A stretch of 64,000 nucleotides of DNA, from positions 1 through 64,000 of the forward strand of contig JALLLT010000005.1 in the NCBI GenBank assembly GCA_025266875.1. Reading direction: 5' to 3'. The translations under genes were made by a program, and so were the position numbers. Below the pieces are notes generated by a model. The model worked only from the letters and a program-made list of their open reading frames with translations. It was not told the origin of the DNA and ran no database searches. Source of the DNA: Fennellomyces sp. T-0311. Lineage: Eukaryota > Mucoromycota > Mucoromycetes > Mucorales > Lichtheimiaceae. This document shows positions 1-64,000 of this stretch, in pieces (positions within the stretch are counted from its first letter, which is position 1; every line of letters begins with the position of its first letter).

Positions 1-67
1 GTTGTGGCAGCGTGGATGGAATACGTATTTTACGGTAACATGAAGGCATTGTAGGGATGATCATTAC

Positions 68-277
68 TTACCTTTGCAATTGATGAATACGTTCAAGGAA
101 ACAGTTCGTTTTGTGAAACCCCAATCGAGACTTGGAAAAAAAGTTTCCACAAATACAGCACTTTGGCACTGTGTCAAGTGGCAAGTAGTTCCTTTTTAAT
201 CCTCTACTGCTATAAATTAATTTTCCCTGCCTTTTCCTTTTACCATTTTTTCTTCTCCTCCATTCCTTAGAATGCAT
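68..277 (-). CDS. Small ORF with C2HC-type zinc-finger-like motif
   Basis: A 69-residue ORF reads a lysine/arginine-rich N-terminus, then a C-x2-C-x11-H-x3-C motif (KCCICGNFF followed by FHKTNC). This spacing resembles the short C2HC zinc fingers found alone or in arrays in eukaryotic proteins. No second finger or other domain is visible, and the frame could continue as a spliced gene beyond the left edge of the window. It may equally be a fragment of a mobile element, since the next 40 kb are transposon-rich. No function is proposed. Confidence 0.3.
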   Translation of the reverse strand: MHSKEWRRRKNGKRKRQGKLIYSSRGLKRNYLPLDTVPKCCICGNFFSKSRLGFHKTNCFLERIHQLQR

Positions 278-2419
278 GAGAACGTTGAAAACACGACAAC
301 TGCCTTGGAATCACTTAAACTTACGCTACAAGCAATGAGTCAGGACATGAGGTCCATTGCACAGAATCAACTGCAGTCGACGGACGCGTTTATGCAGCAA
401 CAATCAACTCAGGCCGAACGCGATGCAACTGACCAACATCAGTGGACCGATCGCACACGATCAAGGAATATTATCCTCAAGCGGACTGCTCAGTAAGGGG
501 GATTGATACCGGTACGCAATTGTCACATCGTTGATCTAGTGAAGGATTCAGACTCAACACGTAGCAAGGAGCAAGTGGGCGGCGCCCTTAGCTCTATTAA
601 GTATCAAGCTAATATCGCGATCAAATCCTTGAGACAAAAGTTGACGACTGGCTTTGACTTGGGTAATTTACCACAAGAAAGCGACCAAACGAGAAGGATT
701 TTGAGGCATTGGTGAGAACTTCGTTCGAGGCTGGTTGGGCTGCAAATCATCTTCTGTTGGAAAGATGGGATAACAAGCATTATTACCGTGAGCGCAAAGC
801 ATGGATCGAATGATATCGCCAACACAGTCAAATGTATCATCCTCATTATTCCAGCAGTCCAACTACTTGAACAACTAGCCGCAGCAGCAGCAGATCCATG
901 CCTCTTTCATGCAAACACAGCTACATCACAATGAGCCCGCTCAGTTTAATAAGTATCAACGTTACTCGATGGCTCCAAAAGCAGCAAGCAGTAACTAATC
1001 GCGACTTTTGCAAGCGCCATTCAGTCCGACATAGCAAAAAATGCCTAACTGGTAACTTTATCATTTTTTCTTTTTGGATGGAACTTTCAAGACTTGGTGT
1101 GTATAATGGCCTGGATCTATTGTTGGCGCCGTTTTGAGTCAGGTGTACAGTAGTCGGTTGTTGTGTAAATTGGTAGTTGAGTACACCAAAATATAGTGAG
1201 CACCAGCAACAATATCGTTTGTTACGGACGTTTGTATAAGGGATCCTAAAGAGGATTGAGGATTGAAAATAGAAAATGGGTAGGAAAGCAAATTGTCTTT
1301 ATTGCTTGATCGATAAACAGTAATCCTAATTGCGGGATACTAAACAACACTGATAACTATAAAGTATTTAGGTTGGGGTGTTGATAAATGTAATCAATTG
1401 ACCAATGTTTATTTAATGAAAAGCGCTTCTTATTTGTATCTTTCGATACAATGGCGCAGCACTAGCTATTCTAGCTGTGATAGGTGCGTACGGTAACCAA
1501 TTGGTGATGGTGTAGTTGCCGCAGCAGTGGGGGTAAAGGTGATTGGTGTTGTTCATGCAGGCTAATTGCTGGCTAGTGGTGGCGCAGCTGCCGCAGTAAT
1601 TGAGATGTAGAGTGCCGCAGCAAAGAAGATTCTGGCTACTGGGCTACTCTATTGGGTAATTGTGGGTGTTTGAGGTACTTGTGGGTTTCGGGTTTTTATA
1701 TTATTTATTGTTTTTGGTTTTTGTACATCTTTTTTAATACTGATAATGATAATATATATGATATGATAATACAAGAGGGAGAGAGAGAGAGAGAAAGGAA
1801 AAAAGGGAAAGTTGGTGGGGCTGCCAACATGTCTATCACTATATGTAGCATGTCTTGTCTTTATGGGCAAGAACCAACCTCAGTAGTGATACTTGATTAC
1901 CGCTATGCTGATATAGGCAATACCTATTTCTCTAGATGTAGCAATAGCCAATCGACGTTGTTGATCGTGGACACTATTGCAAGTGAGTTGCTGAGTGACT
2001 TGGCCTGTGCTGGACCGACATACCCAAACAGCATCACCCTTCTCACTTTAACTGCTAGCACCAATTCTACCAATGCAAACGTTCAGCAGCGCGATACTTC
2101 TCAACGGTAAGGCGAAGGTGAGTACAATTTGTAGTTGTTTTAACTAATTGCATCTTGTAGTATCGAATTGTCTCAAATAAGCCAGTAAGTGTATAGAAAG
2201 CGGTGTCATCCAATGGTATTCTAACAGCTGTGCTTAGAAACCCGATCCAAAACTTCTTCGGCCAGTATACGAGGTAAATATGTTTATGAATATAACCTAT
2301 TACTACTGTGAAAAGTTCTCACGGAAGTTATAGCAGGAATCCCGGTACCCGTTAGGACGAACTGGTAGCAACGTAAGTCTATAGGTTGCTTTGAATACTT
2401 GAGCAGCAATTATAGCTAA
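278..2419. other. No convincing gene
   Basis: Only short open frames occur here (for example 272-496 and 503-715 on the plus strand), without recognisable motifs or splice structure. A GA-rich microsatellite lies near 1779-1800. The longer frame at 1652-2110 runs through this simple sequence and is not credible as a gene. Confidence 0.5.
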
Positions 2420-2424
2420 CGAGC

Positions 2425-2510
2425 ACGTCACCTGTCTCGCTACGCTCGATTGAATGAGCCTCTACGCTACGCTTCGGGTCATTCAACGGTGAGCTGACTC
2501 GGCCATCTTA
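2425..2510 (-). repeat. GC-rich palindromic GAAGCG repeat
   Basis: On the minus strand this reads a GAATGACCCGAAGCGTAGCG core followed by a CATTCAATCGAGCGTAGCGA arm and GACAGGTGACGTGCTC. Near-identical modules occur at about 31970-32035, 32655-32730, 36325-36415 and 36600-36680. It lies downstream of the Helitron-1 helicase in coding orientation, the same relative place as in the Helitron-2 units, so it may belong to the Helitron 3' region. Confidence 0.6.
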
Positions 2511-2529
2511 AATACTATATTACACTTGT

Positions 2530-2570
2530 ACCTTAAACCCTAATACTAAACCCTAACACTAAGCATATGA
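2530..2570 (-). repeat. Degenerate TTTAGGG-like repeat
   Basis: The minus strand contains GTTAGGGTTTAGTATTAGGG, two irregularly spaced copies of a telomere-like unit. Similar TAGGGTTTAGGG strings lie at about 32090, 32760, 36450 and 36710, always beside the GC-rich palindromic repeat. Units are too degenerate and few to be a telomere. Confidence 0.4.
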
Positions 2571-3069
2571 TTCTATATTATATTATTGCTTAGATACAAA
2601 CACTCGCTGAAATAAGTTTTTGAAATTTATTATTCAGGAGTACGATACACCAATTCTTCGCACCATGGATCTTCTGCTAGTTTTTTCCATCCCAGTCTGG
2701 AGGGCGAGTAGCACCTGAACATAGTCACGTTGGATGGAGTACAGACGGCTCAGGTACATATACCCTCCAGACCATGCTATGACAGCTTCACTACCTCTTT
2801 TGCATTGGCAAGCATAAGCGGAAAATAACAGGACGCCTGTAAGAAATGTGGTCATTACCTATTGAGTCACTGATATTTACAGTAAAAAAAAAACTTACAT
2901 AACTATCCATTGTAGCATGGTTATTCCGCGTCTATGTTGAGATCGCATACGTCCAGATTCATTCATTCTCTGATCAGAAAATAAATTAGCTCATTGCTTT
3001 ACATATTTAGGAAACACAAACCTTCCATTTACATTTTGGAATGATGCTAAACGCATTGCTGGAAGCAGT

Positions 3070-6000
3070 ACCCGTTATTGGCGATAATTGACAATGGGAG
3101 GAAGGAGAGATTCATAAGTAAAGAATTTAGATTGACGCTCAGGTATTTGTGGCTCTGAAAAGTTTGGCCATTTTATTGGTTCCTTTGCATTGCTATTAAT
3201 GCTTGATGATGGACAATGTTCGTCGTTCTGTATGTTTCTGGTTGCTGTGTGCTCTGCGGTGATGGGGGCAAGAGACAAATAGAAAGTGACTGAGGTGTAC
3301 GAACTCGTGATAAAGCAACATATAGTTGCCCGTAAGCAAAGGCTGGTTTGAAAAGACACAGCACAGCACGATTCAGCGTTTGCCCTTGCGACTTGTTAAT
3401 TGTCATGGCAAACGCAGGTACAACTGGAAACTGACGACGACATAATGTAAAAGGAAGGTCACCATCTTTCGAATACAGGCTAATCCGTGGAATGTACACA
3501 ATTTCGCCTATGTAAAATGTAAAATTAAAGGGAAGCACTTACCTGAGTTGGGCTAACCTACCAGCAAAATCGCCAATTGCAATTTCTGCTTCCAGGACGT
3601 GTGGCAAAAAGTTATGACAAATTAGCCGTGTGCCATTGCAAAGCCCCTTCTGTGGATTAATATTGCAAAGTAGCATTATGGGCTGATGGCGCTTCAGTGC
3701 GAGCCGATGGGGCAGGTAGTTTGACAGACTGATGGTGTTAAGGTATTCTGGAGGGTGAGTAGCAGAGAACGCATCTGAGTCAACGATAGTATCATTTGAA
3801 AGATACACTTTCTCAACGCCTGGGAAGCGCTCATGAGCTGCAGCATTTAATGCGCGAACATCGTCGTCGTAAGATGCCAAGATTGCACAGCTGGTTATGT
3901 AATCGCAGTTGCGGTATCGTTCATCCAGTTCAGGATATGCCGTAGTGATAACATCGTCGAGGCTGGATGTACAATGGCATGACTCTCCCGGCAGAGTTAT
4001 TTGAACGGCGTCCGAGTTAGGAACAGACGACCCTTGTTCTTGTCCATTACCAACACGAAGTAGATATTCAGCAAACTGCTGCAGTCTGCGTGAGACTTCA
4101 GGATCGGCACTTTGCTGAACACGCATGTTTTCGGTCAAATGAACGATTCGGAAATGGCGAAAAAGTTCCGAATTCGTTAAACATGCATCGAGAACGTCAT
4201 CTGTGGAGCCATGAGTGATAATTGGCAAGGCCTGCCGAAAGCCACCACCAATGACAATGACCTTGCCACCGAAAGGAATCGTTGCATACCGTGGATGTAC
4301 AGCGCCCGTAATGTCTTGTAAAAGACGGCTAACTGTTTCAAAAGCAAAACGATGGGTCATTGGTGCCTCATCCCAAATAATGAGACGTGCTTCACAAAGG
4401 ATCCGCGCTTGAGGGCTTTGCATTCAGATGGTGCAGACAGTATCCTGGCGTAAATCCAAAGGTATACCGAAACGACTGTGTGCAGTAACTCCTCCCCTTA
4501 ACAATGTGGCCGCAATACCTGAAGAAGCAACAGGAAGTGCAATGCCACCTTCTGATCACACACGTGCCAAGAGCGCATTATATATGAACGTCTTTCCTGT
4601 TCCACCAAATCCATCAAGAAAGAACACATGGCCTTGGTCTGGTATTGCGTCAGCATCAATGGCATTAACTATTTGCTGGTAAGCTTCTCGTTACCCATTA
4701 TTGAAGTCGAGTTCTGCATTTGCCACGTGGCCCCGGAGTTGCACCCGATTATATCGCGTTTCTTGCTCCAGAAGCTGTCCGTAAGCATGTTGTGGTGCAT
4801 TCAGTTGCAGAGTTGGCTGGGGCATATCAGGAAATTCAGCCAGTGAACGTCTGTACTGAGGAAGCAATGCCGCCAGCAATTGCAGCGCGCACTCTCTTGC
4901 AACAGCCACATCATCATCTATCAACTGGATCGGTTTCCGTTCACCTTGTTGCAGAAGCTGCCGCTCACGGGCATGAAGGGAATCAGTAGCAAAATGGTCA
5001 ACATACAGATTCCACACCTGGCCAGGGGAACAAGCCGAACAGAAGCAAAGAATCACTGCAAACAGCTCACGAAGGCTTGCAGCTGAGGGATTCGTATCCA
5101 CTGCTTCCGCCAAACAATTGTCCCACTCTTGGTCGTCTTGGAGCAGACCGCGGGCAAGAGTAGCAAGTCGGAAGGTTGGATGCACAGTACCTTGGTATGT
5201 TCTGAGATCCTCAAAGCTAGTTGCGCCAGGGATGTGTAGCAGCAGCACATGTAAACTGTATTTCTCGATGTCATTGGGCTGAACAAAGTACATCCGAGAA
5301 ATAGGTGGTGTGCCACGGTTGTGCCCTCGCTGACGACGCACCCATCCCATTTGTCGATTATACCGATATGCCGAGATGATGTCAGCATAAAGATATTGAC
5401 GTGCATCTAGGTCGCGACGATTGAGAGCAAACCATTGCGTGAGGGTAGTACGTCGGTTGTTAGCAGAGCGCATAAGAGCAGCAGCGTCAGAATTGTCAGC
5501 GAAGTACACCGGTTCTTCAGATGGTAAGTGTACATCAAGTCGAACCACGGAAGAAAAATGTGATTGCAGGTCATACTTGAAAATTCGCCAGCAACTTTCG
5601 GCAGCTGATATGTAACGAACATTGAGGAATGTGCATATCTCGTCATTATCTTCGTCCTCAACATCGTTTGCCAGCACAGCATCTTGCGGTCGTCTGCCAC
5701 TAATGGTAACCTCAACACGATCAGATTCTTTATACACATACTTGTACAGGTACTTCACTGCTCTGGAACTGGCACAGATCTCGACATTGATGTGAGCATT
5801 ATACTTAGTGGCCAGGTAGAGGTTATGAGGAACCACCTAAGTATCATTAATGCTGTACTCCCTGCCCTGGACAATTTTTGGAAATTCACGTAGATTGCGA
5901 CGTCAGTAAGTGAGATTTCCATTCTTATCGAAGTGCGTTTCAGCGGAGGCTGGCTTTGGGAACCTTTTGCTGCAAGAGTGATTCACGATGCACTGACGAT

Positions 6001-8103
6001 AACGATGAGTGTTCGGATCGCTACAGGGAGTATGAATCATATGTCTGGTAACCGTGTCATATGCCTGTGGATGTGTATCTCGATCAGGGACTTCCACAGA
6101 GATGATGTTATCAGCATCTTCAGGCGTTTGAATCTTTGAAGCTTCATCCAAAATCAAGACAATGTGTGCATGGGGAAGGCCTCGCTTTTGAAATTCGATG
6201 ACTTGCACCCAAGCAACAACACGTCCGAGAACATTATTGTTCTTTAAGTCGGCCATGATTGTCTTGATTTTCTGAGAAAAGACGTGAGCAATTAGGTCCG
6301 AGTGATCAGATGGAGCTTGACCGTTTGGTGCTAATGCTTCTCTTATCTCGGGCCATTCGGAATTGCATGTAACGGTGATGAATAGGTCTGGTTTATCGTA
6401 ATGTCTAACAATCGCCATTGCATCCTGATACAGTTGCTGCATGTACCTAAGGTGAATTTACAAAGAAGTATCAGACAAAAGAAATTTACAGTATTGCAAA
6501 TTTTAGCATTATACACACCGAGGACTTCTGGTGTAGGATGAAGGAAGGATGACACGGCGACCAAGATTTCTTGCAAGTTCCTGGTTGTCATTGCCAGTAT
6601 CCTGTCGAAGTGCATCAGCCATTCCGCTATACAAATCGACACGTAGTTGACGTTGGTTTGAGCGATAGTAGTACATATGGCGATGTTCAATCTTGGCGTA
6701 CACGTCAACAATGTACTGATGCCAGAGACGTCCGTAAAGATGCAGCAGGGACATGCCTCTCTCGTGGATACAATATCCGTAGTACTCTCGAACGGAAACA
6801 GTGTTTTGGCGGCCATGGCAGGGCTCATCGGTGTTGTTACGATCCTGTTGATGCCCATTCTGATAATGGATACCTTCCATCCAGCCTGTCTCACCGCGAG
6901 GAAACATAAGAACATAATGAAGCGGATCATACAGGCTGTTGATGTCATTGATGTGTGTTATCTCTCCAGTTCTGGGAAACAGTACAACATCACGGGTGCC
7001 TGGACCATCACCACGATCGTCGACGATCAATACGGCGATCTCATCGGCAGTAGGTGCAGCGTATTGGTGACCACGATGCAAATCACCAGAAATCTGGATC
7101 GTCAAATTCACACTGGGTTCCTCACGAAAGCGTTCTGCAGCTGTTCAGAATGTTTGGACATGAGGATTCACGTTATCCATCATGTCTTGCAACAGAAGAA
7201 TGGTCGGACGGTCTAAATCTTAAAGAGAAGTCAGGAAACTCAATTCTGAATTCTCGTTCCAAGTTTGAACACAACTAACTTCCAAAAATATCAGCGTGTC
7301 TATTAACTTGCTGCTCAGCAGTGTCATAGATGTAGATTTGGGCGAAACTAGGAAGGGCATTTCCTTCAGGCACCAATGGACCAATTTGGTGGTATACGCT
7401 GCCTTAGATGTGAAATGCATATGCGCCACCGCAAGCATTGGTATAATTATGATCAACTGTAGCACCCAAAGACGCAAATGCAAACATGGTGTTGTACTTG
7501 CGAATGTTGTCAAAAAATTGATTCCTCATCGGGCCAGAATCATTCAGCAAGTTAAGTAGCGGTTGAGGTGGGACAGGGATGGGAGGAAGGTCAACAATAC
7601 CATAGCTGCAGCAGACTTGGTAGGCTCACCCTGTTTCTTCACTTATGCGGCTACTTTCCCAGGGCCAAACACGTGCACCACACACATCACACTGTGCATC
7701 CATTGCTGGCAACACATGTCGTTGGTAGTTAGCCGATTCCTCATCATCCACAACATTGGCGCCAGTGACGCCGGCGACAGCAAGCTGGCTATGATAAGCC
7801 GCAAGTGGTCGAGGCACCCTGCGAGGACGACGACCACGTTGAGCGTGATTATGAGGACCCAGAGGGCGAATACGTGGCCTTCCAGCACAGGTTTCCCGAG
7901 AAATGCCTACATCGATGAGTCTAACTAAATTGTTTTGATTTTGATTCTTTTTTCCTCATTAGCATTGAAATATTTGAACGATGAGTAGATCTTACAATAT
8001 TGATTTCAACATTCTGCTCCAAGTTCCCGGTGGCAGCGTTCTCTAGAAAGTTTTCACTCATGATAGAGGCAGTGTAAAGGATTCTTTGAAAGGCTTTCAA
8101 CAC
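3070..8103 (-). mobile_element. Helitron-1 (decayed autonomous Helitron)
   Basis: This is a rolling-circle transposon on the minus strand, recognised from a Rep (HUH nuclease) domain followed by a PIF1-type helicase in one spliced frame. Limits are those of recognisable coding sequence; the true ends (5'-TC, 3'-CTRR hairpin) were not located. The 3' end may extend to about 2.4 kb, where a palindromic repeat shared with the Helitron-2 units lies. The element cannot be autonomous because of eight in-frame stops. Confidence 0.85.
3173..7949 (-). pseudogene. Helitron-1 Rep/helicase, eight premature stops
   Basis: Reconstructed exons on the minus strand are about 7949-7280, 7218-6519, 6446-3562 and 3507-3173, with introns of 61, 72 and 54 nt (for example GTAGGT...CATAG at 3561-3508). 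Visible in order: a cysteine motif (CDVCGA), the N-terminal YDPLHYVLMFP block, the HUH nuclease motif GLPHAH near 6165, the tyrosine motif KYLYKYVYK near 5740, Walker A GGTGK near 4600, the DEAPM Walker B box, and C-terminal [10 protein letters not shown] and GQLYVALSR. Helicase motif GGDFRQ reads GGGFRQ. In-frame stops lie at 7626 (TGA), 7404 (TAA), 7145 (TGA), 5903 (TGA), 5837 (TAG), 4691 (TAA), 4556 (TGA) and 4424 (TGA). No frameshift is needed. The stop at 5837 replaces the tryptophan of the conserved WVVPHN block. The start codon is uncertain, possibly in an upstream exon near 8000-8100. Confidence 0.85.
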
Positions 8104-9738
8104 AGAGAGCCAGGGTATAAAAAATATAATGGTGCCTGTATTCCAAATAAGAAAGGAGATTTATGATGAATTTCGGGAGTTGTCAATTATATTATAGATG
8201 CCTTTCCTATATGTGCTGTCATATCAAAGTAATGTTAGCTCCAGTCATTCTGATGTTCGACCATCCAATTCTGGTAGTGGCAAGTCTCAAGTGACGCCTG
8301 GTAACGGCGGATCCTAGGTGATTAAATTTATTGGCTATTGGCTATGTGAACAACTTGGTGCTAATACTGCATGTCGAATCAAATTAGCATTGACGCGTTG
8401 ATATCGTTGGCAGCTACGCCGTCAAAGAGATGAGATATTCTGAAGGTACATTGCTGCTGAACTAATATATCTCATTTTCAGAACTGCTCAAAAGAAAAAA
8501 AAGTAGCACCACTTACTGGACCTGGAACACACAGCAAGGGACAAGGGTAAATCATATGAAAAACACAGGTTGTGGGTGCCTGATTGGCAGGTTCTTAACA
8601 GTGAAATTGACCAGAACCATAGCAACACGGATGGCAAAGGTGACGATGACAGGTATGACTGTAATATTTGATCAATATGTTTACAATGTCTAACTGCTCA
8701 ATTAACTAGTCTTATCTCACCATCCCCAAAAAGCAACGACGCAGACGAAAACCGATGGCCACTGAAAAATAAAACGTGTGGTATACATGTACCAATACTG
8801 AAGCAATAAAGGAAAATATGGCGCAATTGCGCTGGTACACACCTTATACGTCTCCCATTAATGCACAAAAACAATGAAAAGTAAACTTTATTAACGGCTT
8901 GTTTTATGTTAAGAAACGTGAAAAAGATATGGCAAAACGTGAATTTTCTTGACAGCTTTCGTGAAAATACTTGGCACTATAAACTTGAATTTTCGTGAAA
9001 CATTCGTTTTCACAAATATTCACCTGCAGAATATTCACGAAAATCCAGCAAGACTTAAGTTTTATCAAATCCCCAAGTCCCTCTGCGTCCCACCTTAGTC
9101 CCAAAAATTTTAAACTTCCAAGGGACTTCCACATTTTTTAAGCCAATTATTTTGGCGAAACAACAAAATAACTGACTTATTTTTGGTCAAAGTCCCTCCC
9201 TAGTCCTGAGCTTTTCGTAAAGCACTTCTCAACGTGTTTATTCTTTTAACGTTGCCATGAGAGCGTGAATTTGCAATTCACTTCATCAAGATCTCCATGT
9301 GAATGGGAATCAGCGACATTCCCTTAGTTCTGTATAGAAAGAAACAAGTCACTTTTTGCATCTTAAGCTGTATTATGCGCGTATGTTACACTTGACAGCA
9401 TATTTTTTCAGGTTACATATTTAAGATGCAACAATCGAAGTAACAACACTAAAGAGGTGCATGGATTCCATATCATGACGGATTGTAGGGATAGATAAGC
9501 ATTCAAGTATGTTTGCTAAAGAATGAAACAGTTAATGTCATACATTACTACAGTGTTTATTCTACTGTTTAAAACAGTTATATACAAACAACATCGAAGG
9601 GTAAACGTTGCTTTATCTGGTAGCTATGTATATTTAAGTACTGACAGGGATGATATGGACGAAAGGAAGAAGATATAGAATATACGTGTTTAAGAAGTAA
9701 ATGAACAAGAAACAAAGAGGGAATGGGAGAGGCATGTA
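8104..9738. other. Non-coding stretch, no gene seen
   Basis: No ORF with recognisable content occurs. Short imperfect inverted copies of a TTCGTGAA-type string recur at about 8920-9060. The block may include the 5' end of Helitron-1 and flanking sequence of the Crypton. Confidence 0.45.
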
Positions 9739-10380
9739 CTATCTAAAAAATTTGGCAAAGGTTGCTTTGCTATAAGCTATGCTGTTAGGAGATCTATTTT
9801 TCTGCGAAAGTCTTCTCGCCTCAAGTATCACCAGAGCGGCTTGATCATTGATACCATTCTGTTTGGCAAAATCCTGGATACCAGCTATAAGGTTTCCTCT
9901 GCGTTGAACCCATTTCGTCTCCCCTTTGTCAAGAAGACCATACTTGTCCAACCGCCACTTGTAACCCCAATCACGTTCCAAATTGCCAAACGCAACAAAT
10001 TGAGGATGGATACCAACAAACCATTCCTTCCAGAGCATATCGAAGGTTATGGTATTCCTTGACATTCGAAGACCAACTGGTGGCCCTCTTGGTTCTGAGG
10101 CTCATGTGGATGTGTTTGACAGAGCAGGTTCAGAAGAAGGCATGGATATTGTGGATACTGCAGCAGTTCGTGGAACCGGAGGAAGATATGGCAGCGAAAC
10201 AATCGCCGAAGTCAGTAGTGGTGCTTCTGCTACCTGCTGTTGCTGTTGCTGCTGTTGTAGCTGGAGGTTTTGGCCTTGGCCTAAGTTGAGTGACACTGTC
10301 AATGGAATATGACCAGATGCAACGTTTGACCAGTGTCGTATCGGCCCGGATAATATGGGTGAAGTCGCAGGAGCCAATAA
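9739..10380 (-). pseudogene. Crypton C-terminal part: polyQ and GCR1_C-like domain
   Basis: One minus-strand frame encodes a glutamine tract (about 10235-10255) and then a domain beginning MSRNTITFDMLWKEW and ending with a tryptophan/arginine-rich segment. This matches the GCR1_C DNA-binding fold found in yeast Gcr1 and at the C-terminus of fungal Crypton tyrosine recombinases. A TGA at 10102-10104 interrupts the otherwise open frame. Because the recombinase part of a Crypton lies on the same strand at 18.6-20.5 kb, this is probably its missing C-terminus, separated by insertion of the exonuclease-transposase element; that link is inferred. Confidence 0.6.
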
Positions 10381-12935
10381 AAAATCGTTTTTAACTGACC
10401 AATGAGAATTGCGTTATCAACGACAGTTGGCTGAGACGGGAGAAAAACAAGCTCAGCTGCTGAGGCCTGGTAACAAAATTGCTTCTGCATAAGACGCGTC
10501 TACATCTAGTGTGTTCAATCTCAACAATGGGAAAACTAGTTCAGAAAAAGAAATCTAGACTCGGCCGCCCAACTGGGCAAATGAATAAAAAAGGTCATGG
10601 CGCCGGCAGACCGAAAAAGCATGTTAGGGGCCAAACAACTTTGTCGTTTGGACCTAAACCTTCGATCGCAGATGTCACCAATGGCGACGATCAGTCAGTC
10701 GCCAGCAGCAGCGACTCAGAAAACATTGAGGTGACAACAAAAACAGGAAATAATATCGAAAACGAAGATAATGAGGCCGACGACACTGTATCACTGGGCA
10801 ACTTGCTTTATAAGGACAATCGTTGGGCAGTAGAACAAGACACAGATCAAGTTCTGGAGAATTTCGAAGAGATGGACGAGTGGGAAGACGAACCTGATGA
10901 GAATTTGGATAGCGTCGAAGATTCTACTGAATCACATCCTACGGCTAGTATAATCGACAAGTATATAGGTGAATTGCGCACACGCATAATAGCCGATAAA
11001 TGCGTTGCCAAATACAAAGAAGGCACATTTTGGGCGCGTCACAAGGACCCATATTTCGCTTTGATCCACAATCTCGATCCATTACACGCATATCTTCCGC
11101 GCGTGTTTCTGTGGTTTCCTCATCATTTGCTAAACGATCTTGGCAAAGAATTGAAGTGTCCCAATTGTAAAGCCAGATTGAACTCAAAGGGTCCCACAGA
11201 AACGGTGCGTAGGGTTGTCGATCTCGACAGGTAATTAGCAGAAGAATTTTTACACATATAACTGGTACTAATATGTGGTTAAAGCTGCTTTTATATTTTG
11301 GGATGCCGTTACGAATGTACCACTAAAGGTTGCACATCTTCAAGTTATGTTAGTAACGACAAGCAAATCATCCACTCGTTACCAAGGTTCTTGCAGTCGC
11401 AGTACCCGGGATATATGACGCATCGTGCCGGCTTATCTAAAGCCGTTGGCGACCTCTTGCGACCCTGTATACAAAATTCTGTCGGACCGAAGCGCTTTCA
11501 AAGAATCATCCAGCAACTGCATTTGCTACGCCATTCTCGACTCGAGCTGCAGTATCTTCAGACTGCTTTTTTCCAAAAATCAAATCCTTTGGTTGACCAG
11601 ACGTCAGATTCTACACTACAATCGTTTTCACCTTTCGAGGATCAAATGGGCTATGCAGGATATGTGCCATCGCCACAATATTTTCGCTCTTTCTACACCA
11701 GTTACATGAACGAAATACGCCACTTGATCGACAAACAGATGCAAATTCTGGGCGGCAAGTATCTTAAAGGCGACCACTCCTTCAAAATCATCAAACGTAT
11801 CAGTAGAATCAATGGCACACCGTCATTTACAGCACTTTATACCGTCGTGAACGAGTATGAAGAAGTGCGTATCCAGTTCCTCGTGCCGACTAAGTCTTTG
11901 TCTTACCTGAAACATGCCTTCGAAGCTATGCGCGATGCGTTTACCTTATATGGTCATGAACAGCCATCCATTTTTTCACTGACAATGTCAAAGGAGACAA
12001 AGCATTTCTGGAGAGCATTTTCGTTTCGCTCAAAATCGATGTCGTTCCAGTCCAACGTCCAGAACCAGCAGATGAAGTAGAGAATGAGCTACCTCGTCTT
12101 GAAATACCGTCGAATGTGCAAATTCAGTGCCTCACTCAAAGTGAAGAAATCCAAGCTGCGGCATTGGATATTATGCACCGGACAAAAGTTGACACCGACG
12201 GCCAACCCACCCAGCAGCATTTCGTATGTGTTGGATTTGATTGCGAATGGCCGCTCCCTGAGGCAGGACGATCACGCCAAAAAATCGCTACGATACAAAT
12301 CGCATGTGATGACATTGTCTACGTATTCTGCGTTAGTCGTCTTAGAGAGCTACCTTCAGCCCTGAAAGATGTACTTTCATGCCGGTTTATAATCAAAATA
12401 GGCAAGAAAGTGGATACGGATCTTAAGTACATCAGCCAAGATTTCAACGTGGCGTGCAACAGTGGCTGTAACATTGCTACTTATTGCAAGAGACAACACA
12501 TTATCAATGACGCTAGAATGGGATTAGCTGACACATGTACCGTGGTTCTTGGTCATTATCTTCCAAAGGGCGATGTGCGAACAAGTGACTGGAGTGTCGC
12601 AACCTTGTCACAAGAGCAGGTTAACTATGCCGCTCTCGATGCATGGGCAGGGCTTCAAATCTACGAAGCATCCAAGGAATATGAATTTGTTGGTTTACCT
12701 GTTTTGCAATCATCAAAAGAAGGTAGACATTGTCTGAGAAAGGCAACGTCGAAATCATTCTTTTAACGACAAAAAATAGGCACACATGTGTCATACCATG
12801 TAGGATCAGTAACGCAAATTGCTGCTTACGGAGAGATTGCCATGCAACAGGATAAATGCAACGGATCAAAAGTGGGAAAGCACGAAACCATTGTCAAAGT
12901 CAAACAAGTTGTTATTCCGGGTACCGTAGATGCTA

Positions 12936-12945
12936 GAGGAAAACC
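12936..12945 (+). repeat. Left target-site duplication of nested MULE
   Basis: The 10-bp string GAGGAAAACC directly precedes the MULE and is repeated directly after it. Length fits MULE duplications (8-11 bp). Confidence 0.85.
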
Positions 12946-12984
12946 GAGTCTGTTATTTAACACCAAAAATTACGTCAGAACCCA
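12946..12984 (+). repeat. Left terminal inverted repeat of nested MULE
   Basis: Starts GAGTCTGTTATTTAACACC; the inner 26 bases are identical to the reverse complement of the right end, while the outermost bases match only partly. Confidence 0.8.
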
Positions 12985-13066
12985 CTTCGCGTCACAGAGG
13001 GAAAATTTTTTGGAAGTCCCATTGCCTGCATCTAGGCCTCTACGCGTTTATCGTGTTTTTACCCCC

Positions 13067-15434
13067 ATGGCCTCTGCATCTGAAGACCTCGGGTACCTCA
13101 TCCGCGTCTATCCCAACTACCCTTCGCTCAAATTCGAACATATATTCGATACTGTTGCGTTGTTTGACGCGTGGGTTGAGGAGAATCCTAAGCAGCATGG
13201 CACCTTCAACAATCATCGCAAATATCAACCACCCGAGGTTTCAGATGCATGCCGTACACCTGGTACCCGCGGTTCTAGTCGCCCCAAGTCCATCCTCAGA
13301 ACTATTGAATATTATTGTGACCATGGAAGAGTCACTCCCCCGCGCGATCTTAATGTGCCATACAAGAAGCGTCGAATGTCAAAGAGCTCCATCAAAGTTG
13401 GTTGTCCTGCGAGATATATTGCCAAGTACCTTTTGAATGGAAAAGTCAAAGTCGAATACCACTGGAAGCATGAAAATCACGATCCTACTGAGATCAGCGA
13501 TGCTGTCCGCTCTAAACTTCCTGAAAAAACTCTTGAATGGATTCGAAAGCATGTTGACAATCATTTGGATTGGGAAAATATACAAGAACAGTTGCGGCTG
13601 ACGGAGGAGCAGCTTACAGCAGTAAGTACAGTATAGATCATTTTATTCTATTTGATACTGACATATGGATCTAGCTTGAGGATGGCACTGGTCCTTTGCC
13701 AGAAGTGTTACGTATAAAGCACCACCATGTCAACAATATCATCGTGAACAAGCAGTCAAAGTTAGCAAGAAAGCATCCAATCGATAAAGACAGCGTAATC
13801 AACTGGTTTCATGAGCTGAGCACACAAGGATATCGTATATTGCAACATATAATGGATTCTACATTTGTTATATCGTGGGTATCACCACGCCAAGTCAAGG
13901 TACATTGAATTATAACGTCGAACTCGTAGGACTTACATATGTTTTAGTTACTTCAAGAAGCAAATGAGATATGCATTGATGCCACGCACAAGACTTGTAA
14001 ATCGATCATCAACTCCAAAGACGACGCTTATCTTTTTTCTATTGTTGCCAGAAACGCTATCACTGGTCGAGGGTATCCACTTGCGTTCATGATCACAGAC
14101 AAGGAAGACAGTGAAAACTTGCAAACATGGCTTCAGTGGATCCGTGACTCATTGCATTTTACACCAAAGACAGTTATGATTGACTGTAGCCCTGTTGAGA
14201 TAGCCAGCATTCATGCTGTTTATGGTGACCAAGTTCAAGTTCATTTGTGCCATTGGCATATAAAGCGTGCTTGGGAAAAAAACATTAAGTCAAAGGTAAT
14301 GTTTTAACCATTGTATGGTTGCTCATCATTGAACTAATGCATATATATTTAGATCAAAAGTACAATATCATCTGCAGATACAAAGATACAAAGAAGTCAG
14401 GCGCGGGCTGCTCTGGATGTATTGATGGAATGTAAAAGACCTGCAGAATTTGATTTGGCTTGGGATAACTTTGGCAAAACATGGCGAGACGAATATCTGC
14501 ATATCGATTTTTACAAATACATACTCGACTTTTGGATACCTAAACGAATCCTTTGGTGCAAGGCATGGAGACCGGTATGTTAATGTATTAATGTACTGTG
14601 ATGTTTTACTTACGTATTCATGCTTTAGACCGCAACCTTCCACACCAACAACTTGATTGAAAGCTGGCACAGTAAACTCAAACAAAGATATCTGCCATAT
14701 AATCGCAACCACCGTGTTGATCGAGTTATATATGTACTGTCACAACTAGCAGAGCGTGATTATCGTGCCGAAGTTGTTTGTGTGCTGGCTGGTATTAAAG
14801 ACACTGCAGCTACAAAAGATGCCGAGGACAGAAGAAAAAAAGCAAGCAAAATCTCGCCGTTCATTGCTGACCAGATGATAAAAATATACAACGACCATGT
14901 ATGTATATATATAAACTCATGGATACTGATGGCTTACGATAATATTCTTACCAATAGGTTACTTGTCGATCCTTTTCTGGTGATAATCTGTATGTTTTGA
15001 AGATCTCTGAAGTTATTGGTAATGGTGTTCGGATGCGTTGTACTTGTCAAGATTTTGAGATGCGTAAGGAGCCGTGTAAGCACATTTCCCTTGTCAATCT
15101 GCATACCACCCTCCCCATCATCACGAGGTGTCTGCGTCCAGCACTTCCCTTGTCCTCGGCACCCCCTCCGCCACCGCCCACAGCAACAACAACAACAGTA
15201 ACAGCGACACTTCTGGAAGAACAGCAACAACAGCAACAACAACAGCAACAGTATCGACATGACCTTCTGGTTGAGTTGGATCGTTCAAAAAGTCAAGTTG
15301 ATAACATCCTTTCAAAATCCAAGTCAAAAGCAACCACAGCCCAGTTAGAAAGCATGATAGTACTACAAAAAAGAATGTATAGTGAGCTAGAGAAAATAAT
15401 GAATCCAAGCGCGCGGCCCTCTCGGCAAAGTTAG
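13067..15434 (+). CDS. MULE transposase with SWIM zinc finger
   Basis: Exons: 13067-13621, 13675-13899, 13948-14295, 14353-14574, 14629-14898, 14958-15434, joined by 47-59-nt GT-AG introns and with no internal stop. The N-terminal part has a FLYWCH/WRKY-GCM1-like cysteine-histidine region (VGCPARY, HENHD). The catalytic core shows D in CIDATHKT, D in MIDCSPVEI, the MULE hallmark HLCHWHIKRAW, and a likely E in LIESWHSKL. A SWIM zinc finger (CTCQDF then PCKH) follows, then a proline/glutamine-rich tail with a CAA/CAG run near 15220-15250. The start is chosen at an ATG in good context just inside the left inverted repeat. It should catalyse its own element's cut-and-paste transposition. Confidence 0.88.
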
Positions 15435-15559
15435 GTGATGGAATAAAATATTTGTTTGAGAGCACTTAATTTTTTTAATGATGCATAGCACTTAGCCAAT
15501 TTTTCAGTGATGATTTTTCAAAGCAATAGCACTTGGTCTGATTTTTTGTGACTGGACAT

Positions 15560-15599
15560 TGGGTTCTGACGTAATTTTTGGTGTTGAATAGAGGAGGTC
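15560..15599 (-). repeat. Right terminal inverted repeat of nested MULE
   Basis: The reverse complement starts GACCTCCTCTATTCAACACC and then matches the left repeat through the ACGTCAGAACCCA block. Confidence 0.8.
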
Positions 15600-15609
15600 G
15601 AGGAAAACC
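15600..15609 (+). repeat. Right target-site duplication of nested MULE
   Basis: Second copy of GAGGAAAACC, followed by the resumed host reading frame (CCA CTT GGC TCC). Confidence 0.85.
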
Positions 15610-17726
15610 ACTTGGCTCCTTTGAGAGTGTGCCGTTTGAAACTATTTTAAGACTATGCGATCTGCGTACTAGTCGTGCTGTTGAAGATGCCATTCCAACT
15701 GAACTCGCTCAGAATGCCGATGTAGGAGCTATTACAGGTATTAATACTGTTTATCATTATGGGACTTTTGATTGCTTACTTCATTTCAAGACCAAGGGAC
15801 AGAGATTATGTCCATCGAATCACAGCAGCAGAATAATCAAGGCCCTGATACAGAGGCAGAAGATGCTGCATCCTGTAATGATACGAGCGATGGTAAATAA
15901 GGAATTCTAGATTCTACTACACTGGTGATAATTTAATAACCACTTAATAATCACGTAGATGAAGTTGAATACCACTCTGAGGAGCATCTGCAAGGCTTCC
16001 ACGGTCAAAATTTTGCTAATTCAGAAGTGGATCAGGAAAGTTATCAGCATGGAAAAAATATTTTCCGTGAGCTGCCAAGTCATACAGAGGCTAGAAATGT
16101 CATAAAATCCAGAATTTTGAAGGATTTTTTTCATCTTATGGATATGATTAAGGTACCTCGAAGACATGGACTTGCAAATGACTTTTCGAAGAAGCTACGC
16201 GATGCACTTTTCATTGTGGATGAAGCTGACAAAGCAAACGTCGAAGCAGTACTCCACAAGCAAGGAACATCATGGAAGAGCAAGCTTCTAAAGAAACCTG
16301 ATTGGATCTTTCGCCGCATTAAACGTGAGTACAAGAAATAATGCCAACACAAGTCGATAAGATGGACTTATGAATGAATATCTTTCTACATAGGTGTTGT
16401 TTCTCCCCCTGAAACTCTCTATCTAGATGTCCAGAACGTCTTTCAGAAATATGGACCAATGAAATGTGCAAAGACTGGTCGACCGCTGTTCGATAAGGAA
16501 GCTTGGAGACAGTCCAAAAATGTACTGAAAGCAATTCACGAAGGACAGGTGTCAGATCCTCCAGGATTTTCGTTCTACTATAAGATGGGTAAAGATAGTA
16601 ATGGACTGACCCTCTACCGCTGCTGCCGTGGAACAAATTCACTTGAAGGAGGCATTCACCAAAATGTTATTCGTAAATTTGGATCGTTTGGCGCAAGCCC
16701 AGAGCTCGCAGATGCCTTACTTGCAGACTATAGACTCCATCACAACATTGACGTAAGTATATCAATTAATAAGCAAGAGCATAGTTTCTGAGCGCATGGT
16801 ATTTGCATTAGGTTGGTTCTGTTAATAGATATGGCAAGGTGCATAAGGGACATTACGAACCGTGGCTTACTCAATCAACTGTTGACCTGAGGGCAATGCT
16901 CGAACTTCCATTCGCATATAATGCTCCTGGAATCCATCAACATGCCACATATCTTCAAAGCTCGGGTGAAACGTTTGGTATTGCTACGATACCCATTGCG
17001 CTTATGCAGCAATATGGAATTCGATCGATTGATGATGGCAATACTTCCAATAACTCAACTTCATCAGTAACAGAAGAAGACTTAGCGTCCCTGGTCATAT
17101 TGACTGGATCTACATTACAAAAACATGGCGCTCAGTACGAGTTTATCAGAAGAAAACAGAAAGCACGACATGCTATACTTCCTGTTCATACTGACGCTGA
17201 AAATCAGTTATTCGATACAATCATGCGAAGCAAATTTGCCCAGCATATCAATCAAGGAAAGCTGCCCAACTTCGATGAATTTTTAACGTACTGGAATCGA
17301 GATGACACCGTTGATGGAAAGCAGGTGTTCTACAAAACACCGGAGCATTTACGAAGCTACTACAACACTTGGAAAGACAATAATAACATTGCAGCTTCAA
17401 AGAATGCCAACCGCGACACCATTCACGACATTGAAGCCGAGTTAGACTCGCCCAGTAGAAAGCGCTCCATCGCCAATGCACAGCAACCTTCTCCGCTGAA
17501 GATTCCTCGCATCATCATTAATCATCGACCTTCCATCGTTACTAAGCCTGCAAGACAACAAACGCCAAGGGCGATTGTACCCACGCCACTTCCTCAGCAG
17601 ACATTGCAGCTACACCAAGTGACCCAACCGCCACTAACCACCAATCCACCTTTGTTCTCTTCGTCTTCGTTAGCATTATGTCAGAAATGCGAGTGGAGAG
17701 TAGGAGCACGACCCAATAGAAGATAG

Positions 17727-18570
17727 CTAGGAACAAGACGGAGATAAGAATACTACTCTACTAAAGGATAATACAACTACTAACCAATCAACAAGAATGC
17801 AAGAACCCACGAGAATGGATCAAGCAGCAAGACAGAACAAGACAAGAACAAGACTAGACTAGAAGGTGGGTGTTAGGTGCTTTCCACTACGCATTGACCA
17901 CATGGATGGTTACCAATGGCAAGACCGGACAAGGACAAGAACTAGGATAGAGATGGACCTTAGAGGTTGGTCAAGACAAGGATAAGGTAGATAGAATAAT
18001 GTGACGAGATAAACTGATGCCTTTATTGCTCTTATTCTTATCCGATATATATACCCAATGCTCGCAAGAAATAATAAATACAACGATGGAATTAATGACA
18101 ATGAAATACAATATCGGTAAGATGAGCAATAATGCGGGGTAATATTAATGAAGTAAGGGGAAGGGGGTGACAACGATGCATACTGTTACTATGTCCTAAT
18201 CGGTCATGACACATTACAACAGCAGCATTCTTCTACTGCTCAACAACGCTTTATCCAACCTTCTAATATTGCACCCAGACCAGAACTTTTTGCTCAACAA
18301 TCACAAAGTAGAACCTTTTTCAAAGATTTGCCACCACGGCGGAAGCCAAGTAGATGTAAAAAGTGCTTACAAACTACTTGCCGAGGTGGATCGAAGCGAA
18401 CCGATGAATGTCGACGTCAATATGGACCATAAAACGACCCATTTTTAGCATAAATATACAACTTTTAGATTTCTTTTATATAAAAATACAATCCATATCA
18501 AGCACACTTCTTTGTTTTATGATATATAGCTTATATTTAATATTCATCTCTTATGAGAAGCCTTGATTCA
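17727..18570. other. Purine-rich and AT-rich spacer without a gene
   Basis: Positions about 17740-17990 are rich in CAAGA-type words on the plus strand; 18400-18550 is AT-rich. The 3' end of the exonuclease-transposase element presumably lies here but shows no terminal repeat. Confidence 0.4.
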
Positions 18571-18572
18571 TT

Positions 18573-18614
18573 GCAAAATTGGCCCTCGCTACGCTTCGGG
18601 CCAATTTTGGAAAA
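18573..18614. repeat. Perfect palindrome around a GAAGCGTAGCGA core
   Basis: CAAAATTGGCCC and GGGCCAATTTTG arms flank TCGCTACGCTTC, giving a strong hairpin. The core is shared with the palindromic repeats of the Helitron-2 units. Confidence 0.65.
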
Positions 18615-18644
18615 ATTAAGTCACGTCAACTCCACCTATATTAC

Positions 18645-20479
18645 CCGCGCCGTCGTATCAGCTCGTTTGTGCTGTTGGACTGTTCGATCAGTCCAGTCAT
18701 CGCTTGGAGTGGAGTGAGGGTGGAAATAAGCGCCTGAACCTGCTGTTTAAGGGTGGCAAACTGAGCGTTGAACATCTGATTCTATACTTCGATATGCGAC
18801 GCAATTTGTTGATTTATATCCGCTAACTGTTGTTCGATGACTGGCACAGCTCGCTGCAGCAACAGTTCCATTGGTTCAACATCAGCGTCCAATGCACTAT
18901 TCAGAGCCCTACGTATATAGTGTATAAAGCTGTATTTAGTACATAGTCTACTTGGTGCATAATTGCAGGAAGAGTTACCTTTCAAATTCAAGATAGTCGT
19001 CATCTTGAAACAAGTCATCACCTCATAGATAATGGTTTGGGAACTTCTTCTTCAACACCACAGAATCTTGCAGGAACACAATTCGCAACTGCTCGAGCAG
19101 CTTCAAGAACATGTCAGCAGCACATGAACTCTCTTCAACACCGCCATCTGTATCAAGTCGCTCACACCAATGGTCAACGAATGGAAACACCATCTTGCGC
19201 AGTCTCTCGGGTGGCATCACAGTAGCTCGGACGAAATAGAACTGACCAGCTTCCCGCGGAAATCCTGCCAAGGTTCGTAAGAGCTCATGAGGGAGATTGG
19301 TCAAATAGCTTGTGGTGAGTGAACTAGACTTCCAATGACCAGCACGACAAATAGCCGCCTCGCTCGATCCTGCAATTTCTGCCATTCGCGCACCAGCACC
19401 TCGCATTGCATGGGTCTTGGCCTTAGAGTGAAGACTGATGGCCTTGAACGCATCTTTAATGACGGACAGATGCTGGTTGTAGCTTAATGCCTTGGTGGGA
19501 TCGGCGTCATTGGGCTTGATCAACTTGTAATGATACCAGTCAGAATTGCGGTTCAATCCAGGGAACTCCTCCTTGATATCGTGGTGGTAGCGACTGAACA
19601 AGTAGAAAGAAAGCATCATCTGTGGGCAAATGTCTACTTTCTTGTTGTGCAAGCATCCTGCAACCTCGACACGGCCGTTCTTGTTGGTTTTACCTTGTTT
19701 GAGGATCATCACCAGTGCGTGGCAGTCAGTAATTCCTTCGTACTCCAGATGGACTGACTATAGATCTGAAAACTCCAATCCATGGATACTTTCGCCACAA
19801 AGCAAGCCATAATGCTGTAGAAGGAATAACACACCATTACGTAGGTCAAGCTCACTATTCTGATTGAAGAAGTAGTTGACAATATCTTCCATTTCAGCGC
19901 GTGTTGCATAGCCGTCAGCAGCAGTAAGCGCTCCTCTGTCGTCGAAATTCTCGCGGCTGATTCTGTTGTCTTCCTTGCGCAACTAATCAAGTAGAGCTGT
20001 AACACGTTTTCCACAGGAACTTGGACGGGAAACATTGTTAGTCAAGCATTGCTCAGCCCAAGGATCGATTATAGAGCCAGCTTACATCTCCACAGTCGCT
20101 CGTTTCACGCGTTTGCCATGTGGAACTGCAACAGAAGCAGTAGCAAGCTCGGCAGTCTCAGGATCCACAGGGGTAGCAGTATTGGCAGTGGCGTTCAGTG
20201 ATGAGGAAGGGTGTTCCGAGTGGCTTATTAGACATAGTGCACATTAATATTCAAGTAAGAATTAACCTCGGTTTTCAAGAACAGATGCAGCTTGCTGTCG
20301 TTAGGAATATCGTTAACATCTTGCTCTAGGCACCATTTCTTGAATTCCTTCTGACGGTTCTTGTACGCCTTTTGTATGTTGATCGGGCGAGCTTCTTGTG
20401 AAAGTCGAAATGTTTCCAAGGCTGCTTTATCTCTGGCAAGAATGTATGCCTCGTTTCCTCCAACAGGTAAAGGTGCCAT
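18645..20479 (-). pseudogene. Crypton tyrosine recombinase, N-terminal and catalytic part
   Basis: Minus-strand exons begin at ATG 20479-20477. An RNQ/KEFKKW-type core-binding segment is followed by DDRGALTAADGYAT and LRNGVLFLLQHYGLL, then the C-terminal catalytic box THAMRG (HxxR), AGHW and TSYL (probable nucleophilic tyrosine). A coiled-coil tail follows to 18645. This is the layout of fungal Crypton YR proteins, which excise and integrate as circles. In-frame stops: TAG 19983, TAG 19758, TGA 19023, TAG 18782. The expected LLRGE arginine reads LLCGE, and the following SIR-type arginine reads SIH, so the catalytic site is damaged. An intron is clear at 18978-18911. The C-terminal DNA-binding domain is probably the piece at 9739-10380. 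Confidence 0.75.
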
Positions 20480-20890
20480 GGCTGTTGTACTTGTAGACGG
20501 CGATGACTTGGTGTTGTTCGATTAGAGAATATTCACATTTGGTAGACAAGATACTGCACGAGTACCATTTGCAGAATGTTTACTGCTTCCAGGGCCACCC
20601 ACGATGGTGAAAAAAAAATAAAGAAAACTGATGACTTTAAGTGAGAATTGGCGCATATTTAAGCTTAACGCACAATAAGATCTTTATTAAGCATTTCATA
20701 CTGACTATTCAGCGATATGATATAACACACTTAGACTTGACAGCTCAATGACTCATGTATTTTTTGTATTACCCTAGTGACTCATGCGCATTTTCTTGTA
20801 TAACCTCAGTGACTCATGCAGGCACAACCTGCCCACCCTTATCGGAACCTCAAAAAAATTATTCTGGCGGAGTCCCTGCCACAGTGAGGA
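20480..20890. other. Spacer between Crypton and Merlin relics
   Basis: No gene is seen. Short repeats of a GTGACTCATG string occur at about 20750-20820. Confidence 0.4.
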
Positions 20891-20894
20891 CTTG

Positions 20895-21374
20895 CATCAG
20901 GGTTTTTTAAAACTTTTCCAAATGAAGAAGCCACAAGAGAGTAAGTTTTTTTTAATGGATGGATAGATGGATGGATAGATGGATGGATGGATAGATGGAT
21001 GGATGGATGGATGGATAGATGGATGGATGGATGGCTGAATGGATGGATGGCTGAATGGATGGATGGCTGGATGGATAAATAGATGAGTGGATGAATGGAT
21101 GAATGGATAACTAACCTTATGCTTTTAGATTTCTTACTAAGGAAGGGATTTTTACTACTGCTGCTCCTCTTTGTAGCTTGGGCAAGGAAATGTATTTAAT
21201 CAAGTCTCCAAATCGTACTCCTATTTGGCGTTGCACAAGACGTAACTGCTGTGGAAATGAATCCAAGTCTACAAGAAACAAGTCATTCTTTTCAGGTCAT
21301 AAGGTTCCTTTGCACTCAGTATTGCTTGTAATTTTACTCTTTTTGGAAGGAGTAAAACAGCTTGCAACTGCTGA
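20895..21374 (+). pseudogene. Merlin/ISXO2-like transposase, 5' part
   Basis: Frame TFPNEEATR (exon end 20940) splices over a 188-nt intron (20941-21128) to [15 protein letters not shown]. It then shows WRCTRRNCCGN and the SFFSGHKVPLH block typical of the Merlin/IS1016/ISXO2 transposase zinc-ribbon and entry region. The frame is cut after LATAE by the Harbinger element and resumes at 24289. The upstream start was not identified. Confidence 0.7.
20955..21110 (+). repeat. Tetranucleotide GGAT/AGAT microsatellite inside Merlin intron
   Basis: About 150 bp of GGAT units with AGAT, GGCT and GAAT variants. It lies wholly within the intron inferred for the Merlin gene, which explains that intron's unusual length. 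Confidence 0.85.
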
Positions 21375-21402
21375 GGGTGCTCTCATTTTGCTCCGAACAG
21401 AG
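21375..21402 (+). repeat. Left terminal inverted repeat of Harbinger element
   Basis: GGGTGCTCTCATTTTGCTCC then GAACAGAGA; 27 of 28 bases match the inverted right end at 24258-24285. Confidence 0.85.
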
Positions 21403-21642
21403 AGACGAAAATGGATTCAAACTATTTTAAAGTCCTCTCCAGTCAGATTATCCAAAAAGGCGCACCGAACAGAGGGACTTTCCTTTTCTGTACATCAACC
21501 AAATCGATGAATGAATATGCGTTTTTTTTCTCTTTTCCTTAAGCATTAACGTGCCCGATTGCATATAAAAGGTGTAGAGCTATGATAATGTCGAATAAAG
21601 TTATTTTAATCCATCTCTTTGAACTTTTTTGTGATCTTTAAC

Positions 21643-22485
21643 ATGCGTAACAACAACAGCAATCCCACCTTCAACATTGTGATGTGGAATCCTTGTCAGG
21701 AGCAGCAAGAGCAGCAGCAACAACCTCAACCTCAGCAGCAACAACAGCAGCCTGCAGAAGCATTACCATCATCAAGCATTTCTGCTTCTGCTGCGAGAGC
21801 ATCCAATCGCAGATGGGAAGATGGCCATATCGAAGCATTGATAGATGCTGTCAGTGCTAGATATGACGCACTTATAACCACGATCGAAACGCGAGCTAAG
21901 GGAGCCATCTGGGACCAGATCGAGCAGGTGTATGCACAGACTGATCCTGTGGACCGCTCAAAGGAAGCCTTGCAAAAAAAGTGGGGTGACTTGGTAGACA
22001 TCTACCGTGATGTCCGGACCGTGGTGCAAGACCAGACTGGCACGAATGGCCCTCCTGGTCAAGAGCGATGGGAGTATTATAACGTCATGGATAGTATCGT
22101 TGGCAGCGATCCAGCTGTTGTTCCACCAACCACCATGGACTCTATCAATGGCCTTGTTCGAAACTGACAATGCAATGACGAAGATGACGGCAACGAGCAG
22201 CCAGCGCAACGACGCCGAACCACTGCATTCCAAGAGCAGGTCCTCGAGAATGCAAACAAGCAGATGGACCGCCTAATTGCTAGTATTGGCGAGGCTTTCG
22301 AATGGTTTGAGGAGGCAGAGGACCGCCGCGCGCACGATTTTGAGGCAGCAGAAAACCGACGCCATTCTGAATACCTTCAGACATTGAGGGAACTTTTTGG
22401 TCGCCCTGGCAACAGTGGCGGGCAAAAAAATACAAGCACAAGCAGTACTGAAGAAGAGCAGGTCGACAATAATGAAGATCAATAA
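21643..22485 (+). pseudogene. Harbinger Myb/SANT-like DNA-binding protein, one stop
   Basis: After a glutamine-rich N-terminus (about 21700-21750), a trihelix Myb-like domain reads RRWEDGHIEALIDAV ... WDQIEQVY ... LQKKWGDLVDIYRDV. It is followed by a spacer and a coiled-coil, charged C-terminus (FEWFEEAEDRRAHDFEAAE). In Harbinger elements such a protein helps the transposase enter the nucleus and bind termini. A TGA at 22165-22167 breaks the frame between residues about 174 and 175; the frame then stays open to 22485. It could be a recent nonsense change, or the first 174 residues may suffice. Starts at 21619 and 21643 are both possible. Confidence 0.75.
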
Positions 22486-22537
22486 ATGATTTTGCTTAAC
22501 TTCTACTTAATTTTTTTGTAACGTTCGTTTTATTTTA

Positions 22538-23991
22538 CTACAATCTACGACTGGCTTCATACAACTCATCTCTTAATCTGTCGCGTACTACAACACCTTG
22601 TTGACGCAGTGATGCAGTGTCTCCGATGCCACGTTGGTGTCCTGAACCGATTAGAGCAATGCGGCCGGTCGTACCTTCGTCTTCTTCTGTATTCAATGGG
22701 AAAAGTTCGTTTGAATGAAGGTCGTGCCGTTCGATGCAGATGTTGTGCAATATACAACATGCGTATATCGCCAATGTCAATCGCTCATGATCCTTAAGAT
22801 AAAGGTAATGGCGTAGGAATCTCCAACGGGAAACAAGGCAACCAAAGGCTCGTTCAATGGCCATACGCATCGAAGAGTGAACGAAGTTGAATTTTTTCTC
22901 GGCAAGGCTTGTTGTTGTTCGTGAATAAGGCACCATTATCGTTGGTCGTAGTGGATACGCAGAGTCTTTCAAGTTTGGGGAACTTCATGTTAGTAATATT
23001 CATCAAGATATAGAATGGTCGAAGTATTAACCGGCAAGGATATAACTTCCGTCTGGGCACCATTGTTCAGTTTCATTCAATAGCTTCGTATTAAGAGAGC
23101 TATTGGCAAACGTACGTGCATCATGGGTTCGACCTTATAGATTGATTTGAAAATACATTAGACTGGGTAATATATCGATATTTCAATACGTAGTTGACAA
23201 TACCTGATTGACCAGCTTCTATATACGAGAATCTTCCATCAGCAGTACAAACAGCAAGTAAATTGATCGAATGGTGTAATTTACGATCCCAAAAGCGCTG
23301 TCCGTTACTAGTAGGCTTGTGGATGACGATGAGTTTGCCATCCATAGCCCCGATCGCTCCCTGTAGCCTTCTGCCTGCATCGTGGGTGCTCGGCAGTCCA
23401 GTAGGTGCCGAAAAGGCTTGTGCTGCTTGCTGTACTTCTTGTGGTGTGCTTGGCCATCTGATCTGTCGCCGGTGAACGTCGCAGATGGCATTTAGGAATC
23501 GCATCGTGAAGTTATGATACGACCCTTGGCTTAAGCCAAATTGCGTTTTAAACATGCGGTATCCAACATGTGTGTTTGCAAAACGCCACACCGCACAGCA
23601 GACTTGAATGTATACTGGGGTCATTCTAGGAGAGTCTGAGGCAAACGCGTCATGTGTTGACAAAGTACTGATAAGCCATTCCAAAGTTGATTTCTTCATG
23701 CGGTAATGCCATCTGTAACTGTCATAGCCATCGTCGTCGTTCAGGTTTGGATGCGTCAACGTCCAGAATTGCGCACCATGCGTTCGGCTAACTTTTGCTG
23801 CACGAAAGTGGTGAGGCGAGCTTGCAAAAGCTGCGACAATGCTCGCATCAAGAAAGCGGATAGCCTGTACTGAAGGCGCAATAAGTTCTGTCAGCCGTTG
23901 CATAAATGCTGCTCGACGGCGTCTTCTTTCTGCAGCATTATTACGTCTGGGACGTTGGGTGAGAATTGGCGGTGGAATGCTGTTGTTGTTC
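22538..23991 (-). CDS. PIF/Harbinger DDE transposase (DDE_Tnp_4, HARBI1-like)
   Basis: Three minus-strand exons: 23991-23204, 23133-23032 and 22965-22538, with introns of 70 and 66 nt. The spliced frame is open throughout. Catalytic residues are D in GAIGAMDGKLI, D in GRTHDARTFANSSL and E in MAIERAFGCL; the family block ILADSAYPLRP is rebuilt exactly by the second splice. An arginine-rich N-terminus and helix-turn-helix-like region precede the core. Start is taken at MNNNSIPP; an upstream in-frame ATG at 24062 adds a hydrophobic stretch unlikely to be real. The gene looks functional. Confidence 0.88.
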
Positions 23992-24257
23992 ATGGTAAAG
24001 AAATGTTGATAATAAAAAAAATAGTAGAAGAAGATAGAGAGACAATGAGAAACAAGAGGCATATATTTTGTAATACTCTGATTGCGTTTTTAAAGCACAG
24101 AAGAAGTGACAGTTTCCTTTTATATCGATCCGAGCGAGTCTTCGCGGTGGTATTTCCACCGAGAAGCAGTTACCAAAGTAGGAGACATCCGCGAAGCCTA
24201 ATTTTGGAAGGTGGAATGGAAAAAATATTTCCCATCATCAATTTTGGAAATGGAGTT

Positions 24258-24285
24258 CTCTGTTCGGAGCATAATGAGAGCACCC
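24258..24285 (-). repeat. Right terminal inverted repeat of Harbinger element
   Basis: Inverted copy of 21375-21402 with a single difference (TTATGCTCC for TTTTGCTCC), followed directly by the TGA duplication. Confidence 0.85.
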
Positions 24286-24288
24286 TGA

Positions 24289-24515
24289 GTATACTGAGCT
24301 GAATTCTTACACTGTAAGATCCATAATTGGCGATATCTATCTACTTATGGAAGGTGATTTAAAGATGAAGGATATAAGAATTGGTAGGTTTGGTAATTAA
24401 ATGGTTTTTCATTATATTGACATGTTTACTAGGTGGCAAAGGAGTCAAGGTCCAAGTTGATGAAAGCAAGTTTGGAAAACGCAAGCATCATGTTGGTCAT
24501 AAAGTTCGCTCAAAT
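24289..24515 (+). pseudogene. Merlin/ISXO2-like transposase, 3' part (truncated)
   Basis: The frame resumes as YTELNSYTVRSIIGDIYLL, splices over 24384-24432 (49 nt) and gives IGGKGVKVQVDESKFGKRK, the first catalytic Asp block of the ISXO2/Merlin DDE core. The frame ends after GHKVRSNALSNT and the rest of the core is missing, so the gene was truncated here. It abuts an unrelated minus-strand frame at about 24510. Confidence 0.75.
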
Positions 24516-25140
24516 GCATTGTCAAATACTTGACGTTGGTTGGGCAGTAATATGTTTCGATATGCGTCACGGTACTGTTGTAGTTGACGTAGTGATTCAC
24601 GCTATTGCTGAAGCATCTGCTGATGTTGTTGGTATGACAGGAACCGAGATTCTTCAAGATTGGCCATGCGAGCCCACAAATCACCACCATCATCAAAAGT
24701 GCTTGTTTCGTCAGCACTTTCAGCTGATACAGCTGGTTCTTTGTTTTCATCGCCGTCATCGTCGCCAACCACAATAATACTATCAATATCATCATCGTCA
24801 ACTACCCCTTCTTCTTCATCATCATCATCTGAATTCTCCTCGTCGCCGTAATCGACCAGCGATACGCGATCATCATCGTCTTCATTCGCACTAAGGGCAT
24901 CTTCATCTAAGGCAGGTAGTTCGGTTGCTGCTTCTACAAGTTTATGTGTAATGTTATTCTTAGCACTGCAATACGCACCATAATTCTATATTATTGCAAG
25001 TAATTAACCTACCTTCCTGGATAAAGATATCCATGACATCTGCAGGCAAGATATTTTCAGAGCGCGAATTGGACTGCTGGTTACCGGGCTGCCAACGGAG
25101 AGGAAGTTGGATCAGGCGAAGTGGATACTCTCTATACTAT
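24500..25140 (-). pseudogene. Acidic coiled-coil protein fragment, unknown
   Basis: A minus-strand frame reads REYPLRLIQLPLRW ... ENILPADVMDIFIQE, then a probable intron (GTAGGTTAATT to about 24965), then KLVEAATELPALDEDAL and a long Asp/Glu-rich tract (about 24890-24780). It ends in a coiled-coil segment (LWARMANLEESRFLSYQQ, LRQLQQYRDAYRN). A TAG at 24602-24604 interrupts the coiled coil. Its 3' end is cut by the Merlin fragment and its 5' side by the Helitron-2 insertion at 25183. The family is not recognised; it may be part of yet another transposon. Confidence 0.4.
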
Positions 25141-25678
25141 ATGTATATAATGAATTAAATTAGAAAAAACACATATCGTGTATCCAACAACTGGTATTAT
25201 TAAAAAAATGTGGTCGAAAACTACCTTTCTTTTTTATAAATTACGCTGGGTTTTTTTCGTTGCTCCCATTTCTATTTGTTCCTCTGCTCTTGAAAAAAGT
25301 TTTTCGGTTATTCCGCAAGAATCATATTGGATGACCTCAAAAAGTTACAAAAGTATGTCTGTCTGGCAGGTTTTTGCACATTTTTTTATTACTATGCTTA
25401 CATGCAGTTTTTTTGGGATTAATCCAAAGAACATATGGTCCTTTGTCAATGTTTACTTTTTTTCGTATCACTGAGATGTCTGTGAGCCTCAGGCTGTGTT
25501 TTTAATTTTCTTTCACAGTGGCGGCTTTCGCAAACCACAGCAATGGAATTCTGTAATGCAATTGGCTATAGGCATACACACCTTTCATACAGCGAACGTA
25601 TTGGATAAAATCGATCGTGTTACATTACTGTCAAATTTTTCTTGCTTTTTCTTTACGGCTTTTGTATTGTCTGTCAAA

Positions 25679-28600
25679 ATGCCTTGCCCTTCGTGTGGGA
25701 GCACAACACATTCCAGAAGAACCTTCGCGGGATGCCCGGCAAACCGCTCCCAAGCACAAAATAATAGTGAACTACTGTTTGTGGATGCTGCCGGCGTTGC
25801 TTTCGTTGAGGTTCCTGAACAGCGGGTGATGCCTGAACAACGTGTCGGAAATGCATTAGATTTGAGCATTCACCGACGCAGCTACGATGAAGCTTTTGAG
25901 GAGCAGATACCTGAATTGCAACTCGAGTATGTTTATATGTCATTATGTCGTTTATCCACCCATGTTCGCTATAGCTTCCGTTTTCTTCATATAGACCCTC
26001 ATCTGCTCCCCTACGCACACGCCGTCGCACAGCTGGCCCTCGCTTTGCTGCTCGGCAACTCCCTGAGCAATATGTTCCACGTGGAAATCGACGTTCCAAC
26101 GTTCAACCCAACGGTCGTCTGGATATTGGTGAAATGAATGTCGTCTGTAGCACATGTGGTGCAAAAATGTGGATCAAGGAAAAAAGCACCGGAACCAATG
26201 CAGCACCTTTGTTCAGTTTTTGTTGCAACAAAGGCAGTGTATCCTTCCGCTTGCCTCCTCCTCCTCCACATACTCTTCGTTCTCTTTTGACCAATCAAGA
26301 TGCGCCGTCTAAGAAGTTTCGAAAGGATATACGCCTTTACAATTCTGCGTTTGCTTTTGCTTCGATTGGTGTTGAGGTAAATAGGCGAGCTTGAAAGTCG
26401 TTTATAAGTTCAGTTCATTAATATTTTGCTTCAGCTTGATGAAGAGCTGGCAAATGGAACACATGGCGTATATACGTTTCGAGTCAATGGTGTGATTAGC
26501 CATCGTATAGCTCGCTCACTACAACCACCCGAGGGTACCCAGCCTGGGTTTTCGCAGTTTTACATTTATGATACTGAATCGCAGGTTAACTACCGCACCG
26601 GTCTTATGGGTGGTTTGGATCGAACCATTGTACGTTCTCTGCAAGCAATGGTTGATGAAATCAACCCGTTGGCTATCACATACCGTAGTGCTGGCCAACA
26701 ACTGCGCGACCATCCAGACGATGAGTTTTCTGTTGTCATCCACTCTAACCGGAACCCATCCAGAGGCCATTATGGTCAATATCTGCGGCCTGCTACTGCT
26801 GAAATTGCTGCAGTCGTTCCTAACTTCGGTTCTACTAATGCATATCGCGAAATTGCAATTGCATCGCATGGAGGCGGACTAATGTATATCAACGAACAAC
26901 ATCCATTATACGATCCATTGCATTATGTGCTTCTATTCCCTCGCAGTGAGCAAGGATGGGCTCCGCCTTCGTCTAATGGCGATCAAAATAGTGGCCGTAA
27001 GTTCTTTTTTTGCACAAGCTTGAAAAGGCATTTTGTTCTGCAAATGTATTTGCATACTTACTTTGCAAATAGGCATTGTCCATGACGGTGGTGATGATGA
27101 GACCGGGACTGCTACACCTATGCGCTATTACGCCTATCTACTCCATGATCGGGATAATTATTACATCTTACATTATCAGCGGCTGTTACACCAGTTTGCT
27201 GTTGATATGTGGATCAAGATTGAGACACATCGTCTTCTGTACATACGCTCCAACCAGCAATCACTTCGTGCTGAAATGATGGGCGGCTTACGCGATGCTG
27301 TTGATGGTGAGATAGCACGCAATATTGGCAACTCGGTCCTGCTTCCATCATCCTTTCTTGGTGGGCCACGGGACATGCATAAGCGGTACCAAGATGCTAT
27401 GGCCATCGTTCGCCAGTTTGGAAAACCTGACTTATTTATTACTTTCACTTGCAATCCTACCTGGATTGAAATTACTCGCGCTCTTAAGCCAGGCCAAAAA
27501 GCGACTGACAGGCCGGATTTAACTGCACGTGTATTTCGTATAAAGGTACGTTTTTGCATTTTGTCATTGTCTTTATACTTACGATTATGTTCTCAGCTCG
27601 ATGCTTTGATGAATGATTTGACGAAAAAAAATGTGCTGGGAACCGTTGCTGCTCATTTCCAGGTGGTAGAGTTTCAAAAGCGCGGTTTACCGCATGCCCA
27701 CATTCTACTTATTTTGACGCCTGACTGTAAGCCTTCAGGACCTGCTGATTATGACCAAATCGTATCAGCAGAAATTCCTGACCCCACGCTCCATCCTGCT
27801 GCTTATGCCACAGTAACAAAAAATATGATGCATGGACCCTGTGGTGAGCAGTATCCAAATTCACCTTGCATGGAGAATGGTCGCTGCTCCAAACGGTATC
27901 CGAAGGAGTTTGCTGATGAAACCTCTGATGCCGAGGCAGGTGGGTATCTGATATACCGGCGTCGGGATAACGGTCGCGTTTCGCAACGATCCGAAGAAGC
28001 ACCACGACTCGACAACAGATGGGTAGTACCCCATAACATCTTTTTATGCATGAAATACGACGCCCATTTGAATGTGGAGATTTGTACCAGCATTCGCGCC
28101 GTCAAATACCTCTATAAATACGTATACAAAGGCCATGACCGCGCAATGATGTCTATGCGACGCAACCGCAATACCAGCACCGCTGCTGGAAACCAAGAAG
28201 ACATCTATGAAATCGCCATGTACCAAGATGCTCGATATGTTTCCGCTTCTGAAGCTTTCTGGCGAATTTTCAGCTTTTCACTTCATTCTCGCTCACCATC
28301 TGTTCAGTCTTTGTGTCTACATTTGCCTGGACAACAGCATGTATACTTTCGTCCGAATCAAACTGTCCAACAGGTTATAGATCGTGCACAGACCAAACTA
28401 ACTCAATTAGATGCAATTTTTCAATTGAACTGGTAAGTACCTTTTATCAAAGGTTTTTTGCATTGTCTTTGACTTTTTTGTTATGATGCTTATGTAGCGA
28501 CGATACATCTGCCAATGACTTATGTTACCATGAGGTGCCATCGCGCTACTCCTGGAACACGTCTGGGGATCGTAATCGTTGGGTGCGTCGCACCAACTCT

Positions 28601-30796
28601 GCTTCTGCTGTGGGACGTGTTGTTTTTGTTTCCTCTGCTGATATGCAGCGTTATTGCTTGCGTCTTCTTTTGCATCATACTCCTGGACCAACAAGCTTTG
28701 ATGATTTGCTCACCCATGAAGGACACGTATACGAAACCTTTCAGGAGGCAGCTGAGGCACGTCTTTTACTCGAGAGCGATGAAGAATACGACCTCTGCCT
28801 TGGTGAAGCGATATCTGTTATTACATCTGGCTCACAGCTTCGCTAGCTTTTTGTCACGTTACTTTTGTTTGCCAATCCAGCAAACCCAGGCACCCTGTGG
28901 CGAAAATATGGTGAACATCTATCCGAGGATTATCAACACCGTTATCGCGTGAATGATCAAGAGCCCAACATGGAGCGTTGCAATGTCCAAGCGCTATTTG
29001 ACATCAACAACCTCCTTTCTGTCCATAATCGCTCGCTTTCCGATTTTCCAACTCTGCCGCCCTTACCCGATCTTACTGCTTTCGACGATATTCCAGAATA
29101 TCCAGAACCTACTGTTGAGAACGCAGTTGAAACTGTTGGCGGCTTTGCTCGCATAGCAGAAGACTCGATTGAAAGACCAACGCTGATCAACGTGTTGCAT
29201 TTGATGCAATCGTTGCTGCCATTGACGATGCCATGATCCAGCAACGCGTTTTCTTCCTTGACGGTCCTGGTGGTTCAGGAAAAAGTTTTGTGTATAACAC
29301 CCTTATTGCATATGTCCGCTCCCAAGACCAGTATGCTTTAGCAGTTGCGTCCACCGGTGTTGCTGCATTGTTGCTTTCTGCAGGATCTACAGCTCATTCA
29401 CTGTTTAAGATACCCGTCGAGAACTTGAATGAGTCGTCCTCATGTAGTATCACAGTCCAGAGTGAAAGGGCACAGCGTATCCGTGATGCATCGTTGATAC
29501 TTTGGGATGAAGCACCTATGATCCATCGGTATGCTGTTGAAGCTGTGAATCGCACGCTCCAGGATATCATGGGCGTAGCAAACCCAGCTTTAGCGCACCT
29601 TCCATTTGGTGGAAAGGTTGTTGTTTTCGGTGGTGATTTTCGCCAGGTTCTTCCTGTTGTCAAGAGAGGCTCGAGAGGCGATTGCGTTGACGCAAGTTTG
29701 GTTAAATCAGACCTGTGGGCATCCATTCGTATATACCGTTTGACGATCAACATGAGATTGCAGGCGCTTGACGACGGCGAACATGCTACACACCAAAGAC
29801 AATTCGCTCAAGACCTTTTGCTGATTGGTGATGGTCAAAAGCCCACAGGTAACATTTGTACTATTTTAGATTTCGAATTGCTAAGCGCTAGGGTTTTTTT
29901 GGATAGCACGCACCAATTCGGAGTATATATTTCTTGATCGCAGTAGGTGCTTGCGCGGCGACAATATGCATAACATCATCAATGTGATCTATCCAAATTT
30001 GGATACACTTACCGATGCCGATGCCGATTATTTCGCTCAACGCGCAATCCTTGCTGCAAAGAATGATACAGTCGATCGCATCAATGGCATTGCTACTGAT
30101 CGCTTTCCTGGGGACCACCACGAGTATCTCAGCACAGATGCAGTGTGTGACGAACGACATGCCGGCCAAATGCCCATTGAAGTTTTAAACACATTATCAC
30201 TATCAGGTTCATATACATTTACTCGCCATTATCGCGTGCACGTAAGTATGACCACCAAACTAATATTTTTCTCACACTCTACAGGCTTTCCTCCACACCA
30301 GCTTCGCTTAAAGTGCAACATGCCAATTATTCTCTTGCGCAATCTAAATCCGAGTGAGGGCCTTTGCAATGGTACCAAGCTTATTTGTCGAGCATTGCAT
30401 ACACACCTTATCGAAGCTGAAATCGCAAGTGGCAGTCATGTCGGTAATCGTGTGTATATACCGCGTGTCAAACTTATTGCTTCTCCGGAATTTTCTGGAT
30501 TGCCATTTGAAGTTTCTCGAAAACAACTCCCTGTGAGACCAGCCTTCTGTATGACTATTAACAAATCGCAGGGGCAAACACTTACGTATGTTGGTGTATA
30601 TCTTCCTGAGCCAGTGTTTTCGCATGGCCAGCTTTATGTTGCATTTTCGCGTGTTACTGATTACAGGAATTTACATATTATCTGTGAGTGGGACCGTCAA
30701 TTGGACCACCCAATTACCAAGAATGTTGTCTTTACTGAAATCTTCTCTACCCGTAATAATATGAACAATGACAGCACTACCCCTCTTTACCAATAG
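25679..30796 (+). pseudogene. Helitron-2 Rep/helicase, nearly intact
   Basis: Exons: 25679-25926, 25995-26376, 26435-26996, 27073-27545, 27597-28432, 28498-29848, 29907-30206, 30285-30796 (about 1,550 residues). Order: cysteine motifs (MPCPSCGS; CSTCGAKMW), YDPLHYVLLFP block, HUH Rep domain (PDLFITFTCNP, GLPHAHILLIL), tyrosine motif KYLYKYVYK, Walker A GPGGSGKS, DEAPM, intact [19 protein letters not shown] and [10 protein letters not shown]. Two lesions remain: TAG at 28844-28846 in the conserved LR-x-LFVTLLLF block, and a one-base shift at about 29170-29185 just before DQRVAFDAIV. Proteins of this kind nick, unwind and transfer one strand during rolling-circle transposition. Much less decayed than Helitron-1. 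Confidence 0.88.
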
Positions 30797-31034
30797 AAAA
30801 TAGACCTCTCCCCTGTTTTATACATTTCGGCCTTATTGCTTTTACTATCTGTGCTTTGCATTCATCTGCTACCAAGTAAGAAAGATTTACGACACATTGG
30901 TATAGTAGGGTAGGTATAAATTGGTTCAGTGTAGCACTTAGGGTTTATACTTTCGTCACCTATAGTTACTATAATTTGGTGGCAAAACTACTACATGAGT
31001 CAGTTTTGTTAAAAAACAACTGATTCAACCTTGC

Positions 31035-31182
31035 GTGGAAGGTGAGAGGGGGGTTTGGGGGGCTTGCCCCCCAATGCGGGGGTCAAGGGGGTTTCCCCCT
31101 TGCAACGCGATTTCCGTTGAATGACACGAAGCGAAGTGGAGGGGCTCATTCAGCCGAAGCGAAGCGAGGCAGGAAGCGCTAG
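31035..31182 (+). repeat. GC-rich double hairpin near Helitron-2 3' end, copy 1
   Basis: Contains TTGGGGGGCTTGCCCCCCAA and AAGGGGGTTTCCCCCTT, two strong palindromes, then a GAAGCGAAG repeat and CTAG. A near copy lies at 35225-35339. Position and structure suit a Helitron 3' terminator. Confidence 0.6.
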
Positions 31183-33004
31183 TCTACTATTAAAAGAATC
31201 GAGTCCTTGCTAATTTTCAAGAAAAGGAAATCGCAGTCCCATCTTGAGAAACCTTATTGTACCTTGCCACCTTTTTTTCCCACCACCTTTTTTTCTTTTC
31301 TAACCACCGACAACTGCTATTGCAATACTAAGGACCTTTCTATGTTGCCTTTCTTTTTTTACGTCTGGCAACTCTTTGACCAACCTGACTTTTTTTTTAA
31401 TTGGGTCTCATTACCACCATTTGGTTTCGCCTCTTCTAATCTGTTCACCATCTGTTCACCATAAGATTCCTATACTTTTTTTTTGCAAAAAGCAACTTTT
31501 CACACTGTGAACTAGTGCTACATTTGAGCTAACTGACACTGCTGTTTTCTAACTCGATTACTTTTTGCAAAGGTCTTTTAGGTCGCCCTCTCAAACAGGA
31601 TCAGTCGGACGATCAGGCTTCGGTCGCGAATGCTGTGTCGGCAGAGAGCAGTGACTCCGTAGTAAGAAAATACTACGCTGCTTTCCTGTGCACTTTGTTG
31701 ACTTTTGCTATGAATCGAAAGAGGATGACCTGCACCCGTTCTAGCAGTCTGCGTTCGATGACATTGAGGAAGAGAACGATCGATAAAGCAGTTTTTACTG
31801 CTTATAAAAACCGTGTCTAGGTACTGTCTCACAACAGTTCAGCTTTGCCAGTGCGCAATATACAGTTGCCTTTCCAATCAAATGATCATACATTGTCATC
31901 TACCTAAGCCAACCAGATAAACTAATATGTCTTTACTACGAATAACAAGCCTGATGAGCCGGCTCACCGTTTAATGACCCGAAGCGTAGCGAAGAGGATC
32001 ATTCAGGCGAGAGTAGCGAGACAGGTGACGTGCTCCTTCGCAAAATAATAAGCATAATAATATACACAACAGCATTCCAATAGGGTTTAGAGTGTAGTTA
32101 ATGACAATGTAGCTTTGCCAGTGCACAATATACATTTGCTTTCCGAGCCAAATGATCAAACATTGTCATCTATCTAACCCAATATGGTGAATTAATGTGT
32201 CTTTACTACATAGAACAAGCAGGATGAGCCAGTGTTAAATCAGAGAGAAGCAAGTGTAAAAGACAAATGTGTCAACGAGACTCAAAAAGGTAACTGTTTT
32301 ATTTCATATGTTTTGCTCTCTCTATTTATAATAAATGCTTATCCATGATGGGATTTCCTTAAGCCGGTGCTTCCGTGAGTGATGTGTAATGTCAACCTTA
32401 TTATCATTGAGCAGTTACGGATCGTGATGATTGATAGGATGAATGCTGACAGAGCATATCCGTGAAGGGACGCGTTGACCGGAAGGTCGTGTCTATGAGT
32501 AACCTGATTGGCTGAGTATTTGGTAAGCATGAAGCTCAACGTTCCAATGTCGGAAGTGGGAAGCGGCGGTAAGGATGGAAAGCTCTTATTCGCTGACGGA
32601 CAGCATAGATGACAAAGAAGCTTGTTAGGGTGTGTTCATGTTGGATACAACAGCCAGCTCACCGTTGGATAACCCGAAGCGTAGCGAAGGGGATCATTCA
32701 GTCGAGCGTAGCAAGACAGGTGACGTGCTCATAATAATAATATACACAATAGCATTCCTATAGGGTTTAGGGTATAGTTAGCCATTTAGGGTGTAGTTAG
32801 TGACAATGCAGCTTTGCCACCGTGCAATATAAAGCGGCCTTTCAAACTGAATTATCAAACATTGCCTTCCAAACAAATTATCAAACATTGCCTCTCAAAA
32901 CACACCGGAGCAGAGCGAAATAAAGTGCAGCCCAAAGGGTGCAGTGACACGCAGCGCAGCAGAGGGGCTCACAAACCCTGCGGCGAAGCGAAGGCTGCAC
33001 TTTA
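31183..33004 (+). repeat. Segment A, duplicated at 35340-36971
   Basis: A mosaic of short repeats: polyT-rich CAAGAAAAGGAAATCGCAGT block, a small ORF (31635-31820) also present in the other copy, GC-rich palindromic GAAGCG modules, TTTAGGG-like strings, and a terminal inverted pair AAAGTGCAGCC / GGCTGCACTTT (about 32922-33003). The second copy differs by the solo LTR here and an extra tandem block there. The ORF shows no known domain and no clear sign of selection between copies. Confidence 0.75.
32233..32652. mobile_element. Solo LTR with 5-bp target duplication
   Basis: A 420-bp insertion starting TGTTAAATC and ending GGATACAACA is flanked on both sides by GCCAG (32228-32232 and 32653-32657). 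The paralogous segment at 36597-36610 lacks it and reads GAGCCGGCTCACC. TG...CA ends, a TGTT/AACA inverted tip and a 5-bp duplication are typical of LTR retrotransposon solo LTRs. No internal retroelement remains. Confidence 0.8.
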
Positions 33005-35224
33005 TCCAACAACTGGTATTATTAAAAAAATGGGGTCGAAAACTACCTTCCTTTTTTGTAAATTACGCTGGGTTTTTTTCGTTGCTCTCATTTCTATTTG
33101 TTCCTCTGCTCTTGAAAAAAGTTTTTCGGTTATTCTGCAAGAATCATATTGGACGACCTCAAAAGGTTACAAAAGTATGTCTGTCTGGCAGGTTTTGCTA
33201 CATTTTTTTATTACTATGCTTACATGCAGTTTTTTTGAGATCAATCCAAAGAACTTATGGATCTTTGTCAATGTTTACTTTTTTTCGTATCACTGAGATG
33301 TCTGTGAGCCTCAGGCCGTGTTTTTAATTTTCTTTTACAGTGGCGGCCTTCACAAACCACAGCAATGGAATTCTGTAATGCAGTTGGCTATAGGCATATA
33401 CACCTTTCATACAGCGAACATATTGGATATGACAGACCATATTACTTTATCTTTTCTACATTCGTAGTTTCGTAGGGTGCCGGAGGAATCGCCCCCAAAC
33501 ACAAAACAATAGTGGGTTTCTGTTTGAGAATTTACCCTGCTACTTTTGTCTTCCCAGTGTTGGTTCCAATGATGTGGCTGAACAACTGGTCGAAAATATA
33601 ATGGATTCGAGCATCCATCGACGCAGGTACGTATGGTGAAGCTTTTGAGCAGTAGATACATATGATACAACTTATATATTCATATATATGTCAGAATTGT
33701 TTTATCTCCTCACCAGCTTTGCTTAAGGCATAACGTGCAAATTGTTTTTTTTTTGCATAACTTATACCGGGATAGTAGTCCGTGAAATAGTACCAAGCCT
33801 ATTTGCTAGAATTGCGTACTTCCCTTACATATCAAAGGTATTGCTTCTTTAGAATTTTTTGAATTACCATTGAAGGTGACTCGAAGACAGCTATCCATAC
33901 TCGAGAATAATCCACAGGGCAAGTATTTACATATGTTAGTCTATATCTTCTTAAACCAGTATTTTCGCACGATGTGCTTTATGTTGTATTTTTGTCTGTC
34001 ATAGATTACAGACCTTACATACTATCTCTGAGTGGGTCCTTTATTAAACACCACCCCTCCTCAGTAATAGATAGCAGAGCTCTTCCCTGCTTCATACATA
34101 TCTACTTTATTATCTTTACTATTGTTGCGCCGCTTTTTGAACGGCATGGGAAAATAGCCCTCTCGACTTTCTTTGCTTCCCCTTTTTAAAAGTCATCAAA
34201 TATATACATATAACAATCAGTACAAAAAGATTCATATATATTGTTACGAACAATAAATAGCAATACTTAAGGCAGTGGATATTCTAGTATACACATTGAC
34301 AAGACTTCAACGATTGACCAAAAAGGGTTAATACCAAAGCCAGAGTCTACTTAGAACCATCCTTCCAAATTTGTATTTAGTTTGTAAAAATAAACACCGC
34401 CCCGTTGAGCGGAACAGATCACAGTGCACCATTACAACACACCGTCCATGGTAACGTGATGCCATTAAAAATTACGCGACCTCTCCACCGGTAACCTCGC
34501 AATATAGACAACAACAATGCCTTTAATCAAGTAACGAAAAGACATACAAATCCACTCTGCAATGTACTCTGTTACGATGCATAATTAGAAATCACATTAG
34601 TTAGATCATATAAATAGTCAAATTCTGATTCTTCAATAAAGACAAGTTCTCTTTCTCTTTCACTTTTGACAATTAGTTTCAATTGTTTATTTTTCTGGTG
34701 TTCCGATCACCGAACTATCCTTTTTAAGACTCTTATATCCTACCGAGACTCATAAGCTTGTTCTGAGGAACTGCTGTTCTCAACTTTTAGGACTAAGATT
34801 AACATCGCAGTTGGCATTACATAAGCCCAATCGAGAACTCCTGCGTGATATATTAACTACCCTATAGAACGAACTAACCCTTTTCTTTTATATTTTAAAT
34901 TTTCTTTTTACATTTCAGTAGCAATTTCCCCATAAATCTTTGTCGCAGTAACAACAGTTTGTGGTAGCTTCATAACACGAATCCACCACAACACTATATA
35001 TTTATGCTTTATATTCGTCTACTATAAAGAGAAAGAGAGATTTATGAGATAGTTATAAGTATAGTAGGGTTTCGGGTAAAGTAGGGTAGGGTAGGGTAGG
35101 TATAGGTTAGTTTGGTTTGGTGTAGCGCTTAGAGCTTATACTTTCGCCATTCTTACCTGCTATGATTTGGTAGCAAAGCAACATGAGTCAATTCTGTTGA
35201 AAACATTGATTCAGACTTGCGTGG

Positions 35225-35339
35225 ATGGTTAGAGGGGGCTTGGGGGGCTTGCCCCCCAATGTGGGGGTCAAGGGGGTTTCCCCCTTGCAACGCGATTTCT
35301 GTTGAATGACACGAAGCGAAGCGAGGCAGGAAGCGCTAG
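35225..35339 (+). repeat. GC-rich double hairpin, copy 2
   Basis: Second copy of the GGGGGGCTTGCCCCCC and AAGGGGGTTTCCCCCTT palindromes, ending GAAGCGCTAG followed by T, as at 31179-31183. Confidence 0.6.
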
Positions 35340-36971
35340 TCTATATATAAAAGAATCGACTCCTCGCTAATTTTCAAGAAAAGGAAATCGCAGTCCCACC
35401 TTGAGGAAACCTTATTGTACCTTGCCAACTTTTTTTTTACAACTACCTTTTTTCTTTTCTAACAGCTGACAACCACTATCGAAATACTGAGGACCGTGCT
35501 ATCTTGCCTTTTTTTTTTTTACGTCTGACAACTGTTTGAACAGCCTGACTACCTACTAAAAGAATCGAGTTTTCAGCTAACTTATTCCGCTAAGTTTCAA
35601 AAAAGGGAAATCACAGCCTCACTCTGAAAAACCCTTACTGTACCTCGCCACCACCTTTTTACCACCACCTTTTTTCTTTTCTAACCACTGACAACCGCTA
35701 TTGCAATACTGAGGACCTTCCTATGTTGCCTTTTTTTTTACGTCTGGCAACTCTTTGACCAACCTGACTTTTTTTTAATTGAGTCTCATTACCACCATTT
35801 GGTTTCGCCTCTTCTAATCTGTTCATCATAAGATTCCTATACTTTTTTTTTTTTGCAAAAAGCAACTTTTTACACTGTGAACTAGTGCTACATCTGAGCT
35901 AACTGACACTGTTGTTTTCCAACTCGATTCCTTCTTGCAAAGGTCTTTTAGATCGCCCTCTCAAACAGGACCTGTTCGGTGATCAGGCTTTGGTCGAGAA
36001 TGCTGTGTCAGCAGAGAGCAGTATCTCTGCAGTAAGAAAATACTATGCTGCTTCCCTTTGCACTTTGTTGACTTTTGCTATGAATCGAAGGAGGATGCCC
36101 TGCACCCGTTTTAGCAGTCTGCGTTCGATGACATTGAGGAAGAGAACGATCGATAAAGCAGTTTTTACTGCTTATAAAAACCGTGCCTAGGTACCGTCTC
36201 ACAACAGTTCAGCTTTGCCAGTGCGCAATATACAGTTGCCTTTCCAATCAAATGATCATACATTGTCATCTACCTAAGCCAACCAGATAAACTAATATGT
36301 CTTTACTACGAATAACAAGCCTGATGAGCCGGCTCACCGTTTAATGACCCGAAGCGTAGCGAAGAGGATCATTCAGTCGAGCGTAGCGAGACAGGTGGCG
36401 TGCTCCTTAAGACAATAATAAGCATAATAATATACACAACAGCATTCCAATAGGGTTTAGGGTGTAGTTAGTGATAGTGCAGCTTTGCCAATGTTCAATG
36501 TACACTTGCCTTCCAAACCAAATTATCAAACATTGTCATCTATCTAACCCAACATGATGAATTAATGTGTCTTTACTACGTAGAACAAGCAGGATGAGCC
36601 GGCTCACCGTTGGATGACCCAAAGCATAGCGAAGGGGATCATTCAGTCGAGCGTAGCGAGACAGGTGACGTGCTCCTAAGCCTGATAATATATACAGTAG
36701 CATTCCAATAGGGTTTAGGGTGTAGTTAGTCATTTAGGGTATAGTTAGCCATTTAGGGTGTAGTTAGTGACAATGCCGCGTTGCTAGCATGCATTATACA
36801 GCGGCCTTTCAAACTGAATTATCAAACATTGGCTTCCAAACAAATTATCAAATATTGCCTCTCAAAACGCACCAGAGCGGAGCGAAATAAAGTGCAGCCC
36901 AAAGGGTGCAGTGACACGCAGCGCAGCGGAGGGGCTCACAAACCCTGCGGCGAAGCGAAGGCTGCACTTTA
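35340..36971 (+). repeat. Segment B, paralogue of segment A
   Basis: Repeats the blocks of 31183-33004, with an added internal tandem copy of about 215 bp (about 35350-35560 and 35562-35780) and without the solo LTR. It ends at GGCTGCACTTTA exactly where unit 2 begins in the other copy, and is then followed by unique sequence (TATTTCTGTC). Confidence 0.75.
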
Positions 36972-37380
36972 TATTTCTGTCATGCAAACATACTCTCTTA
37001 ATTTCTATATAAGGCGTAGTATGTTTACAATGAATGTAAACACTGCGGGCAGCGTAAAGCGCAGTTGTCTGTCTAGCAATGTTGTGGCGGCTGACCAAGT
37101 GTTTACACAGAGTAAATTTGCTATCAACAAAGGATGGTCAACTACAGGTCCAATACTCCAAAGACGGCATATACAGCACATCTGCATCAGGGCTTTTACC
37201 AGAATCTCGAAGTGTGGACTTGCCATGCCTTTGCGAACTTCCTCTCTCATTGTAAAGTTTGGCGTCGATTAATAACCCTCAACTCAAACTTTGCCCTGAT
37301 CAGCGGAAGCTATTGAGTTGTGATGATATATATCAACATATCAAGCCTAGGCCGAGGGAGATTTAAGAGAAAATCTCTTT
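36972..37380. other. Short spacer, no gene
   Basis: Unique sequence between segment B and the decayed MULE. A small inverted pair GTATGTTTACA / TGTAAACAC lies near 37018-37043. The minus-strand MULE frame seems to fade out here through several stops. Confidence 0.35.
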
Positions 37381-37393
37381 TCAATACTCGCCA

Positions 37394-38892
37394 TTATGCT
37401 TCAATCATCATTGTTGTCTTGGCCATCGGAATGTGTGTGGGACGTGCACTGCGGACCCATCGATGCCACCATAACTGCTTGTACCAGCGGTTGTACATGT
37501 ACACCCACACGTCCGGGAGGTCATGTTGAACGCAATAGTCGTACATCTCACGCCCAGCATTCATACGTATGGTATCTGCAGACACATAGCCAACTAAACG
37601 CTATGTCAGCAATACTCATATGTACATAAGCCATACTTATGACGTACCACCTGGAAGAGGGATATGTGGATATAAATGGTAGTGCTTTCGGATCATGGAC
37701 AGGATTTGCTCTCTGTTATCCGCATTAGGACAAAGCTTCCCACTACGATCTTCTGTTGGTAGAAATTGGGTCGAAACAAAAGGGAACTCGCGACGTGCAG
37801 CGTAAATATTATAATGAGGATCTCTGATCTTATTCTCATTCAGTCGCAACTTAACGGCGTGATCAATATGCCATAGGCATAGGCGCAACAAATCACGACC
37901 AAAGACTCCTTCAATGGCGTTTATCTGGCCCTGATCCTTATCCGAAAACATAAACGTTGGTCGTAAACCGTTGTTATGCAGACACCGGAAAAACCTATGT
38001 ATAAATACCATTCTAGAAGGTCTCCTTACTGCATCTGTTACACGCGCATTATTGGCCCCACAAAGCATATATGCAATAGGGAAGCCACTCCCATTGAAAT
38101 TTGCTACGACACCAAAAAGCTCATACCCCATCCGATTCGTCTTGAATGTTGAGTCGACATGGAACTCAATCACTTGTGGGGAGCATGCAGCGTTAATAAC
38201 TCTGTAACAAATCCAACACCAGTAAATCCATTCATAGAGAGGTGGAAAATCTGTTTATTTCGTTCACCATAAATATATATACTATATACTGCATCTACCA
38301 TTAGTGTAGCATAGTGATCATCGCGTATACAGCTACCGTTATGCACACGTGGTTGTCTTTCACATACCTTACGAATTCCGTTTATTCCACTCTCGATGTG
38401 CATGATTGCAGAGGTGAGTTGATTGGCATCCAATTGATACCGATGCATGGTTGTTCTGGCCCACAGCGCATATATCTATCATAATGTCAACGTATCAACA
38501 TCACCACTTCCTATTTTACTTACCTGCGACTGGGTTACAGTTCCACTTGCACTCGGAAACTGGTGTACCATACGTCGGTACAGTCGTTGGGGTGCGTCAT
38601 CCTCGGCATTTTCCACAACAAACTGCCGGACATCTTGTGGCATTCCCACGCGAACATTATAAAGAGGTTCATCGACAGGATGAGCCATTTGATGCTTTAT
38701 CATCTGGTAAATAAACCCTCTTTCCGTGTCAATGAAACCGTATATCATCCCATGGCAGTTGTACGCTGCCATCCGATGATGCAGGCGAACGCGATCTGCA
38801 TCTGGTACTTGGCGCTGTACACTAGCATCCTGCCGACAGGCATACCGAAATGCAATCGCTGTTTGCAATCGCGTGTCACCAAGTGACCGAAA
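37394..38892 (-). pseudogene. MULE-1 transposase relic interrupted by FAR1-OTU MULE
   Basis: Minus-strand frames in order: FRYACRQDA ... YNCHGMIYGFIDTERG (N-terminal DNA-binding part), then, across a probable short intron ending near 38195, EFHVDSTFKTNRMGYELFGV with the first catalytic Asp. Next come FMFSDKDQGQINAI and LRLCLWHIDHAVKLRL (second Asp and C-W-H block), and a C-terminal WYKQLWWHRW ... IPMAKTTMMIE segment. The last segment runs into TAA and later stops. At 38892 the frame is cut by an inserted element; sequence after 42564 presumably continues it upstream. It differs clearly from the other two MULEs in the window. Confidence 0.7.
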
Positions 38893-39163
38893 GGGAACGG
38901 CTAAATGCACCCTCCCTCTGGGCACCCCCCCTCTATCACTTGTGACGTAGACAATCAATTTTCAGTTTGAAGTGCACCCCCCCCCTTCACTCTCGACATC
39001 ATCAACAGAGATTTGACATTCATTGCAAATCAGCCCTTGCAAATTCACTGAAAAAAAGTACTCGTGTTATTGATGCCGATTAAATAAATAACAAGCATAT
39101 ACAGCATGCTGCTTAATCAGAGCTCACTTTACTAACTCGTGTAACAAGTTGTAACATAACCTT
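38893..39163 (+). repeat. Left long terminal inverted repeat
   Basis: About 271 bp, ending TTGTAACATAACCTT inside. It matches the inverted right repeat apart from a poly-C run near 38980 (8-9 C here against 13 or so at the other end). Confidence 0.9.
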
Positions 39164-39239
39164 TACCGAACTTGAGATTGCCATGAACAATTACGAGCAA
39201 ACCGATCATATTATATTGGATATATAAAGATATAAGAAA

Positions 39240-42227
39240 TTATAAATGAGGAAAAGCAAATGAGTAATCTTGAAGTTGATGTCGTCGGCAGATAGAGGAG
39301 TGCCCTGGATATAAGCGCGGCCAAGTGATTTTCGCACGTGTGTTGTATTCAATATGATAATAATGGGCGCCGTACAGCTGTATAACTCCAGGGTGTGGTG
39401 CAGGTAAGTGAAACATTGGTACATAAAGAGACGAGCCTTCATTAGCATAAAATGCCAGTGCTACATTATACGTGTTTGCAGCAATAACTGAATCTTCAGG
39501 TATACAGAACCAGTTTCGAGGTGTCGTTGGTGAGTCACGGTTGTTCAGACGATCAGAGGCTCGTTTAAGATCGTTTTCACCAAAAAGAACTAAATACAGC
39601 GGTAGGCGAGAGTTAAGATGCACTAGCATCTCTTCCTTCACTTCCCTCCACTTATTCTCATCATGCTTCACCACCATGGCGATAGCGCGATAGCCACAAT
39701 TACCATCATCTTCCACATTGTTGATACTAATGATTGCATTGTGTGGTGCAATAGGATCCAGAATATGGCGATACTTTGCAAGTGTGCTTTCGACGGCTGG
39801 CTTTGAAGATGGTACCGGTGTAGAAACTGACTCTCCATTACGCAGGGTTGACGAGCTGTTACCTTTCCTAGATAAAATGCATAAGTAGTTATAATCTAAG
39901 AGAAAGAAGAGAAATAGGTATCATATTGTGCTAAATACTTATAAGCGTTCATACCAGAGATTAAGAGCTTCCTTGCCAAACAAGGTTCTTGCTTTTTTCG
40001 TAGATTCTTTATCGAGAATCTCGGCAAGTTTCATATCACGCTTGGTGCTACGACCTTTTGTTATCACCTTCCCTTTAGGAGGCTTTAACGCTTTTAAGTC
40101 GACGAAGGAATCGCTTGTAATCGCTTGAAGTTTCGTCAGGAGTGTCTGTTGCTGTTGCTGATCTGTATAAATATACTGAAGCTGCTCTATGCGATACAGT
40201 TCAGTAGCAATCTGATCGTGAACTGTTTCAGGTATATAATCTGCCGCGGTTGCAAGGATAGAGCCATCATCAGTGTTAACCGTGCCATCATCTGAACATG
40301 TTTTCATGTGTGGATCAACTTCAATGAAAAGGTAACATCAGTAATATTACTTCCAAACGGGAGTGATACTTTCTTCTTACATGTTTCAGATGGGAAAAAG
40401 TGCCAACGTCGCGGAATTGCTGTTAACGGGATTTCACCAGAAGGCGGAAGCATGTGGCAACAAGGTATATCGAATTGATGCTTGATAGCACACTGACAGT
40501 GTATGGTCTGCATCGTGTTTACTCGTGCGATTTCCTGTTTGATTTTATCAAACGCAAAACGGGAAATATTGCCACGAAGAGCTTTAAGCCGCTGTGCATC
40601 TTTCTCGGCAATATGTGAATCAAATCCGAATGTTTCGCTGTCGATCTGTTTGCGAAGTAGATCATTCTAATGGCCACAAAAGGAAGTGTTAACTGTAATG
40701 TTAGTATATGTACCCTCATTTACATGGTATTGTGAAAACCTAATTACACAATTTTAGCTGGAAGGTACCTTAATGTTATAGAACTGATTAAGTGTGCTGA
40801 AAGCGAGATAGAAACTATTAGACGCCTTTAGATTCTTTTTCAGCTCTGCGTGTGCACCTTCGACACGATTCGTGGTGGTGTTGCCCAGATGAGGGAGTCT
40901 TGCAATATATTTTCCAACCCACCGTTCCTTCATCTTGAGTTTCCTACACATTACATTAAAAGTTTTAATTTTAACCAGTATCCATAGGTACTCTTTTTAA
41001 GCACTACTTCTCCAAATAGGATGTGGCCTTTTGAGGGAGGCGACATTTTTTCAAGGCTTGCTCAAAGAGTTGGACACCTTCAGCATATGTTTGATCATTG
41101 GCGATCACTGTAAGCCCAGTGTTTTCATCTGTCATCTTTGTGATCATCATCTTATTGATTCCATGCATGCAAGTGTCGAAATCGGTTTCTGCATCGAAGA
41201 GCTTTCGTAGGTTGACTTCGAAGTTTCGGCATAAGTGAATCTGGCACAGAATCTTGTGAGAGGTGGGGAAGATCGTATCTAAAGCGTTCATTACTGCAGT
41301 TTCACTGTCTGTAACGAACACTTTTGGTGGTTGGATGTTTTTTGCTGCTGGCCAGACGACAGATTCAAGGCACTGAACAAACCACTTATACGTGTCGTTG
41401 TCTTCTCGTAATATCCAACCTCCAGCGATGAAAAAGGTCTTCAATTTATGTTTACCGACATTTGAAGTGCCCGTAACATTGATAAATGGCAGCTTATGTT
41501 TGTTTGTCTTGTAAGTTGCGTCAATACAAACAACATCCGAAAGTTGTCGCGCCATTGTAATTGCGTCCTTGTGAGCAAAAAAGATCGAATGCAGAGTGGA
41601 CTCTCCGTTCATATCATGGTGCGCGATAAATCGATGTTCATAGTTGTTTCCTTCAAGATCATTGATAAGATTGAACATCTGGTGATCCGGATCGTTGTTG
41701 AAAACAATTTGTCGCAAGTTAGAGATATCTTTTGGAGTCGATCCTGCACCACGTTGACGCAACGAATCACTAATAACTGCATTTGATGCATGTGCCTCAA
41801 TAAGAGTCAAAGCATGCTGGCGGTTTTCATGATTTAGGCGTCGGTTCATCGGATACGAGAATTCATCCAAGGCTACACGGTGGTTGTGCTCGTTGTTGAT
41901 GTTCACGATCTTCCATTCACCTCCAGATTGGATTCGTACCGTAACTCGAAATGGGCAATCAATGCGTTGCGAATCTCGCTTTCTTGCTGCTCCTGGTGCA
42001 CTATTTTTCGAGTTGTCGGTTTTATCCACCTGAATACTCGAAGATCTATGGCGTGGAAGACCCGAGTGTCTGCATATCATGACAAGCCTATCCATCTCAC
42101 TTTTCCTCGTAGATGCGGAAAACTTGTTGGCTTTTGCATATTCTCGGATCGCAATACGAGCATTCTCCATGGTAGCGAAGCGATCGCCAATGTTAATGGA
42201 AGCGCTGTTTGATGATTCGGCCGACAT
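39240..42227 (-). CDS. FAR1-domain MULE transposase fused to OTU cysteine protease
   Basis: Exons on the minus strand: 42227-41010, 40943-40769, 40666-40381, 40318-39955, 39867-39240; introns of 62-102 nt, about 890 residues, no stop. An N-terminal FAR1/WRKY-GCM1 zinc domain (ICRHSG, DCPFRV, NEHNHRV) is followed by the MULE core: D in VVCIDATYKTN, D in FVTDSETAVMN, block CQIHLCRNF, and E in TTNRVEGAH. A SWIM finger (CQCAIKHQ, PCCH) follows, then a glutamine-rich linker. The C-terminal OTU-like domain has the nucleophile block EDDGNCGYRAI and a candidate histidine in AHYYHIEY. OTU domains cleave ubiquitin-type linkages; in MULEs the role is unknown. The start is the ATG of MSAESSNS; an upstream ATG at 42278 is possible. 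Confidence 0.88.
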
Positions 42228-42289
42228 TGATGAAAAGTTGAAATAAATCTCGAGATGGAGAAGAGAGTGTGAAAACAATATGTCCGAAG

Positions 42290-42564
42290 AAGGTTATGTT
42301 ACAACTTGTTACACGAGTTAGTAAAGTGAGCTCTGATTAAGCAGCATGCTGTATATGCTTGTTATTTATTTAATCGGCATCAATAACACGAGTACTTTTT
42401 TTCAGTGAATTTGCAAGGGCTGATTTGCAATGAATGTCAAATCTCTGTTGATGATGTCGAGAGTGAAGGGGGGGGGGGGGTGCACTTCAAACTGAAAATT
42501 GATTGTCTACGTCACAAGTGATAGAGGGGGGGTGCCCAGAGGGAGGGTGCATTTAGCCGTTCCC
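42290..42564 (-). repeat. Right long terminal inverted repeat
   Basis: Inverted copy of 38893-39163, followed by AAAAAAAATC in flanking DNA. Confidence 0.9.
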
Positions 42565-43055
42565 AAAAAAAATCATCTCGGAAATTGAAATTAATGGGGG
42601 GTCTCATCCGTGAAAATTCTGAGACTGGTAGACAAACGGTGGCTATCTAAGAAAAACATGCCTTCGGGACAAAATATGTACTTGGCATTGGCAAACAGCT
42701 TTAGCACATTCCAAAGAATTTAAGCTAGTGTTGTTATGGTTCCATTGCTGCCGTCTTAACCAATGGCGAGCACGTTAGTTGCTCCTTAATAAAAGAGGCA
42801 TAGCATTAGGAATCGTTACTCACCGCAGCATTTTTGCTTTAGTAAGGCAAACTCAGCATATATAATAACGAAGAAAAATAAATCATTGATGCTATCCAAA
42901 ACTTTGAAATACGTAGCATTTATACAAGTTCCTTTAATACGCGAGCGTTGTAACTGACAAACTCTTCACGCAGAAAAAAGAAGTTACCAGATATGATTTG
43001 GACATGTAGTCGAACACTGCAAATAATTTTTGGTGAACTTTGGCGAATGGCTTTT
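42565..43055. other. Flank of FAR1-OTU MULE, no clear gene
   Basis: Probably contains the interrupted 5' part of MULE-1 on the minus strand near 42565-42660, but no diagnostic motif is visible. The remainder is AT-rich and unassigned. Confidence 0.35.
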
Positions 43056-43056
43056 T

Positions 43057-43140
43057 GCAGTGGTTAAACATAAGCTTTTTAACCGCTTGAGTTGCTAAAA
43101 ATGGTAATACAAGTGGTTAAAAGCTTATGTTTAACCACGG
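43057..43140. repeat. 28-bp inverted repeat hairpin
   Basis: AGTGGTTAAACATAAGCTTT and its inverted copy AAAGCTTATGTTTAACCAC flank a loop of about 25 bp. A TTTTTGCAGTGG string precedes the left arm and recurs after the right arm near 43165. It may be a miniature inverted-repeat element or an excision scar. Confidence 0.65.
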
Positions 43141-43169
43141 TAACCACTTTTAACCATCGAAATTTTTTG

Positions 43170-44521
43170 CAGTGGAAATCGTGGCACGAGCACATTAAAA
43201 GTAGAAATGGTTGTGAATATAAAAGGATGAGAAGGTTGAAAAGCAGATGATGACTTCTGATAATGAATGCAATAATTAGCCAGTGTTTTGGGTACCACTA
43301 ATCTGATAAGCAGGTTCAAGGAAAGTAGATTGCCCGAATATGTGTTCTTCTTGGCTGGTATTATTCAATCAAGAGTCAGCTTTCCAGCCATTCATTACAA
43401 CTCTCGCGCATGGGGCAAATTATACGAAGCGATTCGAGGATCTCTGTGGTGATCACATGGCAAATCTTATTAAGTCGTATCATGTCGCTGGCATGCAAGC
43501 ACGAACGCTGTGGCACCCAAAGTGTACATAGTCAGCGCTTCCACATTCGGTAGCCCTATGAAAAGTAAGCTCGTTATTTCCAATGTAGCACCGAATTGGC
43601 GAGCTTTCCGGCGTATTCAGGTAGACTGTGCCATGAGGTCGATTAGAATTCAGAACTGAAATCAAGAACATCACGATCAACAGTGATCGCATGGTTCTTT
43701 GGTATAGATGGAGGAAAGGCCAGAGTAATCGAGGGTAAATTGGAAAATATTTGGACGTTTGGAACCCCATTACCGTTCTAATCGTCTGCCTGGTCGGGTC
43801 AAGGCTACAATGGGGTGAATGCTGCTGCTGAGGTTACCAATGTAACAAGGTGGATTCCCATGGAAATACCGGTGAAGGTTGCACAGGTAGGTGCATGCGC
43901 AAAGGATTGGCCAATAGGGCCATTGTTTAGAAATGGTTGACAACGCATTTCAATGGCGAAAAATACAGCTGTAGGGTAGATGATCTTGCTTGCTTACGAT
44001 ACATCTACAAATAGATGGTGCGCCATGAAAAGGCCGACTGGCTGACGGTTATTAATGAAACCTGGCCTGCGGCTTGAGAACAGACGTTAAAAACACTGGA
44101 CCTGATGGGACTACCTCAAATGCAAGGCATGCACGGTAGATCAGGTTTCCATGGACACGTGATGGCACAAGAAATGAATCTTGCTTGAAGTAATAGGGCG
44201 GCGTGAGAGGACGTGGGCTGCACGCTAATCAAATATTGGCTGGATATATTTAAGCATGACCTCCCTTTTTGAGGCCCTGTCCAATGGGGGCGAGTGGGGT
44301 TATGGGCGCACTGTGATTTGCCCTCTCCAAGAGCGAAAGAGATCCACAGGCTAGAAGGGGGAAGGTGGGGTCAATCGGAATAGGTCCAATCAGATACACA
44401 CGTGTCGGGGCACGCTGCCCACGATTGGTAACCTAAGCACTGACTGTTCCTGACTGAATATTTATGTTCTCACCTTTCTCCTCGGGCGTCCTCTCTTTCA
44501 TTACTTTGCAACTGGCTGGTC
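43170..44521. other. Intergenic region upstream of bHLH gene
   Basis: Only short, motif-free ORFs (for example 43340-43531). The final 250 bp is pyrimidine-rich toward the bHLH start and presumably holds its promoter. Confidence 0.4.
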
Positions 44522-46050
44522 ATGTCTTCCGCTAAGCCTGTCAATAGTCCACCTACTTCTACGGTTCCTCCCAAAAAACGACGCAACGCATCCATAGCCG
44601 AAATAGGAGAATCGAGTGGCAACACGTCATCTCCGCTGCAGCAGCCTAACCAAGATGATGACGAGCCAGTAAGCAAACGAGGACGACAGCAACTCAATCA
44701 AGAGTCGAGCACCGCGCCACCATCAGCGCCTGTGATGGCGCTTCCTCCACCGTTACTGTCGTATCCACCCCACCACCCACATCAACTTGCCGTAGTCCAG
44801 TCACCGTACTATCATCCTTTGTATCACGCTGGTCCGTTCTACTTGCCCGTAGGATCGCCGCCCCAACCGTCTATGCCTCCCCAGTCTCCGCTACCTTCGC
44901 GACAGCGTAGTGGGAGCAACACGACGCGCATCCTACCAAAATTATCATCGGCAGCAGAGTCCACAAGCGAGCAAACCTGTTTCGCTTCGCCACCGCTCCA
45001 CGCAAGTAGTCCAGCTGACTATCATCCTGTTTATCATCCCTTTGCACTTCCGATCACCGCAGCTTCCGCAGCTTCCCCGTCTTCTGTCAGCGGACGTGAT
45101 CGGTCAAGTACAGCCGACCAACGAGAACAGGCACGCAAGTTGTCACACAGTGCGATTGAGCGCCGGCGACGCGAGCGAATCAACGACAAAATCGTCCAAC
45201 TGCGCCAACTTATACCCTCATGCGCCAACCAGGAGCATCTCCACAAAATGACGGTCCTGCAGAGCGCCATCGATTATATCACCTACCTAAAGGAAGTCGT
45301 ATCACGACTGGATGGCGAAGATCGAGTGCACGTCGATCTCAAGATGGCCAAGGTGCCAAGATCCATGGTGCCGAAGGAAGTCGAAGCTTTTACAACTCAG
45401 TTTTCAGTCAATAATAAAACCAACAAATCCTCTGACCGCGACGGGCGAAATCGACGGCGTAGTAGCAATGATGAAACTCTGAGCAACACCAGTATAGCGA
45501 CTTTACCACAAGAACACCAGCAACAGCTACCGAAGGATGCCCAAAATGATGGCCGAGCAAGTTCAGAAGTAGAGGGTAAGTGAGAAGATTTCTTCCAACG
45601 CAACAAAAAAACCAGAGATATAATTGTTGTACGCTCTTTTTTTGTTTCTTGCTCGGCCATCTATTAGAAATGTGCAACCTACTGGAACATCCTTCATCGC
45701 AAAAAAACCTCGAAATGTTTGACGGTCAGAAGGGTATTAAGCCGATCGATATCATAAAAGCAGGGGCAAGCACCAACAATAAGCTAGTAGCAACTCCTAT
45801 CCCATCTCCACTGTCATTACACCAGCAAGATTGGACACCTTCGAGCCTTCCCTCTCCTATGTACCGACCAGTAGAACATGCTAGCAATAGTAGTATTGCC
45901 AGTAGTCCTATTGTATCACCTGCCGGATCTCCATCTCATTCATGGAACGAAGATCAACACTCGTCGTTACCGACACCCACTTTAACGCCGCGCCCAACGA
46001 CAGAACCACATTCGACCAAGCATATGAGCCTTAATAATATCCTGTGTTAA
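44522..46050 (+). CDS. bHLH transcription factor
   Basis: Two exons, 44522-45575 and 45668-46050, joined across a 92-nt intron (GTAAGTG...CTATTAG); about 479 residues. The basic helix-loop-helix domain is at residues about 205-265: basic region SHSAIERRRRERIND with His, Glu and Arg at the positions that contact CACGTG E-boxes, then IVQLRQLIPSC, a loop, and MTVLQSAIDYITYLKEVV. A proline/serine-rich N-terminus with a nuclear-signal-like PPKKRR near residue 18 and repeated HP/YHP motifs precedes it. A low-complexity S/P-rich C-terminus ends in SLNNILC. It is a nuclear DNA-binding regulator; target genes cannot be read from sequence. No orthologue name is assigned. The ATG is in good context with upstream pyrimidine tracts. 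Confidence 0.9.
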
Positions 46051-48250
46051 CCGCTCGTTCACTAGTTTACTCCATAATCACTACATGAAAGCAGTGTTAC
46101 CATGCACTTTTACATATTCGCTTTTTTTACTCCCCCATCTGTTGCTTTGTGCGTTATCTATACCCACCCATATAGCTCAATCTGTACATGCCATTCCTTC
46201 TTCTATGTTGCTGCTTCTATGATACATACTTCTTCTACTATATCGCATCTATTAATAATAAAAAAGGCTTCATTTGCTTTTTTCAATTCGCTACTGTTTG
46301 TTGTTGTACTGATGTTACCAAAGAATTCTAAATCTGCCTCCTTATACATAATGCATGTCTCGTGTATCTTTATCAATATCGATACGCCATGGTCAGACAA
46401 CAAGATAAAAATAATCTTAGACATCGGCCAATAACTCATTATATAATGTCCGCATGTGGACACGATCCTCCAAGATCACTCGCCGTGCGGACGTCGTTTC
46501 AAATAAGTGTTTAGATACTATGACACATCACAACAGAAAACATATCTTGCATGCGTATTTATACAATCTTACTTTAACTAATATCGTCTATTCCAGCCGT
46601 AGAGGCACCAGCATTGTGAAAAAGACTGAGATACCGGTACATATTAGTCTTTTAGTAGCCCTTTTCAATCTGAGTTTAAAACGGGCATTGTGATTCTATA
46701 CGACGTACGTATATGCTGCTCAGGCTAGCCAGAGCGCGAGAGACACTGAGCTGTTAGTAACCTTATCAAAATTACAAAATATGTTACATTTTGTGTACCA
46801 TCCCTCTTTATACAATGCTTTCGTTCTGGACTTACGGAACAATGTCCTTTATTTTACCCGTTGAAACTAGTTTCAAACTTTACTAACATAAGAAACTTCG
46901 AATCTACAAAAAAAAAAGCTTTTTGCGGGCTCTCAACGACTCTAGTGTAGTTTTATTCAATTAGTTTTAGAAGATGCTCACAATTCGCCCACACCAGCTA
47001 GAACGATATACTGTTAACAACAGTAGAGATACACCAAATCATCCTTTTTTAGGCCATTTAGCGTCATTATTATATCATAAATAAGGAAAACGTGTGTCAT
47101 CCATGCATGCACACACGGCTCAAGACTGCATCCCTGTTTACTCCAAATAATTTACCCGCGAAAGTAAATGCTTGATGGCTTGGCCGCAAGAAGGCCTAAC
47201 TCTTTATATTCGGCAAAGAGCACTCAATAACTGTAACAGTATCTAGCTCCATTTACCGAGGGAATAGTGAATAGCAGTCGGGATCATATCGAACTACATT
47301 TGCTTACAGAATTGATCAGAATGAAATATTCTAGAAAATCTAGATCCATTCTTTTTTGAATGACCAGAATTTTCTACCCTTCGCCTCCAAAACGTGGCCT
47401 TGCAGCGAAAATGAACAATAGTAAATTATCCCCGGTAGTAATATATCGATCACCACTGAAACCTTCTCGAAGGTATGTAAACTCACAGTCGATTACTGTT
47501 ACTGCAAGAGCAACGCACTATAGAAATCTGATTTACTCCTTCGTACAGTACGGAGAAGAGATCCGCTTGTTGTAGCTAAGTTAGGCTTATTATTCTACAC
47601 AGTGTCCTGTTTTTATAGTTAAGCAAAAGAACAATTGAACGATGTAATCTAGATTACAGTCTCTTATCCATACTCTCCAGTAAAATTTATCTTGTTAGGT
47701 GGGCTGCTACCGATGCCCGCATCGATATCAATGCTGATTATGAATCGCCTCAAGCTTCTACGACAAAAATAATTTTGCAGGAGTGTCGCTCTTGCTGATA
47801 TATGATAGTAAGGTTCTCTCGACTATCAAGTGTATTTTGATTGCAGGATGGGTAGATATAATGGCCTTCCGAAGCAACGTCATTTATACTATATACTGTT
47901 TCCGGGAGTTATTCCAATGGCTAATGTAATAGTTGAAAACTTATAAATTTATTGTGGAAGGTGTTAAAACCGGTTCCTGTAGGTATAAGATCGCTTCATT
48001 GTGGTACGAAATGAGCAAGACATGATGATAACAATACTGATGTCATGCCGGAGAAAAAACCTAGTTGAAAAAGGCAGGCTGGAACAGAAAGGAAGAAACG
48101 TTCTGGGCATAATTCCCAAACGAAGAAGATATGTAAATACCCTCTAATCCACATAAATTATGTGCGGTTTCCTTGGGCAGATCGTTGCGCCTCTTGCAGT
48201 GCTTCTTCTGGAGCTGGCTCATCCCTCTTGATCCTCATCATCGGCGTTTG
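46051..48250. other. 2.2-kb intergenic stretch, nothing recognised
   Basis: AT-rich, with many short ORFs of low-complexity composition and no motifs or convincing splice structure. No tRNA-like fold was noticed. Confidence 0.45.
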
Positions 48251-48256
48251 GGTGGA

Positions 48257-49344
48257 CTAGCCAACCAATCTTCCGAAGTTCGCTTTCCACTTGCTAACAT
48301 CATAATGCGGTAGGCAGTTCATAATGTCGTCTAATGCTTGCTTTTCGTCTGGTAGTCCCAGGATTTGACCAAATGCATCGAAAAGTTTTGTGAGAAGAGG
48401 GTTTAGCAGTGGACAGGCGGTGTAGTGTTCTCTCGAAGCCGTGAATCCTCCACAACGACAGCCCTTCAATGGATACCAAGGTAGTCAATGCATACGCCAT
48501 TTAGCTAGCTGGTGGCGGTCTTTTGAGAAAGCAGCGAGGTATAGTGTCAGGTCTTCTAGGGTGAAGGCAGCGGAGGGCCTTATACTTGTTGGCTCATGAG
48601 GAAAATTCCTCATCTCGTTTGTTCTTCAATCGCAGTGTCAACGGGGTTTTATGGTGGGTGCGGCCCTTTTTGAACCTTATTGTACTGCTGCTGGAGTGGA
48701 GTGGACGATGTCAGCGGTTTCTAGTGAATATTGGTCTCTTGTTGCTGTGTTGTGGGTGGCGAACTCCACTGGTCGGGCAAGGACAGCTACCTGTAGTTCT
48801 CTCAACCGTGTCACAAATTTAAATTGTAAGGCGCGAGAGCGAAATTGCATCGATGGTAGATCTGCCAACGCCATTAGTGCAGTAGTTAAGAATGGTATGG
48901 ACTTGTTGCGGTTGAGTGTCATCGAGATGCAAGCACTCTGTGCTTTGTGAACCTTTTCTAGTAGTGTTGGTAAGAGGGCTATAATTGCCCAATCCGCGTT
49001 CAAGGACTGGTGGAACAAACGAGCGATAGATGAGCAAAGCGGCCCAAAGACCGATCCCATACTGATGTATGCCATGTTCGCGAAACAATGCCATACTACC
49101 AGTTGCTTTGGTTAACTGTTGGTTTATGAGCTGGCCGGAGGTGATATCTTCAGCAGTGAACGGTAATCCAAGGTGCTGGAAGCCAGTACCTTGCTGATTG
49201 AGGCGTTATAAAGCTTGTGTTGGATTGGTGGTTCCTGGCTGCTGCTCTGCTGGGTGTGAGGTTCAACGATAGCGCACTTGCTGGGTGCCATCGATATTCA
49301 TATTCGAGTGAATGATTTCCTGCCGTTCGTATTAGATGGATCAT
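48257..49344 (-). pseudogene. LINE reverse-transcriptase C-terminal relic
   Basis: Minus-strand frames, broken by several shifts, resemble the C-terminal half of a non-LTR retrotransposon ORF2. There is a thumb-like stretch (HQYGIGLWAALLIYRSFV followed by a VLERGL block), an LPSMQFRSRALQFKFVTRL segment and a terminal CRCGGF ... EHYTAC zinc-knuckle-like motif with C-x-C and H-x4-C. No endonuclease or complete reverse transcriptase core remains, and no poly(A) tail or duplication was identified. Assignment rests on motif order only. Confidence 0.55.
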
Positions 49345-49811
49345 GTCGTGCGGATATCCTACAGGGCAACATCACCTGCACAAGAAGCACCGAAATCAGG
49401 GTACATACTGAAGTGGAATCGGTTGAAACATAGTTTAGCCGTCACCTTGCTACTTGATCATTTCATACTCCCCTAGTTGTAACCTGAAATTAACATTTAA
49501 CCAATCTCTCTATATTGTTGTATTACTCTATCTCTACGTATTTGTAACTTGTTCACTGACTGACTGTTTGCCACCAATCCGTAGTATTGTTGTGTATTTT
49601 GCCTCTTTACATATGAAACCCTGTTTGCTCATCACTAATAAATAGGTGGCATTTTTGTGACAGTTAAGCTCTTTACGTTTTAATACGTGCTGTGTGGTTA
49701 ATGTAGTACAATAAAAATGATGATAAACAAATCTGGACAGAAATTTAGCGGATGGATGGTTTACTTCACTTATTTTATTGCAGCGCTTTCTATGGGAGTC
49801 TTTTCGGATTA

Positions 49812-50510
49812 TCACTGTTTTTGAACATAGAAACAGACGCTGGTAATTTTGCTTTCTGGGATGTATTTAATAAATTCGTCAAGCAGTTCGAGGTTCTGGA
49901 TGTCGATACAGTTTACGATCACTTCGTGATAAAACACATGTTTTTCGTCGGTAGTGACCTGACCGTAATAAGGAGCTATCTTGTAGAAAACCTCATCGCC
50001 TTTAAACATATGATCGGGTATGGGTAAAAGTGTAACCGAGATAATATACTACATGTGCGTTGGAAGGCTCTTGTGTGTATACGACCAGATACTTCAGCAA
50101 GTTGTTTGATTCTCTTCCGCCAAGTACGTATATCCTGCGAACCGTCGGTTACGTAGAATACAGTACAAAGATGGCACCGCATGTATCCGCCGGTAACATT
50201 TGCACCTTGAAACTGGGTGTCATATTTGTCTTTCAGTTGTTCATCTAGAGAAACAATTTTATTTTTTCTTCGGCCACTATACGACCCGAACGACATATAA
50301 TGGCATTGCTGATCGGAAGAAGAAACAGTGCATCGCCTAGAATTTTGATATATCGATAGTAGTTTCCAGAGCTTTGGTATCCTGTTCCAAACCATGCCGA
50401 CTGTAGTACTGATTGATAACCAAACTTTGGCCGAAGTATCTTCTGCTCACAACAGGAATATGTAAGGTTGCGAAAATAATGAGGAAATTTCGAGGGTATA
50501 TGCAACATGA
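49812..50510 (-). pseudogene. Unidentified minus-strand protein remnant
   Basis: Open frames 50508-50245, 50395-49976 and 50009-49812 lie in overlapping order. The middle one contains VTGGYMRCHLCTVFYVTDGSQ and a basic segment (RTWRKRIKQLAEV); the last reads KIAPYYGQVTTDEKHVFYHE. They could be parts of one decayed or spliced gene, but the joins are not clear and no family is recognised. Confidence 0.3.
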
Positions 50511-50559
50511 AGTGAAAGCCATGAAAGGCATGCAGTAGACAATGAAGCTTCTGTTAGTA

Positions 50560-51723
50560 TCGATGATAAATTTGAAAAAGCTGCCCGAATCGTGCGATCA
50601 GGTTATAAAAGAGGTTAAAGGTCTAGATAGACATCACAGTATTGGCAAAACAAATGGAAAGTACCTACGTGCAATCTGATTATGGCGGGATGGACAATAG
50701 TCTGTATACGGTCTAGACTCCATTATCCTGCTGCCGATTGTTCCAGGAGCTGTGGAGGACGGGGTGCCTCTGCAAAGGAGCTACTTTAGGCAACGTTGAA
50801 TTCTCGCTATATTGCATTGTTACTTACGCAGTAATAGATCGTTATATTCACCCAACAGATTACTATTGCTACTGTAGTGACGGCGACCATATTCGATGTC
50901 ATAGTGTTTTGAACTTGGCCTTCTGACCAGAGTACGTATATGGTCAGTGATGCAGCGTAAATTTTAATAAAAACACTTCGATTCAAAATACTGCAATATG
51001 GTACGTGAATGAAAAGACAGGCCTATAATATTATTTGCTAACTTCCTAGCTGTTTTAAGATCTGGTATGAGAGTCAAATGACCATCATGTTGTTACCGCG
51101 AATCAAGCTATTAATTATTGTATACTACAGCATCCAGTGGATATTAATGATGCACTAATAGCCGACAAAAGCGCCATGATTTCATTGAAGCTAAAGTACA
51201 TAAATCATATCACTATAAGGTAGAAGCGTTATTTAGTCGTATATAACTGGCGCAGTAATGATAAAAAATTGCTATGGGAGTTTAAAGCTTGGGGGAATCG
51301 TTCGGCTGGGACTATGGATGGCATCATCAGTGGCAAAAGGAAGCGCGCGGCACCGAAATCAGCGCATCACCTTTGCCATTCAATTGTGACACAGAGTATT
51401 AAATCCATGTTGAGTATTCAACAGGTGCTTAAATTGATCGTAATCCTTTACGGTGCATAAAGGTTGTGTCCTACGCATGTATCAACTTTTTAAGGGATGC
51501 ATCACTTAACCACCAGAAACTAAAATATAAATCACCAGCAGGAACTTTAAAAAATAAACTCATACACAGTATACGCGCCTTCAAACAAAGCGCGCCATTA
51601 CAGAATGCTTTTTACATTACGTACCAAAAGAACGAGGGAATGGGAGAGAAATACTATAATAAGACGAGAGGCAGCCGGAATCAGGAGTTAGGAAGGAAGA
51701 GGGAGGGGGAGGGGAATCGATGG
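50560..51723. other. Intergenic, no gene seen
   Basis: No motif-bearing ORF. The 3' flank of the coiled-coil gene lies at the right edge. Confidence 0.4.
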
Positions 51724-53323
51724 TTACTTTGGCGCAGATTTTGGGGAAAGATTGCAGAGCACGCGACCTTTAAGTAAAGTCTTGATTGGGGCAGGGTTTC
51801 CTACGACGAATGGGGGACATACACAGAAACATACAGTACCCGATGTTTGGCCATCTTCATCCACCATAAGCTCCGGGTCAAACACCTGTTCTCCTTCTGT
51901 AACTGCAGCAGCCGTGACATCCAATTCCTGCCCTTTGATTGCTAAACCGAGATTGATTGCCTGGTCGACGAGTAACTGAACCTTTGCACCGTAGTGCCTC
52001 CGTACGTCGGGCTCTGCTTTATCATGCTGGTAGACGAACGGGTACGCCTTGACGATGCCGCTGTAGAGATACTTCCAGTTATTCTGCAAAGCACTATGCC
52101 GTGAGCGATACACGTCGCTTTCCTTGTCAGTTTCCGTTTTGAAGACCACAAGCGCGACTTCTTGACGTAGCCGGACGGGGAACGCGGCGTTCTGATCACT
52201 GATATTATCCTCCAGCCAGTACTGCAGCTGATTGTATGCGTCAACAATCTCTACACCGGGAAATACGTTCAGATTGAGGTTTTGGACAAGCACATCCATC
52301 ATGAACTTCTCAGTCAACATCTGCAGCCTGTGCTTTGGCAAAGGGCAGCCCATCTCCTCGATTGCGGAATTTAGGTTCAGCCAAAAAGTACTTAGAGCCT
52401 TTGTCGCGGCCTCCGCATCGCCTCGCTCGACCAAGACGGAAGCAAGATCGTTGATATTCTCCTTGAGGCTTTTGATCTTTTCTCCCACGCTGTCAAGATC
52501 GTCGTTTGTGGCTCGCAGTGATCGAACGTGCTTGTCGAAATTATCTTGCAGCTGCTTCATGTCCGTTCGGCGCTGTTCTTGCTTGGCTTTCAAGGCTTCA
52601 ATGCGCTCGGAAAGAATCTTGTTGTCGCTCTGGTACTGCTGCTGCTCAACCTGGAGATTCTCCAGTAGTCGCTTTCGTCGTTCGAGCTGTGCCTTCAATG
52701 GTGCCACAGCCGTCGCACAAGCGCCTTTGCCGCCAGCGGCCGAACTTGCCGTGCTCCGAGTCGACATGGACCTTTTGTTACCTATTGTGTCTCCTGCAGC
52801 GCCGTTGATGTTATCTTGCCCTGGGTCTTCTTCCCCACCTTTTTTTTGCCCCCCCCCTTCATTAGCCAAATGCCATGGCGCCTCGTTTCCTGGGTGACTT
52901 ACCTGTCCTGATGGAGCTCGGCCCGTCATCCTTTGAAGCATCTTTTCGGGGCATGTAAGGTGAATTATCAAGCGAGGTGCGAATTTCGGGCGTAACAAAG
53001 GAATCGCCCACGTCATTCTGCCTTCGTTCTGTTGAGTCTCCTTTAAATGGCATACGTAGGCTGCTGGAGCGTTTGCTTTTGTTACTGTTGAAGGTTGACG
53101 ACACTGCCTGGGGTTCGTAGTTGGAGGATGACAGGGATACTGTGGAATAGGACGGCGTCAGGGACGATGATGTTGATTGTTTCTTGGTCTTTTTCTGAAA
53201 GAGCTTGGAGATACGCTCCATTGACTTTTTCTTGGGTGCGTTGGCGGATTTATCATCATTGGGCTGCAGATACTGATCGTTGGAGGCTACAAACACTGTG
53301 TGTGGATCGTCCGAGCTAAGCAT
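51724..53323 (-). CDS. Coiled-coil protein, function unknown
   Basis: Two minus-strand exons, 53323-52903 and 52793-51724, with a 109-nt intron (GTAAGTCACC...GCTGCAG) give about 496 residues. Residues 1-150 are Ser/Lys-rich and low-complexity (KKKSMERISKLFQKKTKK; SSSLTPSYSTVSLSSS). Residues about 165-275 form a long coiled coil (LERRKRLLENLQVEQQQYQ, LKAKQEQRRTDMKQLQD, DDLDSVGEKIKSLKENI). A folded C-terminal part of about 220 residues follows, containing YWLEDNISDQN, RRHYGAKVQLLVDQAINLG and a Cys-rich end VCFCVCPPFVVG. The domain is not recognised; a scaffold or cytoskeletal role is only a guess. Open, spliced and of host composition, so probably a real gene. Confidence 0.75.
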
Positions 53324-54314
53324 GGTAGAAAGAGAGCCGTAGTGTTTGGCGAAGCCCGTTCAAAATTCAGCCTTTTTTTGAGGGCCGTCTCCTTGAAAGA
53401 AAGAGTTCAAAAAGAAAAACGGAGTCCGTCTCAGCAAAGGTCGTCGACAACACTTCAAATTCCGAATTTAGGAGCTATCGTTTGACATATTCCGTTGATT
53501 CCCAATCGCCATCTTTTATCGTATGCTTTTTCTTGCTTGATGACGGGTTGCTTCTGAAAGTATCACAATGGCATACTCTTTCCGCGGGAACAGTGGTGCC
53601 CCGGCGTAACCCTGGTGAAGTACTTCGATGCCGTTGTCATAGCCAAGGGCAGCGCTTCGATACAGAGGCGAGGATCCGCTCCTTCATTCGATTATTGTAA
53701 ACCTATCTAGCCGTAGTTAGCACCCTATATCGAAATTGACGCACTTTGCCGAATGATAGCTTGGCGTTCCTCGTAGCATAGCCCTTCACACAATAATATC
53801 AGAGCCTGTGCATATTGTGCTTATATACATGATTTGGATGCATGCATTGTAGCGAGGATTCTCGCATCGTCGTCGTCGCTTGTGTAACAACAACCTAACA
53901 CCGCCTAAGAATACTTCAATATATCACCACAGACTTTTCCCAAAGGTGTATTGTCGCCACTTCGTACAGAGATGTAGGTTGGAAACTGACCATGCTTTGC
54001 TTCAGTGTCTCATATTATTTTTCCAGATGTAAGTGTGGTTTATCCTTCCAACGACACCCTGTTCTAGTGGATATTGACTTGCGCGAAATTTCTGATGTGG
54101 CGGTTGGATATCTACAATACCACCCAAGAGACGCCATAGTATTAAAGCTTATCCGCTCCTACCTAAAAACAGTGTGCCATTACTCAAAGTTATCCAGCAA
54201 CGAGATTTTACATGAAAGACCAAACAAAACTGAGACAAAAGCTATCTGGCTGCCAATAATTTCACAAGTGCGCTGCGCGTCTTGGTTCGCTCTTTACTTT
54301 AGCCAAAAAAAGCT
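53324..54314. other. Divergent promoter region
   Basis: About 1 kb between the divergently oriented coiled-coil gene (minus) and the Acinus-like gene (plus). Short ORFs here carry no motifs. Confidence 0.45.
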
Positions 54315-55836
54315 ATGCTTCCTGACAACCTGTCATCGTTACGTGTTGTTGATCTCAAAAAAGAGCTCACCGATCGCAATCTCCCGACCAAGGGCAAGAA
54401 AGACGATCTTGTCGCTCGTCTGCAGGAATGGGTCAATGAACAAAAGGCAAACGACGGCAGCGCGCAAAATGGAGATTCCGACCAAGCACCAGCCGCCGAT
54501 GAACCCATGCAGGAAGTTGAAGAACCAGAAATCAAGCAAGACCATCCTATTGAGGCAGAATCTGCGATGACAGAGCCTACTACCACAACAGAGGAGACGC
54601 CCACACAAACTCTCGCGCACACGGAGCCCGTTGCGCCCACTGAGCCTAACCCAGCAACCGACGACGCCACTCCTTTGCAGACAGTCGAAGAAACCAAGCC
54701 GCAAACACCAGCAGGGACTACAGAGGAGGAGGCAGTCTCTAGTACAGAGGGTGATCGGAAGGAAAAAGCAGCTGAGGACGCGGATACAAAGGGGACAAAG
54801 CGTAAACGCCAGGCTCCCGTAGAAGGTTGGCTTAAATGTTTATATTAACATTCTCTTCTAACGCCGGTGCGCACAATAGATGACAAATCGCCCGAAAAGC
54901 GAAGCAAGCCTAGCACTGATAAGGTAGCCGTGAGCTAACGCGCATATAGTACGAACAGAAAGGTTGCTAAAGCAGTGTTGCTTATTTAGGAAAGCCAGGC
55001 TACCCCGCAACAGCAGAAGGCCCCTCTTGAGAACACAATCACTAGTTCTGCCATTTACATCAAGGGCTTCGTACGGCCATTGATTGTTCGCCATGTTCAA
55101 GAGCTGATCGGCCAATATGGTACCGTCAAACGATTTTGGATGGATGCCATCAAGACCCACTGCTATGTCATTGTAAGTGTGCATATCTCGTTAGCTCGCA
55201 AGGTTCTAAATAATGAAAATTTAGTACGAGTCAACAAAAGAGGCACAGGACGCTTTTGCTGGCATTGACGGTATTATCTTCCCGCGTGACACTGGCCGCA
55301 AAGTACAAGTGGGAGGGTTGACACCGGAGCAAGCCGAGGTGTTGATTGGCCAAGAGCAGGCCGCCGCGGCAAAGAGCATGAAACTCGACTGGGAAAAGAT
55401 GATTGAGGCTGTACGCAGTGGCGAGGTATCGGAATCCGGTGGCTCGTCAGGAGACCAAGCCGAAACACGACGACCTCGTCTCAGTGGCATTGGCCAGATC
55501 ACCCGTGAACTACAGAAAGGTATATGCTTTCCCTACATTTGCGAGCTCGACGTAGACTGACATTTGTCCATAGCTGCGACAGCTTCCGTGTTAGCCCCAG
55601 CTAGCGCACTGCCGACCGTGGAAGAACGCTCCATCCATTTGGTTCAGTCTGACAGCGGATCGGGAAGCTTGCAACCCCAAACAGAGCCGTTGATCCCACC
55701 TCCTGCTCCAACCGCATCACTAGACGAACTCTTCCGCAAAACCACAGCCTTACCCAATCTGTACTATCTGCCTGTCAACGAGGAGGTGGCTAAGCAGCGG
55801 CTAGAAAAGTTAAGCCGCAACCTTACATCTGTATAG
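54315..55836 (+). CDS. Acinus-like SAP/RRM/RSB protein (ASAP complex)
   Basis: Exons 54315-54825, 54880-54923, 54990-55172, 55225-55519, 55574-55836, about 431 residues. An N-terminal SAP domain (LRVVDLKKELTDRNLP ... KKDDLVARLQEW, residues about 5-40) is followed by an acidic Thr/Pro-rich linker and a basic GTKRKRQ signal. An RRM-like domain follows (AIYIKGFVRPLIVRHVQEL, YGTVKRFWMDAIKTHCYV). The C-terminal RNPS1-SAP18 binding motif reads LDELFRKTTALPNLYYLPV. This order is that of Acinus, which joins RNPS1 and SAP18 in the ASAP complex on spliced mRNA and exon junctions. It is much shorter than animal Acinus. Identification rests on domain order and the RSB motif; nuclear location is inferred. 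Confidence 0.85.
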
Positions 55837-56175
55837 ATGCCGTTATATCTGGTTATTTTTGCGTTTTTCTAAGGCCTCTTTTTCTAATGTTTTAAAAATC
55901 ATGCAACGCGTTGAACCCCTAACAAATGAGATTTTCTTGTACTGCACGAAAAAATGTAAATGCTTCTCAATCACGCAGTCGAATATCACACAGCTTGCTA
56001 CCATGGCTGCATGTTAGTGTCACCATGGCACTCGTCAAAAGTGTCAAGGATGTTGTCAACCAAAAAGATTATCATGATCTTTACGTGACCGCCGATTCTC
56101 TCGGAGTGGCGGAGGAGGAAAACGACGCCCCTGCTGTCATGGGCCATCCTTCCTTTTCTTCTCCACACTAAAAAA
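55837..56175. other. Compact intergenic promoter of LYS12
   Basis: Only 339 bp separate the upstream stop codon from the LYS12 start. It contains a short open frame from ATG 56024 to 56171 that ends 4 nt before the LYS12 ATG and could act as an upstream ORF if transcribed. Confidence 0.4.
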
Positions 56176-57656
<1,481 letters not shown>

Positions 57657-57856
57657 GTAAAATAACACAGAACATCATCTAACTTGCATTGCATCCCCCT
57701 TCCTGTCTCCCAAATCTTCCCCCACTCGTTAGCAAAGAACTTCCTTGTTTCTTCTGTACAAAAAAACTATATATTCATCAGTTAGATTCACGGAAATAAC
57801 TATATTATGAAGGGTAACGTAACAGTATTAAGGGTGAGGGGTATGAGGGGCATCTT

Positions 57857-60800
57857 CTACCAGAGATCAAATATATCGCCAGGCCATAGACCTGTCTCTC
57901 GGGCCTGCCAATAGTCTCCTCCGTATTGCCATGATCGCGGGACACCATCTTCAGATGGTATGAGCGATGGATCGGCGTACTTATCTTCTCGAAGCTTAAA
58001 CCAGCGTGGATTCCACTGAACACCACGCAATTCAAACTCTTTGCGGCGTTCTCGCTGCTTTTGTTCAATCCTCAGCTTCTCTGCGTCAGCCTCATCGACC
58101 CGGCCTATTACATCAAACTATGAGCCAGGCACCCTCTGCAACAGGCGATTCACTTTTTACCTTGCTCATAAAGCCGCTGATCGGGACGGAATCGGGTATC
58201 TGTCCGTGGTATTTTGTTTTCCTCGATGGCGGTGATTTCATTGAGTTGCGTTGCAAACTGAGTAAAGCCAAAGTACTTGGCATAGTTCTTGTTTGTCGGC
58301 GGTGACGCGCTCCACAGCACCGAGAGTTGATTCGGGTTTGTTTCCTCGGCAAGCATCTCATTCCACTTGCCAACAACGCGTCGAACGCGCTGACCCGCCG
58401 TGTCAAACGCATGCATAATCACCTCGTTGCATTGCTTGGCTGCACCAAATAAATATCCGCCTGTGCCTTCTTTAAAAGTGACAACGATGTACTCGCCGGT
58501 CGTGTGGTTAGTCACTTTCATTTCGCCCACATGCTCCAAATATTTGTTTCCAGCGATCATATTGCGTAACCAGCTGGATGGCTTCGAGTAGGTAATGTAG
58601 TCGTCATGACCTGTCAGTGTGACATGGTAGGTACCTTCATTGATGAATTCCTTAAAAAAAAATGGTCATAAAAGATGCTTCTATCAGACGTTGGTTCGCT
58701 CACCATAGATTTACCCCAGAATTTGCTCCTGATTTTGACACATTGCCATATCTTGTAGTTCCTCGATTCTGCATGCGCCTGTGCAAAAATGTCAACCTTC
58801 GGTTAAACTATAGACTGCGCATTGCATGGTCCTTACCGCAATAGTAACGGGGTTGTGGCAAACCTTCTCTGCGATGAATCGAAAACCTTTGTCTGGCCGG
58901 ATATTCTCGTAAGTTTCGTTCATCATCGGGTTAAATGGCTGTGGGGTTACTCATGTAAGTATTGTCACCGCGCTCTACCGACATAAATGGGCGTTACATC
59001 GTACCTTGCGCCCCATTCGATACTGCGATGAAGCATAGCCAGAAACAGCAAAAACAGCCACGTGGATCAATCGGTCCAGAGAATTGGGAAGACTGGAAGC
59101 CTTGTCCAGGAGCTCCGAATACTCCAGCTCTTCACATGCTCGCTGAAGCATACTAAGCGGCTCATTCATACTGATGGGCATAGAGATGGTTGAGAGGTCC
59201 TTGCCGACATTCTTGCGGATAAACGAAAATGCAGATACTTCGTCCGCTGTGGATGGCGCTGGAAGTACCATGCGTCTGACGCATTCTGGATGCACGCTCT
59301 TAATCAGCTCTATTCCGTCGACTGACAATGCTTGATCTAAAAATTTCCTTTATAAGGATAATCATGCGCCACAGTCCAAATAGCTTACCATCATCATCCT
59401 CGTCATCCTCGTCATCGTCGCTGTCTTCCTCGGCTATCCGGAAATCTTCGTCCTCTTCACCGCTCAGCAGGATTTCCTCCGCATCAAAGAATTGCTCAGA
59501 CATGACCGATCCACGCCAAGACGCCGCAGCGCTCGCGTTACTATGCAAGAAAAAGTTGGCTGGGCTCTGAGGCACGCTCAAAAAGGGAGTTTCGTGTCTC
59601 CTGATCATATCAAAGGGCGAGTCTTGCCGTCTAGCCATATCGAAATCCTGCCTTTGGACAATATCGAGTGGCGGTGTTGGCAGCATGGCGTTGTCATTGT
59701 GGTCATTTTGCTGCCCGCCTTCCTCCAGTCTTCGCCACAGCTGTTGCATTTGGATCATTTCGTCTAGAATTCGCTGTTTTTCCGCGGCAAGCCGCTTGAG
59801 ATCATCAGGCACGGCATGGGACTCTTCCAAAGCTTCCTCTGCCAGTCGGAAATAATCCGTCAGATCTGCAAACATGGTGGTGGCCAATTGTAATCCCTTC
59901 CTCACATCAGTTTGATATCCATCGTCCGACGAGACTGGCTGCAAAACGGCCTCCTGCTGCTGCTGATCTTCCAACGGCGTAGTGGTGCGGTAGTCTCGCA
60001 ATGCCTTGGTCCACTTGGCTTGGTCTTCGGCACTCAGCGTCTTTAAATGGTATATCATGGTCCCCGAGTCAATGTGAATAAGGCGCTGCAGCGGGTTGAT
60101 TGAGATTGTGGCCACGAGGATCTGAATGGACCCACGACGAACACTTGCGGGTGAGGTTGAGTAGGACAGTACCCCTGACGGTGACAGCTGAAACCATCGC
60201 TTGGCCCAGCCTGTATAAACAACGTGTAAACAACGAAAAGATTTTTTTTTGCAACGGAGCATTTTCTGACCGACCTTGCATCTTTTTGCGTTTCTTTTTG
60301 AGCAGCCAGCCTGACACCGGCTGCTGTTGCGGGTCATCGGACAAGGACAGCCGTGGATTGAAGAAGTTTGCGTCCGCCAGTGTAACCGAGAAGCTGAGGA
60401 TTTTGGGCGTGTTCCGTGAGAACGTGTTATCTAAGGTGTCGTCAGTTACAAAAAACCCATTTTGTCGCTTTTCCACTTTGTAATACCAAACACCAGAATG
60501 TAATTGCCTGGCACTTGAACCACGTAGTGGCCCTCGACCTTGACATTGGCAGAGACGCAATGCTGGATAGGAATCACTTCGATGAGGTCCTCCTGCTCCT
60601 TTAATTTAACCGAGGCCAGCTTTCCGCTTTTGGATCGCTGGATCCCATTGTTCTTTATATGCAGTAGATGATGAAGTCCCTGGGAATTCGGCTTTTCTGG
60701 AATAGCTTATATATTGCTCAGAAACGAACCAATTGAACTGTTGTCAATTATTCGAGTTACCATGGTCATACCCACCAACAAACGCGTCGCCCATAGACGT

Positions 60801-60998
60801 CCGTCGTTGTTTCTGGTCCTGCTGCTGGAAGATGAATTCTGACGATGACGGCAGACGGGCAGGCCCCAATCGCCGATACAATCCAAACGCAATGTTCTTC
60901 CGCTTTGTGGTGAACGACCATCGAATGGCGGTTCCTTGATTCCCCACGTAGATATAGTGTAGGTAAGAATCGCGAGGCTGCACTTGGACAACTTCCAT
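57857..60998 (-). CDS. OSH3: Oxys­terol-binding protein homologue, GOLD-PH-ORD (Osh3 type)
   Basis: Seven minus-strand exons: 60998-60761, 60705-60275, 60210-59389, 59336-59005, 58938-58837, 58650-58161, 58104-57857. An N-terminal GOLD domain ([22 protein letters not shown]-type end near residue 150) precedes a PH domain ([12 protein letters not shown] ... [13 protein letters not shown]). Then come a coiled segment, a near-canonical FFAT motif (EQFFDAEE) for binding ER VAP proteins, and an acidic stretch ([10 protein letters not shown]). The ORD lipid-transfer domain follows ([42 protein letters not shown]), ending with the usual [12 protein letters not shown] tail. GOLD-PH-ORD with FFAT is the layout of yeast Osh3, which moves sterol or phosphoinositide lipids at ER-plasma membrane contacts. 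The canonical LGETY is NETY here. Convergent with LYS12, about 200 bp apart. Confidence 0.9.
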
Positions 60999-61001
60999 AT
61001 T

Positions 61002-61669
61002 TTAAGACATAAAAAAAAGAAAGAGAGAAGTCTGACAAAATTGAATTAACACGGGGGAAAGGGCTCGATACCAATAAGGTAAGTCTGTCTCATGATACAA
61101 AAGGACGGCCAAATATACAGCCTGTATTGCCAGTTGCGATTGTTTCAGTGGCCTATTCTCTTCAAAAAGACTGATCCATTTTCCTCTAAGGCCATCCACC
61201 GCGAAAATGACGATAGCAATTAGTGCACTCCCGCTGCAGTGCCCGACCAGTATGTGTTCGCGGTTCGACAGCTTCATAATGTAAACATGTAATACACGCT
61301 GCACATCCGGATATTCCGCAAGTGGATAAAAAGTGTCGTTGGTTATTGCAAAATTTGAAACCATTTACTCCTTCTCGCGCTTGATGACACACTTTGCCTT
61401 GATATTTAACCCTTGATATTTAACCACTGCCATAGGTGCTCCCATCTGGAAAGCACAATATTAGTGTCCCATGAAAAAAGGGTGGGATACAACCGGTTAG
61501 CCCATGCGCTACGTACTTTATTATTTATTGCTGAATTATCAATAGCCCTGACACGCAGTTGCCAAATTATGTACACAAAAAGCAGGAATAAAAAAGTGCC
61601 GAGACTTGTCATTATATTTTCGATGAGCCATTTACAGACGGATAACTTCAACCCATCCACCAAGGACAT
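61002..61669 (-). CDS. Possible small membrane protein, unidentified
   Basis: A minus-strand ATG at 61669 opens MSLVDGLKLSVCKWL, then one hydrophobic segment (GTFLFLLFVYIIWQL). A well-formed GTACGT...TTTCCAG intron (61518-61445) would join it to a short basic C-terminus (MGAPMAVVKYQG ... KCVIKREKE) ending near 61365. The adjoining frame 61364-61002 has further hydrophobic stretches and ends just 4 nt upstream of the OSH3 start, so it may instead be OSH3 leader sequence. No family recognised. Confidence 0.3.
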
Positions 61670-64000
61670 AATAGTCTGTAGAACGTGATCAGCAACGTAC
61701 TTACCGCGGTGGAATGCATTATTCTGCCCATTGTACTGGTCCCTCTCACACTGTTGTCCAGGCGCTGCTTTTAATATTACCCGTGATGCTGCTTAACACC
61801 CACACCCCCTCCCCCCTTTTCTTCTTCACAGCTGCAGGCAGTGCGGTCGAGTGGTGCAAATAACGATGCCTAGCAAAAGCTTGGTGCGCCGGCGCCAGAC
61901 ACTCTCACAGTCTGCGGCAGTAGTACTCTAATTTTAGAAGCAACCTGGTAGATGAATAGAAATGTATGTACTACTGAGTACGTAACAGACACTTTACTTT
62001 TCTGGAAATACATATTCTCGATCCAAGTAATCCTGCCTACGTTGTCCGTGAAATATCCGGGTTGGTAATTACTGGTAATTACTGGTAATTACTTGCAAAG
62101 ATGGTTAGTACTTTTTTTTTGTTTCTGAACAATCCACCTAATTTTTTTTTTTTTTTTGCATCTTGGTATCGCTTTGATAACAGGATTTTAAATTGTACGG
62201 TATCTCAAAAAGCAATGCTGCTAAAAAATGATTGGCAACGATATCAGTGCTTCTTAGTGCTTGTAACTTGTTATTGGTATCCTTATGACCTTGATATTAT
62301 GTATGCTCGCCAGGGAGTTTGCAATGACTAAACTCATATAGTGCTAGATATTATCCTTGGTCTCACCTCGTTTGTCCCCATCTTCTTGTTTCACAAGCGC
62401 AACCATGTCCAGTAGCTTCCAGTTTGCAGTCGCCTTCACTGAAGCACACCTTTCTGTGTGTTGCTGTACTCGGACCTTTGCCAGCCGAAAACCTGGTAGT
62501 TTTCGAAGCTGGGTACGAAGATTCAGAGGCGTGTCCACGCCGGTAAACACATTTTATCAGTAAAATGACCTCCAAATGATCATGTAGAGTTGATTCGGGG
62601 TTACAATGGCATGTTTGAACTTTTGTGTTAAATGCTCCAAAACGCGCACTTTATGGAACCGTTGAGTTTGTGTTTCTAGCGTAGCTCCTGCTAAACGAAA
62701 ATAGGCCCAAAATATTTGAAACGGACGAAGTCAGAGGCGAAGAGCATACGAAATGAGATTCCTGAGCAAGAAGAGCACATGAAGTGAAATAGATATGAAT
62801 GTTAGACATTTCCAAAAAGTCGAAAAACAGAAGGCTAGTGCCTTGGAAAATAATCTTGAATGACTCTTTCACTGAATCGAGGTCGATTTAGCAATTGGAT
62901 CCCTTTGATGTATTGAATTTTTGTATAGAATTCAACAGCGGATCCAATGATATTATCAGCTAGCCAAACCAATGATGCTGGAAAAGATTATTTGGAGAAG
63001 TGTGATTTTTGCCTTTTACCGAGATACCAAAGAATTGGGCCAGGTGAAACCGAGAAAAGTCCATCAAAACCTAAAACAAGCACTTGACAGAAAAACCAAG
63101 CAAAACGTGGGACGGTCAGTGGTCTAATTCAGCTGCTTTATACAATTTATAAGCAGGTCACTATGTAGTTCTTGTTTGTAAAAGTGATCGATTTGGTTTA
63201 TTTCAACGGTAATGTGCTTTATGTTAAGTTATGAAATAATTAGCAGCGTACTGAATGGCTGGTGTCTGAAATATTCGCAAAGGATTTGACGTTGAGACAT
63301 TCATCTCTAAAGAGATCAATCATATGAGCCATTTGGCCGATTTGCCGTTAGAGGGAGGGTGATTCGGTAATAAACACACCGTTTGAGATATAGACCCCAA
63401 TGGCCAAACGCGTGAAACGTACTTCGGAGACCGCTTATTGTATGCTCGTCGTATGGGGTGAGATTGACCGGCATGTCCTCGTTCTTCCACCGGTTGTTCC
63501 AACCTTAGTCCAAGATACGAATGGCGGCCCAATGTGTTTCGCGTGCAGATAAATCTATCTTGACGACTTCAAGAACACATACATCATAGCCAAGTACCGC
63601 TAATTTGCGCCCTTGCTTGGAAAGAGAAGCCCATGCGTTCTGTGACGGCTTGCATAACTTCAGCCGCGTGTGCCCTTCTTCTCGATTTTGGATGCATCCA
63701 AAGAGCTTTTCTCCGTGCCACTAAATACCACTGGATCAGAAACCAACCGATCATGTAGCGTTCGCTCAACTCACAAGGCATTGTGGATAAGGCCAACTCT
63801 TTCGAAGATAGACACCTCATAGAACTTTTTGAGCCAATCCATGGATCCACAGTTCTTGTATCTTGTTTTGACGCACGTCTGGCGGCTTTCGTTTGTCTTT
63901 TTTAGGGCCCTCGAGTCGGGTATCTGCTGACTCGTACCTGACTCGGAAAAAAGTTCACACGTAGTCGTCAAATACCCCAAAAACTCGAAAACTCGTACCC
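61670..64000. other. No identified gene to the window end
   Basis: Short ORFs at 62344-62575 and 63320-63980 (minus) carry no motif I can name. The last group (63980-63584) is Lys/Arg-rich and spread over two frames, so it may be an old transposon fragment. Three direct copies of GGTAATTACT lie at about 62055-62090, and poly-T tracts follow. Confidence 0.4.

What the first reader, a model, noticed from the sequence alone, without database searches (positions are those of the whole stretch)
10527..17726. 3'-5' exonuclease domain embedded inside a DDE-like transposase core
Reading through the lesions, one protein has D (KGDHSFKI), D (FFTDNVKGD), then a complete DEDDy exonuclease (GFDCEW, KKVDTDL, YAALDAW), then a TN-x-x-EG-x-H block like that holding the catalytic Glu in MULE transposases (compare TTNRVEGAH in the FAR1-MULE of this same window). 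If right, the exonuclease is an insertion domain between the second D and the E, as hAT and some other transposases carry different insertion domains. A transposase that carries its own proofreading-like nuclease could trim ends or target DNA. The exonuclease and the N-terminal zinc region occur together in fungal proteins of unknown role; the proposed DDE frame around them is the new suggestion.
Basis: partly seen in the sequence, partly recalled or inferred. Interest (0 to 1): 0.85.

Follow-up and report, generated by a model that had tools for sequence, protein, structure and literature searches.

The report
Fungal jumping gene with built-in nuclease
The stretch is a broken copy of a fungal jumping gene whose mobility enzyme has a DNA-trimming enzyme built into its middle; that design was already published for Dada elements in 2013, but the ends and landing sites of these copies differ from the published ones.

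Summary
Window 10343-18651 is a DNA transposon, most likely in Fennellomyces sp. T-0311 (Mucorales), with inverted ends (GGC...) and an 8-bp duplication, GTCGTATC. It sits in a Crypton-like element whose uninterrupted copies occur elsewhere in the genome, and it is broken by a MULE and a solo-LTR-like insert. Of 16 copies with both ends located, 13 have perfect 8-bp duplications.

In a 53-row alignment the proposed D, D and E are nearly invariant (49/50, 52/52, 45/46), as is a DxxH motif. A WRN-like DEDDy exonuclease lies between the second D and DxxH. This architecture was published in 2013 for Dada transposons of Laccaria and Ectocarpus (PMC3706591).

What differs: inverted repeats, 8-bp duplications and no small-RNA-gene target seen; Dada is described with 6-7 bp duplications and small-RNA-gene targets, without terminal inverted repeats in its U6 and U1 families. 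Several relatives lost exonuclease residues but keep DDE, so the exonuclease looks accessory.

No fold model could be made (predictor unavailable on five tries) and no Dada sequence was at hand; the RNase H fold and kinship to Dada rest on motifs, spacing and weak profile similarity.

The parts
10335..10342 (.). left target-site duplication GTCGTATC
   Evidence: uninterrupted paralogous sites
10343..18651 (+). whole transposon (8309 bp including two later insertions; sister copy L027 is 5108 bp)
   Evidence: boundaries from comparison with L027, TIRs and TSD
10343..10370 (+). 5' terminal inverted repeat GGCCCGGATAATATGGGTG...
10527..11234 (+). exon 1 (presumed): basic start, acidic stretch, first half of DUF6729 with first cysteine pair (CPNCK at 11157)
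11235..11282 (+). presumed intron (interruption at the same place in other copies)
11283..12945 (+). exon 2 (presumed) up to the nested MULE: second half of DUF6729, D1, D2, exonuclease; the reading frame changes once between D1 and D2 in this copy
11772..11774 (+). first proposed catalytic D (KGDHSF)
   Evidence: D in 49 of 50 rows
11981..11983 (+). second proposed catalytic D (FTDN)
   Evidence: D in 52 of 52 rows
12221..12667 (+). DEDDy 3'-5' exonuclease domain (PF01612); best PDB sequence matches of the family profile are WRN exonucleases
12936..12945 (.). left 10-bp duplication GAGGAAAACC of the nested MULE (right copy 15600-15609)
12946..15599 (+). FAR1-MULE transposon nested in the element; later insertion, not part of the transposase
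15600..16341 (+). rest of the linker module after the exonuclease and the DxxH segment
16123..16134 (+). DxxH motif (DFFH in LKDFFH)
   Evidence: D 48 of 49, H 47 of 48 rows
16378..16791 (+). block with the proposed catalytic E
16645..16647 (+). proposed catalytic E (GTNSLEGG)
   Evidence: E in 45 of 46 rows
16812..17678 (+). C-terminal region (GHYEPW) up to the LTR-like insertion
17679..18211 (.). solo-LTR-like insertion (TG...CA, 5-bp duplication CATTA); later insertion
18212..18432 (+). C-terminal cysteine-rich tail (CKKCLQTTCRGGSKRTDEC)
18624..18651 (-). 3' terminal inverted repeat GGCGCGGGTAATATAGGTGG...
18652..18659 (.). right target-site duplication GTCGTATC

Best explanation
This is a dead copy of an autonomous cut-and-paste DNA transposon of the Dada-like kind. 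[quoted passage not shown] Shown: insertion with 8-bp duplications and GGC... inverted ends, many copies, conserved D/D/DxxH/E, conserved exonuclease residues in most relatives. Inferred: the zinc parts bind the ends; the DDE site cuts the ends and joins them to target DNA with an 8-bp stagger; the exonuclease works on 3' ends exposed during the reaction, most likely those left at the donor site, because the ends of inserted copies are exact. The exonuclease is accessory: several relatives keep DDE but have lost exonuclease residues.
For: Mobility: perfect 8-bp TSD in 13 of 16 copies with both ends located. Among the 11 whose ends were found without using the duplication, 9 are perfect, 1 has 7 of 8 and 1 has none. 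Uninterrupted paralogous sites: 6 for the window copy (93-98% over 179 of 180 bases; three read) and 40 matches across the junction for L025 flanks (87-99%). Conservation: D1 49/50, D2 52/52, DxxH 48/49 and 47/48, E 45/46. [quoted passage not shown] D-D spacing is 70 here and 68 in Dada-U6_DR. N-terminal cysteines at C101, C106, C146, C153 in P0016 against C389, C394, C429, C432 in Dada-U6_DR. Similarity to MULE in the D1-D2 segment; one relative, P0014, reaches PF10551 at E=0.019, below its cut-off. Core and exonuclease evolve together: distances over 48 rows correlate at r=0.80, 300 permutations reach at most 0.35.
Against: No fold model. No significant sequence match of the non-exonuclease parts to any known transposase in Pfam, NCBIfam or PDB. 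The MULE profile match is modest: one shuffle of 200 scored higher (36.0). TSD length, presence of TIRs and lack of a seen RNA-gene target differ from published Dada. No Dada sequence was available for direct comparison. One copy (C172) with both ends has no duplication (2 of 8 letters agree).
Confidence: 0.88

Rival explanations
1. The exonuclease is a catalytically dispensable or purely structural insertion domain (DNA grip or spacer), as other transposases use helical insertion domains; its nuclease activity plays no part in transposition.
For: P0002 keeps DDE and DxxH with all five exonuclease residues changed in an open frame 41% identical to L017; P0024/P0025 have DKDCD and P0036/P0047 GEDYD; the fewest changes of exonuclease state on the core tree are 6, of which P0013 and P0030 have other damaged motifs and P0007 only a gap. 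In this genome L023 and L027 carry E to K. A gene model of Apophysomyces, P0017, lacks the exonuclease and linker altogether, but its DxxH has lost the D and its E block ends early.
Against: All four DEDD residues are kept in 40 of 48 rows that have both parts; all five DEDDy residues are read in 17 of 21 copies examined here (two of the other four are simply not covered at the last residue).
Confidence: 0.25
2. A host gene family (exonuclease with an unknown zinc domain) that is carried around by other transposons; the DDE-like residues are not catalytic.
For: The non-exonuclease parts have no significant match to known transposases; the genome is full of MULEs (150 scored matches).
Against: The gene lies between its own TIRs in the nine complete copies read; TIRs are GGC... 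with 8-bp TSD, while the nested MULE has different ends and a 10-bp duplication; acidic residues are nearly invariant across phyla.
Confidence: 0.05
3. A separate transposon superfamily that acquired a similar exonuclease independently of Dada.
For: 8-bp TSD, TIRs and no RNA-gene target seen all differ from published Dada.
Against: Same insertion site relative to D2 and DxxH, similar D-D spacing, same kind of N-terminal zinc motif; Dada was reported in a basidiomycete, and this family is common in basidiomycetes. The TSD difference is softened by the paper itself: Dada-U1 insertions appear to have 8-bp duplications, and the authors propose 6 bp but cannot rule out 8.
Confidence: 0.12

Closest known systems
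Dada transposons with exonuclease (Dada of Laccaria bicolor and Ectocarpus siliculosus), PMC3706591
   Same: DDE triad, DxxH motif, DEDDy exonuclease between second D and DxxH, N-terminal four-cysteine zinc motif, C-terminal zinc motif, introns, kilobase-long elements (complete Dada 4666-10979 bp; main text read, its supplements not)
   Different: The paper gives TSD 6-7 bp for Dada (8 bp not ruled out for Dada-U1), no terminal inverted repeats in the U6 and U1 families, and small-RNA-gene targets for all families with definable termini. Here TIRs are clear, TSD is 8 bp and no RNA gene is seen at insertion sites. The Laccaria and Ectocarpus families bear no target name there, so their ends may not have been defined (inference).
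KolobokD (PMC9587614, abstract, section list and section 11 read)
   Same: A DDE transposon lineage that encodes a DnaQ-type exonuclease, proposed to degrade DNA intermediates from 3' ends
   Different: Kolobok superfamily of mollusks, arthropods and cnidarians, DEDDh type similar to TREX/ERI1 rather than WRN-like DEDDy; position relative to the transposase not stated in the section read
ISL2EU / PHIS transposons (PMC4482050, one passage read)
   Same: Transposon that supplies its own exonuclease; GG ends
   Different: YqaJ exonuclease in a second ORF, not inserted in the transposase
MULE / MuDR transposases
   Same: D1-D2 profile aligns in register; TN-x-x-E block looks alike
   Different: Pfam MULE reached by 1 of 33 members and below its cut-off; DxxH instead of CxxH; 8-bp rather than the 10-bp duplication of the MULE nested here
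Zisupton / KDZ (8-bp TSD, PMC12730594 passages)
   Same: 8-bp TSD, found in fungi
   Different: No KDZ match among the Pfam hits of 33 members at E up to 10

Membership tests
Dada superfamily | DDE catalytic triad | tested here: met
   conserved in 49/50, 52/52, 45/46 rows; catalysis itself not tested
Dada superfamily | DxxH motif after the second D | tested here: met
   D 48/49, H 47/48
Dada superfamily | N-terminal CCCC zinc motif | tested here: met
   four columns, C in 30/32, 31/31, 40/40, 32/40 rows
Dada superfamily | C-terminal CCHC zinc motif | tested here: inconclusive
   four C columns (18/19, 18/20, 16/20, 22/23), i.e. CCCC rather than CCHC; more than half of the 53 rows lack the tail
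Dada superfamily | exonuclease, where present, between second D and DxxH | tested here: met
Dada superfamily | 6-7 bp target-site duplication | tested here: not met
   perfect 8 bp in 13 of 16 copies; the paper does not rule out 8 bp for Dada-U1
Dada superfamily | no terminal inverted repeats (stated for U6 and U1 families) | tested here: not met
   GGC... inverted ends at both sides
Dada superfamily | insertion into small RNA genes | tested here: not met
   No tRNA at 9 joined empty sites, none in 9 loci; no Rfam match at gathering score in 8 loci or the window; window copy sits in a Crypton-like element. Joined sites were not scanned with Rfam, so a split snRNA gene could be missed; TSD sequences differ from copy to copy.
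Dada superfamily | sequence homology of the transposase to named Dada proteins | not testable with these tools
   no Dada sequence at hand; no hit of the three protein searches is named Dada
MULE/MuDR | match to the MULE domain over its cut-off | tested here: not met
   best E=0.019, 15.8 bits against 27.6
KDZ (Kyakuja-Dileera-Zisupton) | match to a KDZ transposase profile | tested here: not met
   none
Any DDE transposase | RNase H fold with the three acidic residues together | not testable with these tools
   structure predictor unavailable

The most novel reading that the evidence does not exclude
The exonuclease-bearing lineage (fungi, and by listing the alga Cymbomonas) is a distinct branch at the root of or beside Dada: it has true inverted ends, an 8-bp stagger and no target preference, and RNA-gene targeting arose only in the exonuclease-free branch. 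Its transposase nests one RNase H-like nuclease inside another, and the inner nuclease resects donor-site 3' ends so that excised sites are repaired from the sister copy, raising copy number. Loss of the inner active site in several relatives would then mark a switch in how the donor site is repaired.
Probability: 0.25. Interest if true: 0.6.

Novelty: new variant of a known kind. Interest (0 to 1): 0.42.

Why it matters
It gives defined ends and target-site duplications for exonuclease-carrying Dada-like elements, which the main text of the 2013 description does not give, and it suggests that DUF6729, a Pfam domain of unknown function, is the N-terminal zinc part of these transposases. Nearly identical copies with long open frames, and natural relatives with altered exonuclease residues, make the suggested but, as far as I saw, untested role of the built-in nuclease directly testable.

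Tried and rejected
Host-gene reading: rejected because of TSDs, TIRs and empty sites. Membership in MULE or KDZ: profiles not met. Exonuclease trimming the element's own ends: not seen; the ends of the 16 copies all begin GGC, but several ends were found with patterns that ask for it, so this is not an unbiased count. Viral relatives: one scan of viral contigs, 27 pattern hits, none confirmed. dN/dS by domain: only one pair was in a usable range (the output does not name it; probably L016/L024, the only pair near 80% identity), 0.146 for the D1-D2 segment and 0.197 for the exonuclease, then the script stopped with an error, so this is anecdotal. PDB searches with the two non-exonuclease parts gave nothing better than E=0.48 and 0.25. 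Exonuclease-free relatives: the third protein search listed 9 proteins, all of the same family by score; P0078 (Cymbomonas) lacks most of the exonuclease in its gene model while its near twin P0079 has it, so gene-model error is likely. hhalign of the post-exonuclease segment against MULE (score 15.1) is uninformative, as the MULE profile lacks its E block. A search of 5.39 million papers for DUF6729 found none.
Full report
What was checked. The finding proposes that one broken protein between 10527 and 17726 is a DDE transposase with a 3'-5' exonuclease inserted between the second D and the E. All named motifs are at the stated places. The exonuclease matches PF01612, and the family profile's best PDB sequence matches are WRN exonucleases; the N-terminal zinc region matches DUF6729.

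Where it is. The window is contig C128:1-64000 of a 45.6-Mb genome. One relative found by protein search, named Fennellomyces sp. T-0311, lies on a contig of 772,445 bases, the exact length of C90 here, so the genome is most likely that fungus (Mucorales). This is an inference from contig length.

It is a transposon. PF01612 has 58 matches in the genome. Twenty were fetched, chosen for long open frames, and all 20 carry motifs of this family; at least two of the others (L001, L002) were not examined and may be host exonucleases. The E block alone has 86 matches, in part pieces of one copy. Comparing near-identical copies gave sharp edges, and the edges are inverted repeats starting GGC. Patterns built from the ends hit the genome 8 times against 0 for the reversed control, 11 against 0 and 56 against 3. 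Sixteen copies had both ends located. Thirteen have a perfect 8-bp duplication: window, L027, L012, L020, L022, L024, L025, L026, L014, C174, C44, C105 and C1 (end at 787086). C127 has 7 of 8, L013 6 of 8 and C172 none (2 of 8). In L024, L025, L026 and L014 one end was placed with the help of the duplication, and in L013 by comparison with L014. Of the 11 others, 9 are perfect. For C44, C105, C127, C172, C174 and C1 only the ends were read, not all of the DNA between them. A seventeenth copy, C111, had only one end found.

Empty sites. The joined flanks of the window copy match six uninterrupted places at 93-98% over 179 of 180 bases; the other two matches are the window's own flanks. The three places read show the target once, with one or two letters changed in the 8-mer. 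The joined flanks of L025 give 40 matches, all across the junction, 87-99% identical. The window copy is inserted in a Crypton-like element on the other strand: NDC10_II at 19023-19757 (E=1.7e-43) and GCR1_C at 9739-10101 (E=1.9e-11) lie on either side; that these domains mark Cryptons is recalled knowledge. It was later hit by a MULE (12946-15599, 10-bp duplication) and a solo-LTR-like insert (17679-18211, TG...CA, 5-bp duplication). Hence nested layers of mobile DNA.

The protein. Other copies: L017 carries D, D, exonuclease, DxxH and E in one open frame of 790 aa. Protein searches listed 51, 29 and 9 proteins, overlapping. Alignment A2 has 53 rows: L017 and 52 of the 72 proteins of the first two searches; 20, mostly shorter or partial, were left out, among them the exonuclease-free P0017. 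The counts of rows with the residue among rows with any letter are: D1 49/50, D2 52/52, a further D five residues on 52/52, DxxH 48/49 and 47/48, E 45/46, and a following H 46/46. The exonuclease residues are D 48/52, E 49/52, D 50/52, Y 47/52, D 51/52.

The RNase H question. hhalign of the D1-D2 segment against MULEs of this genome aligned both D's in register (probability 42%, score 32.3); 1 of 200 block shuffles scored higher (36.0), and the reversed profile gave 10.3. The MULE profile made here lacks the E block, so the E could not be tested this way. P0014 reaches PF10551 at E=0.019 over the D1-D2 region, the only one of 33 members. This is weak support. The decisive fold model could not be made.

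What is known. Kojima & Jurka 2013 (PMC3706591; passages, parts 1-3 of 4 read, the rest being references; [quoted passage not shown] The present protein has that same architecture; D-D spacing is 70 against 68 in Dada-U6_DR. Differences: the paper gives 6-7 bp TSDs, no terminal inverted repeats in the U6 and U1 families, and RNA-gene targets for all families with definable termini. Here there are inverted repeats and 8-bp TSDs, and no RNA genes were found. Against a sharp contrast, the paper says that Dada-U1 insertions appear to have 8-bp duplications and that 8 bp cannot be ruled out. By the rule for filing, I call it Dada-like, not a proven Dada. I saw no paper that reports ends or TSDs for exonuclease-bearing Dada, in the searches and the passages read; Repbase itself could not be searched. 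A 2022 paper on fish Dada (PMC8869645, passages) does not mention an exonuclease.

How it probably works. The 8-bp duplication shows a staggered joining reaction, as a DDE enzyme makes. The exonuclease has probably been part of the enzyme for long, since core and exonuclease distances correlate (r=0.80; at most 0.35 in 300 permutations; 48 rows). Yet its active site is not always kept: P0002 has an open frame with DDE and DxxH but none of the five exonuclease residues, and P0024/P0025 and P0036/P0047 have lost some. In this genome 17 of 21 copies examined show all five, two show E to K, and two are not covered at the last residue. Since the ends of inserted copies are exact, trimming of the element's own 3' ends leaves no trace; donor-site ends are the likelier substrate. 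This last step is inference.

Verdict. Observation confirmed; interpretation right in outline but known; the 8-bp TSD, inverted ends and lack of a seen RNA-gene target make it a variant of a known kind.

Noticed in passing
window 9739-10101 (-) and 19023-19757 (-): Two parts of a Crypton-like element (GCR1_C and NDC10_II domains) on either side of the transposon; uninterrupted copies of the insertion site exist at six places in the genome.
   Followed up: partly
window 12946-15599: FAR1-MULE nested in the exonuclease transposon with a 10-bp duplication GAGGAAAACC and ends sharing ...AACACCAAAAATTACGTCAGAACCC.
   Followed up: partly
window 17679-18211: 533-bp solo-LTR-like insertion, TGTCA...TGACA with 5-bp duplication CATTA.
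   Followed up: partly
window 37865-38161 and 41223-41534 (-): Two more MULE transposase matches, among 150 scored in the genome.
   Followed up: no
L009:6767-8292: A DDE transposase-like gene of pogo/Tc1 appearance (from the look of the frames, no family search) nested in another copy of this transposon.
   Followed up: no
Pfam DUF6729 (PF20499), matched by 25 of 33 family members at E up to 10: A Pfam domain of unknown function that here is the N-terminal zinc region of a transposase; it may be usable as a marker for Dada-like elements.
   Followed up: partly
linker module after the exonuclease, L017 residues about 430-560: Conserved module between exonuclease and DxxH with no significant Pfam or PDB match by sequence.
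   Followed up: partly
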